Source of the DNA: an uncultured Bacteroidaceae bacterium
Lineage (GTDB): Bacteria; Bacteroidota; Bacteroidia; Bacteroidales; Bacteroidaceae
DNA: 45,948 nucleotides
Reading direction: 5' to 3'
Assembly (NCBI GenBank): GCA_905233285.1
Contig: CAJODY010000013.1
Span: forward strand, 1 to 45,948
Positions 1-45,948 of the stretch are shown one piece after another. The first letter of the stretch is position 1. Each line of letters begins with the position of its first letter. Both the position numbers and the translations under genes were made by a program. The notes beneath the pieces were generated by a model. That model had not been told where the DNA came from. It saw only the letters and a program-made list of their open reading frames with translations, and made no database searches.

Positions 1-2
1 TC

Positions 3-3000
3 GACCAGAATGGTGATCCTGTTAAGGATTCCGAAATCCGTAACGCTGTTGACGGTGAGGCTCTCGCTGCTACAGATGCAGATAAGGAAACTATCATCGA
101 TGGTAAGACTAAGTACACTTACGTATCAGACGACGCAGACGAGCGCGTAATTGATGAAGACGACATGGTTCTGAACATCACTTACGAAAAGACTACAGTT
201 GCTGATTACGTAGTTAACTTCCTGAACACAGCGAGCGAGCCTATCAAGGCTTCTGTAACTCACAAGAATGCTCTTGTTGGTTCTGAAGTAAGCGCTACAG
301 CAGGTGAACTCTCGAAGATGCTCATCGATGGTACATTCTATGAATATGAATCTGGTAATACTCCATTCATTGTATCAGAGAACGAAGAAGAGAATGTACT
401 TAACCTCGTATTTACTCCAGTTGAAGGCGTAACTGGTTATTTCTATAACAACTATGAAGATGGTTCAGTTGACTGGACAGCCGGTACAGGCGGACGTTAC
501 ACTCCAATCAACGCTGACGGTAGCAAGATTCCAGGTCGCGGTGCTTCTCACAAGGAAATGCAGCCGAAGATTGACCCAGAGACTGGCGAGCAGATGATTG
601 ACCCAGAGACTGGCGAACTTATGTATGAAGAAGTTGATGTTCCAGATCCAGATGTTCCATTTGGAAATGTGACTCGTTTCTTGACTGTTGACCAGAACAG
701 CCGTAACAACAACGGTGGTGCTGTCAACAAGGCATCTCTTGCAATCGACCAGGCAGACTTCACTCTTGAGGCAAAAATCCTTCTTGGTTCTTCAAACGAC
801 CAGACAGGAACAAACCTGCAGATTAAGAACTTTGCAGGTAATGCAAACATCTTCCAGATTGCTCAGAAGGCAGAAAAGGGTACTACCAACTGGATTATCA
901 ACAACGATGCTGAGAACTTCACAGTTGTTCTGCCAAATTCAGGTACATACACTGGTGGTGACCTTAACAACCTGAGCAACTATGAATGGTACAACCTCAA
1001 AGTAACAGTTTACAATGGTATTACATTCGTAACTATTACTGACAGAAACGACAATATTATCCTTGACAAGGCTCAGGTTCCAACTCTGGCAACAAGCTAT
1101 GGTGTTGGTGCTATGCAGTTCAACTCAAGCCGTTACTTTGCCAACTTCGGTCTTGACGATGTAACTGTTCGTAGCGTTGATACTGAAGCTGACATCCCAG
1201 AAGGGTCTGAGTTCGTTGCTGTCACAATCGAATATGTTGACGGTGAAGGTACTCCACTTAAGCCTTCAAACGAAGTTAACTTCCAAGTTGGTGCGCCAAT
1301 CGTTCTCAACGAATCGTTCACTGCTGACTTCAAGGTAACTGAAACTGGCGAAGTTTGGACTCCTGAATCAGAGGCAGCTCCTGTTACTAAGTGGATCTAT
1401 GTAGAAGACAACAGCGCTGACGTAGAGGCTTTGCTTGGTGCAAAGGTTACCATCGTATTCCGTGGCGTTGCTCCTCGTCGTGTTGCTCTCCGTTACCAGA
1501 TTCAGAAGGTTGGCGGAACTATCACTTCTAAGGACGATGCAGGTAAGAACTTCCCATTCTTCTATGACAGCAACAAGACTGGTGACGTTCTGTTCGAAGG
1601 CGATGAACTGACATTCTACTATCCATACTACTTCCTCGCTGACGGTCTGCTCTACAAGACAGGTGCTAACAGCGGCAACGAAGATCATGGTGTTCTCGAA
1701 ATAGAGGCTGGTACTTCTACTCAGGTTAAGACTCCTACTACTTGGACTCCAGCTATGGAGACAGTTGTAACAGGTCAAGATCCTGAAACAGGTGAAGACA
1801 TCACAGAAGAGCAGCAAATCAGCAACGCTATCTTTGCTGAAGAATCTGAAAACATCGCAGGCATGACTCCTGTAAAGGACGCCTACACTCAGATTCGTAT
1901 GGCTAACGGTGCTGCAGGTAGTGCTATCGGTGAAAACGTGCTTATCACTACTCTCGAACCGGGTATCTATACTATCACTTCTGCAACACGTAGTGGTCTC
2001 ACTAACTTCCTTGCAGGTGATAAGGTTGTATTCTCTGTAGAGTCAACCGGTACAGTTCAGACCGCAACATCTGCACCAATTGAAATTGCTCAGACTACTC
2101 CTCTCTACATCGAAGAGCAGAGTGCTACAACTAAGTACAGCGACTATGTACTCATCCGCAAGACTGCTTCTTTCGACAGCTTCGCAATCACAGTTACTTC
2201 TCCAGAGCATGGAACTGTTATAGCTCCTACAGCTGTTATCCCAGGTGCAGAAGTTGAAGTTACTGTTACTCCGGACGAAGGCTACGAAGTAGCATCTATC
2301 ACTGTTACAGGTGACGTGTCTGGCGAAGAGATTGAAACAATGTACGACTCATGGGACGGTGTAGCTGTATTCGAAATGCCTGAAGAGGCTGTTACAGTTA
2401 CAGTTACATTCCAGCAGGCTTATGTTCATCTGTCTGACTACACAGTTGCTTCTGACGGTATCGTTGAACCAGACGGTGTAGCTCTCGTAACTGGTACATT
2501 CACAGCAGAGACAGCAGGTTCTTACTCTGAGCTGTTCTTCGGTGATGTTGTATTCGACATCGCTGTAGTTCCAGCAGAAGGCGATCCTATTGAAGCTGTT
2601 ATTACAGCCGACGACCTTGGAGGCGTTGTAAGAGGATACGTTCCTAGCCTTGTACCTGGCACAGAATATACTGTTAAGGTTCTTGGTGTTCGCGCTAATG
2701 ACTACATCACAGGTGTAGAAGTCTTCTCTCAGGTTGCTGAAGCAGGTGAAGCTCTCGCAGTTTCTGAACCATTCACAGCTGTTCAGACTTACGAGATTAC
2801 TTATTCAGAAGAGATTAAGAACGGTGTAGTTACTGGTCCGCAATTCGCATTAGAAGGTGCTGAGGTAACTCTCACAGCTAGTCCATATACAGGTTACGAA
2901 CTTGAAAGCATCAGCGTTACTGGCAAGACTGAAGAAATCGTAATTCCAGTTTCTGAGGACGGCAAGTTCACAATGCCAGCTGACGGTGTTACAGTAAATG

Positions 3001-6000
3001 CTACATTCGTTAAGAAGGCTATCTACATCGAAACTGACCTCACAGCAGACTTCCCAATTGACTGGCAAGGTTGGAACGGAGCTACAGGCTATGTTGGCTG
3101 GGCTGCGCCAACAGTGACTACCAATGACGGACGTGAGACTCCTGCTTGCGAGCAATTTAATGGCAGCAAGGCATCTGAAGGCAGAATGTTCTATCGTATC
3201 TTCTCTGGTCTGACAAATGGTACTTATCGTATGGAACTTTACGGAGCTGCAGCTTCTACGAAGGGACGCGATACTGGTATTGATACTGATATGACAGCTG
3301 AGGATGAAGGAGATGAAACTGCTGTATATTTGTATGCAAAGACAACTGAGGGTCAAGTTGACCAGTTCATTCCAGTCCATTGGGCTACATCATTCAGCAG
3401 CATAGCTACTGCAGTGCTCGACGGAGTAGAAGTAACTGACGGTTCTGTAGAACTCGGTATGTATGCTGTAAAGAAATTCACAAACTGGAATGTTATCCAG
3501 TTGAAGGGTATTACTGCTAAGGTTCTTGCTTCTGACCTCCTCGATGCTGCAGTTGCAAAGGCTGAGGCTGTAGAAGAGACAACAGTTCCTGCAGCTCTCT
3601 ACGCTGAAATCCAGAGTACTGTCGCTATTTACGATCAGGCATACGAAACAGCTGAAGAATATCAGACTGCAATCGATGCTATCAACGCTGTAGTAGCAAA
3701 GGCTGAGGGTTATGCTCCTCTGACTGCTATACTTAACGAAGGTGAGACGATCAAGGGTAATATTCCTGAAGGTAATCCTCAGATTGCAACCTACGATGCA
3801 GCAGTTGCTGACGTTAAGGCTGCTTACGAAGCAGTTGAAGTAGCTGATATCCCAGCAGCAGTTGCTGTTGTTAATGAAGCTATTACTCCTGCATTTGTAA
3901 AGGCTCAGACTGCTCCAGGTTCTGACATGACTCGTGCTATTGTCAACCCGACAATCAATGGTGCTGACGGATGGACTTGCGAAAGACCTAAGGGTGGTAA
4001 CGGTCCTCTGCTCAATGGTACTTCATTCGAATATTGGGCTGGTAATGCTAACCCACGTGCAGAAGGTCAGTTCGACTACTATCAGGTAATCGAAGGTCTG
4101 CCTGCAGGTAAGTATGTGGTAAGTGCAGAAATGTACAACTCTCTCAATAATGAGGGTGGTGAATATACTGTATTTGCTCCTACAAGTGGTGTATATGCAT
4201 CATCTGGCAATGATGAGACAGCTACACTCGTTGACGTTGACGGTACAACTCTTATCCGTTACGCTACAGAAGAAGTAACTGTATTGGACGGTTCTCTCCG
4301 CCTTGGTGTCAAGAACACTGAACTTCCGATGGCAGCTCGTTGGTTCGTTGCTGACAACTTCACTCTCACTCTTGTTGAGGCTATTCCTACTTATCCAATC
4401 TATTATGCTGACGGCATGGTCGGCGGCCTTGTATCAGGTCCGACATCAGCTTATGAAGGTGACGAAGTTGAGCTGACAGTTGCTCCAGAAGATGGCTACG
4501 AACTCGCATCTATCGCTGTAACTAACGAAGCAGGTGAAGAACTTGAAGTTGACTACGATTCTTGGGAAGGCACAGCTACATTCGAAATGCCGGCAGAGGC
4601 AGTTTATGTATCTGCTACATTCCAGGAGGCTTACGTTCATGTATCAGACTTCGCAGTTGCTTCTGACGGTCATATCGACACAGAAGACGGCACAGTTAAG
4701 ATAACTGGTACATACGAATTCGAAACGGCAGGTTCTTATGCAGAAGGATTCTTCGGTGAAGTAGTTTACGATGTAACTATTATCGCTGACGAAGCTGAAC
4801 CAATCGAGACAACTCTCAATGGTGACGAAATTAATGGTGAAGTAGCTAATTACGTTCCTGGTCTTACTGCAGGTACTCAGTACACTGTTAACCTCACAGG
4901 TGTTCACGTATGGGACTACAACTCATTTACTGAAATCTTCACTAAGGTTGCTGAAGAAGGTGAGGCTCTCACTTCTGCAGAGTTCACTGCTAACCTTCCT
5001 TACAACATCTACTATGCAGACGGCATGGTTGGCGGCCTTGTATCAGGTCCGACATCAGCTTATGAAGGTGACGAAGTTGAGCTGACAGTTGCTCCAGAAG
5101 ATGGCTACGAACTCGCATCTATCTCTGTAAAGAATGCAGATGATGAAGAACTTGAAGTTTGGTACGACGCATGGGATGGCGTAGCTACATTCGAAATGCC
5201 GGCAGAGGCAGTTTATGTATCTGCTACATTCCAGGAGGCTTACGTTCATGTATCACACTTCGCAGTTGCTTCTAGCGGTGTCATCGACGACGAAGGTGAT
5301 GTTTATGTAACTGGTACATACACTTATGACGCTGCAGGTTCTTATGCAGAAGGATTCTTCGGTGAAGTAGTTTACGATATTACTATCGTTACTGACGGTG
5401 CTGAACCATTCGAAAGAACGCTCACTGATGACGAACTTGTTGGTGAAGTATCTGATTACATTAGCGGCTTTGAGGCAGGTAAGGAATATACTGTATATGT
5501 AGATTCTGTACACGTATGGGATTACAACTCAGGTAATGAAATCTACACTGTGAAGGCAGCAGAAGGCGAACACCTCACTTCTACTACATTCACAACTACT
5601 CAACCTGCTATCGCTATTAACCTCAACGTAGAGCGTTACGTAGGTCAGGGCTATGGTACAACAATTGCAGAAGTTGACTTCGCTGAAGCTAAGGAATTCC
5701 TTGGTGTTGACGAAATCACTACTGACATGCTCCGTATCGTTAATCCAGACGAATCTCTCATCAGCGACTACGCTACATACTATGGTTGGTTCGATGGTGA
5801 CGGAACAGCTACGACTTGGCAAGACTTGAATGCAGGAACTCCGCAAGCAGGTATTTGTGTTAAGTTCTACCAGGCTATTCCTGACGGAGAATACTCAATC
5901 TGCGACATGAACGGTGCAGACGAAGTAGGTGCTACTTATACTGTAAGATGGGCTCTCGTAGCTAACGACAAGCAAGTTACCTACAACGTCAAAGTTACAT

Positions 6001-6554
6001 TCGTTGAGGCTCCAATTTATGCTCCAGAGATTGTTGCTGAAGTTGACATTCCAGTTGTTCTTAAGAGCAAAACTGCTTATGAGAATACACCGGCTGCATT
6101 CAACGTATTAGACGTTACTGGACCACTCTTCCTCGATGCAATTTCTGAGGCAGCTCAGTACATCGTTAACGTATCAGACGGTAACTTCGTTCCTAACACA
6201 ACTGACGGCTGGCGCGATGCTAATGGCGATGCTGCAGGTTGGAATACAAGCGCAGGTATGGTTTGTGCTAAGATTCAGGATCCAGCATCTGGTATCATCG
6301 ACTATATCGCTGCTATCGATGACACTTACGAGGACGGTGACACTTACACAGCTAAGTGGGGCTTCGTAAATACTGAGTCTAACACTGCAGTTGTTCTGAA
6401 CATCAACATTACCTTCTCTGACGATCCAACAGGTCTCGATGAACTCAAGGCTGACGAAGGCGTTAAGGCTGACGGTAAGTACATTGAGGGCAACAAGGTT
6501 GTCATCTGGCAGAAGGGTATCAAGTACAACGCTACTGGTACTATCGCAAGATAA
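3..6554 (+). CDS. Giant modular surface protein with InlB-B-like repeats, 5'-truncated by window edge
   Basis: The frame is already open at base 3, so the true start lies outside; at least 2183 residues are visible. Counting from the ATG at 165, three modules of exactly 203 residues start at bases 2181, 4392 and 5001. Each has an InlB-B/Listeria-Bacteroides-like repeat of about 80 residues (GDEVELTVAPEDGYELASI type) followed by a beta-rich unit starting YVHVSDFAVAS. A lone fourth repeat lies at 2790-3017. Between them are two carbohydrate-binding-like beta domains (about 3020-3530 and 3930-4380) separated by an alanine-rich helical stretch of FIVAR-like character (about 3535-3905). The C-terminus (GKYIEGNKVVIWQKGIKYN) resembles Prevotella type IX sorting tails. 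Codons are strongly biased to GGT, GAC, AAC, AAG and GCT, unlike the next genes, suggesting high expression. Likely an abundant surface adhesin or binding protein; ligand unknown. Confidence 0.85.
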   Translation, partial: DQNGDPVKDSEIRNAVDGEALAATDADKETIIDGKTKYTYVSDDADERVIDEDDMVLNITYEKTTVADYVVNFLNTASEPIKASVTHKNALVGSEVSATAGELSKMLIDGTFYEYESGNTPFIVSENEEENVLNLVFTPVEGVTGYFYNNYEDGSVDWTAGTGGRYTPINADGSKIPGRGASHKEMQPKIDPETGEQMIDPETGELMYEEVDVPDPDVPFGNVTRFLTVDQNSRNNNGGAVNKASLAIDQADFTLEAKILLGSSNDQTGTNLQIKNFAGNANIFQIAQKAEKGTTNWIINNDAENFTVVLPNSGTYTGGDLNNLSNYEWYNLKVTVYNGITFVTITDRNDNIILDKAQVPTLATSYGVGAMQFNSSRYFANFGLDDVTVRSVDTEADIPEGSEFVAVTIEYVDGEGTPLKPSNEVNFQVGAPIVLNESFTADFKVTETGEVWTPESEAAPVTKWIYVEDNSADVEALLGAKVTIVFRGVAPRRVALRYQIQKVGGTITSKDDAGKNFPFFYDSNKTGDVLFEGDELTFYYPYYFLADGLLYKTGANSGNEDHGVLEIEAGTSTQVKTPTTWTPAMETVVTGQDPETGEDITEEQQISNAIFAEESENIAGMTPVKDAYTQIRMANGAAGSAIGENVLITTLEPGIYTITSATRSGLTNFLAGDKVVFSVESTGTVQTATSAPIEIAQTTPLYIEEQSATTKYSDYVLIRKTASFDSFAITVTSPEHGTVIAPTAVIPGAEVEVTVTPDEGYEVASITVTGDVSGEEIETMYDSWDGVAVFEMPEEAVTVTVTFQQAYVHLSDYTVASDGIVEPDGVALVTGTFTAETAGSYSELFFGDVVFDIAVVPAEGDPIEAVITADDLGGVVRGYVPSLVPGTEYTVKVLGVRANDYITGVEVFSQVAEAGEALAVSEPFTAVQTYEITYSEEIKNGVVTGPQFALEGAEVTLTASPYTGYELESISVTGKTEEIVIPVSEDGKFTMPADGVTVNATFVKKAIYIETDLTADFPIDWQGWNGATGYVGWAAPTVTTNDGRETPACEQFNGSKASEGRMFYRIFSGLTNGTYRMELYGAAASTKGRDTGIDTDMTAEDEGDETAVYLYAKTTEGQVDQFIPVHWATSFSSIATAVLDGVEVTDGSVELGMYAVKKFTNWNVIQLKGITAKVLASDLLDAAVAKAEAVEETTVPAALYAEIQSTVAIYDQAYETAEEYQTAIDAINAVVAKAEGYAPLTAILNEGETIKGNIPEGNPQIATYDAAVADVKAAYEAVEVADIPAAVAVVNEAITPAFVKAQTAPGSDMTRAIVNPTINGADGWTCERPKGGNGPLLNGTSFEYWAGNANPRAEGQFDYYQVIEGLPAGKYVVSAEMYNSLNNEGGEYTVFAPTSGVYASSGNDETATLVDVDGTTLIRYATEEVTVLDGSLRLGVKNTELPMAARWFVADNFTLTLVEAIPTYPIYYADGMVGGLVSGPTSAYEGDEVELTVAPEDGYELASIAVTNEAGEELEVDYDSWEGTATFEMPAEAVYVSATFQEAYVHVSDFAVASDGHIDTEDGTVKITGTYEFETAGSYAEGFFGEVVYDVTIIADEAEPIETTLNGDEINGEVANYVPGLTAGTQYTVNLTGVHVWDYNSFTEIFTKVAEEGEALTSAEFTANLPYNIYYADGMVGGLVSGPTSAYEGDEVELTVAPEDGYELASISVKNADDEELEVWYDAWDGVATFEMPAEAVYVSATFQEAYVHVSHFAVASSGVIDDEGDVYVTGTYTYDAAGSYAEGFFGEVVYDITIVTDGAEPFERTLTDDELVGEVSDYISGFEAGKEYTVYVDSVHVWDYNSGNEIYTVKAAEGEHLTSTTFTTTQPAIAINLNVERYVGQGYGTTIAEVDFAEAKEFLGVDEITTDMLRIVNPDESLISDYATYYGWFDGDGTATTWQDLNAGTPQAGICVKFYQAIPDGEYSICDMNGADEVGATYTVRWALVANDKQVTYNVKVTFVEAPIYAPEIVAEVDIPVVLKSKTAYENTPAAFNVLDVTGPLFLDAISEAAQYIVNVSDGNFVPNTTDGWRDANGDAAGWNTSAGMVCAKIQDPASGIIDYIAAIDDTYEDGDTYTAKWGFVNTESNTAVVLNINITFSDDPTGLDELKADEGVKADGKYIEGNKVVIWQKGIKYNATGTIAR
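570..623 (+). repeat. 27-bp tandem duplication encoding IDPETGE-xM twice
   Basis: Two adjacent 27-bp units at 570-596 and 597-623 encode IDPETGEQM and IDPETGELM. A related DPETGE stretch recurs at about 1780. The units sit between two beta-rich regions and look like an acidic linker. Confidence 0.8.
4392..5609 (+). repeat. Two tandem 609-bp modules with long identical stretches
   Basis: The modules at 4392-5000 and 5001-5609 are both 609 bp (203 codons). Beginning at GGCGGCCTTGTATCAGG (4422 and 5031), the two copies agree base for base for roughly 93 bp. They agree again for about 69 bp around the EMPAEAVYVSATFQEAYVHV segment (from about 4580 and 5189), with more divergent sequence between. 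A third, older copy with the same 609-bp length lies at 2181-2789. Confidence 0.9.
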
Positions 6555-6580
6555 GCTGAACTAGTAACATATAATCGTTA

Positions 6581-6614
6581 GAGTGCGAGAGAAATCTCGC
6601 ACTCTTTGTTTTTT
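6581..6614 (+). terminator. Rho-independent terminator of the giant surface protein gene
   Basis: A perfect 10-bp stem, GAGTGCGAGA with TCTCGCACTC, is closed by a GAAA tetraloop and followed by TTTGTTTTTT. It begins 26 bp after the stop codon and separates this gene from the metalloprotease locus. Confidence 0.95.
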
Positions 6615-6647
6615 CTAAATAATGTTACATATTATTTGTAAAATTAC

Positions 6648-6655
6648 TATCTTTG
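6648..6655 (+). promoter_or_regulatory. Bacteroidota -7 element (TATCTTTG) for the metalloprotease locus
   Basis: TATCTTTG fits TAnnTTTG and lies 18 bp before the ATG at 6674. No good -33 TTTG is present at the usual distance. The element overlaps an in-frame TTG at 6653, which therefore cannot be the start codon. Confidence 0.6.
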
Positions 6656-6673
6656 CAACCAAATTTCATTATA

Positions 6674-9223
6674 ATGAGAATAATGTTGCGTTTTTTACTG
6701 ATGATTATCTTGGCTGCAGGGGTGATTTTGCCGGCAGAGGGAAAGAAGAAAGAGAAGAAGGACAAGGAGTCTGCTAAGTCGGCGTATGCCCAGCTTACAG
6801 GCAGGGATTCGCTGAAGGTGGAGGGCTTGATGAATGTGGTAAGCAAGCAGGATACGATGTATCTGGAACTGCCTACTGAATGGCTGGGCAGGGAGATGCT
6901 GGTGGTGAACCGCTTGCAGCAGGTACCAAAAGAACTCAACGAGAGCGGAGTGAACAAGGGCGTGAACTACGAGAATCAGGTAGTACGCTTCGAGTGGGAT
7001 AAGAAAGCACAGACCGTTACGATACGCCAGCAGAGGGTAACCCCGCAGATTGACCCTAAGGCTGCGATGGCTCCATCGGTAAAAGATAACTACCTCGACC
7101 CGGTAATGGCTATCATCAAGGTGAGCGCAGTCAGTCCCGACTCGTCATCGGTGGTATTCCCGGTTTCAAAACTGTTCAACGGAAGAGATGCCTGCCTCAA
7201 CGATGTGTTCTACAATCTGAACATAGCGCAAAGCCCAAGCAACACACTGAGCCGTATTCTTTCAATCAAATCTTTCGAGAAGAGCATTACTGCTACAAGC
7301 GAACTCACGGCTTTCGTTCGTGAGGGTAACAATCGTGTATATGTGACAGTCGTTGTCTCCACATCGCTCATGCTGCTTCCTGAGAAGCCTATGCAGGGAC
7401 GCGAGGAGTGCAGCCGTGTGGGCTATTTCTCCGACGAGGTGCTGCAGTTTGACGATAATCAGCAGAAGACGAAGAGTCTGCACTACATAAACCGCTGGCG
7501 ACTGGAACCAGAGAATGTGGAGGCCTATATGAGCGGTATCCTTACTCGTCCGAAGAAGCAGATTGTGTTCTATCTGGATCGCGCCATACCTCAGTCGCTC
7601 CGTCCATACATACGTCAAGGCATACTGGACTGGAACGATGCATTTGAATATGCAGGATTCAAGGATGCCGTCAGGGTGGATGACATGACAGAGGAGATTG
7701 AACGCGAAGGCGACGATCTGAAGTATTCGGAAGTAGTGTATGCTGCCTCGAAGAAAGCAAACGCCATGGGTCCGGCTATCACCGACCCACGCAGCGGAGA
7801 GATACTTGATGCCGACATCATGTGGTGGCACAACGTGAGGAAGCTGCTCAGCCAGTGGATAAGGGTACAGACATCCGCTATCGACCCTGCTGCCCGTCAG
7901 CTGGTATTGCCCGACAGCGTCATTGGCGATGCGGCCCGCTTTGTAGCCAGCCATGAGGTTGGACACTCTCTGGGCTTGCGCCACAACATGAGAGCTTCGT
8001 CTGCTTATCCTACGGATTCGCTCCGCAGTCAGTCGTTCATCGACCGCACAGGTGGCATCTCTGCCAGCATCATGGACTATGCACGTTACAACTACGTGGC
8101 TCAGCCGGGCGACGGAGTGAAGGTGTCGTCTCCACGTATCGGTGAATACGACCGAATGGCGATAGAATGGGGTTACCGTTGGTTCCCAAGCGAGACGGAG
8201 GCAAAGATTGCCCTCTCGCAGTTCCTCAAGGCACACAGCGGACGCCAGTTCATGTACAGCGAGACAGGCGGTTACCGTCAGGCTGTCAATCCTAGTGCCA
8301 TGAGCGAGGACTTGGGCGACGACCCTGTGAAGAGCGCTTCTTACGGACTGGAGAACCTGAAACGTATCATGCCGAATATTGCCAACTGGACACGTTCGGG
8401 CGAGATTGACCAGACATGGGAGGAGGCTGCCGACCTGTGGAACGATGTTATAACCCAGTGGGACCTCTTCAACTATCACGTACTTGCCAACGTAGGCGGT
8501 ATCTATCTTGAGAATACGGTGCTGGGCGACGGAAAGCAGACATTCACATACGTTCCTGCTAAGCGTCAGCGCGAATCGGTGGACTATTTAATAAATAATG
8601 TGTTCACCTACCCCAAGTGGCTCTTCCCGCAGGAACTCATGAAAAACACCTACCTGCTGAAGCACGGCAGAGAGGAGCATCCGCTGACAGCCTTGAAGAC
8701 GGAGCAGAACTTCATCTTCTGGGATTTGCTCTCGAACGAGCGTATGATACGTATGATTCAGGCAGAAGCCGACCTCGGAGCAAACGAGGCGTTTACTGTA
8801 GCTGATATGCTGGATATGCTTCAGACAGCTGTTTTCACTCGTCATCCGAATCCCGACGTGATGGAACGTAGCGTGCAGAAGAGTATGGTTGATATCCTTA
8901 TCACGGCTGCATCGGAAAGTGCAGGAGTGAAGTTGAACAATATGCTTGCTGACGACCCTGAATATACGGAATATGCAGGTGTTGCTGAATTGTGTGGCTC
9001 AAATAATCTCATCACAAGCCGTCCACGCACGCTCTATGTTACCAACACACAGCTGAGCCGTACTAGCGATGCAATCAGCGTGAAGCGTGGCGTGCTGGTG
9101 CGCATACGCAACTGGGCGAAGAATAGGATTGGCGACGGACGCACAGCCGTTCAGATGCACTTTGCCGACCTCGTGCAGCGAATCGATACTGCGCTCGGAC
9201 TGAAACAATCTAATATCCAATAA
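6674..9223 (+). CDS. Secreted zinc-dependent metalloprotease (DUF5117/DUF4953 family)
   Basis: 849 residues from the ATG at 6674, chosen because the upstream TTG lies inside the -7 promoter element. A signal peptide (MLRFLLMIILAAGVILPAEG) precedes a lysine/glutamate-rich linker. The catalytic motif HEVGHSLGLRH (HExxHxxGxxH, residues about 427-437) marks a metzincin-like zinc protease, with SIMDYA further on as a likely Met-turn. The N-terminal half matches the DUF5118/DUF5117 layout and the C-terminal half the DUF4953 layout known in Bacteroidota. It is followed after 24 bp by susC and susD, so it probably cleaves proteins or peptides outside the cytoplasm to feed the SusCD importer. The substrate cannot be read from the sequence. 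Confidence 0.9.
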   Translation: MRIMLRFLLMIILAAGVILPAEGKKKEKKDKESAKSAYAQLTGRDSLKVEGLMNVVSKQDTMYLELPTEWLGREMLVVNRLQQVPKELNESGVNKGVNYENQVVRFEWDKKAQTVTIRQQRVTPQIDPKAAMAPSVKDNYLDPVMAIIKVSAVSPDSSSVVFPVSKLFNGRDACLNDVFYNLNIAQSPSNTLSRILSIKSFEKSITATSELTAFVREGNNRVYVTVVVSTSLMLLPEKPMQGREECSRVGYFSDEVLQFDDNQQKTKSLHYINRWRLEPENVEAYMSGILTRPKKQIVFYLDRAIPQSLRPYIRQGILDWNDAFEYAGFKDAVRVDDMTEEIEREGDDLKYSEVVYAASKKANAMGPAITDPRSGEILDADIMWWHNVRKLLSQWIRVQTSAIDPAARQLVLPDSVIGDAARFVASHEVGHSLGLRHNMRASSAYPTDSLRSQSFIDRTGGISASIMDYARYNYVAQPGDGVKVSSPRIGEYDRMAIEWGYRWFPSETEAKIALSQFLKAHSGRQFMYSETGGYRQAVNPSAMSEDLGDDPVKSASYGLENLKRIMPNIANWTRSGEIDQTWEEAADLWNDVITQWDLFNYHVLANVGGIYLENTVLGDGKQTFTYVPAKRQRESVDYLINNVFTYPKWLFPQELMKNTYLLKHGREEHPLTALKTEQNFIFWDLLSNERMIRMIQAEADLGANEAFTVADMLDMLQTAVFTRHPNPDVMERSVQKSMVDILITAASESAGVKLNNMLADDPEYTEYAGVAELCGSNNLITSRPRTLYVTNTQLSRTSDAISVKRGVLVRIRNWAKNRIGDGRTAVQMHFADLVQRIDTALGLKQSNIQ

Positions 9224-9247
9224 CGAACTAACTACAATCTAATAAAT

Positions 9248-12200
9248 ATGAAACGACTACATTTTTTTATCCTTTCCTCTTTGCTTTCGCTGGGAGCATT
9301 AGCCCAGACGTCAGCTCAGTCGGTAAACGACTCGTTGCTGGCGCAGAACATAGCAAAAGAGTTTGAGTTGGATAACTTCGTGGTTACGGGTTACCAGAAG
9401 ATAGACCGTCGGAAGATGACCGGTGTATCGACAACCGTCAAAATTGACGATGAAACCGTAGGTACCATCCTCAATGTAGATCAGGCACTGGCTGGTCAGG
9501 TACCTGGACTTTCAAGTGTCAGCAGTACGGGTGCTCCTGGTGCTCCGCTCAAGATTCGCATCCGTGGTATCTCTAGTATCAACGGAAACCAAGACCCGCT
9601 GTGGGTACTCGACGGTATTCCACTCGACGGAACAGAAGTTCCTACCATGGATGACTTGAAGGACATTGACAACCTTTATCAGACAAGTATAGCCGGCATC
9701 AACCCTGCCGACATCGAGAGCATTACCGTCCTGAAGGATGCTGCTGCTACAGCCATCTATGGTGCGCGTGCTGCAAACGGTGTCATCGTGATTACTACGA
9801 AGAAAGGTAAGGCAGGTGCTCCGAAGATTAACTTCCACACAAAACTGACTCTTAGTCCTAATATGGGTCTTGGCCGTCTGAACCTGCTAAACAGCGATGA
9901 AAAGGTAAATCTCGAACTTGCTCTGCTGCGTTCAGACTATACATACCATGAGAACAAAGGTGAGGTAGCCCGTATCATTGCCGGTTTGGGTGAGACTGCT
10001 GCCTATAAGGCTGGTGGTTGGGGCGCTCTGTCGGCAGATGCTCAAAATCAGATTAACGCTCTTCGCAACATCAATACCGATTGGAACGACATCCTTATGC
10101 GCAATGCCTTCACTCAGGACTATGGAGTGAGCATAAGCGGTGGTGGCAACAAGGCCACTTACTATGTATCCGTTGGCTATAGTGACCAGCAGGGAAATGT
10201 ACAGGGTGTTAGTGCCAACCGTTTCAATACCACCATGAAGACGACCATCCGTATCAACGAGATGCTGAAAGTGGGAGCTTCAATTTTCGTAAACCAGCGT
10301 AAGCAGAAGTCGTTCATGACAGATACGGATGGTTTTACCAATCCTGTGTATTACAGCCGATGGGCAAACTCATATTTCCAACCTTATAACGAAGACGGCA
10401 GCTACAGATATGACCAGGATGTTCATTATGACCAAGTAGAAAGTGGTCCGGACTTTAACATTCTTGAAGAGCGTAGCAATACTGACCGCACGCGTAAGGA
10501 TCGTCAGATAATGGCAATCTTCGATGCAGAACTCCAGTTTACCGATTGGCTCAAATTCACCACTCAGCTCGGACTCCAGACCGATGCCTACACCATCGAT
10601 AAGTACGCAGGCGAACACTCTTATGCTATGCGTAAAGATTGGGAAAACTCAACAATAACAGTTGGTACTGATAAGAAATCATTCTTGCCTACGACTGGTG
10701 GCAAGCATGAAGTGACTGAAGCTCACAGTTCTCAGTGGACATGGAAGGGAATGCTTGAGGCACAGCGCCGTTTTGGCGATGACCATGAGATGCAGTTGAT
10801 GCTTGGTTCAGAAATACGTCATGTCGATGCCAACACCGTTTATACTGCAGCATACGGCTACGACCCCCGTACCCTTACCTCACAGAGTGTGACGTATCCA
10901 TCAGAGGACTGGGTAAAGTCTTTTCCACTGCATCGCGAAACACAAACAGAGAATGCCTATGTGAGTTGGTTTGCTACGGGTAGCTATACCTTCAAGGAGA
11001 GATATACCCTTGGTGGTAGTATCCGTTTCGACGGCTCTGATGTTTTTGGTGTAGCCAAGAAATACCGTTATTTGCCACTCTATAGCGTGAGTGGTCTGTG
11101 GCGCATAGGCGACGAACCATGGATGAAACGTGTGAAGTGGATAGGTGATATGAACCTGCGTGCTTCCTATGGTATTCAGGGAAATATCGACAAGAACACA
11201 TCTCCTTACCTGATTGGAACATACAAGAACACATCAAATCTGATACAGGTTGAACAAAAGATTGATGCAGCGACTGCTCCTAATCCTTCACTGCGTTGGG
11301 AAAAGACTCGCAACGTGAATGTCGGTATGGACTTCTCATTCTTTAAGGGTGCCATTACTCTCGGAGTTGACTACTACTATCGTAAGAGCAGCGACCTGAT
11401 AGGTCTGAAGATGCTTCCGCTCGAAACAGGTTTCAGCAGCACAACCATCAACTGGGCAACAATGCAGAATAAGGGTTGGGAGTTTGCTATTTCTACACGT
11501 AATTTCTGGCGTAAGAACTTCCATTGGACTACCCAGCTCAACATCGGTATTAACAACAATAAGGTGCTTCGTGAAACGGTCAGGGAAAACCAAACCACAC
11601 CTTCACGTGAAGGTTATCCAGTCGGTGCTATTTTTGCTCTCGAAACAGCAGGGCTGAATGAATATGGCGACCCATTGTTCCGCAACGCAGAGGGCGAAGC
11701 AGTTACACTGAAAGAACTGCTAAAACTTAACGAAGACGGTCTTGTTACTATTAGTCCGGAAGAGCAGCGTAAACTTTACAAGTATATGGGTACTACCGAC
11801 CCAAAGGTGTCAGGTGGTTTTATCAATACATTCGAATATAAGAATTGGACTCTGGGTATCAACTTCACATTTAACTTCGGCATGAAGGTACGTGTAACTC
11901 CTTCATACGGAAACGTTCGTTATGATAGAGGAAAGAATTCAAACAGAGATATTCTGAACCGTTGGACTACAGAGAACACTTCTTCTACTCTGCCGGCACT
12001 TATGTATTTCGCAAATAAACCTGCTGCTACAGCATCAGATGCGGAGAAGAACCGCTATTCTGAATTTGCATATTATACTTCTTATGGTCAGGCATACAAC
12101 GAATTGGATATGTGGGTGCGTAACTGCAACTACGTACGTCTGCAGAGCCTACGTCTTGGATATAAGTTCGATATGCCTTGGATGAAGCGCATAGGTATTC

Positions 12201-12346
12201 TCAATGCTACAGTAAGCATCGAAGCGCGTAACCTTTTCGTCATTGCAAGCAACTACGACAACTACCTCGACCCTGAAACCATGGGTAATCCGTACGCACA
12301 ACCGATACCACGCGAATTTATTTTTGGATTGAATATCGGATTCTAG
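9248..12346 (+). CDS. SusC/RagA family TonB-linked outer membrane protein
   Basis: 1032 residues with a signal peptide ending near LGALAQTSAQS. A TonB-box-like segment (DNFVVTGYQKIDRRKMTG) is followed by a plug domain with the SusC signature (GAPLKIRIRGISSINGNQ, then VLKDAAATAIYGARAANGVI). The rest is beta-barrel with alternating aromatic strands and a final strand ending FIFGLNIGF. The CarboxypepD_reg-like N-terminal extension common in larger SusC proteins is missing, so this is a short form. It forms a pair with the SusD protein starting 25 bp later. The neighbouring protease favours peptides over glycans as cargo, as in RagAB of Porphyromonas, but that is inference. Confidence 0.95.
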   Translation: MKRLHFFILSSLLSLGALAQTSAQSVNDSLLAQNIAKEFELDNFVVTGYQKIDRRKMTGVSTTVKIDDETVGTILNVDQALAGQVPGLSSVSSTGAPGAPLKIRIRGISSINGNQDPLWVLDGIPLDGTEVPTMDDLKDIDNLYQTSIAGINPADIESITVLKDAAATAIYGARAANGVIVITTKKGKAGAPKINFHTKLTLSPNMGLGRLNLLNSDEKVNLELALLRSDYTYHENKGEVARIIAGLGETAAYKAGGWGALSADAQNQINALRNINTDWNDILMRNAFTQDYGVSISGGGNKATYYVSVGYSDQQGNVQGVSANRFNTTMKTTIRINEMLKVGASIFVNQRKQKSFMTDTDGFTNPVYYSRWANSYFQPYNEDGSYRYDQDVHYDQVESGPDFNILEERSNTDRTRKDRQIMAIFDAELQFTDWLKFTTQLGLQTDAYTIDKYAGEHSYAMRKDWENSTITVGTDKKSFLPTTGGKHEVTEAHSSQWTWKGMLEAQRRFGDDHEMQLMLGSEIRHVDANTVYTAAYGYDPRTLTSQSVTYPSEDWVKSFPLHRETQTENAYVSWFATGSYTFKERYTLGGSIRFDGSDVFGVAKKYRYLPLYSVSGLWRIGDEPWMKRVKWIGDMNLRASYGIQGNIDKNTSPYLIGTYKNTSNLIQVEQKIDAATAPNPSLRWEKTRNVNVGMDFSFFKGAITLGVDYYYRKSSDLIGLKMLPLETGFSSTTINWATMQNKGWEFAISTRNFWRKNFHWTTQLNIGINNNKVLRETVRENQTTPSREGYPVGAIFALETAGLNEYGDPLFRNAEGEAVTLKELLKLNEDGLVTISPEEQRKLYKYMGTTDPKVSGGFINTFEYKNWTLGINFTFNFGMKVRVTPSYGNVRYDRGKNSNRDILNRWTTENTSSTLPALMYFANKPAATASDAEKNRYSEFAYYTSYGQAYNELDMWVRNCNYVRLQSLRLGYKFDMPWMKRIGILNATVSIEARNLFVIASNYDNYLDPETMGNPYAQPIPREFIFGLNIGF

Positions 12347-12370
12347 TCACTCTTAAAAAACTACACAGCA

Positions 12371-13702
12371 ATGAAAAATATATTTCTGTTATCATTAGTC
12401 TTGTTGCTCGCTTCGTGCGATAAGTTCCTCGACATACAGCCGACAGGAAAGGTAATAGCCAGGACTGGCGAGGAGTACAGAGCGCTGCTTACGGGTGCCT
12501 ATGATGAATTCCCTAACGACCGTTCGCTCTCAACTCTGCGTACTGATGAGATGTTTCTTGACAAGACAGATCTTACTCCAAATGATTATAATACTTACTT
12601 CGATATCTGGGTGTGGAATGATGCAACTCCAAGCGAGACCACTGCCAGTTTCAATTGGATGCATTTCTACCATCCAATCTATATTGCCAGCTATATCATA
12701 GAGAAGGAAGGTGAGATAGAAGAGGCAAGTCCGGCAGATGTCAGTCAGTTGGTGGGTGAGGCTTATATGCTTCGTGCCTACTCTTATTTTATACTTGTAA
12801 ACCTGTATGGTAAGCCATACACCAAGTGTAACCCTACTACCGACTTAGGTGTTCCGTTGATGGTTTCTGCTGATGTGGAGGCTGTGCTTGAGCGCAGTAC
12901 TGTCGAACAGGTTTATCAGCAGATTCTTTCCGACATAGATATGGCTAAGCAGTATCTCAATGTGGATAAGTGGGAAGATGACTTTAAGTATCGTTTCAAC
13001 AAGATTTCGGCTGATGCCTTGTTAGCTCGTGTATGCCTTTATATGGGCAGATGGCAGGAGTCTCTTGATGCATCCAAGGCTGTAATAGCTGCATATCCAG
13101 AACTTGAAGATATCACTACTACTGGCTATACGATGCCTGACAACTATAAAAGTAAAGAGGCTATTGTATGCTTGGAAAGAGTTATGCCAGTGGCATATAA
13201 AAGTATAGGTTATCCTGATAAGAACTTCATAACTTCCATTGTTACTGGCGACTTGCGCAAGAACCGCTATTTCAAGGCTAAGACTAGTCAGGTGTACGAC
13301 CTGTTGAAGGGTGGAACAAACGATACGCGCAGCACGTTCCGTAGTGCTGAGTTTTACCTCACGGCTGCTGAGGCTGCTGCCCGTTTGGGCGATCTCAACG
13401 AAGCAATCGACCATATGACTCCTATTGTCAACAACCGTTATCTGGCTGCTCGTCGCACTCCGACAATCAACGCGATGAAGGCAATGACACAAGACCAGCT
13501 CATCGATGCCATCCTTGAGAGCCGTCGCATTGAACTCTGTTTCGAAGGTCATCGTTGGTTCGACCTTCGTCGTACTACTCAGCAGTCCATCACGAAGAAG
13601 TATGGTGACGATGAAACCTACATACTCGAGGAGGGTGACAGCCGCTATACAATACTCATACCAAAAGAGGCGATAAGCGCTAACCCGCTGCTTGCTCAGT
13701 AA
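12371..13702 (+). CDS. SusD/RagB family surface lipoprotein
   Basis: 443 residues. The lipobox LLLASC places the lipidated cysteine at residue 16, followed by DKFLDIQPTG, the typical SusD start. Helical TPR-like segments follow (GEAYMLRAYSYFILVNLYG), and the family C-terminal signature ESRRIELCFEGHRWFDLRR is present. It is somewhat shorter than most SusD proteins (500-600 residues), consistent with small binding loops. It should act as the lid of the SusC pore and bind the imported ligand at the cell surface. Confidence 0.95.
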   Translation: MKNIFLLSLVLLLASCDKFLDIQPTGKVIARTGEEYRALLTGAYDEFPNDRSLSTLRTDEMFLDKTDLTPNDYNTYFDIWVWNDATPSETTASFNWMHFYHPIYIASYIIEKEGEIEEASPADVSQLVGEAYMLRAYSYFILVNLYGKPYTKCNPTTDLGVPLMVSADVEAVLERSTVEQVYQQILSDIDMAKQYLNVDKWEDDFKYRFNKISADALLARVCLYMGRWQESLDASKAVIAAYPELEDITTTGYTMPDNYKSKEAIVCLERVMPVAYKSIGYPDKNFITSIVTGDLRKNRYFKAKTSQVYDLLKGGTNDTRSTFRSAEFYLTAAEAAARLGDLNEAIDHMTPIVNNRYLAARRTPTINAMKAMTQDQLIDAILESRRIELCFEGHRWFDLRRTTQQSITKKYGDDETYILEEGDSRYTILIPKEAISANPLLAQ

Positions 13703-13731
13703 AATAGAAATAATTCAAATCAACAATAGTC

Positions 13732-15312
13732 ATGAAACTTAGATTTTTAATCTTCAATCTTGCACTCTCCGTTTGCGCGCTGACTCAGGCGTGGAATTAC
13801 GACTTCTATACATTGCTTGACATAACAGAGTATCAAGACAAGTATGCTCCCAAGCCGACTCCATCGGCTATAGGCGCTGACGGCACAATCTATCAGACAG
13901 GTCTCTACGACGATGTTATAATTATTGGCGATTATATTCTAGAGAATATAGCAACCAGCGCTTATATCGCCGCTATTGACCCAACTACCCAGATGGCAAC
14001 TTGGGCAATAGGCATCCGTGGTGCTGCACATATCACCCATATTGTAGCTGACGGCTCGTATATCTACGTAACGGGTACGTTTGCCGACGACGTGATATTC
14101 GGTTCGATGGACTATGAGGAGGAATCTTACTCTGGTACCCCGCTGTCTCACGATCATGTCAATGCATTCGTAGCAAAATATACGACAGAAGGTAATCTGG
14201 TAGAAGTGCTGCCGATTTTGCCTGTACTTGACGATCCTGACACATACGAGGATAAGGATCTCTCTGTGATTCCTACGGCATTGGCTCTACGTGGAGGCAA
14301 TCTCTATTTGTCGTTCACTTACAAGGGTGGTTACAAAGTGGGAACACACACTATAAAAGGAAAATCACAGACTGCTCAAGGCAAGACTACCTGTTTGGCT
14401 CTGGGTGCGCTGGCTATACCTACCGACAACTTCAGTGGAGCTGTCAAGGTACTCGATGTTCAGGGAAGCAATATGACTTATAATGCTGGTCACGGACCTT
14501 GGAGTATATGTCTCACTACTAGTGCAAACAGCGTTGAAATCGCTACGTTCATCTCTGGTCAATGCACTTTCGACTTTGCAGGATGGACAGGAACGGATAA
14601 GAAGACTTACAAGTATAACTACTCGGCAACTGACGATGAAATCGGAATGGTGTTCGTTCGTTGGACTGACGAAGGACATACTCAGTATCAGTCAGGCGCA
14701 GGAGAGGCTGAGTGGGCTCTTTCTTTTGGTCGCGATAAGGTGAGAAACATGATTGTATCGGGCAATGAGCTCTACATCTCAGGTAACCTCGCTACTGAGT
14801 TCCCATTGAAGACGGATTTGAAGTCGCTGCTCTTTACCGACCAGTTTGCTGCTTGTCTCGACCTGGAGACTTATGCTGTGAAGTGGGCAACTACTACTGG
14901 TGCAAAGAACGAGGATTTTCCGAACGTGGATGACAGATACCGCGAAACCATCGGCGCTACGCTGTCGAGCGGAAACTACTTAATCATTGGTACTACTGAC
15001 TTCTATTGCGGAATGGGTGGCACGAAGACCGACTTCGACGCCAAGGCTGCTGTAGGAAGTGAGTATGATGTATGTCTCGGTGTCTCTGCCAGCGGTTCGA
15101 CTCTGACTGCGACTACAAGATCGACAAACGGCTCGCAGCTTTCTGTCGGTAGTCCGTTGCCAAGCCGTGTAGAGAGTCTGGATGCTGACGTTGAGGCTGT
15201 GCCACAGGCTATCTACTCTGTTGACGGTACTCAGAGAGCCGTACAGCAGAAGGGCGCTATCAACATCATCAAGTATAGCGACGGCTCTGTAAAGAAGCAG
15301 TTGGGCAAGTAA
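13732..15312 (+). CDS. Secreted protein of unknown function with T9SS-like C-terminal tail
   Basis: 526 residues beginning with a signal peptide cleaved near ALTQA-WNYDF. The body has beta-strand-rich repeats with phrases such as GADGTIYQTGLYDD, ADGSYIYVTGTFADD and VSGNELYISGNLATE, suggesting a beta-propeller-like fold. The end (IYSVDGTQRAVQQKGAINIIKYSDGSV) resembles type IX secretion sorting tails of Prevotella. It lies 29 bp after susD and closes the locus, so it is probably an accessory surface-binding protein of this uptake system. No enzymatic motif is visible. Confidence 0.75.
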   Translation: MKLRFLIFNLALSVCALTQAWNYDFYTLLDITEYQDKYAPKPTPSAIGADGTIYQTGLYDDVIIIGDYILENIATSAYIAAIDPTTQMATWAIGIRGAAHITHIVADGSYIYVTGTFADDVIFGSMDYEEESYSGTPLSHDHVNAFVAKYTTEGNLVEVLPILPVLDDPDTYEDKDLSVIPTALALRGGNLYLSFTYKGGYKVGTHTIKGKSQTAQGKTTCLALGALAIPTDNFSGAVKVLDVQGSNMTYNAGHGPWSICLTTSANSVEIATFISGQCTFDFAGWTGTDKKTYKYNYSATDDEIGMVFVRWTDEGHTQYQSGAGEAEWALSFGRDKVRNMIVSGNELYISGNLATEFPLKTDLKSLLFTDQFAACLDLETYAVKWATTTGAKNEDFPNVDDRYRETIGATLSSGNYLIIGTTDFYCGMGGTKTDFDAKAAVGSEYDVCLGVSASGSTLTATTRSTNGSQLSVGSPLPSRVESLDADVEAVPQAIYSVDGTQRAVQQKGAINIIKYSDGSVKKQLGK

Positions 15313-15339
15313 GAAGGTCTTACTTCACGATAGAAAAAC

Positions 15340-15376
15340 GATAGATTCGCTACCGAATTTGGGTGGCGAACCTATC
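15340..15376 (-). terminator. Long hairpin terminator between converging genes
   Basis: The stem pairs 15340-15354 with 15362-15376 (one A/C mismatch, one T-G pair, 7-base loop). On the minus strand it is followed by GTTTTTC, so it is a good terminator for ddh. On the plus strand the tail (TCGTTTATG) is weaker, but the hairpin may also stop transcripts of the SusCD locus. Confidence 0.75.
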
Positions 15377-15388
15377 TCGTTTATGGCA

Positions 15389-16266
15389 TTATACCAAGTG
15401 GCGGATGAGTTCCTCACGGTCGCCGCAAAGCATGTCGATGACAGGTATTTCTATCATTGTGTATGCTCCCGGCTGCTGCTTCAGGCTGGCACGTGCCACG
15501 TTGACGAGTACCTGAGCTGTGAGGGCTGGGTTGTTTATCTTCATGGAGTCTTGCCGCTGACACCCTTGCGAACGAGGTTCACTCCGTGACCAACGTCGTT
15601 GAGGTCGTCAACACAAGGAACCTGCTGTACGTGAGTCTCGTCGTTTACGAAGTAAGGGTCGGACTTGATGGCTGCCTCAACCTGCTTGAAGTCGGCTCCG
15701 TCCTCAAGTTCTACATATACCATGCGGCGATGGATGCCTGTGCCGACTGGGATAGTCATTGAGAGAGCATCGCGAACACCCTTGATGGAACGAACTGCTA
15801 CGGAGTGACCCATTGAGCGACCAGGACCGAAGTTGGTGTATGTCACGCCTTTGGGAGCAAGTCCTTCGATAAGCGAACGTACGATGGAATCGCTTCCCGG
15901 GTCCCATCCTGCCGAGATGACGCTTACGGCATTGTTTGCCTTTGCCACCTTATCGAGCGAACGGCGAAGGTCAACTATCTGAGTGTGGATGTCGAACGAA
16001 TCGACTGTGTTGATGCCGAGTGCGAGGCACTTCTTGGCATACTCTTCCACCTTACGGGTAGGGGTAGCGAGAATGGCTACCTGAACGCCTTTGAGTTCTG
16101 TGATTTCCTTTACTACGGGGATGTCAGCCAGTTCGGCTGGTTTGTTCTCTGCACCATTGCGGCGCACAACTCCTACGCACTCCATATCGGTTGATGCCTG
16201 AACGGCTTCGAGGGCGTATTTTCCGATGTTGCCATATCCTACGATGGCTACTTTGATTTTCTCCAT
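15389..16266 (-). pseudogene. ddh: meso-diaminopimelate dehydrogenase, frameshifted near the 3' end
   Basis: The main frame (16266 to 15541, 241 residues) carries a Rossmann start (KVAIVGYGNIGKYAL) and the Ddh signatures VDSFDIH, SAGWDPGSDS and NFGPGRSMGHS. It should make meso-DAP from tetrahydrodipicolinate with NADPH for lysine and peptidoglycan. It stops abruptly after RKGVSGKTP. The missing C-terminus is present directly downstream in another frame (15544 to 15389, 52 codons: [14 protein letters not shown] to ELIRHLV). From memory of the family, about 8 residues (SGKT[15 protein letters not shown]) are missing at the junction, so a deletion of about 22 nt would explain the shift. The two frames overlap as ATGA, so two coupled polypeptides are conceivable; an assembly error is also possible. 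Confidence 0.85.
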
Positions 16267-16303
16267 CTTGATTGTTATTTAGTTGTTCTGTTTTTTCCGG
16301 CTG

Positions 16304-16336
16304 CAAAGGTAAACATTATCGAAGGAAAAATGGAAA
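16304..16336 (-). promoter_or_regulatory. Promoter of ddh
   Basis: On the minus strand TACCTTTG (16304-16311) is a full TAnnTTTG element. A one-mismatch -33 (TTTC, 16333-16336) lies 21 nt upstream. Confidence 0.6.
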
Positions 16337-16340
16337 GGAT

Positions 16341-16375
16341 TTTGCAGGAAAAATAAAATAAAAGTTGTACATTTG
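16341..16375 (+). promoter_or_regulatory. Promoter of the signalling gene cluster
   Basis: TTTG at 16341-16344 and TACATTTG at 16368-16375 are separated by 23 nt, slightly longer than usual. The -7 element overlaps a possible TTG start at 16373, which favours the ATG at 16397. Confidence 0.6.
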
Positions 16376-16396
16376 CCACATATTATAGAATACGAT

Positions 16397-17560
16397 ATGG
16401 CAGTAAAGATTTTGAGTGTTGACGACGAAGTGGATTTGGAGCTTCTGTTGACACAGTTTTTTCGCAGGAAAATACGTAAGGGAGAGTATGAATTCCTCTT
16501 TGCCCACAATGGTTTGGAGGCTTTGCAGATGTTGCTGAAGCATCCAGATATCGATATCATTCTTTCCGATATAAATATGCCTGAGATGGACGGACTGACT
16601 CTGTTGGCCAAAATCAACGAGATGCGGAATCCGGCCCAGAAGTGCATTATGGTAAGTGCCTACGGCGATATGGACAATATCCGCAGGGCAATGAACAACG
16701 GAGCGTTCGATTTCGCTACCAAGCCGATTGACCTTGAGGACCTGGAGCGCTCGATTGAGAATGCCATCCAGCAGATTGAGTTCGTTAAGGCTGCCCAGAA
16801 AGACAAGAAAGAGCTGAGGGATATTCAGACGGATTTGAGTGTGGCAAGAGAGATTCAGTTGGCTATCCTGCCTCGCAACTTCGACCTGAAGATGCCGAAT
16901 TCGGAGACTATCGACATCCATGCATCGATGAATGCGGCCAAGGATGTGGGTGGCGACTTCTACGACTTCTTCCGCATAGACGACGAGAGATTTGGCTTTA
17001 CGATTGCCGACGTATCGGGAAAGGGAGTGCCGGCTGCCATCTTTATGGCTGTGAGCCGTACACTTATCAAGGCAACGGGTCTGCGCGGTCTGTCGGCACA
17101 CGAGAGTCTGGAGATAGTTAATAATGTGTTGTGCGGCGAGAGTGTCGATTCGATGTTCGTAACGGTATTGTACGGAATTTTCAACATCAAGACAGGAGAG
17201 ATAAACTATTGCAACGCCGGACACAACGCACCATATATCCTCCACCAGAACGGAATGGTGGAAATGGTAGAGTCGTTCGTCAACATCGTGCTGGGAGCAT
17301 TTGAGGATATGAAGTTCAAGAGCAACTCGATGACCCTTGCCGAAGGTGATACTCTGGTGCTGTACACAGACGGAGTGACGGAGGCTGAGAACGTGGACCA
17401 TGAGTTGTTTGGCGACCCACGTCTGGAGAGTGTGCTCGGAGAACTGAAGGGTGCCGACAGCGGAACGATTGTAGATACCATCAATAAGAAAGTGAAGGAG
17501 TTTGCCGGCGACGCACCTCAAAGCGACGACGTGACTGTACTGGTGATAAGAAGAAAGTAA
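16397..17560 (+). CDS. Response regulator with SpoIIE/PP2C-type serine phosphatase output (RsbU-like)
   Basis: 387 residues from the ATG at 16397. Residues 1-120 form a receiver domain: acidic pair D9/D10, phosphoacceptor D58 in LSDINMPEMDG, switch serine in MVSAYGD, and lysine in FATKPID. A helical linker (about 125-165) leads into a PPM/SpoIIE phosphatase domain with the metal-binding motifs DVGGDFYDFF, IADVSGKGVPAAIFM and SDDVTVLVI. Such proteins dephosphorylate a serine on an anti-sigma-factor antagonist; no STAS or anti-sigma gene is in the window. It is the first gene of a compact cluster containing two kinase-like proteins, so the phosphoryl donor is probably local. Confidence 0.93.
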   Translation: MAVKILSVDDEVDLELLLTQFFRRKIRKGEYEFLFAHNGLEALQMLLKHPDIDIILSDINMPEMDGLTLLAKINEMRNPAQKCIMVSAYGDMDNIRRAMNNGAFDFATKPIDLEDLERSIENAIQQIEFVKAAQKDKKELRDIQTDLSVAREIQLAILPRNFDLKMPNSETIDIHASMNAAKDVGGDFYDFFRIDDERFGFTIADVSGKGVPAAIFMAVSRTLIKATGLRGLSAHESLEIVNNVLCGESVDSMFVTVLYGIFNIKTGEINYCNAGHNAPYILHQNGMVEMVESFVNIVLGAFEDMKFKSNSMTLAEGDTLVLYTDGVTEAENVDHELFGDPRLESVLGELKGADSGTIVDTINKKVKEFAGDAPQSDDVTVLVIRRK

Positions 17561-17564
17561 TACC

Positions 17565-19190
17565 GTGAAAGCTTCAAAGACAATCATTATCGCAGTTGTT
17601 GCAGCTATCGTAGTTGCAGCGGTGGGTTGGTTGGGCTACACCTTGGGACGTGAAGCCACACAACATGACCATAATGAATTGTTGGAAGAAGTGGAAAAGC
17701 TGAAGGCAGAGGAAAAGGATGCGGCTGTGACGAAGCGCGTGAGTCAGCAGATGGAGGCTATTGCCTACGAGCAGATGAACGTGTCGAACATACAGCGAGA
17801 CAGGGCTGAGGAGCAATCGCGTCTGGCGGAAGCCAATGCCGCAAGGGCTGAGGAGCAGTCGCGACTGGCACAGGCAAATGCAGAAAGAGCCCAGCAGCAG
17901 TCGTTGTTGGCAGAGAAGAACGAGCGGATAGCCCTCGCAGCAGCAAAGGAAGCCGAGGCACAACGTGATGCTGCAACCTATTCGAAGAGTATAAGCGATA
18001 CGCTGAGTTACCGTACGTTGAGCCGTTCGCTTGGTACTACTTCAATATCGCAGAACGAGAGCCGCAATCAGGAACTGGCTCAGATACTGGCTTATGCCAG
18101 CTGGTATTTCGTAGATAAATACAAAGGAAATCCTTATCAGAACGAGACGTTCCAAGCTCTGCTGGAAGCAACAAACTCCATCCGTACTTATACCACTCCG
18201 AACAAGGGAGCCGTGAATGCAGTTGCCGGACTGAAAGAAGGACGTGACGGCTGTGCGGCTGTGACTAATTACGGCGAGGTGGCTTTGGTGGAGAAGGGTA
18301 AGATGAGGATGCTGTTGCAAAATAACATATACGATTTCCGTGATGTGTGGCTGAACGAAAGAAATATCTATGCCCTTTCGTATAGCGGACAGCTCTGCAT
18401 CCTCGACTACAACAGGCTGATAGGAGTGGAAATGCTTCCTGCCGAGAAATACTTCAAACTGTTGGAACTCGATGCCAATACCCTGCTGATAGCATCCCGC
18501 CATTCTATTACATGGTTCGACCTGAAGACCATGAAGGCAGGTAAGACACTCAAATGCGAGAAGGAGTTGACGTCGCTCGTAAAGCGCAGAACCCAGATTT
18601 TCCTCTTCTATAATGACGGAACATGCGATGAAATGGACGGCGAGGGTAAGTTGACCAGTAAGAAGAGCCTCTCGTACGGAGTAGTGACATCGGCAATGTT
18701 CTCGGAAACGATGCGTGTGCTGTTCCTTGGCTTGAACAACGGCGACATCGTCATGCTGGACGACGGTGACAGGTATATGACAACCCTGAGCGGTCATGTG
18801 TCAAAGGTGACGGGTCTTGCCTACAGGGGTAAGGTGCTCATCTCTTCATCCTACGACAAGCATGTGTATATATGGAATCTTCCCAAACTGAAAGCAACCA
18901 TAAAAGACGGAACTCTGAAAAACGATATAGAGGAAGTCGAACACGGTACTCCGAGAGAATGGCTCGTGCCTGCTACATTTACAAACAACGCTTGGATGCT
19001 GTGTGTATGTACGAAGGCCGACTGGGCTTGGCTCGGACTGAGCGACGGCCGGATTATCAAATACTGCATATCCGTATCATACATGTCGGACCTGGCGCGC
19101 AAACAGATGAAGCGTAATCTGACGCACGACGAGTGGATGCAATATGTGGGCACAAATGTCAACTATATAGATTTGCTGAAGGGTGAGTAG
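17565..19190 (+). CDS. Membrane-anchored coiled-coil protein with WD40-like propeller
   Basis: 541 residues starting at GTG, 4 nt after the preceding stop. One N-terminal membrane segment (residues about 5-25, IIIAVVAAIVVAAVGWLGYT) is followed by a long coiled coil (about 30-140). Within it a 14-residue unit is repeated about three times (RAEEQSRLAEANA, RAEEQSRLAQANA, RAQQQSLLAEKNE). The C-terminal 350 residues are beta-rich, with WD40-like blades (HVSKVTGLAYRGKVLISSSYDKHVYIWNLP). Since the charged coil follows the helix, I infer that it faces either cytoplasm or periplasm as a scaffold for neighbouring signalling proteins; no enzyme motif is seen. Its position between phosphatase and sensor supports a signalling role. 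Confidence 0.7.
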   Translation: MKASKTIIIAVVAAIVVAAVGWLGYTLGREATQHDHNELLEEVEKLKAEEKDAAVTKRVSQQMEAIAYEQMNVSNIQRDRAEEQSRLAEANAARAEEQSRLAQANAERAQQQSLLAEKNERIALAAAKEAEAQRDAATYSKSISDTLSYRTLSRSLGTTSISQNESRNQELAQILAYASWYFVDKYKGNPYQNETFQALLEATNSIRTYTTPNKGAVNAVAGLKEGRDGCAAVTNYGEVALVEKGKMRMLLQNNIYDFRDVWLNERNIYALSYSGQLCILDYNRLIGVEMLPAEKYFKLLELDANTLLIASRHSITWFDLKTMKAGKTLKCEKELTSLVKRRTQIFLFYNDGTCDEMDGEGKLTSKKSLSYGVVTSAMFSETMRVLFLGLNNGDIVMLDDGDRYMTTLSGHVSKVTGLAYRGKVLISSSYDKHVYIWNLPKLKATIKDGTLKNDIEEVEHGTPREWLVPATFTNNAWMLCVCTKADWAWLGLSDGRIIKYCISVSYMSDLARKQMKRNLTHDEWMQYVGTNVNYIDLLKGE

Positions 19191-21852
19191 GGCGTTATAC
19201 ATATTGATTCTTTTCATGTCGAGCATAGGATGTTATGCCCGCTATCCGCTTGGTACTCCTTTCTTCAAGAACTATCCCTCGAAGGTATATGGTGCACACA
19301 ACAGAAACTTCGACATAATGTGCGACGACAGGGGATATGTGTTTGTTGCCAACTTCGAGGGTCTGCTCATATACGACTATATGGGGTGGAAGATTATGCA
19401 CACCCCGGGTATCTCACGAGTGACGGAACTGAGCCGCGATAAGGAAAACAGGGTGTGGTTCAGCGGAATAAACGTGAAGGGATGCATACAGGATATCCAG
19501 GGCGACAGTGTCAAGGTATTCTATACGCAGAGCGACAAGAATTCTACAGGGTATGTGACCATCCGAACCAAGGAATATAAGGAAGTTGACCGATGGAATG
19601 GCATAGAAGTGTATAAACGGTTGAAGATATCCGACAATCGGACTCTGTTGGCCACCGCTTCGGCAGGTGTGATAGCAATCGACGAGAATGAAAACGAGGT
19701 ATGGTCGGTAAACGAGGATAAGGGTCTGTGCTCCAACAGTATAAATATGATTGACTACGACGGCAAAGGTACTGTGTGGGGAGCTACCGACAACGGTATT
19801 TTCAGCATAGCGATTTCGGAGATTTATACCTATTTCGGACAAAACGAAGGACTGCACGGACAGGTGACTTGTATAGCCGAGGCCGAGGACAGACTGTTCG
19901 TAGGTACCCTGCAGGGTCTCTACTATATGAAAGGTGACAGGTTCGAAAAGCTGGACGAGATAAACCAAGCCTGTTGGCAACTTGCCGAAACCGAACAGAG
20001 AGCAGCCATTGCAGCGACTACCAACGGTGTGTTCACCTATGGTGTCAAGGTGTCGCAGAAATCGGACAAGATGTCGCTTTCGATACTTGTCGAAGACAAC
20101 AATTCATACCTCTCGGGCGAGTTGGACGGTATCTACCGCCGATGGTACGACGGCAGGTCGGAACTGGTTGATAGCATCACGAACGTCATCAAGATGCAGA
20201 AAGACGAACACGGTGGTGTGTGGGCATTGACCTTGGGCGGAGAGCATTACTACAAATCGGCAAGGAAGTCACATTTCATACGGCAGAAGAAGGGCATACT
20301 GTCGCAGTTGCTCGAATATACCGACGACAAGAACAAGCACTGGCATTGTAACGGCGACGGAACGGGACTGGTGATGGACGGAATGCCGGAAGAACTGGCA
20401 AAGTGGCTGCGGCCGTTCTCCAGATACAGCATACAGGCAATGTATGTGCATGACGGTATTGTATGGATTGGCGGAAGTTTCGGACTTGTCCGTTTCGATA
20501 TAGACCGCAGCCAGTATGAGAAACCGGTGATGCCACATGTCTATCTTCGCAACTACGTGATGTCAGACCGCTACCTCTATGCGGCAATGGCAAACGACAA
20601 ACAGGATGCCATCGGACAGACCATGTACAGTTTCCGGCTCCACGACAATGATGCGTGGTCGAGGTGGAGTACCGACCAAGACATAGAGCTGCACAACCTT
20701 GCCTACGGTTATTACCAGCTAACTGTCCGTTCCATCGACCCCTTCGGCAACATAGCCGTGAGCGAGGAAAAAGAATTCGTGATACGATTCCCGATATATA
20801 TGCGATGGTATGCTGTCATATTCTACTTCTTTGTTTTGGGCTTGACCATCGCAGCAATCTTCAAATACCGTACACGTGTACTACGCCAAAGACAGGAAGC
20901 ACTGGAACGGGTGGTGAGCGAACGCACTCAGGAGGTAGTAAAGCAGAAGAATGAGATTGAGATACAGAAAAATGAGATAGAACACCAGAAGAACGAGATA
21001 GAAGAGAAGTCGAACAGGTTGGAAACCACTCTGACCGAATTGCGTGAAACGCAGAACGAACTGGTGAGGAAAGAGAAGGAGGCTACTGTCGGTAAACTGA
21101 CCCAGGGACTCATCGACCGCATCCTCAACCCAATGAACTACATCAACAACTTCTCCCATCTTACCCTGGGACTGACGAAGGACTTGAGACAAGACCTTGA
21201 CGACGAGGCTTCCAACATGAATGCCGACACATACGAAGACTGCGTCGATGTGCTCGACATGATGACTACAAACCTTGAAAAGATAGAGCAACACGGACTT
21301 TCCACCACACGCATCCTGAAAGCTATGGAGGAGATGATGCGAGAGCGTACAGACAAAGTGGAACCAATGGACGTAGCTATGCTGTGCGACCAAGCCATAG
21401 AAATAATCCGAAAATATTACGCTGCAGAAATAAAGACATACAAAATATCGGTGGAATGGAAGAAACCCGAATTGCCGATAGTTGCCGACGTAAACCCGGA
21501 GCTGATGACCAGAGTAGTGGTGTCGATGCTTTACAACAGCGTATATGCCGTGCAGAAAAAAGCAGACAAACTGCAATCGAAGGACGAACCATACGAACCA
21601 ATCATTCGTCTTACGGTAATTCCCGAGTCGGGCGAAGAACCCCCGTTCATTGAGTTATACGACAACGGAACAGGAATCGAAGAAGGAATTATCGAAAAGA
21701 TATTCGACCCATTCTTCACTACTAAGCCTACGTCGGAGGCTCCTGGAGTCGGACTCTATATCAGCCAGCAGATAATCCAGGACTTTGGCGGAAGCATAAC
21801 CGTAGAATCAGAAAAGAACAGTTACACTAAATTCATAATTTCATTACCATGA
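19183..21852 (+). CDS. Membrane sensor with propeller, Y_Y_Y and kinase-type ATPase domains; H-box lacks histidine
   Basis: 889 residues from a GTG overlapping the previous stop by 8 nt; this start gives a complete signal peptide (ALYILILFMSSIGCYA). Residues 20-440 contain regulator-propeller repeats (GKGTVWGATDNGIFSI), then a Y_Y_Y domain (about 480-540, ending ITVRSIDPFGN-like), a membrane helix (about 543-563) and a coiled coil (KNEIEIQKNEIEHQKNEIEE). The dimerisation region reads ATVGKLTQGLIDRILNPMNYI: the phosphoacceptor position is D645 and the next glutamate is R646. The ATPase domain looks complete (DNGTGI, FDPFFTTK, GVGLYIS). This layout resembles the sensor half of Bacteroides hybrid two-component systems but has no receiver or AraC domain. 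It may act as a pseudokinase partner of the next protein. Confidence 0.88.
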   Translation: MSRALYILILFMSSIGCYARYPLGTPFFKNYPSKVYGAHNRNFDIMCDDRGYVFVANFEGLLIYDYMGWKIMHTPGISRVTELSRDKENRVWFSGINVKGCIQDIQGDSVKVFYTQSDKNSTGYVTIRTKEYKEVDRWNGIEVYKRLKISDNRTLLATASAGVIAIDENENEVWSVNEDKGLCSNSINMIDYDGKGTVWGATDNGIFSIAISEIYTYFGQNEGLHGQVTCIAEAEDRLFVGTLQGLYYMKGDRFEKLDEINQACWQLAETEQRAAIAATTNGVFTYGVKVSQKSDKMSLSILVEDNNSYLSGELDGIYRRWYDGRSELVDSITNVIKMQKDEHGGVWALTLGGEHYYKSARKSHFIRQKKGILSQLLEYTDDKNKHWHCNGDGTGLVMDGMPEELAKWLRPFSRYSIQAMYVHDGIVWIGGSFGLVRFDIDRSQYEKPVMPHVYLRNYVMSDRYLYAAMANDKQDAIGQTMYSFRLHDNDAWSRWSTDQDIELHNLAYGYYQLTVRSIDPFGNIAVSEEKEFVIRFPIYMRWYAVIFYFFVLGLTIAAIFKYRTRVLRQRQEALERVVSERTQEVVKQKNEIEIQKNEIEHQKNEIEEKSNRLETTLTELRETQNELVRKEKEATVGKLTQGLIDRILNPMNYINNFSHLTLGLTKDLRQDLDDEASNMNADTYEDCVDVLDMMTTNLEKIEQHGLSTTRILKAMEEMMRERTDKVEPMDVAMLCDQAIEIIRKYYAAEIKTYKISVEWKKPELPIVADVNPELMTRVVVSMLYNSVYAVQKKADKLQSKDEPYEPIIRLTVIPESGEEPPFIELYDNGTGIEEGIIEKIFDPFFTTKPTSEAPGVGLYISQQIIQDFGGSITVESEKNSYTKFIISLP

Positions 21853-22688
21853 CAACCGAGGAGCAAAAACAGATAGCGCTTCTGCAAGAGCAGTTGCACA
21901 CGCAGGAGAAGATGGCCTCGCTGGGAATACTGAGTGCAGGCATAGCGCACGAAATCCAGAATCCGCTGAACTTTGTCATCAACTTCAGCAAGATGTCGTC
22001 GAAACTCCTTGACGACCTGATGGATATTGTTGAAGAGTGTAAAGACAAATTGGGTGATGACGATGCCGATGAAATCGGGGATATTTCTGCCGACCTGAAA
22101 GAGAACCTGGAAAAAATACAGGAGCATGGCGAACGCGCCATAAGCATTATACGTGGCATCCTGCTGCAAAGTCGGGGAAAGGAAGGCGAATTCCTGCCTA
22201 CCGACATCTGTCATTTGGTTCATGAGTATGTGTGGCTGTCATACCACGCCATGAGGGCAAACCATAAGGGTTTCAACATCAGCATCCATGAGGACTATCC
22301 CGAGGCGATGCAGAAGATAATGGTCATACCGCAGGACTTGAGCCGAGCCGTTCTCAACGTCATGAACAACGCTTGCTATACTGTAAAGGAACGTTCAGAG
22401 AATGCCGATGCCGACTACACTCCCACCATATCCATAAAGATTGAGGACGGGACGGATGATTTTTCCATTATCATTAGTGACAACGGAATGGGAATGTCGG
22501 AGGAAGTGCGCAACCAACTATTCGACACTTTCTTTACGACCAAACCCGTTGGTCAGGGTACAGGATTGGGTATGTCGATAACAAATGACATCATCACAAA
22601 GAACCATAAGGGAAAGATACTGGTGGACACAGCTCCTGGCGAGGGTTCCACATTCACTTTCATCATCCCTAAAAACCATAAGCAATGA
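21849..22688 (+). CDS. Soluble histidine kinase
   Basis: 279 residues, starting in an ATGA overlap with the sensor gene. It has no membrane segment or sensory domain: a short helical start leads straight to a canonical H-box (MASLGILSAGIAHEIQNPLNF, H34), then the ATPase motifs NVMNNACYTV, DNGMGM, FDTFFTTK and GTGLGMSI. It closely parallels the C-terminal part of the upstream sensor, which lacks the histidine, so the two probably form a heterodimer or arose by duplication. The likely receiver is the N-terminal domain of the phosphatase at 16397. Confidence 0.93.
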   Translation: MTTEEQKQIALLQEQLHTQEKMASLGILSAGIAHEIQNPLNFVINFSKMSSKLLDDLMDIVEECKDKLGDDDADEIGDISADLKENLEKIQEHGERAISIIRGILLQSRGKEGEFLPTDICHLVHEYVWLSYHAMRANHKGFNISIHEDYPEAMQKIMVIPQDLSRAVLNVMNNACYTVKERSENADADYTPTISIKIEDGTDDFSIIISDNGMGMSEEVRNQLFDTFFTTKPVGQGTGLGMSITNDIITKNHKGKILVDTAPGEGSTFTFIIPKNHKQ

Positions 22689-25030
22689 AGCGTGCTCTCT
22701 TCTACATATTGATAATGATGAGCGTCTCGGCGAAAGGACAGGAGATTCTTTCGCAGGCACAGGCCGTGTTCGATATGGGACGCTTTGAGCAACTGGACAC
22801 ACTCCTGCTTAACAATATGGACGTAATCAAAGGCGAAGGGCAGATTACGGCTTACCGGCTGTTGGCTTTGAGCAGTCTTTATCAAGACCGTCCGGCAGAT
22901 GCTGAACTGTACGCTGGAAAACTGTTGGCTCTCGACCCATACTATACGGCATATGGCGAGTCTCCGCGATTTGTGGATATTCTGGAGCGCCTGAAAAAAG
23001 GCAAGACGGTCGTTACAACGGCGTCGAGGGTAGAGGAAACACCAGAAGAGGTGCCTGTGCCTGTGACCCTGATTACGGAGGAGATGATACAGGCATCGGG
23101 AGCACGTTCGCTCAGCGAGTTGCTGTTGCTTTACGTACCAGGTATGTCTGCCATCGGAAGCGTCGAAGACAACATGGCTATGCGTGGAGTATATGGTCTG
23201 ACACAGGAGCATATGCTCGTCATGCTTAACGGTCATCGTCTGAACAGTTTCAGTACAAACGCCGAGGCATTTGACTTCCGGCAGAATCTTGAAAAGATTA
23301 AACAGATAGAAGTGCTTCGCGGTCCGGCCTCCTCGCTTTATGGAAATGTGGCTTTGACAGCCGTTGTAAACATCATCACCAAGTCTGGCTCTGAGGTTGA
23401 AGGTCTGTCGCTTACAGGCAAGGCAGGACTGAACAATACCTACGGAGGTACACTGCTCTTCGGTGAAGGAAATCTGAGGAGCGACGTGCTTGCATGGGCA
23501 TCGCTTTACACCTCTAGGGGTGAGAAACGGTGGGAAAATAACACGCAGCGTTACATAGGCGGCTACAATAATAAGCCGTCGTACGATTTGGGTATGAACG
23601 TGAGATGGGGTGATTTTACGATTGCAGCGATAGGTCAGCATTCAAAGACTGTGCCTTACTACAACCTGATAGACTTTGACAATTACTTCACCTACGACAA
23701 GTACGACTCGCAGGAGGGTGAGAAACCAGGAATATCGCGTATGCACGTGGGAGCCAACCTTGACTATACCCATACTTTCGGCAATCTGACCATTTCGGCA
23801 TCGGCATTTGCAACGAGCGAAAGGGTGCAGATATACAACGTTCTGGGTGATACGGTAAACCCCTATGTAGCCGCAGCCCTTCTTTTCCTGTTTGATGTTG
23901 AGAGTACGATGCAGCCCCATACCGTCGGTGTGTGGCAAAGTGTACACTGGGAGGACTACAGCATTGGAGGTATGCTGAATGCAACTTATAAGTACAGGCT
24001 CTCAGAGAATATGTATGGCTCGCTGTTGGGGGGCATCCAGTATGACTACTTCAAACTGTCGGATGCGTCGTTGAACCTAGGTCACGACTTCGACAAAGTG
24101 CATCTGACCACCAATACGATATTCACACGTGGCGACGAACAGACTGCGTCGGCATTCGTTCAGTTGAAACATAACTTCACGAAGCGTCTCATCTTCAACG
24201 GAGGTGTGAGATTCGACCATAAACAAAGGAACGACCACCGTATTATAAACACTGTCTCGCCTCGTGCAGCACTCATCTACATACCTAACAGCACGTTCAG
24301 CATTAAAGGAACATATGCCCATTCGTTCGTAGATGCTCCGTTCCTCTATCGCACAGCAGAGATTTCCATATTCACCGGTTCAGAGAATATGGACCCTGAA
24401 CACATGGATGCCTTCCAGGTAAGTGCCACACTCAACCTGAAACCCATCAACACGAAATGTGAGTTGAATGTGTTCTATACCGATGTCCGTGACTTGGTAT
24501 TCTATACCAGCAACGACATTAATGCCCATAATTTGTTTGAAAATGCCGGAAATATAAGTATGGGTGGAGTGGAAGGTGTTATCCAATACAATACTCCGAA
24601 GACCCTTCTGAATCTCAACATGACATATCAATACCCATTCAAGGTGGAGAACTTTTCATCTCCATCTCACAAGGTATGTAACATTTCAAATTTCCTCCTC
24701 AATCTCGTTGGCTCACAGCGGTTGTTCTCTAACCCTCGGCTCGGCTCATTTTGGGTGCGTGCCAACATGCATTTCCAGTCGGCTATGAAGTGTCTCGACA
24801 ATGACATGAAGAAGACATCAACCGACCCAAACATAAGCTACATAGCTGTTGACCAGTCGGCGGTGGCTATCTTTGGTGCAGGACTGGAATGGAAACTACC
24901 GTTCCGTCTGACGGCTGCATTCGATACGTACAATCTGTTCAACACTCATTATAAGATAGGCGGACGCCTGCAGCAGGGCAATCCAGCGCAGGGATTCAGT
25001 TTCCTGGGTCGCCTGACATACGATTTTTAA
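22685..25030 (+). CDS. TonB-dependent outer membrane receptor with N-terminal TPR-like extension
   Basis: 781 residues; start in an ATGA overlap with the kinase gene. A signal peptide (FYILIMMSVSAKGQ) is followed by about 90 helical residues of TPR-like character (ALSSLYQDRPADAELYAGKLLALDP) and then a TonB-box-like stretch (TVVTTASRVEETPEEVPVPV). A plug domain follows (ITEEMIQASGARSLSELLLLYVPGM; VLRGPASSLYGNVALTAVVNIITK), then a 22-strand-type barrel ending FSFLGRLTYDF. It is of the FepA/BtuB/colicin-receptor type rather than SusC, and no SusD follows. The extension before the TonB box is unusual and could be a periplasmic contact site for the sensor encoded just upstream. Confidence 0.9.
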   Translation: MKRALFYILIMMSVSAKGQEILSQAQAVFDMGRFEQLDTLLLNNMDVIKGEGQITAYRLLALSSLYQDRPADAELYAGKLLALDPYYTAYGESPRFVDILERLKKGKTVVTTASRVEETPEEVPVPVTLITEEMIQASGARSLSELLLLYVPGMSAIGSVEDNMAMRGVYGLTQEHMLVMLNGHRLNSFSTNAEAFDFRQNLEKIKQIEVLRGPASSLYGNVALTAVVNIITKSGSEVEGLSLTGKAGLNNTYGGTLLFGEGNLRSDVLAWASLYTSRGEKRWENNTQRYIGGYNNKPSYDLGMNVRWGDFTIAAIGQHSKTVPYYNLIDFDNYFTYDKYDSQEGEKPGISRMHVGANLDYTHTFGNLTISASAFATSERVQIYNVLGDTVNPYVAAALLFLFDVESTMQPHTVGVWQSVHWEDYSIGGMLNATYKYRLSENMYGSLLGGIQYDYFKLSDASLNLGHDFDKVHLTTNTIFTRGDEQTASAFVQLKHNFTKRLIFNGGVRFDHKQRNDHRIINTVSPRAALIYIPNSTFSIKGTYAHSFVDAPFLYRTAEISIFTGSENMDPEHMDAFQVSATLNLKPINTKCELNVFYTDVRDLVFYTSNDINAHNLFENAGNISMGGVEGVIQYNTPKTLLNLNMTYQYPFKVENFSSPSHKVCNISNFLLNLVGSQRLFSNPRLGSFWVRANMHFQSAMKCLDNDMKKTSTDPNISYIAVDQSAVAIFGAGLEWKLPFRLTAAFDTYNLFNTHYKIGGRLQQGNPAQGFSFLGRLTYDF

Positions 25031-25048
25031 CGACACATTATATATATT

Positions 25049-27097
25049 ATGTTTGACATAAAGATTATGGCATTGACAGTAATGATGACAGGCTGTGCGA
25101 TGAGCGCAGCAGCCGAGAATGACTTCAAGTATGCTGACGAGCGCTTTGCAGACCTGCAGATGCTGAGGTACAAGGTTCCGGGATTCGAAAATCTGAGCCT
25201 GAAGCAGAAGACATTTATATACTACCTGCAGGAGGCAGCCCTGTGGGGACGTGATATACTGTGGGACCAGAACTGCCGTTACAATCTGCGTGTGCGCCGT
25301 GTGCTAGAAGAGGTGTACAAGCAGGAGATGCGTTTCCGTACGGGCAACGAAAGTGACAGGGAAGAGTTTCAGGCTTTTGAGACATACCTGAAACGCGTTT
25401 GGTTCAGCAACGGCATACACCATCATTATGGCTGTGATAAGTTCCAACCAGATTTTCCCTCTGCATGGTTCCGACGTTGTGTTCAGAAACACGCTTCGTC
25501 GTTCAACGACGTGCAGGGAGGACTCGAACCCCTGCTCAACGATGTATGTGAAGCTATCTTCAATCCCAACATACTTCAGAAACGTATAAATCTGGCAGAG
25601 GGTGTGGACCTGATAAAGACTTCCGCCTCCAATTATTATTCTGGTGTCACACAGGCAGAGGCAGAAGCATTCTACGAGAAACAGAAAGCAGAAGGCGATG
25701 CACTCCATCCTGTGATGTATGGCATGAACTCACGTCTGGTGAAAGACTCTAAGGGACGTATCTACGAAAAGAAATGGACCATCAACGGACTCTATGGCAG
25801 TGCGATAAAGCATATCGTCGATAATCTGCTGCTAGCACGCGAATATGCTGAAGACCAGAAGCAGAAAGAAGTGATAGACCTGCTCGTTTCCTATTATCGT
25901 ACAGGCGACTTGAAAACCTTCGACGACTACAGCATTGCATGGGCAGGGAATACAGAACCATTGATTGATTTTGTAAACGGTTTCATCGAGTGTTATGGCG
26001 ACCCTCTCGGTCTGAAATGTTCGTGGGAAAGTCTTGTAAACTTCAAAGACCTCGTTGCTACGAAACGTACGGAAACCCTGAGTAAGAATGCACAGTGGTT
26101 TGAAGACCATAGTCCTGTTGATGCCGCGTTTAAGAAAGACAAAGTGAAAGGCGTGAGCGCAAAGGTTATCAATGCAGCCCTGTTGGCAGGCGACCTCTAT
26201 CCATCCACAGCAATAGGCATCAATCTGCCCAACTCCAACTGGATACGTCGCGAATACGGTTCTAAGTCCGTAACCATCGGCAATATAACCGATGCATATA
26301 ATCAGGCTGCTAAAGGCAATGGAATGAGGGAAGAATTCGTGCTTTCCGACTCTGACAAGGAACTGCTCGAGAAGTATGCCGACGTGTGCGACGAACTGCA
26401 TACCGACCTTCACGAGTGCCTAGGACACGGTTCCGGAAAACTGCTCGACGGAGTAGATCCTGACTCCTTGAAAGCTTATGGCAGTACGATTGAAGAGGCT
26501 CGTGCCGATTTGTTTGCCCTTTATTACCTGCCTGATGCCAAACTGGTGGAACTGGGACTCACCCCTAATGCCGACGCATACAAAGCTAGTTACTATGCTC
26601 AGATGCAGAATGGTCTGATGACGCAGCTAGTACGCATTCAGCCAGGCAAGAACCTTGAAGAGGCGCATATGCGCAACCGCGCCCTTATAGCTCATTGGGC
26701 ATTCGAACATGGAAAAGCAGAAAACGTATGTGAATTCGTAAAGGTGAATGGTAAGACCTTTCTGCGCATAAATGATTATGAGAAACTCCGTGTTCTGTTC
26801 GGCAAACTGCTCGCAGAAATTCAGCGAATAAAGTCAACAGGCGACTATCAGGGTGCGCAGGCTTTAGTTGAGCAGTATGGTGTAAAAGTTGACCCCGAAC
26901 TGCACAAGGAAGTGCTGGAACGCTATGCAAAACTGAACATCGCACCTTACAAAGGATTTATCAATCCGAAATATACGGCAGTTAAAGATAAGTCAGGGAA
27001 GATTGTTGATGTAAAGGTGTCATATGACGAAGGCTATGCAGAGCAGATGATGCGTTATTCAACCATGTATTCAGCCTTGTCACTTGTAAATGAATAA
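25049..27097 (+). CDS. Dipeptidyl peptidase III family metallopeptidase (M49), predicted exported lipoprotein
   Basis: 682 residues. The zinc motif HECLGH (residues 455-460; family form HExxxH) and the downstream EEARAD (482-487) that provides the second-zone glutamate are diagnostic of M49. The enzyme removes dipeptides from the N-termini of short peptides. The N-terminus (MALTVMMTGCAMSAAAE) looks like a lipoprotein signal with C16, whereas DPP III is classically cytosolic; Bacteroidota members are known to be exported in some cases. It starts 18 bp after the TonB receptor gene, which suggests that imported peptides are trimmed in the periplasm. Confidence 0.92.
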   Translation: MFDIKIMALTVMMTGCAMSAAAENDFKYADERFADLQMLRYKVPGFENLSLKQKTFIYYLQEAALWGRDILWDQNCRYNLRVRRVLEEVYKQEMRFRTGNESDREEFQAFETYLKRVWFSNGIHHHYGCDKFQPDFPSAWFRRCVQKHASSFNDVQGGLEPLLNDVCEAIFNPNILQKRINLAEGVDLIKTSASNYYSGVTQAEAEAFYEKQKAEGDALHPVMYGMNSRLVKDSKGRIYEKKWTINGLYGSAIKHIVDNLLLAREYAEDQKQKEVIDLLVSYYRTGDLKTFDDYSIAWAGNTEPLIDFVNGFIECYGDPLGLKCSWESLVNFKDLVATKRTETLSKNAQWFEDHSPVDAAFKKDKVKGVSAKVINAALLAGDLYPSTAIGINLPNSNWIRREYGSKSVTIGNITDAYNQAAKGNGMREEFVLSDSDKELLEKYADVCDELHTDLHECLGHGSGKLLDGVDPDSLKAYGSTIEEARADLFALYYLPDAKLVELGLTPNADAYKASYYAQMQNGLMTQLVRIQPGKNLEEAHMRNRALIAHWAFEHGKAENVCEFVKVNGKTFLRINDYEKLRVLFGKLLAEIQRIKSTGDYQGAQALVEQYGVKVDPELHKEVLERYAKLNIAPYKGFINPKYTAVKDKSGKIVDVKVSYDEGYAEQMMRYSTMYSALSLVNE

Positions 27098-27683
27098 AGA
27101 ACTGATAAATGACATAAAGAAGGAACTGCATGCCTGCATGAATGGTGTGGCATCGGCAGCAATGCGTCAGACGGAAGACTATAGAGTGAACTTCGGTGTA
27201 GAACTTCCTCGCCTGCAGATGATTGCATCAGAGTTCCACCCCAATCGTGAACTGGCTCAGGCTTTGTGGAACGAGAGTGTTCGCGAATGTCGTATCCTTG
27301 CAACCCTTCTCATGCCTAGCTATGAATTCGATGAAGAGTTGTGTGAGATATGGGCATCGGAGATAAAGACCGTTGAAATGGCACAAATCTTTGCTCTGAA
27401 CCTGGCCAGTAGGCTCCCTTATGCCAGTCGAAAAGCATTCAGGTGGATAGCAGACGAAGCGCAAATGCTTCAAATAGTAGGTTACTTTACTATGTGTCAT
27501 GTGTTAAGGCTTGGAGAGATGAGCGAACGCTCTGCTGAGGAACTGCTTGACCACTTGGAGTGTGACATACAGTCAACTGACACAAATCTTCGCAAAGCAG
27601 CAGTCCGTACGCTGCAGATATTTGCTAATCAGTCGGATATTAACATGGAGAAAGCTAAAAAAATAGCTGATTATTTGTTCTAA
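27090..27683 (+). CDS. AlkD-like HEAT-repeat protein (DNA alkylation repair family)
   Basis: 197 residues, starting 8 nt inside the end of the DPP III gene. All-helical, with HEAT-like units; the stretch LPRLQMIASEFHPNRELAQALW and the segment SVRECRILATLLMP are typical of the AlkD family of short Bacteroidota proteins. AlkD enzymes excise N3- and N7-alkylated purines without base flipping. I cannot confirm catalytic aspartate and tryptophan equivalents from sight alone. Coupling to a peptidase gene is probably positional rather than functional. Confidence 0.75.
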   Translation: MNKELINDIKKELHACMNGVASAAMRQTEDYRVNFGVELPRLQMIASEFHPNRELAQALWNESVRECRILATLLMPSYEFDEELCEIWASEIKTVEMAQIFALNLASRLPYASRKAFRWIADEAQMLQIVGYFTMCHVLRLGEMSERSAEELLDHLECDIQSTDTNLRKAAVRTLQIFANQSDINMEKAKKIADYLF

Positions 27684-27705
27684 AAAGCAAAAAGGCATAA
27701 TTTTG
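27674..27705 (+). promoter_or_regulatory. Promoter of the Fur-like regulator and purA
   Basis: TTTG at 27674-27677, a 20-nt spacer and TAATTTTG at 27698-27705: an ideal Bacteroidota housekeeping promoter. It overlaps the 3' end of the AlkD-like gene, 16 bp before the ATG at 27722. Confidence 0.85.
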
Positions 27706-27721
27706 CGTCCGCATTTAAAAT

Positions 27722-28270
27722 ATGAATACATCAGCAAAGGAAATACTTAACAAATATATTGAAGAACAGGGGAAACGTAAAACTCCTGAGCGTAATGTGG
27801 TATTGGATGTAGTTCTAAAGACGGAAGGTCATCATAGTGCTGATGAGATATGTGCCATGATGCCCAAGAGATATCCAATAAGTCGCGCAACCGTCTATAG
27901 CACACTTAGTCTTCTTGATGAGGTGGGCTTGGTATATAGCCATCAGGTTCATGGTAGAACATTGTATGAGCGTGCTTTTGGAGTAGAACCTCACCATCAC
28001 TATATTTGTAAGGGATGTGGTAAGATATGGGATTTATATGATCCTAGAATATCGGAAGTAGCATCCTCGAGCAAGACACCACGTTTCAGAAAAATGCGTA
28101 GTACCATGTATATCTATGGCCTTTGCGATGTGTGTGGAGCACGTTTGTATCGCTTACGCAAGAAGTTGGAGAAGGAAAAGTTAGAGAAGATGACACGTGA
28201 AGAAAAACGTTTCGCTCGTATTGACGAAGAATTGAGCGAGGTGGCAAAGTGGTTTAATCAAAACAAATAA
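27722..28270 (+). CDS. Fur-family metal-responsive transcriptional regulator
   Basis: 182 residues. The N-terminal winged helix has GKRKTPERNVVLDVVL and the recognition segment PISRATVYSTLSLLDEVGLV. The metal/dimer domain has EPHHHYICKGCGKIWDL and a second CDVCG pair, giving the structural zinc site. The family is Fur/PerR/Zur; the HHH run near the first CxxC does not settle which metal. The C-terminal lysine/glutamate-rich tail of about 40 residues is longer than in E. coli Fur. purA starts 11 bp later and is likely on the same transcript. Confidence 0.92.
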   Translation: MNTSAKEILNKYIEEQGKRKTPERNVVLDVVLKTEGHHSADEICAMMPKRYPISRATVYSTLSLLDEVGLVYSHQVHGRTLYERAFGVEPHHHYICKGCGKIWDLYDPRISEVASSSKTPRFRKMRSTMYIYGLCDVCGARLYRLRKKLEKEKLEKMTREEKRFARIDEELSEVAKWFNQNK

Positions 28271-28281
28271 ACATAAAACAT

Positions 28282-29556
28282 ATGAAAGTTGATGTACTCT
28301 TAGGTCTCCAGTGGGGAGATGAAGGAAAAGGAAAAGTCGTGGATGTTCTCACTCCACGCTATGATGTGGTAGCACGTTTTCAGGGTGGTCCCAATGCTGG
28401 ACACACACTGGAATTTGAAGGACAGAAATATGTCCTCCGTTCTATCCCTTCAGGCATATTCCAGGGCGAGAAAGTAAATATCATAGGAAATGGTGTGGTT
28501 TTGGCTCCTGACCTTTTCATGGACGAAGCAAAAGATCTTGAAAAGAGCGGTCACGAATTGAAGAGTCGGCTTCATATATCCAAGAAGGCACATCTAATCA
28601 TGCCTACTCATCGTCTGCTTGATGCAGCTAACGAGGCTGCAAAAGGTGACAAGAAAGTAGGTACTACAGGTAAGGGTATAGGTCCTACATACACAGATAA
28701 GACTAGCCGTAACGGTCTGCGTGTAGGTGATATTCTTTCAAACTTTGAAGAGAAATATGCAGCTCATAAGGCTCGCCACGAAGAAATGCTTCGTGCACTT
28801 AACTATACAGATTATGATATCACCGAGGTAGAGAAGAAGTGGATGGAAGGTATTGAATACCTGAAGCAGTTCTCACTCGTTGACAGCGAACATGAAATCA
28901 ACAAACTGCTCAAGGCCGGAAAGAGTGTACTATGTGAGGGTGCTCAGGGCACGATGCTCGATGTCGATTTCGGTTCTTACCCTTTCGTTACCTCTTCAAA
29001 TACGATCTGCGCCGGAGCATGTACAGGACTTGGTATCGGACCAAATAAAATCGGCGATGTATTCGGTATTATCAAGGCTTATTGTACTCGTGTAGGTGCA
29101 GGTCCGTTCCCTACAGAACTTTTCGACGAGACTGGCGCTACAATTCGTGCTATTGGCCATGAATACGGAGCTGTTACAGGTCGCGAACGCCGTTGTGGAT
29201 GGATTGACCTCGTTGCCCTGCGTTATGCTATTATGGTTAGCGGAGTTACAAAACTCATTATGATGAAGAGCGATGTACTCGATGGATTCGATACTATCAA
29301 GGCTTGTACAGCATATAAACTTAACGATGGAACCGTAACTCGTGACTTCCCATATGATATCAGCGACGGTCTGGTAGAACCGGTATATGAAGAGATGCCA
29401 GGATGGAAGACAGATTTGACGAAGATTACAAGCGAGTCGCAGTTCCCGAAGGCATTCAGCGATTATATCGCATTCCTTGAGAAAGAGCTTGAAACTCCTA
29501 TCACTATCGTAAGTGTGGGTCCTGATCGCGAGCAGACTATCGAACGTAAGAAATAA
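28282..29556 (+). CDS. purA: Adenylosuccinate synthetase
   Basis: 424 residues, the usual length. It catalyses GTP-dependent addition of aspartate to IMP, the first committed step to AMP. The N-terminus VLLGLQWGDEGKGKVVD is the GTP-binding signature containing the catalytic aspartate, and the second signature GTTGKGIGPTYTDK contains the catalytic lysine region. Both are intact, as is the TGRERRCGWIDL segment. Its 3' end overlaps the only AUG-like start available upstream of the following peptidase frame. Confidence 0.98.
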   Translation: MKVDVLLGLQWGDEGKGKVVDVLTPRYDVVARFQGGPNAGHTLEFEGQKYVLRSIPSGIFQGEKVNIIGNGVVLAPDLFMDEAKDLEKSGHELKSRLHISKKAHLIMPTHRLLDAANEAAKGDKKVGTTGKGIGPTYTDKTSRNGLRVGDILSNFEEKYAAHKARHEEMLRALNYTDYDITEVEKKWMEGIEYLKQFSLVDSEHEINKLLKAGKSVLCEGAQGTMLDVDFGSYPFVTSSNTICAGACTGLGIGPNKIGDVFGIIKAYCTRVGAGPFPTELFDETGATIRAIGHEYGAVTGRERRCGWIDLVALRYAIMVSGVTKLIMMKSDVLDGFDTIKACTAYKLNDGTVTRDFPYDISDGLVEPVYEEMPGWKTDLTKITSESQFPKAFSDYIAFLEKELETPITIVSVGPDREQTIERKK

Positions 29557-31333
29557 AAGTACAAGTCATATTTATCCGAAAAGGTTTTATCTGATTCTCG
29601 GGCTGTTTATAGGTGTGATATATGCCTATGCAGATTCCCGTACTTTGAGCGATGCAATGCGTATCGCAAAGGCTTTTGTTCAGCAGTCGGAAGAATTTGC
29701 TGCTGATGACGTAGAGGTGGAATTCGTCGTTGCCGATACTGATGGAAGAAAACTGACGAAAAGCCTTAAGGACGGCAACAATTCCGATTATTTCATCCTT
29801 AACCTTTCCGATGATGGCGGTTACGTCATCGTCAGTGGTGATGACCGTTTCAGAGATGTTTTGGGCTATAGCAACGAGGGCAGTTTTAGTTTCGATACCA
29901 TGCCTGACGGTCTGGCTTATATGCTGTCTGCCTACAGCAGGGAGATGGATGCAGCCAAGGGATATTGGGAAACTAACGACTCGGAGGATTCTCCATTACT
30001 ACTTGCATCTGCCTATCCAAGTGTTCCACCTTTGGTGAAAACTCATTGGCATCAGGCTTATCCGTTCAATGCTCAGGTTCCGATACCTTATTCGGGAAGC
30101 TACTCCACGCATCATGGCAAGGCAAGCGTAGGTTGTGTAGCTCTGGCTATGGCACAGGTGATGAACTACTGGAAATACCCGTCCGAGGGCAGTGGTGGAA
30201 TTTATCACAATCAATGTTATGATGATATAGCCGTGAATTTCGACGAGCAAACATATGATTGGAACAATGTGGCAGATGAATATGGCTTCTATATGGATGA
30301 TGACGGAATGGTGAAGAATGCTACTTATACGCAGACTCAAGCTGATGAGGTGGCGAAGTTATGTTATCATCTTGGAGTGGCTGTAGATATGGCGTGGAAT
30401 ATTAATGGTACCGGTGGTTCCGGAGCATATGAAGATGGCATAGTCAGGGCACTTGCCGTTAATTTTGGTTACAATTCTTACGCAAAACTAGTGTATCGCA
30501 ATGTGGAAGGAGTGGAGAAATTCAGTGATATGATAGCAAGAGATATCGTAGATGGACGTCCTGTGATATTTTCGGCTAACAGCGATGCAGGCGGTGGGCA
30601 CTCATTCATTATGGATGGTTACGATAGCTCTGCCTGCCTGTTTCATGTCAATTGGGGATGGCAGGGAGCCGATAACGGCTATTATGCCATATCTGTTCTC
30701 CAACCTTCGAATATGGGTAATTTCATCGAGGATCAGTCGGCCATACTCGGATTGCAACCCACGGAAGAGGATTTCGGTTACGACCCGACGGTCTTCTTCC
30801 AGCAGGCAACATTGAGGGCAACATCTGTACAGAAAGGAAACAATACCGCTGTTGATATGCCCTATCTGTATTGTCACGATGCTACATTGCCGAGCCCTAT
30901 TCAGATAGGATTTGTTGTCTGCGATAATAATGGAGTTCCTGTTGCCGACAGTTTTTTGGGCTCTTTGTCGCCAGTCCTTAATTATATTGAATTAACCATA
31001 CCGACGCCAGTTTTTCCAAAGTCGATGACAGCTGGTACATACACCATGAGAGTGTCTATGAAGGATGCCGATGGGAAGGTCTATCCAGTCCATGCTTACT
31101 ATGGTAATGTAGAAAGTTGGACGATTACCGTGTCGTCCAGTGCGCCCGGTGGAACCGTCTCTTTTGTTCCTATTGACCCGATAGTAACATCTGTTGATAA
31201 TCTGCTTACGGATGACGGCTTACGGTTTACCGGCTCTGATTCTGATACGTGGTACACATTGACGGGCATACCGGTATCTGTCCCTCAGAAAGGAATGTAT
31301 ATCCGTGGTGGAAAGAAATATCTTTTCCGCTAA
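29513..31333 (+). CDS. C10 family cysteine peptidase (streptopain/interpain type) with T9SS-like tail; start uncertain
   Basis: 606 residues if translation starts at the GTG inside purA. An inhibitory Spi-type propeptide (DYFILNLSDDGGYVIVSGDDR) precedes the peptidase domain, with the catalytic cysteine C208 in VGCVALAMAQVMNYW and histidine H363 in GGGHSFIMDGYD, followed by HVNWGW with the oxyanion tryptophan. The final 30 residues (WYTLTGIPVSVPQKGMYIRGGKKYLFR) resemble a type IX sorting tail. The signal peptide (RFYLILGLFIGVIYAYA) starts about 20 residues into the frame, but no ATG, and no GTG or TTG, lies between purA's stop and it. Start options are the GTG at 29513 (44-nt overlap), a rare ATT/CTG codon, or a frameshift. 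It is probably a secreted protein-degrading enzyme related to interpain A of Prevotella intermedia. Confidence 0.88.
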   Translation: MWVLIASRLSNVRNKSTSHIYPKRFYLILGLFIGVIYAYADSRTLSDAMRIAKAFVQQSEEFAADDVEVEFVVADTDGRKLTKSLKDGNNSDYFILNLSDDGGYVIVSGDDRFRDVLGYSNEGSFSFDTMPDGLAYMLSAYSREMDAAKGYWETNDSEDSPLLLASAYPSVPPLVKTHWHQAYPFNAQVPIPYSGSYSTHHGKASVGCVALAMAQVMNYWKYPSEGSGGIYHNQCYDDIAVNFDEQTYDWNNVADEYGFYMDDDGMVKNATYTQTQADEVAKLCYHLGVAVDMAWNINGTGGSGAYEDGIVRALAVNFGYNSYAKLVYRNVEGVEKFSDMIARDIVDGRPVIFSANSDAGGGHSFIMDGYDSSACLFHVNWGWQGADNGYYAISVLQPSNMGNFIEDQSAILGLQPTEEDFGYDPTVFFQQATLRATSVQKGNNTAVDMPYLYCHDATLPSPIQIGFVVCDNNGVPVADSFLGSLSPVLNYIELTIPTPVFPKSMTAGTYTMRVSMKDADGKVYPVHAYYGNVESWTITVSSSAPGGTVSFVPIDPIVTSVDNLLTDDGLRFTGSDSDTWYTLTGIPVSVPQKGMYIRGGKKYLFR

Positions 31334-31336
31334 CAA

Positions 31337-32395
31337 CTAACCAATTAAGAGTTCGAGATAGAGTGTGATTGCGCGGTCTATCTCGCTTATTTTGATGAAT
31401 TCATCGGCAGTATGTGAGCGTGCAGACTCACCTGGTCCCAATTTAAGAGACGAGAACGGCATCAGAGCTTGGTCGCTAAGCGTCGGACTGCCAAAGGGTT
31501 TCAATCCCTTTTCTATGCAAAGCTTTACGAACGGGTGATTCTCTGAAATATGCGATGACCCCAGACGGAAACTACGGGCTTTCAGTTCTGATGTCAGGTG
31601 GTTCTTGAAGAACTCAAATATCTCCTCGTTCGTATAGAATTCATTGCTGCGCACATCGATGGTAAACGTACATTCGGCAGGAACCACATTATGCTGCGTA
31701 CCTGCATTGACGATAGTCACGGTTTGTTTGACGGGGCCGAGCAGTTCACTCTGCTTCGGAAATTGCCACTTACTCAGCCATTCTATGTCCTTTATCGCAT
31801 GATATATGGCATTGTCCCCCTCGTTGCGTGCTGCGTGTCCAGCGCGTCCGTGGGCTGTGGCATCTATCACCATCAGTCCCTTCTCGGCTATGGCTGGTTG
31901 CATTCCCGTAGGCTCGCCTACAATAGCAAATGAAACGGGCGGTAACAGTGACAACACACTCTCTATGCCTTCTTTTCCGCTTACTTCTTCTTCGCAGGAT
32001 GCCAGATAAACGAAATTGTATTTGGAGTCAGTACCGTTTCTTTCCAGTTCGAGGAATACATGCAGCAGGGATGTAAGTCCACCACCGCAGTCGTTAGCTC
32101 CCAATCCGTAGAGTATGTCGCCCTCGAGCGAAGCTTTGTATGGGTCGTGCTGCCACCCGTCTGCCGGTTTCACCGTGTCGATATGGGCATTAAGCAGGAT
32201 AGTGGGGCGGTTGGTATCGAAGTGCTCTGATATGCTCCACACGTTATTGCCCTTACGCTGCGTAGTGAGTCCGTTAGCTTGCATATATGCCTCCATCAGG
32301 TCGGCAGCCTTGCCTTCGTTCCGACTGATGCTGGGTGTCTCTATCAACTTCTTTAGTAGTTCAACAGCCTTTAAAGTAAGTGGTTTGTATTCCAT
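31337..32395 (-). CDS. argE: M20 family deacylase, ArgE type (acetyl- or succinyl-ornithine/citrulline deacylase)
   Basis: 352 residues with the M20 zinc motifs: NAHIDTVKP (metal ligand and catalytic aspartate), GANDCGGG, EEEVSGKEG (catalytic glutamate), GEPTGMQPA, and C-terminal SARSHTADEFI. Bacteroidota make arginine through succinylated intermediates, so the substrate may be succinyl-citrulline or succinyl-ornithine rather than acetyl-ornithine; this is family knowledge, not visible here. Its stop lies 3 nt from the stop of the converging C10 peptidase gene, leaving no terminator between them. Confidence 0.85.
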   Translation of the reverse strand: MEYKPLTLKAVELLKKLIETPSISRNEGKAADLMEAYMQANGLTTQRKGNNVWSISEHFDTNRPTILLNAHIDTVKPADGWQHDPYKASLEGDILYGLGANDCGGGLTSLLHVFLELERNGTDSKYNFVYLASCEEEVSGKEGIESVLSLLPPVSFAIVGEPTGMQPAIAEKGLMVIDATAHGRAGHAARNEGDNAIYHAIKDIEWLSKWQFPKQSELLGPVKQTVTIVNAGTQHNVVPAECTFTIDVRSNEFYTNEEIFEFFKNHLTSELKARSFRLGSSHISENHPFVKLCIEKGLKPFGSPTLSDQALMPFSSLKLGPGESARSHTADEFIKISEIDRAITLYLELLIG

Positions 32396-32423
32396 TTTGT
32401 GCTATTTTATATTAAAAGTGCAC

Positions 32424-32462
32424 CAAAGGTAAGAGTTTTTCATTATAAATGTCTTACCTTTG
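32424..32462. promoter_or_regulatory. Facing -7 elements of the divergent argE and glyS promoters
   Basis: TACCTTTG occurs on the minus strand at 32424-32431 (for argE) and on the plus strand at 32455-32462 (for glyS, 30 bp before its ATG). The arms extend to an inverted repeat: GTGCACCAAAGGTAAG against CTTACCTTTGCAC. Neither has a good -33 TTTG at standard spacing. Confidence 0.6.
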
Positions 32463-32491
32463 CACCATAAATTAAAAAAGAATAATCACAA

Positions 32492-34045
32492 ATGGCACAA
32501 CAGGAAGATGTTTTTAAGAAAGTGGTAAGCCACTGTAAGGAGTATGGATTTGTGTTTCCATCATCAGAAATATACGATGGACTCGGCGCAGTTTACGATT
32601 ACGGACAGAATGGTGTTGAACTGAAAAACAACATCAAGCAGTACTGGTGGCAGTATATGGTATTGCTGCATGAGAACATTGTCGGAATTGACTCTGCCAT
32701 TTTCATGCACCCCACCATTTGGAAGGCAAGCGGACACGTCGATGCGTTCAATGACCCTCTTATCGATAACCGCGACTCAAAGAAGCGTTATCGTGCCGAC
32801 GTGCTCATCGAGGAACAGATAGCAAAATATGATGAAAAGATAGAAAAGGAAGTGGCTAAGGCTCGTAAGCGTTTTGGCGATGCATTCGACGAGGCTCAGT
32901 ATCGTGCCACTTCACCACGTGTGCTTGAGGAAACTGCAAAGCGTGATGCTCTACACAAGCGTTATCAGGATGTAATGAATGCTCCTGGTGGCATCGACCT
33001 TGAAGGTATGCGTCAGATTATCATCGATGAAGAGATAGCATGTCCGATATCAGGCACTCGCAACTGGACGGACGTGCGTCAGTTCAACCTTATGTTCAAA
33101 ACTGAGATGGGTGCGGCTGCTGAAGGTGCTAGCACCATTTATCTGCGCCCTGAGACTGCACAGGGAATCTTCGTCAACTATCTGAACGTACAGAAGACAG
33201 GCCGCATGAAGCTCCCCTTCGGTATAGCCCAGATAGGTAAGGCTTTCCGAAATGAAATCGTAGCACGTCAGTTTATTTTCCGTATGCGCGAATTTGAGCA
33301 AATGGAGATGCAGTTCTTTGTAAAGCCAGGCACAGAACTTCAATGGTTCGAAGAGTGGAAAAAGCGTCGTATGGCATGGCATCAGGCTCTTGGTTTCGGA
33401 GCTGAGAACTATCGTTTCCACGACCACGACAAACTTGCCCACTATGCAAATGCAGCAACTGATGTCGAGTTTAAGATGCCATTTGGTTTCAAGGAAGTTG
33501 AGGGTATTCACTCTCGTACCGACTTTGACCTCTCGCAGCATGCAAAATACTCTGGCAAGAAGATTGAATACTTCGACCCCGAGGAGAATAAGTCGTTTAC
33601 TCCGTATGTCATCGAAACCAGTATCGGTGTGGATCGTATGTTCCTCTCTGTCATCTGCCACAGCTATTGTGAAGAGCAACTTGAAGGAGGCGACGTGCGT
33701 ACCGTATTGCGTCTGCCTGCAGCACTTGCTCCTGTCAAACTTGCAGTGTTCCCACTCACCAAGAAGGATGGACTGCCAGAGAAGGCGCGTGAGATTATCG
33801 ACGAACTGAAATTCCACTTCAACTGCAAGTATGAAGAGAAGGATCAGATAGGTAAGCGTTACCGCCGTCAGGATGCCATTGGTACTCCGTTCTGTGTCAC
33901 TGTAGATAATCAGACTTTGGAAGATAACACCGTCACTCTGCGTTATCGTGACACAATGGAACAGAAGCGTGTTGCTATCTCCGACCTGCGTGGTATCATC
34001 GAAGATCAGGTAAGCATTCCAAGTCTTCTCAAGAACCTGAAATAA
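32492..34045 (+). CDS. glyS: Glycyl-tRNA synthetase (class II, dimeric type)
   Basis: 517 residues of the eukaryotic/archaeal-like single-chain GlyRS used by Bacteroidota, not the alpha2beta2 form. Visible are the N-terminal VSHCKEYGFVFPSSEIYDGL, motif 2 region (GKAFRNEIVARQFIFRMREFEQMEMQFF), motif 3 region (ETSIGVDRMFL) and the C-terminal anticodon-binding domain (VKLAVFPLTKKDGLPEKA; YEEKDQIGKRYRRQDAIGTPF). The zinc-site area is reduced to ACPISGTRNW, as in other metal-free versions. The next gene starts 6 bp after its stop. Confidence 0.97.
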   Translation: MAQQEDVFKKVVSHCKEYGFVFPSSEIYDGLGAVYDYGQNGVELKNNIKQYWWQYMVLLHENIVGIDSAIFMHPTIWKASGHVDAFNDPLIDNRDSKKRYRADVLIEEQIAKYDEKIEKEVAKARKRFGDAFDEAQYRATSPRVLEETAKRDALHKRYQDVMNAPGGIDLEGMRQIIIDEEIACPISGTRNWTDVRQFNLMFKTEMGAAAEGASTIYLRPETAQGIFVNYLNVQKTGRMKLPFGIAQIGKAFRNEIVARQFIFRMREFEQMEMQFFVKPGTELQWFEEWKKRRMAWHQALGFGAENYRFHDHDKLAHYANAATDVEFKMPFGFKEVEGIHSRTDFDLSQHAKYSGKKIEYFDPEENKSFTPYVIETSIGVDRMFLSVICHSYCEEQLEGGDVRTVLRLPAALAPVKLAVFPLTKKDGLPEKAREIIDELKFHFNCKYEEKDQIGKRYRRQDAIGTPFCVTVDNQTLEDNTVTLRYRDTMEQKRVAISDLRGIIEDQVSIPSLLKNLK

Positions 34046-34051
34046 TAAAAA

Positions 34052-34693
34052 GTGAAAAGTAAGCAAATACTCCGTCTCCTGTCATTATTCATTATGCATT
34101 GCGCATTATGTATTGCGATTGTTTCCTGTTCCAAGGACGAGGAAGAGGCGGGCGAGTATGACAACTGGCAGGCTCGCAACCAGGCTTATGTTGATTCCAT
34201 AGCCAATCTTGCAAAGCAGGGTCTGAATGGCTGGACTCGTGCCCGTGTGTATTACTATTCCCAATCGTATGCTGACATCCACCCCAATGATAATAACATA
34301 TATGTCTATACTCAGACTCTAACCCCTGGCGCTGGTACTGTGCGACCTATCTATTCGGACACGGTTCGTGTACAATATCGTGGTCGTCTGATACCATCTA
34401 AGAGTTATCCTTATGGAAATATCTTCGGACAGAGTTTCTGGGAGGATAAGATTGAGGATATAAACGAGGCTACGGCTGTACCAACTCTGCTGGCTGTTGA
34501 TGAAAACGTACCCGGGTTCTGTCAGGCATTGCAGAATATGGTTGTAGGTGACATAGTACATATGGTCATCCCTTATGCCGTGGGTTATGGCAGCAACAGT
34601 TCGGTATCTAGTATTCCGAATTATTCCACACTTATCTTCGATGTAAAGTTGGTGAAGTTGTATAAGCGAGGCGAGGATAAGACATGGAGATAA
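34052..34693 (+). CDS. FKBP-type peptidyl-prolyl isomerase lipoprotein
   Basis: 213 residues from a GTG 6 nt after glyS. The signal ends in AIVSC, giving lipidated C26. The C-terminal half shows the FKBP pattern: DTVRVQYRGRLIPSKSYPYGNIFGQSF, then VPGFCQALQNMVVGDIVHMVIPYAVGYGS and YSTLIFDVKLVKL. It is thus a periplasmic or outer-membrane folding helper. The N-terminal signal core is encoded by short repeats (CATTATGCATTGCGCATTATG) similar to those in the EnvC gene at 36573. Operon-like with glyS but no known functional link. Confidence 0.87.
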   Translation: MKSKQILRLLSLFIMHCALCIAIVSCSKDEEEAGEYDNWQARNQAYVDSIANLAKQGLNGWTRARVYYYSQSYADIHPNDNNIYVYTQTLTPGAGTVRPIYSDTVRVQYRGRLIPSKSYPYGNIFGQSFWEDKIEDINEATAVPTLLAVDENVPGFCQALQNMVVGDIVHMVIPYAVGYGSNSSVSSIPNYSTLIFDVKLVKLYKRGEDKTWR

Positions 34694-34713
34694 CGATCTG
34701 ACTGCACGATAAA

Positions 34714-34748
34714 CAATAAACCCAACCTTTCTGAGGCTGGGTTTATTT
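34714..34748. terminator. Bidirectional hairpin terminator between the FKBP gene and asd
   Basis: AATAAACCCAACC pairs with GGCTGGGTTTATT around a 7-base loop, with one A/C mismatch. The T-rich arm 3' of the GC core suits plus-strand termination; the A/T symmetry lets it serve asd as well. Confidence 0.8.
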
Positions 34749-34768
34749 GATTCTATGGAGTAGTTAGG

Positions 34769-35779
34769 TTATTTCACGTTTCCTACTTTGATGAGGTATT
34801 CCGCAATCTGTACTGCATTGAGTGCTGCACCTTTCTTAATCTGGTCACCGCTGAGCCAGAAGGTGAGACCATTGTCGTTTGCAAGGTCTTTGCGGATACG
34901 TCCTACATATACGTCGTCCTTTCCCGCCGTGAAGAGTGGCATCGGGTATTTCTGGTTCTTAGGGTCGTCGATGACTGTTACACCCGGGGCTGCTGCAATG
35001 GCAGCACGAGCGTCTTCGACAGAGACAGGCTTCTCAGTCTCTACCCATACAGCTTCACTATGGGCGCGAAGTGAAGAGATGCGTACGCACATAGCCGAGC
35101 ACTTGGCATCGGTGTGCATAATCTTACGTGTCTCATTGAACATCTTCATCTCTTCCTTGGTGTATCCGTTATCCTGGAATACGTCTATCTGCGGAATGAC
35201 GTTGTAAGCTAGCTGATATGCAAATTTATTGACTGTAGGCTCCTTGCCTTCCACTATCTCTTTATACTGCTGCTGCAGTTCTGCCATCGCAGCAGCTCCG
35301 GCACCACTGGCACTCTGGTAGCTTGCTACGTGGATACGTTGAATATGGCTGAGCTTTTCAATAGGCTGCAGAACTACTACCATCATGATGGTGGTGCAGT
35401 TGGGATTGGCAATGATACCGCGTGGACGGTTCAAGGCATCTTCTGCATTGCATTCAGGCACTACCAACGGCACGTCGGCATCCATACGGAATGCGCTGGA
35501 ATTGTCAATCATTACAGCACCAAACTTAGTGATATCCTCTGCAAACTCCTTGCTTGTACCAGCTCCGGCACTTGTAAATGCAATGTCAACACCCTTGAAG
35601 TCGTCGCCGTGCTTCAGCAGTTGCACTTCATACTGCTTGCCACGGAAGGTGTATTTCGTGCCCGCACTGCGGGTCGAACCAAACAAAATCAATTCATCAA
35701 TAGGGAAGTTTCTCTCGTCGAGAACACGAAGAAATTCCTGTCCTACGGCGCCACTTGCGCCAACTATCGCAACTTTCAT
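34769..35779 (-). CDS. asd: Aspartate-semialdehyde dehydrogenase
   Basis: 336 residues, standard length. It reduces aspartyl phosphate to the semialdehyde, feeding lysine/DAP, threonine and methionine. NADP-binding start [18 protein letters not shown]; catalytic cysteine in [12 protein letters not shown]; substrate-binding segment [13 protein letters not shown]; and catalytic histidine region [15 protein letters not shown] are all intact. It lies on the same lysine/DAP branch as the damaged ddh at 15.4 kb but is not linked to it. Confidence 0.97.
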
Positions 35780-35804
35780 AAATATAATGTTTTGAATTTG
35801 GGCG

Positions 35805-35812
35805 CGAAGGTA
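35805..35812 (-). promoter_or_regulatory. Likely -7 element of asd
   Basis: On the minus strand TACCTTCG differs from TAnnTTTG by one base and lies 26 nt upstream of the asd ATG. No clear -33 is seen. Confidence 0.4.
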
Positions 35813-35828
35813 AGCATTTTTTTTTAAT

Positions 35829-35880
35829 TGGGAGTTAAAAAGGGAGTTAAATTGGAAGTAAAACAGAGAGTTGAATTGGA
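35829..35880. repeat. Degenerate GGAGTTA/AATTGG short repeats
   Basis: GGAGTTA occurs at 35831-35837 and 35843-35849, interleaved with AATTGG, GGAAGTA and GAGTTGAATTGG. The reverse complement (TAACTCC) is found in tandem at 45896-45914. Confidence 0.6.
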
Positions 35881-35890
35881 TTATTTTATT

Positions 35891-35898
35891 TAAATTTG
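35891..35898 (+). promoter_or_regulatory. -7 element (TAAATTTG) for the DUF4292-EnvC pair
   Basis: TAAATTTG matches TAnnTTTG. A TTG at 35871-35873 could be a -33 at a shortish spacing. The element overlaps the in-frame TTG at 35896, supporting the ATG at 35935. Confidence 0.6.
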
Positions 35899-35934
35899 CA
35901 CCCGAATTTGTGCAATCCCATAAAATCTACATAT

Positions 35935-36561
35935 ATGCGAAGATGTAATATCTATGTTGCTTGTGTTCTGGCTGCTGCATTACTTGTCGGATGTCGTAGC
36001 AGTAAGAATGCCTCTACTCAGTCCGAAGCAATCCAACCACAGGCTGCAGAGGTGGAACAACCGTCAACCGGTAGCGCCAGGTCGCTTACCACTCAGACCA
36101 ACCTCACGGCTCATGTCAAAGTACGTCTCACGTTCGACGGCAACAATATTGGAACAGGTGGTACTCTGCGAATGCGGATGGGTGAGGTTATACAACTGTC
36201 AATCCACGACCCCTTCCTCGGTATTTCTGAAGTGGGACGTATGGAGATAGACCCTTTCAATGTTCTCGTCATCGACCGCTATAATAAACGTTATGTCACG
36301 ATGACATATGACGAGCTTAACCGCTATGCGCGACGCCAACTAGACTATGAGACCATTGAATACTATTTCTGGCAGCAAGCTCTTCGCAACGATACGGACG
36401 AGTTACAGTTCCAGATTCCTGTAGGTCGTAAGACTGTTGGTCTTAACCTACGCCTGTCGGGAAAGAATGACAAATCGGATTGGGATGCCTATACCACACC
36501 TCCAGACCGTTACGACAGGGTTGCAGCTGAAGAACTCTTTAAAAGTCTTTCCGAATTGTAA
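35935..36561 (+). CDS. DUF4292-family lipoprotein
   Basis: 208 residues from the ATG at 35935. The lipobox LLVGC gives lipidated C20, followed by a serine/glutamine-rich linker. The domain (NLTAHVKVRLTFDGNNIGTGGTLRMRMGEVIQLSIHDP) has the beta-sheet pattern of the LolB/LppX-like fold attributed to DUF4292 proteins in Bacteroidota. In this phylum the gene habitually precedes an EnvC/M23 gene, as here (11 bp gap), suggesting a role in envelope maintenance or lipoprotein handling. Molecular function is unknown. Confidence 0.8.
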   Translation: MRRCNIYVACVLAAALLVGCRSSKNASTQSEAIQPQAAEVEQPSTGSARSLTTQTNLTAHVKVRLTFDGNNIGTGGTLRMRMGEVIQLSIHDPFLGISEVGRMEIDPFNVLVIDRYNKRYVTMTYDELNRYARRQLDYETIEYYFWQQALRNDTDELQFQIPVGRKTVGLNLRLSGKNDKSDWDAYTTPPDRYDRVAAEELFKSLSEL

Positions 36562-36572
36562 AGATTGAAAAG

Positions 36573-38009
36573 TTGAAGAATCCGAGTAAGAAAATATTTC
36601 AGTCGTTATGTATGATGCATTATGCATTATGCATTATCCTCGCTTTCTCCCTGACAGCCCTCCCTGTTGAGGCTCAGCAACGTAAGAAAGCGACGACTAC
36701 AAAAAAGACGACCACTACTAAGAAGACACAGACTAAGAAGCCGGCTGCTACCACAAAAAAGGTTGACAAGAAGACTCAACTGCGTAACGAGAAAGCGGAG
36801 GCAGAACGCAAACGCAAACTTGAGCAGCAGCGTGCACAGCAGCTGACACGTAACATCAAGGCAAACCTCGACAGTGTGTTGGTGATAAACGGACAAATCA
36901 CTACCCAGAAACGTTCAATCGATAGTCTTGACAGCGAAATACACGTTCTTCAGACAAATATCGACTCGATGACAGTTGAACTGAAACGTCTCGAGAAAGA
37001 ACTCGAACAGCGTCAGAAGCAATATGCCCGTGCTCTCATTCAGCAACGTAAGCAGCAGAGTGTGCAGCAACGACTCACATTCATATTCTCTGCCGACAAC
37101 TTCGCACAGATAATACGCCGTATGCGCTACATACGCGAATACACTACCTATCAGCGGGCACAAGGCGAACTGCTCAAGGAGAAACAACTCGAGGTGAATA
37201 ATGCCCGTGACCGTCTGCTGGGAGCAAAGGCTAAAATGGAGCTGAACCTAAGCAGTATGCAGACTAAGCAGAAGCATTTGGAAGGATTGAAGAGTCGTGC
37301 CGAGAAGAATGCCGCCCTGCTTAATAAGAATCTTGCTGCCACGCAGAAGCAGATAGCGGAATATCAGAAACGTGAGCAGGCACTTAGCGACCAGATAGAA
37401 AAACTCATCCAGGAAGAGATAGAAGCCGAGCGCCGCCGTCAGGAGGAAGCAGAACGTCGCCGTCAGGAAGAGGAAACCCGGCGCAATGCTCAGGCGGGTT
37501 CTAAGACTGCCAAGTTGTCGAAGAAAGGGAATAAGGGCAGTACATCTTCTATCGAGACTCGTACAGAGAACTATAGGTACTCCGACACATCTGTAAAACT
37601 GAGCAGCGACTTCGCATCGAACAAAGGCCGCCTGCCTATGCCTATTACCGGTGGCTATAATATAGTCCGCCATTTCGGTATGTATAATGTTCAGGGACTT
37701 CGTAACGTCACTCTCAATAGTAAAGGTATCGACATTCGTGGTCAAAAGGGAGCCATGGCTCGTGCCATATTCAACGGTGAAGTGAGCAATATATTCCAAT
37801 ATGGCTCAACATATATTGTAATGGTACGTCATGGTAAATACATCAGTGTATATTCCGGCATGAAGAGTGTATCGGTGCGAAAAGGTCAGACGGTGAAGAC
37901 AAAGGATAATTTAGGTGTTATCGGAACGGATGCGGATGGAAATTACACCCTTCATTTCCAGTTGCGTCGCGAGAAAGAATTGCTTAATCCTGAACATTGG
38001 GTGCGTTGA
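36573..38009 (+). CDS. EnvC-like murein hydrolase activator with degenerate M23/LytM domain
   Basis: 478 residues from a TTG, which gives a complete positively charged signal peptide (MKNPSKKIFQSLCMMHYALCIILAFSL split over residues 1-27); the ATG at 36612 is an alternative. A Thr/Lys-rich linker and a long coiled coil (about 65-310, with RRQEEAERRRQEEE) precede a C-terminal LytM domain (about 350-478). The metal-binding positions look eroded: the expected H-x-G-x-D reads NSKGIDI, so the first histidine is gone. Like E. coli EnvC it probably activates amidases at the division site rather than cutting peptidoglycan. The end overlaps queH by 26 bp. Confidence 0.88.
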   Translation: MKNPSKKIFQSLCMMHYALCIILAFSLTALPVEAQQRKKATTTKKTTTTKKTQTKKPAATTKKVDKKTQLRNEKAEAERKRKLEQQRAQQLTRNIKANLDSVLVINGQITTQKRSIDSLDSEIHVLQTNIDSMTVELKRLEKELEQRQKQYARALIQQRKQQSVQQRLTFIFSADNFAQIIRRMRYIREYTTYQRAQGELLKEKQLEVNNARDRLLGAKAKMELNLSSMQTKQKHLEGLKSRAEKNAALLNKNLAATQKQIAEYQKREQALSDQIEKLIQEEIEAERRRQEEAERRRQEEETRRNAQAGSKTAKLSKKGNKGSTSSIETRTENYRYSDTSVKLSSDFASNKGRLPMPITGGYNIVRHFGMYNVQGLRNVTLNSKGIDIRGQKGAMARAIFNGEVSNIFQYGSTYIVMVRHGKYISVYSGMKSVSVRKGQTVKTKDNLGVIGTDADGNYTLHFQLRREKELLNPEHWVR

Positions 38010-38544
38010 GCATTGAAAATTCACAACCGCAGTATCGTTGGTTGTAGAAACCATTCTCTTTGAGTAGTTGATTGCGTCTTTCCTGCAATCCTCCCTTTCG
38101 CCAATTCCGGGCATCGAAACTGACGCCGCTCACCTGGTCGGCAGCCCACATACCGGCTTCCATTATCTGTTCGAGTGATTTCCAACGGCTTGATGCCAGC
38201 GTAGTGGTGAACTCCTCCAGTCCCAGTTCCTTGCATTTCTTGGCACTTCGCAGCAATCGGTATTTGAAGCATTCCAGACAACGACTACCGCGTTCAGGTT
38301 CCGTTTCCAATCCTTTTATATAGTCAAGCCAGGCTTCGTGGTTATAATCATCGTCTATAATCTCCAGACCTAACTGTTTGGCATATCTGGTTATTTCCTG
38401 CTTTCTTATCTCATACTCCTCCTGTGGATAGATGTTCGGGTTGCAATAGAATATCGTTGGACGCACATCATTGTTCAGCATCCACTCTATTATTGCACTC
38501 GAACAGGGAGCACAACAGGAATGTAACAGTACTTCTTTTGCCAT
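37984..38544 (-). CDS. queH: Epoxyqueuosine reductase QueH
   Basis: 186 residues. QueH (formerly DUF208) performs the last step of queuosine synthesis, reducing epoxyqueuosine in tRNA. Metal/cluster-binding cysteines are visible: LLHSCCAPCSS near the N-terminus, ERGSRCLECFKYRL centrally and YCGCEFS at the C-terminus. Length fits the single-domain form. It is the last gene of the minus-strand ispG group, 33 bp after ispG, and overlaps the converging envC gene. Confidence 0.93.
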   Translation of the reverse strand: MAKEVLLHSCCAPCSSAIIEWMLNNDVRPTIFYCNPNIYPQEEYEIRKQEITRYAKQLGLEIIDDDYNHEAWLDYIKGLETEPERGSRCLECFKYRLLRSAKKCKELGLEEFTTTLASSRWKSLEQIMEAGMWAADQVSGVSFDARNWRKGGLQERRNQLLKENGFYNQRYCGCEFSMLNAPNVQD

Positions 38545-38577
38545 CGTTGTGAGGCATCCTGGGGGTCTTGTTACCCT

Positions 38578-39963
38578 CTATCTCTTCATGTCGTTATCAA
38601 TCAGTTCTAGCAGTCGGCTCACAGCCTCAGTCTCTGGGATATTCTTCTCAATACACTGTTTGCCTTTGTACAAACTTATCCGTCCCACACCGGCACCCAC
38701 ATATCCGTAATCGGCATCGGCCATCTCGCCCGGTCCGTTTACGATACATCCCATGATGCCGATCTTCAGTCCTACGAGGTGACGTGTGGCTTCCTTAATC
38801 TTCGCGATGGTCTTCTCCAGATTATATAGCGTGCGTCCGCAGCCCGGACAAGATATGTACTCGGTCTTTACGAACTTCACCCTTGCAGCCTGCAATATCG
38901 AATCAGCCAGGTCTGTAAGCCGTTCTTCCGAAAATTCCTTGTTCTTTATTTTCAGTTTATGCGCCAATCCATCGATAAAAAGTGCTCCTGTCGTCATTGC
39001 AGCTTTCAGTTGCAAGTCTTCCCATGACGTTTCGTTTAGAATCAAGGTGACAGTGTCATCTTTTATCGAAGCCTTGACTTTTTCTCTCAGTTGCGCACAT
39101 TCCGCGATGCAGTCCACCAGTTTGCGGGCTACGGGAATCTCTTTTTCCGGAGCTTCCGACAGGCTCACACGTATCGTGTCGCCAATGCCTTCACAGAGTA
39201 GTGCACCGATGCCTACGGCACTCTTTATCCTGCCGTCCTCACCTTCACCGGCTTCCGTCACTCCCAGATGCAATGGGAATGCCATGCCTTCCTTCTCCAT
39301 CTCCTTCACGAGCAGTCTGACCGTACGTACCATCACTACCGTGTTGCTGGCTTTGATGGATATGACCACATTCCTGAACTGCTCCTTTACACAGATTCTA
39401 AGGAACTCCATGCACGACTCCACCATGCCTTCGGGTGTGTCGCCATAGCGCGACATAATACGATCCGACAGCGAACCGTGGTTCACACCTATTCGTATAG
39501 CAGTTCCGTGCTCTTTGCAGATATTCAGGAATGGCACGAAACGGCTCTCGATTTTCTTAATTTCATCGGCATATTCCTCGTCTGTATATTCCAGACTTTT
39601 GAATGTGCGGGCTGGGTCGACATAGTTACCCGGATTGATGCGCACCTTCTCGCAGATGGTTGCAGCTGTATCGGCTACGGCAGCGTTGAAATGTACGTCA
39701 GCCACCAGAGGTACCGTATATCCGTCCCTGCGCAGTCCGTCCTTTATGGCTTGCATATTAAGAGCCTCGCGCTGTCCTTGAGTGGTAAAACGTACTATCT
39801 CACCACCTGCATCTACAATACGCTTGGCTTGTGCTATGCTGCCCTCCGTGTCCATCGTCGAGGTGTTAGCCATCGACTGTATGCGTATCGGGTTCTTACC
39901 CCCGAGTTGCACACCGCCTACGCATACCTCCCAACTCTCTCTACGTTTATACATCATCAGCAT
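38578..39963 (-). CDS. ispG: 4-hydroxy-3-methylbut-2-enyl-diphosphate synthase (IspG) with shortened insert domain
   Basis: 461 residues. It makes HMBPP from MEcPP in the non-mevalonate isoprenoid route using a [4Fe-4S] cluster. The TIM barrel (NPIRIQSMANTSTMDTE; RFTTQGQREA; ADVHFNAAVA) and cluster domain (CPGCGRTLYNLE; MGCIVNGPGEMADADYGYVG) are intact. E. coli IspG is about 372 residues, and Bacteroidota forms carry an inserted domain that makes them about 600. Here only about 75 insert residues remain (about 300-375), including DLQLKAAMTTGALFIDGLA. Start: ATG at 39963 or at 39957; both overlap the purE stop. Confidence 0.95.
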   Translation of the reverse strand: MLMMYKRRESWEVCVGGVQLGGKNPIRIQSMANTSTMDTEGSIAQAKRIVDAGGEIVRFTTQGQREALNMQAIKDGLRRDGYTVPLVADVHFNAAVADTAATICEKVRINPGNYVDPARTFKSLEYTDEEYADEIKKIESRFVPFLNICKEHGTAIRIGVNHGSLSDRIMSRYGDTPEGMVESCMEFLRICVKEQFRNVVISIKASNTVVMVRTVRLLVKEMEKEGMAFPLHLGVTEAGEGEDGRIKSAVGIGALLCEGIGDTIRVSLSEAPEKEIPVARKLVDCIAECAQLREKVKASIKDDTVTLILNETSWEDLQLKAAMTTGALFIDGLAHKLKIKNKEFSEERLTDLADSILQAARVKFVKTEYISCPGCGRTLYNLEKTIAKIKEATRHLVGLKIGIMGCIVNGPGEMADADYGYVGAGVGRISLYKGKQCIEKNIPETEAVSRLLELIDNDMKR

Positions 39964-40463
39964 TTATAAGTGTATTTTACCTCTTTTAGTTCGGCATTTG
40001 CCTTCTCTATCTTCTTGCAGAGACCTTTCTTATACTCAGCAAACTTTTCAGCTAGCTGCTCATCGCCCAATGCCATCATCTCTACAGCCAGGATGGCTGC
40101 GTTCAGTGCACCGTTGATAGCGACTGTTGCCACAGGTATGCCCGGAGGCATCTGCATGATTGAGAACACGGCATCCATTCCATCGAGCACACTACCCTTG
40201 ATAGGTACTCCTATGACGGGCAATGTAGTACTGGCTGCTATCACTCCGGGCAGAGCTGCAGCCATACCTGCTCCAGCAATGATTACCTTGATACCGCGTG
40301 CCTTGGCACCCTTTGCAAAAGCTTCTACTGCATCTGGTGTACGATGTGCGGATAATGCGTTAATCTCGAACGGAATCTGCATCTCGTCGAGAAACTGTGC
40401 TGCTTTCTCCATAACGGGCAGGTCACTAGTGCTGCCCATGATAATTGAAACGATTGGTGTCAT
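39957..40463 (-). CDS. purE: N5-carboxyaminoimidazole ribonucleotide mutase
   Basis: 168 residues from the ATG at 40463 (MTPIVSIIMGSTSDLPVM); an eight-codon upstream extension lies in the GGCGCC repeat element and is unlikely. The class I PurE features are present: GSTSDLP, ALSAHRTP with the catalytic histidine, GAGMAAALPGVIA and SIMQMPPGIPVATVAI. It moves the carboxyl group in the sixth step of purine synthesis. It overlaps ispG by 7 bp, so the two are translationally linked. Confidence 0.97.
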   Translation of the reverse strand: MTPIVSIIMGSTSDLPVMEKAAQFLDEMQIPFEINALSAHRTPDAVEAFAKGAKARGIKVIIAGAGMAAALPGVIAASTTLPVIGVPIKGSVLDGMDAVFSIMQMPPGIPVATVAINGALNAAILAVEMMALGDEQLAEKFAEYKKGLCKKIEKANAELKEVKYTYKC

Positions 40464-40477
40464 ATCTTTAGTTTTTA

Positions 40478-40536
40478 GGCGCCCCAACTTTTTCGATATG
40501 TCGACATGTCGGTATGTCGTTATGTCGACGGGCGCC
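40478..40536. repeat. Four-copy ATGTCGNN octamer array bracketed by GGCGCCC/GGGCGCC
   Basis: Four exact-length octamers, ATGTCGAC, ATGTCGGT, ATGTCGTT and ATGTCGAC, occupy 40498-40529. They are bracketed by an inverted repeat GGCGCCC (40478-40484) and GGGCGCC (40530-40536), the latter followed by TTTT on the plus strand. ATGTCGACAT at 40498-40507 is itself palindromic. It lies between the PAP2-like gene and purE. Confidence 0.9.
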
Positions 40537-40552
40537 TTTTATTAATTCTTAA

Positions 40553-41176
40553 CTACATCCACGCCAGCAGGATAAAAACCATCGAGCAGACGAAACCGAT
40601 GATGAATCCAACTATTACCTGAGCCAACGAATGCTGTCGCAGGATGATACGGCTGGTTCCCAATGCCCCACTCAACAGGATAAGTGCACAAACATACCAC
40701 ATCGGGTTGAAGTAGAACAGGTTGCTGAAGGCTATCAGTGCGCCTACCATACCACCCATGCCTACCATGTGGGTGCTTACCTTCCACCATGTGTTGATGA
40801 ACACGCAGATTACCTGCGATACGAAGGCTGCCATCACCACGCCCCTTACAAACATCACCACGTTGATTCTCGACAACACCACCAGACACACCGTATAGCT
40901 GCAAATTGTCAGCAGGTAAGGCATGTGTCGGTGTTCACGATGCGACAACTGCAAGTGTGTCCATCTCATCACCATACGGAAGATATTGATGCCCAGGCGC
41001 GGAATGAATACGGTAAAGATGAACACGGTGAACAGCAGGAAAAGTCTGTATTCTATCGGTAGCATCTGCAGGTAGCTGTAAAAGAACAACACCATGAGAA
41101 TCCACACCGGAGTGTAGAACGGAGAGAATACTATCGAGAGTACCCTTGCTATTTTCATCAGTCGTTTCTCGCTCAT
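40553..41176 (-). CDS. PAP2-like membrane phosphatase
   Basis: 207 residues with about six membrane segments. Divergent PAP2 motifs: LSHREHRHMPYL (first), VSTHMVG in place of PSGH (histidine kept), and SRIILRQHSLAQV (third, histidine kept, usual final aspartate replaced by glutamine). This fits a lipid- or isoprenyl-phosphate phosphatase, possibly for undecaprenyl or lipid A-type substrates. Its start overlaps the rpoN stop as ATGA, so it is coupled to rpoN. Catalytic competence is uncertain. Confidence 0.75.
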   Translation of the reverse strand: MSEKRLMKIARVLSIVFSPFYTPVWILMVLFFYSYLQMLPIEYRLFLLFTVFIFTVFIPRLGINIFRMVMRWTHLQLSHREHRHMPYLLTICSYTVCLVVLSRINVVMFVRGVVMAAFVSQVICVFINTWWKVSTHMVGMGGMVGALIAFSNLFYFNPMWYVCALILLSGALGTSRIILRQHSLAQVIVGFIIGFVCSMVFILLAWM

Positions 41177-42678
41177 GTGCTCAGTCGTTTCTGTACGGGC
41201 GGAATACCCATTTCATCGCGATATTTTGCCACCGTGCGGCGTTTTATGTTTAGTCCTTGTCGTGCCAGTAACTCCGATAGCTGCGAATCGCTTAGCGGAG
41301 CTTCCTTGTTTTCTTCCTTTATCATCTGCCTCATCATCTCCTTTGCCTTGTCCGCATCCACAGTCTCGCCCTGTGCGTTTGAGCGTGTATGCTTGAAGAA
41401 GAACGATAACGGATAAATCCGTCCGTCCACCATGCAATACTTGCTGTTTCTCACCCTTGACACCGTCGATATATCATACCCAGCCTCTTCTGCCACATCT
41501 TTCAGTATGAGCGGGTTTAGGTCGTCTGTATCTTGAGTCAGGAAAAACTGCTTTTGCAGCTTTATGATAGCCCTCATCGTCCGTATCAGCGTCTCGTTCC
41601 TCTGGCGCACAGCGTCGATGAACAGTTTTGCAGCCTCCACCTTATTGCGGGTGTAAGTCACGAAATCTTGTTCACTTCGACTCAGTTTCCTTTCCGTCTT
41701 CTCATACGCTTTCAACTGGTTGAGATAATCCTTGCTGATATGCATCACGGGCAGTTCGCCGTTGTTCAGACGGCAGTTTACCAGTCCGTTCTCATCTGTT
41801 TCAACGATGAAATCGGGTACTGCCGAACCCACCCTGTCCTTTGCCGACTCCGTCAGAGCCAGTCCCGGGTGCAGATTCAGTTTCTTCAGTTCGTCGAACA
41901 CCAACTTCAGCTTCGTAGGCGAAATGCCCATCAGACGTGCCAGTTTCTCCGTATTATTATTTACGAACAGGTCGTAGTGTTCGTCTATAATCCGCCTGCC
42001 TTCTTCCAGCAGAAAATACTTCTCGCCCAGCAGATGCTCCTTGTCGTTCATTCTGCGGTCAATTTGCAGTAGCAGACACTCTCTTGTATCTCTTGCCCCG
42101 ATTCCTGCGGGGTCAAACTGCTGCAGTACCTTCAGTGCCTCCTCCAGTTCCTCCTCATCAGTCTCGATATTATGCTGAAACAGCATCTCGTCTGCAATCT
42201 TATGCAGCGGAACATCGATGAAACCGTTGTCGTTGAGCGAATTTATCAGATATTCTACTAATGTACGCTGATGAGTAGTAAGGTCAAAGTCTATAAGCTG
42301 CTCCATCAGACCGTCCACGAACGATACCGTATCGCCTATAGGCATATCCTGCCGTTCCTCTCCGCTGTACTTTCCTGCCACAGGTACATCGTCCGAATCG
42401 AACATGTCATCGTCATAGTCAGTTGCAGAGTCCTGCCCTTCGTCCATCTCCCCCTCATTGTCAGGGTTTTCCTCGTGTTCATTGGCCTCTCTTTCAGGGT
42501 CGGGAGTTTCTTCCTCGCGACTTTCCGTCTCCAGCGTCACATTATCGATAGCCTCATCCTTCACCCTCTGTTCCAGTTCGACAATAGGCAGTTCCAACAG
42601 CTTCGTCGTCATAAGCTGCAGTGGCGACAACTTCAGCAGTTGCGCCTCCGTCTGAACCTGATACTGTCTCTGTTGCAT
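41173..42678 (-). CDS. rpoN: RNA polymerase sigma-54 factor
   Basis: 501 residues from the ATG at 42678; an in-frame start at 42717 lies upstream of the promoter and is rejected. Glutamine-rich region I (MQQRQYQVQTEAQLLKLSP) contacts activators; an acidic region II follows (about 60-110). The core-binding region and C-terminal DNA-binding segment come next, including KDVAEEAGYDISTVSRV and the RpoN box KRRTVAKYRDE near the end. All regions appear intact. No sigma-54-dependent activator (AAA+ GAFTGA protein) is encoded in this window. Confidence 0.96.
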   Translation of the reverse strand: MQQRQYQVQTEAQLLKLSPLQLMTTKLLELPIVELEQRVKDEAIDNVTLETESREEETPDPEREANEHEENPDNEGEMDEGQDSATDYDDDMFDSDDVPVAGKYSGEERQDMPIGDTVSFVDGLMEQLIDFDLTTHQRTLVEYLINSLNDNGFIDVPLHKIADEMLFQHNIETDEEELEEALKVLQQFDPAGIGARDTRECLLLQIDRRMNDKEHLLGEKYFLLEEGRRIIDEHYDLFVNNNTEKLARLMGISPTKLKLVFDELKKLNLHPGLALTESAKDRVGSAVPDFIVETDENGLVNCRLNNGELPVMHISKDYLNQLKAYEKTERKLSRSEQDFVTYTRNKVEAAKLFIDAVRQRNETLIRTMRAIIKLQKQFFLTQDTDDLNPLILKDVAEEAGYDISTVSRVRNSKYCMVDGRIYPLSFFFKHTRSNAQGETVDADKAKEMMRQMIKEENKEAPLSDSQLSELLARQGLNIKRRTVAKYRDEMGIPPVQKRLST

Positions 42679-42687
42679 AATCGGGCA

Positions 42688-42718
42688 CAAAGGTACGATT
42701 AAGTGAGAGCAGAACAAA
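42688..42718 (-). promoter_or_regulatory. Promoter of rpoN
   Basis: On the minus strand TTTG (42715-42718), a 19-nt spacer and TACCTTTG (42688-42695). The -7 element ends only 9 nt before the ATG, implying a leader of a few nucleotides. Confidence 0.8.
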
Positions 42719-42814
42719 ATAAACTCATTTATTTTTTATGCCGAGCGTAGTACGTTCTTTCTCCACTTTGTTACGAAAGCGCAAGCGATGACGCCGCAGG
42801 CAACGTACAATTTT

Positions 42815-43363
42815 TTATCCTTTCATTTTTCTGCCTGCCTCTTTTCTTGCTTCCCGCCATTTGGGGAAGAACCTGTCCATCAGAGCGTGGAATCGTGCAT
42901 TATGACTTGGCTCCAGTAAATGACACAACTCATGCACCACGATATGCTCCACGCACCACTCGGGCAGCAGCAACAGATACAGGGAAAAGCAGATGGATCG
43001 ACTTCGGACATTGCACACACCCCATCTCGACACCATAGCCCTGTATTGGACATTTGAAGGACTTACTTCCATCTCTCTTGCATGCCGCTCCACCATCGGT
43101 TCCACCATTGCCTTCAACTTCTCCACAGCCTCCGTCCTTTGGGCCCTCGTCGTCAACGGCAACTGGGCATAGAATGCATTCCGTCTGTCCTGCCTTTCCA
43201 TTGCTTTTTTCCTATTCTCTATAATCCACTCCCTATGTCTCTCGACGAACTCCTCCACCTCCCTTCTCGGCATGCCCCATGGAGCCGACACATGCACATC
43301 GCCGTTCTTCACGATTCGCATCGACATCCTGCTTGTCCTTCTATACGTCAACTGTATTGCCAT
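42815..43363 (-). CDS. YgjP/M48-like zinc metallopeptidase
   Basis: 182 residues of the YgjP (DUF45) family. The motif HELCHLLEPSHNARFHAL (HExxH at residues 144-148 with a downstream histidine pair) and the segment SRWGVCNVRSRSICFSLYLLLLP are characteristic. Cytoplasmic; no signal peptide. Substrate unknown in the family. It starts 20 bp after the AAA/DUF4143 gene and may share its transcript. The 96 bp between it and the rpoN promoter contain only a weak long-loop hairpin. Confidence 0.88.
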   Translation of the reverse strand: MAIQLTYRRTSRMSMRIVKNGDVHVSAPWGMPRREVEEFVERHREWIIENRKKAMERQDRRNAFYAQLPLTTRAQRTEAVEKLKAMVEPMVERHAREMEVSPSNVQYRAMVSRWGVCNVRSRSICFSLYLLLLPEWCVEHIVVHELCHLLEPSHNARFHALMDRFFPKWREARKEAGRKMKG

Positions 43364-43383
43364 CGTTCAGGAGCATTTATCAG

Positions 43384-44520
43384 TTAAAAGATGTCACCAT
43401 TCCACAACATTCTAAGGAAATCAAGAATATAAATCAATTCTATGTTCTCCGTTTTCCGGGTGATGGGATCTAACGAAACTAAGATGAGGCGGCAATCGGG
43501 GTGCTCCTCCTTGAAGGCCTTCAATCCGACTTTGTGCTTGGCCTTCAACTGCTCGGAGGACTTGATTTCTATGGCAACCTTAGCATCACCGATGACGGCA
43601 TCTACCTCCTTCTTGTCGTATGTGTGCCAATAGGATATTTCGTCCCGCTTGTCGTGGTAGCCCTTGTAGGCGATTATCTCTTGCATGACAAAGTGCTCGA
43701 AGGCATGCCCGTAGTCATCGGTGCCCCGTTTCAGGTCGTGACGTCCCATGAGGTAGTTGGCCAGACCGACATCGAAGTAATAGAAACGTGGCGCCTGAAT
43801 AATCCTTCGCTTGATTGCCTTCCTGTAAGCGGGAATCTCATAGCCTATGAGTGTGTCGTAGAGAATCTGGAAATAGGATTTGACTGTCTTGGCGGAGACG
43901 CCGCAGTCAGATGCGATGTTGGAAAAGTTCAGCATCTCGCCATCGGATATGGCGGCAACCTCCATAAAGCGCTCAAAGGCATCTAGTTCACGCACTTCGC
44001 CTTCTTCTCGGATTTCTTCGCTCAAATAGATTTGCACATAGGCCGAAAGGCGCTTGGTGGCGTCTGCAACCATGTAATGTCGTGGAATCATTCCATTCTG
44101 CACGGCGCGATCCAACTGAAAGTCAGTCACCTCTGGCCATACCAGTGGGTACAGTGTCTCCGGTATGGCACGGCCTCCAAGAGTGTTGGCTCCACGTTTC
44201 AACTTCCGGGAGCTGGAGCCGCTCAGGATGAAGCATAGCCCTTTATCCACCATCAACATGTGAACGATATCGAGGAGCTCTGGCACTTTTTGTATCTCAT
44301 CTATGATGACGAGTGTGCCTGCAGCTTTGTCCCACAATGCCTCCTTCAGGGAATTGGGATTTCTCTTGAAAGCCTTCCTTACGTCGGGATCAAGCAAATC
44401 GTAGTATATTGCTCCTTTGAAGCGCTCTTTCAAAAGGGTTGACTTGCCAGTCTGACGGGCACCAAACAGGAACATACCTTCGTCCAGTTTGTTCTCAATA
44501 TCAAATAATCTCTTATACAT
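43384..44520 (-). CDS. AAA ATPase with DUF4143 nuclease-like C-terminus
   Basis: 378 residues. Walker A is GARQTGKST (20-28), Walker B TLVIIDEIQK, and sensor-like SGSSSRKL follows. The second half has a winged-helix-like stretch (SNIASDCGVSAKTVKSYFQIL) and a DUF4143 domain. The C-terminal AFEHFVMQEI, DEISYWHTYDKKEVDAVI and KVAIEIKSSE match the PD-(D/E)xK fold (E, D, E-x-K). Such ATPases are abundant in Bacteroidota and vary between strains; the role is unknown, often guessed to be defence or DNA processing. Confidence 0.92.
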   Translation of the reverse strand: MYKRLFDIENKLDEGMFLFGARQTGKSTLLKERFKGAIYYDLLDPDVRKAFKRNPNSLKEALWDKAAGTLVIIDEIQKVPELLDIVHMLMVDKGLCFILSGSSSRKLKRGANTLGGRAIPETLYPLVWPEVTDFQLDRAVQNGMIPRHYMVADATKRLSAYVQIYLSEEIREEGEVRELDAFERFMEVAAISDGEMLNFSNIASDCGVSAKTVKSYFQILYDTLIGYEIPAYRKAIKRRIIQAPRFYYFDVGLANYLMGRHDLKRGTDDYGHAFEHFVMQEIIAYKGYHDKRDEISYWHTYDKKEVDAVIGDAKVAIEIKSSEQLKAKHKVGLKAFKEEHPDCRLILVSLDPITRKTENIELIYILDFLRMLWNGDIF

Positions 44521-44581
44521 AAAAACCTTAAATTTTGAACCCGTACTCCCGATTTTTATATAAAATTCAGGAATATGGTCG

Positions 44582-44613
44582 CAAAATTATTGCATTTTAC
44601 GTGAATATCCAAA
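44582..44613 (-). promoter_or_regulatory. Promoter of the AAA/DUF4143 gene
   Basis: Minus strand: TTTG (44610-44613), 20-nt spacer, TAATTTTG (44582-44589). It lies 62 bp upstream of the ATG at 44520. Confidence 0.8.
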
Positions 44614-44802
44614 CTTTTATTCCACTTTGTCAGTCAATGAATGCAAAAAAGTCTAAGTCACAGCTCGCTTATCCGTACGTTGCCTTCAGCGAATATAGGC
44701 TACGTGGGGCTGGCTTCGCCTTCCTCTTCCTTGTAAGGCATAGTCGATGCAAGCATCGCTCTGCGCTTTCTTCGTTCGTCGGTTCGGAAATATCCAAATA
44801 AA

Positions 44803-44834
44803 TTTGGTATTTCACTCACCTTGCACTATATTTG
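44803..44834 (+). promoter_or_regulatory. Promoter of the membrane protein gene at 44873
   Basis: TTTG at 44803-44806, 20-nt spacer and TATATTTG at 44827-44834: full consensus, 38 bp before the ATG. Confidence 0.85.
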
Positions 44835-44872
44835 CATTCGGATAGTTTTCTGCACCATCAAACAATATAGAC

Positions 44873-45427
44873 ATGAAGACAAGATTCAAGAAAAATGCGA
44901 AAGTGTTCGACATTGTGATTACCGCCGTGGCAGGCATGGTGTCAGTAGGCGTGATGCTTTATGGAGTGGCGCATTTCGGGCTGACGAATGCGTGGCCGGA
45001 ACTAGTGCTGAACCTATTTTACGTTGCCTGTTTAGTAATGATATGGATGTATTTCTTTAATCGCATTGACAGCCTGCGGTTCAATTACTGGTGCTCCTTG
45101 TCCGTTGGCATCACGGTGTTGCTGCGCGACATCCTTTTTGCACCACCATTAGCTAACTATCCGCTACACCTGTCGTGTTTCACGCTGTCCGTGCTGCTGC
45201 TCTGCACGCTCACCTACTTCTATGCCCGCAAGGACTGGAAGAGCTATTCGAAGAGCAACCTGTGGGCCATTTGCGTTATCGATATTGTCATAGCCACACT
45301 CTACCAAATCGACATCATGTATTTTGAGCCTACCGACGAGTACACCAACTACATGCTGACTGAAATATGGATACGCCCCACCATCACCTACGGCCTCGTG
45401 GCGTGTTTCGTGACGGAAGCAAAATAA
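44873..45427 (+). CDS. Unknown multi-pass membrane protein
   Basis: 184 residues with about five to six predicted membrane helices (for example VFDIVITAVAGMVSVGVMLYG, LVLNLFYVACLVMIWMYFF and LSCFTLSVLLLCTLTYFYA), basic N-terminus (MKTRFKKNAK). No catalytic motif or family I can name. It has its own strong promoter. The nucleotidyltransferase gene starts 81 bp later in the same direction and may share the transcript. Confidence 0.8.
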   Translation: MKTRFKKNAKVFDIVITAVAGMVSVGVMLYGVAHFGLTNAWPELVLNLFYVACLVMIWMYFFNRIDSLRFNYWCSLSVGITVLLRDILFAPPLANYPLHLSCFTLSVLLLCTLTYFYARKDWKSYSKSNLWAICVIDIVIATLYQIDIMYFEPTDEYTNYMLTEIWIRPTITYGLVACFVTEAK

Positions 45428-45508
45428 GCATAATATTACAACTGCACACCCATCTCGGTTACCTCCCAGCGCTGGTGAAATACTTGAACAGACAAAAAAA
45501 CTACACGC

Positions 45509-45883
45509 ATGGATACTGGAAAGAATAAAGGAAAAGTCCTCGACCCGGTGAACTTTACGCCGCTCACCGTAGGGAGCATCCTGCCTAAGTGGTTCGCCCT
45601 AGAGTTAGTTCGTCGTTATAAGGAACTCATCGCCCCGCGTTTCGACCCGGCCATGAAAGTCATGATGTTCGGTTCCTATGCCAAAGACTGTCCTAACGAG
45701 TGGAGCGACATTGACGTTGCTGTCATCGTGCCAAAGATAGACGAGGATACGTGGTGGGATACGGCTGTCTCGCTCAATCGCGACGTCGATAAGGTAAGTC
45801 TCTACATCGAACCCATTTTGCTTGAAAACGGGGAGGACACTCCAATCTATCGTGAAGTTATGCGGACTGGCGTAGCTGTATAG
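45509..45883 (+). CDS. MNT-type nucleotidyltransferase domain protein
   Basis: 124 residues. The minimal nucleotidyltransferase motif GSYAKDCPNEWSDIDVAVIV (G55-S56, D67, D69) is complete. Small proteins of this type commonly pair with a HEPN protein as toxin-antitoxin modules, in which MNT can AMPylate the HEPN toxin. No HEPN gene is visible upstream, and the window ends 65 bp downstream, so a partner could lie just outside. A third acidic residue could be E97 (YIEPILL). Confidence 0.87.
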   Translation: MDTGKNKGKVLDPVNFTPLTVGSILPKWFALELVRRYKELIAPRFDPAMKVMMFGSYAKDCPNEWSDIDVAVIVPKIDEDTWWDTAVSLNRDVDKVSLYIEPILLENGEDTPIYREVMRTGVAV

Positions 45884-45939
45884 TATGTATAAACGTAACT
45901 CCTAACTCCTAACTGAATAACATTCCCTAATTATACATA
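45884..45939. repeat. TAACTCC heptamer repeats inside an inverted repeat
   Basis: Two full TAACTCC units and a partial third (45896-45914) lie between TATGTATAA (45884-45892) and its inverse TTATACATA (45931-45939). The element lies immediately after the nucleotidyltransferase stop codon. Confidence 0.7.
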
Positions 45940-45948
45940 AAGACATAT

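Follow-up and report, generated by a model that had tools for sequence, protein, structure and literature searches.

An operon of five genes in the window (the whole stretch of 45,948 nucleotides that was analysed, from an uncultured Bacteroidaceae bacterium) probably encodes, though with considerable room for doubt, a trans-envelope line of the two-component and partner-switching kind that leads from a nutrient-type receptor to a phosphatase switch. The genes lie in the order A-B-C-D-E on the forward strand and specify a receiver-SpoIIE phosphatase, a membrane coiled-coil protein of WD40 type, a propeller sensor, a soluble histidine kinase and a TonB receptor (Table 1). The gene order, the residues, the position of a promoter motif and the partner genes with their co-occurrence are observed, and on this basis we infer the protein contacts, the direction of regulation, the ligand and the final target.

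Table 1. Positions in the window of the five genes and of the features discussed
Feature	Length	Positions	Strand	Remarks
-7-like element TACATTTG		16368..16375	+	Fits TAnnTTTG; ends 21 nt before the start codon of A
A	387 aa	16397..17560	+	Pfam Response_reg and SpoIIE
B	541 aa	17565..19190	+	GTG start; WD40-type Pfam matches, all under cut-offs
C	889 aa	19183..21852	+	GTG start; Pfam Reg_prop and HATPase_c, no HisKA
Asp645-Arg646 codons of C		21115..21120	+	Occupy the His-Glu position of the H-box
D	279 aa	21849..22688	+	Pfam HisKA and HATPase_c; soluble histidine kinase
E	781 aa	22685..25030	+	Pfam Plug and TonB barrel; barrel clade 1
N-terminal domain of E	~residues 20-106	22742..23002	+	All-helical, TPR-like model

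The ORF coordinates agree with the initial annotation, which had described five genes joined by a 4-nt gap or by overlaps of 4-8 nt: ORF calling gives a gap of 4 nt between A and B and overlaps of 8 nt (B/C), 4 nt (C/D) and 4 nt (D/E). The absence of a DNA-binding regulator from the operon is likewise confirmed, as no DNA-binding domain is among the Pfam matches of the five proteins (E ≤ 0.01). Of the domains named in that annotation, those of A, D and E are borne out, as is the propeller of C (Reg_prop, with HATPase_c also matched), but a Y_Y_Y domain has no match in the C of the window at the same threshold; the Bacteroides fragilis copy has one. The proposed comparison of gene neighbourhoods showed a conserved order and no scattering among relatives. 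All 11 relatives retrieved with B keep A-B-C-D-E, as do 53 of the 65 member loci retrieved with C, the others being cut by contig ends (8) or deviating (4; for example, L061 is without E beside the operon and L064 has E inverted). Among the 53 loci with this order, E itself is cut by a contig or locus end in L046 and L060, and A likewise in L070. The carriers are dozens of gut and rumen bacteria. An M49 peptidase gene starts 18 nt after E, followed by genes for a DNA-alkylation-repair-type protein, a Fur family protein and purA; these neighbours, the M49 gene included, are kept only in the window and three close relatives and were rejected as members of the unit. A SusC/D-like pair and peptidase genes also lie near the operon. 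Antisense ORFs overlap it, for example 16316-17587 on the minus strand, recurring in 9 loci, and presumably arise only because the coding sequence of A is conserved. NCBIfam names (RssB, AtoS, EspC and others) were not used for naming, all being under cut-offs among the matches listed.

Among the five genes, a promoter motif is enriched upstream of A only. TAnnTTTG, which we take to be the consensus of the Bacteroidales -7 promoter element, occurs in the 80 nt preceding A at 35 of 58 loci, where base shuffling predicts 3.8, and before B, C, D and E in 1/60, 2/63, 0/62 and 0/58 loci. Scans for sigma-70-type promoters (16 matches; shuffled mean 17.6) and for terminators (7 matches; shuffled mean 9.0) were of no use.

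In A, whose mechanical ORF opens upstream at a TTG (16373), a receiver (residues 5-120) precedes the SpoIIE/PP2C phosphatase (195-387). The receiver Asp58 is kept in 58 of 59 aligned rows, the remaining row being a gap, and the five Asp columns of PPM phosphatases are kept in all 59. Outside the family of the window, a 59% relative of A (L117) has a normal sensor kinase on one side and an RsbW on the other. Elsewhere (L118) a 52% relative adjoins a C-like fragment that is broken by stops and frame changes, which make its H-box unreadable; it was left out of the comparison.

The initial annotation had counted two kinase-like proteins. This holds for D, whose phospho-acceptor His34 has its counterpart in 62 of 62 rows, but by its sequence C is a pseudokinase. 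It has a signal-like N-terminus, a Reg_prop propeller, a TM helix near residues 542-560, a coiled coil, a degenerate DHp and an intact HATPase, and Asp replaces the phospho-acceptor His: Asp and Arg stand at the H-box position in 65 of 66 rows and the remaining row is a gap. With Asp there in every readable copy, autophosphorylation in the usual way should be impossible for C; two other kinases in the same genome retain the H-box His. The loss from all readable copies would also fit a decayed, non-functional kinase rather than a partner of D, a reading that we regard as scarcely credible. The altered stretch, GLIDRILNPxNYINNF, hardly varies even among copies with as little as 34-37% identity to C of the window (the scan pattern NYINNFSH biases toward copies bearing its right half), and all 65 readable rows retain the N, G1 and G2 boxes that bind ATP (N785, D827, G829, G831, G855 and G857), which argues for selection and not decay.

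Structure models point to periplasmic roles for parts of B and E. Calling B WD40-like is supported by Foldseek, where its model matches WD40 and designed propellers, and not by Pfam, where PF00400, for example, reaches 25.7 bits against a cut-off of 27. The model (mean pLDDT 85.7; block means of 48-66 over residues 1-80) has one putative TM helix (6-26, low confidence), a predicted helix of 102 residues (64-165) and, over residues 206-501, what appears to be a WD40-type propeller with seven or eight blades. The N-terminus is predicted to be inside and the remainder periplasmic, the TM helix and the location both being of low confidence; the charge bias (N > C) is seen in 27 of the 33 copies with a clear TM helix, among 62 examined. 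The N-terminal domain of E, modelled with helices only (mean pLDDT 84.1), has no Pfam match, STN included. Most of the Foldseek matches listed for it are TPR proteins, none below E 0.05. It precedes a TonB-box-like stretch which, we presume, resembles the TonB box of BtuB.

Candidates for the partners that a SpoIIE phosphatase would need were found by the suggested genome search for STAS and anti-sigma proteins. The genome of the window carries a STAS-RsbW-STAS cassette on another contig, C46 (L023 4012-5002), at a distance from the five genes; on C48 there is another SpoIIE, accompanied by an RsbW and a STAS of its own. There are four stand-alone STAS genes (one on C6, two on C46, one on C48), all with an SSG motif; the candidate Ser was placed by visual comparison with RsbV/SpoIIAA motifs. 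STAS and RsbW genes are found inside the operon or next to it in 7 of 65 loci, that of Bacteroides fragilis among them. Three of these (L081, L089, L091) read A-STAS-RsbW-B-C-D, plus E where the contig extends that far, as in Bacteroides fragilis (A-STAS-RsbW-B-C-D-E). One reads STAS-A-B-C-D-E-RsbW (L086), two have both genes after E (L080, L090), and L083 has a SpoIIE-RsbW fusion and a STAS directly before A. Within the genus, a stand-alone RsbW is present in 12 of 12 operon-bearing genomes and in 2 of 25 operon-free genomes searched (Fisher p 5e-8, which overstates the co-occurrence as the genomes are related and incomplete). In one operon-free genome (G034) a STAS-RsbW pair stands beside a different sensor-SpoIIE phosphatase. 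The genes in cis and the co-occurrence within the genus thus support the serine-phosphorylation switch of the initial annotation. There is only one Sigma70_r3 match in this genome (~90% complete), so that no sigma-B-type target is in view.

In the line that we favour, ligand captured by E would be reported through its periplasmic helical domain to B and C in the inner membrane, B being an extended coiled-coil rod that carries a WD40 propeller and probably lies in the periplasm, C a propeller sensor of the periplasm. C, with no phospho-acceptor His, would sense and then act by pairing with or steering the adjacent soluble kinase D. D would phosphorylate the receiver of A and so change the activity of its SpoIIE/PP2C domain toward phosphorylated STAS protein, which once dephosphorylated would bind an RsbW-like kinase. 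The partners in this genome would most likely be STAS1 and RsbW (perhaps with STAS2) on C46. Since these lie apart from the operon, and C48 holds a rival set, the pairing of A with C46 rests on homology and co-occurrence.

It is conceivable, if rather unlikely, that the operon serves ordinary nutrient uptake: the genes would share only transcription, E would import, and C would sense free ligand in the periplasm with no contact among E, B and C. Reg_prop propellers such as that of C occur in hybrid two-component sensors of polysaccharide loci, the plug and barrel of E are normal, and the SusC/D-like pair and peptidase genes are nearby. Against this, E has a conserved extra helical domain where transducer receptors have their signalling domain, and the operon encodes no response-regulator or AraC output, either fused or as a gene of its own. 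Moreover, in a second receptor type (clade 2) the N-terminal domain and plug (median identities of 45% and 66%) are nearer to E of the window than is the barrel (30.5%), though a plug generally tends to be better conserved than the rest anyway.

It is also unlikely, in our estimate, that the relay from C through D to A works as proposed and yet A acts on something else (the C48 STAS, the C6 STAS or a non-STAS substrate), the link to C46 reflecting shared inheritance. The four stand-alone STAS genes would allow this, as would the fusion and STAS before A in L083. Of 48 further operon-bearing genomes, 29 have an RsbW that stands alone, in a frame of 240 aa or less, and 17 have only larger RsbW frames (328-740 aa), many of SpoIIE-fusion size; of the other two, one shows just one weak match, in a frame of 607 aa, and one has none. 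The stand-alone RsbW of G014 and G005 is slightly nearer to the fused domain of C48 (50% and 49%) than to the RsbW of C46 (48% and 46%), and the surroundings retrieved for those of G005, G023 and G025 yielded no STAS, so orthology in these four genomes is uncertain; this ambiguity slightly lowers our confidence in the line from E to the C46 partners. On the other side, the cis STAS of L086, L080 and L090 match C46 STAS1 best (63%, 58% and 58%, against 36%, 44% and 46% to the C48 STAS), and stand-alone RsbW tracks the operon within the genus.

Clade-2 receptors are followed by an NRPS-like gene (adenylation, carrier, hydrolase-like end); no such gene adjoins clade 1, to which E of the window belongs. 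By-eye readings of the adenylation pocket motifs for a substrate, against gramicidin-synthetase positions, differed between copies and were set aside. As a speculation that we hold to be quite improbable, the NRPS-like product may be released, recaptured by E and relayed through B and C/D to the partner switch, and clade 1 may eavesdrop on the molecules of neighbours. If true, this would be a Gram-negative, TonB-gated, quorum-like sensing route across both membranes. The clade-2 operons offer a direct way toward a ligand, and A, D, C46 STAS1 and RsbW are now named as candidate partners for testing.

No description of this operon was found among open-licence PMC papers (titles and abstract openings, best matches listed). 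The proposed line would give partner switching, on which the literature searched has little for Bacteroidales, a point of entry in the outer membrane. Polysaccharide loci of Bacteroides have hybrid two-component systems with a Reg_prop/Y_Y_Y periplasmic sensor and a kinase. C differs from these, as its chain ends with HATPase_c and has no fused receiver, no AraC-type or other DNA-binding output and no phospho-acceptor His. In TonB-dependent transducers with FecR and ECF sigma factors, the receptor has an additional N-terminal domain in the periplasm and is linked with signalling genes; the domain of E is instead helical and TPR-like in the model, without an STN match, and none of the five proteins matches FecR or ECF in Pfam. 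To our knowledge, the SypE-SypA system of Vibrio fischeri has no receptor or pseudokinase. Its serine kinase and phosphatase are joined in one protein, SypE, which sets STAS phosphorylation, and the target of the STAS protein SypA is not known, so such switches can have targets other than sigma-B/F (PMC8256260).

Among the closest likenesses are RsbKY and RsfSR, with which the set shares a His-bearing kinase (D), a receiver-phosphatase with metal-binding Asp (A), and, in the genome, STAS with a candidate Ser and RsbW; the sigma-B/F-type target has no counterpart among the Pfam matches beyond the one Sigma70_r3. In Mycobacterium smegmatis, RsfS-RsfR likewise combines a histidine kinase with a receiver-PP2C that dephosphorylates an anti-sigma antagonist, SigF being the target. 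It has one intact sensor kinase in place of a pseudokinase and soluble-kinase pair, and the excerpted account mentions no TonB receptor or WD40 protein (PMC10950880). In Bacillus cereus, the sensor kinase RsbK phosphorylates the receiver phosphatase RsbY, which acts on RsbV/RsbW, much like the proposed line from D through A to STAS/RsbW (PMC9912610); RsbK is an intact hybrid-type kinase with a sigma-B output, in a Gram-positive host and hence without an outer-membrane receptor. Phosphorylation switches RsbY on but RsfR down, and for A either direction may apply. The replaced H-box His and kept ATP-binding boxes make C a pseudo-histidine kinase comparable in working to DivL of Caulobacter, a kinase-like protein without the His that influences the pathway of the true kinase CckA. 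DivL has Tyr (Ala in one species) where C has Asp, and reads a phosphorylated regulator where C has its own periplasmic sensor (PMC4211667). The module of kinase, Rec-PP2C, STAS and RsbW is thus known, and what appears to be new is the receptor, the WD40 protein and the split kinase pair, which would be a natural case of one job divided between a membrane-spanning pseudokinase and a distinct soluble kinase.

The ORFs bear out the compact five-gene run described in the initial annotation: all lie on the plus strand, with one 4-nt gap (A/B) and overlaps of 8, 4 and 4 nt (B/C, C/D and D/E), the start codons of B and C being uncertain in several loci. The window corresponds to contig C13 of G000, a 2.55 Mb genome that is about 90% complete. 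The ORF before A lacks its C-terminal part in frame through a frameshift, an assembly error or decay. The metallopeptidase gene keeps its place after E only in the window and three close relatives, and the place of the C10 peptidase is likewise common to three close relatives.

Features of the operon and its surroundings in the window
Feature	Position	Strand	Description
Diaminopimelate-dehydrogenase-like ORF	15541-16266	-	241 aa (299 aa in the L086 copy)
-7 motif match TACATTTG	16368-16375		Upstream of A
A (phosphatase)	16397-17560	+	Pfam Response_reg and SpoIIE
B (membrane coiled-coil protein)	17565-19190	+	Pfam WD40-type matches, under cut-off
C (propeller sensor)	19183-21852	+	Pfam Reg_prop and HATPase_c
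D (soluble histidine kinase)	21849-22688	+	Pfam HisKA and HATPase_c
E (TonB receptor)	22685-25030	+	Pfam Plug and TonB barrel
M49 (dipeptidyl-peptidase III type) metallopeptidase	25049-27097		Starts 18 nt after E
Peptidase C10 with Inhibitor_I69 (Spi) domain	29513-31333		Overlaps purA end

The gene order is well conserved. Searches with B gave strong matches in 12 of 37 genomes of the genus, including the window's own, and weak ones (best E 4e-7) in 4 of the 24 genomes from other families. In all 11 relatives found in this way A-B-C-D-E is intact on a single strand, while the window's flanking genes recur in full only in the three closest. When genome contigs were scanned with the alignment of C, 69 loci emerged, from which L103-L106 (distant kinases or weak matches, other operon genes absent) were dropped; the remaining 65 are a lower bound, since the scan requires one of two C peptide patterns, and 11 of them coincide with the relatives found by B. 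The five genes are ordered on one strand in 53 of the 65, a count inflated by the relatedness of the genomes; the neighbourhood comparison proposed with the initial annotation finds them staying together. These 53 include loci with a second E (L044, L079), a second A-like match (L083), an E fragment on the opposite strand (L078), a piece resembling A at the end of the locus (L052), E cut by a contig end (L046, L060) and A cut at the locus start (L070). Contig ends truncate eight more (L055, L059, L084, L089, L092, L094, L099, L102), and four deviate: E is absent beside the operon in L061, inverted on the other side at a contig end in L064, and D and A are divergent from C-B-E in L087. In the fourth, L101, A and B were not found, C is short with a frame change, and recombinase-like ORFs (recognised by eye; L101:1741-6885, minus strand) occupy the expected A/B place upstream; this operon is either broken or misassembled. 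Judged by record titles, most member loci come from rumen or gut MAGs, and one from a complete chromosome, that of Bacteroides fragilis Q1F2 (L081). The nearest named relative by C is the uncultured Bacteroidales MAG RUG11924 (L038).

TAnnTTTG, which we take to be the consensus of the Bacteroidales -7 promoter motif, is present in the 80 nt preceding A in 35 of 58 loci, against 3.8 expected from base shuffles; the other 23 have none in this stretch. Its frequency before the other genes is at chance level (B 1/60, C 2/63, D 0/62, E 0/58), which supports a single promoter ahead of A, from which one transcript would be made.

Of the "two kinase-like proteins" first proposed, D stands as a kinase, its H-box histidine being present in 62 of 62 rows, and C does not. 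The D sequence IAHEIQNPLNF corresponds to LIDRILNPMNY in C: the histidine column holds Asp in 65 of 66 rows (a gap in one) and the glutamate column Arg in the same 65, which retain the Asn of the N box, the Asp and Gly residues of G1 and the Gly residues of G2. The scan pattern NYINNFSH sits just past the altered residues and not over them, and two other kinases of G000 retain the histidine. C is thus, as judged from its residues, a predicted pseudokinase and D its working paralogue. The 28% identity between D and the kinase domain of C suggests duplication with a division of labour, in which C would have kept the sensor and D the phospho-acceptor.

The genome search proposed alongside a serine-phosphorylation switch did turn up candidate partners. 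Stand-alone STAS genes lie on contigs C6 (one), C46 (two) and C48 (one) of G000, a stand-alone RsbW on C46, and on C48 a SpoIIE-RsbW fusion, the genome's second SpoIIE; a further STAS domain, on C3, is inside a 565-aa frame that is SulP-like by size. The lone C6 gene (L025:5501-5797) follows an alanyl-tRNA-synthetase-like gene (named by eye) by 13 nt. On C46 the order is STAS1-RsbW-STAS2, a CitMHS/TrkA_C permease and an Asp-Al_Ex permease (L023:4012-8528, both permeases with TrkA_C domains), and it is kept in five relatives (G001, G004, G008, G015, G028). Within the fetched flanks, 7 of the 65 member loci have the partners in cis: STAS and RsbW between A and B (L081, L089, L091), STAS ahead of A and RsbW behind E (L086), both after E (L080, L090), or a SpoIIE-RsbW fusion and STAS ahead of A (L083). 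The STAS of L086, L080 and L090 best match C46 STAS1 (63, 58 and 58%). Between STAS and RsbW of L080 and L090 lies an opposite-strand permease gene, of the family of the first C46 permease. The switch output could be a transporter, the C46 permease being a candidate by its position; a sigma-B-type target is unlikely because G000 has a single Sigma70_r3 match. In another family (L117, G048) a relative of A (59%) is flanked by a Cache-HAMP-GAF sensor kinase on one side and RsbW on the other, with STAS one gene beyond; this arrangement with an ordinary sensor kinase is probably the unsplit form.

Orthologues of A (at least 72%) occur in exactly the 12 genus genomes that have B. Stand-alone RsbW, defined by a frame of at most 215 aa and E no higher than 1e-20, occurs in all 12 and in 2 of the 25 operon-free genomes, G022 and G034 (Fisher p 5e-8, uncorrected for kinship or for completeness, which runs from 55 to 99%). 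In G034 STAS1-RsbW is followed by a Cache-HAMP-SpoIIE phosphatase, another phosphatase in place of the missing operon; this locus (L119:3117-9762) continues with a permease and has a divergent STAS2-permease pair adjoining. Counting against a simple operon-RsbW rule, the stand-alone RsbW of G014 and G005 is slightly closer to the fused C48 domain than to C46 RsbW, and STAS was not found in the fetched stretch around RsbW in G005, G023 and G025. A further 48 genomes carrying the operon divide as follows: in 29 RsbW stands alone (frame no longer than 240 aa), in 17 it occurs only within longer frames (328-740 aa), many of them the size of a SpoIIE fusion, in G075 there is one weak match (607-aa frame), and in G098 none.

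The model of B (mean pLDDT 85.7, from 56 sequences) shows a TM helix (6-26), a 102-residue helix (64-165) and a propeller (206-501), predicted by manual strand count to have seven or eight blades; residues 1-80, TM helix included, are of low confidence (block means 48-66). Foldseek returned WD40 and designed propellers. The long helix of B, at 102 residues, would measure about 15 nm, of the order of the periplasm width. By charge difference, N-in, C-out is the favoured orientation for 27 of the 33 copies whose TM is clear; 29 of the 62 copies show no clear TM with the start chosen. The N-domain of E is modelled as helices, and its structural matches are mostly TPR proteins among those listed, none below E 0.05. 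Median identity to window E is 45, 66 and 30.5% (N-domain, plug, barrel) in 28 clade-2 rows and 51, 71 and 41.5% in 29 others, the groups having been made by hand after the tree. A conserved inside and more variable outside is consistent with a single signalling partner and multiple ligands; such a gradient is common among receptors generally.

The two receptor clades, whose split is the deepest in a 61-row tree but weakly supported (63), differ in the company they keep. An NRPS-like gene (about 810-1040 aa, the longest copy running off its contig; AMP-binding, PP-binding and a weak thioesterase match by Pfam in the L032 copy) follows E in 23 loci by gene clustering, and goes with 25 of 29 clade-2 rows versus 3 of 32 clade-1 rows. 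The 25 comprise 22 from the cluster, L050 (gene cut by a contig end), and L069 and L091 (tblastn); those without it are L046 and L064, at contig ends, and L078 and L093, with none in the fetched flank. The three clade-1 cases are the second E of L044 and L079, where E follows the enzyme, and L087, with a distant enzyme. The gene reads as adenylation, carrier and hydrolase-like end; it directly follows a clade-2 receptor in L042:15801-18368, L032:14346-16862, L081:16236-18665 and others, and clade-2 receptor, enzyme and clade-1 receptor are consecutive in L032 and its twin L044, likewise in L037/L079. Of 61 genomes, five have the full-length enzyme; all five bear the operon, with the enzyme on the same contig, and the remaining matches at 1e-40 have frames of 502 or 1318-4598 aa. 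G000 has no match in this set, and the window operon is therefore of the type without the enzyme.

The evidence is comparative throughout, and we infer protein contacts, ligand and output from it. The operon was not described among the literature matches listed. One paper on the Vibrio stressosome mentions rsbRSTX modules in Bacteroidetes (PMC9237108), a different module from A-B-C-D-E. DivL offers a model for C as a kinase-like protein without His that acts on another kinase's pathway (PMC4211667). RsbK-RsbY (PMC9912610) and RsfS-RsfR (PMC10950880) each combine a kinase, a receiver-PP2C phosphatase and STAS/RsbW, which is also what the genes would provide here; phosphorylation turns the phosphatase on in the former and down in the latter, so the sign of regulation here cannot be guessed. 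With these components known and the operon itself undescribed among the matches listed, we would file it as a putative new variant of two-component-gated partner switching, one without the sigma-factor feature.
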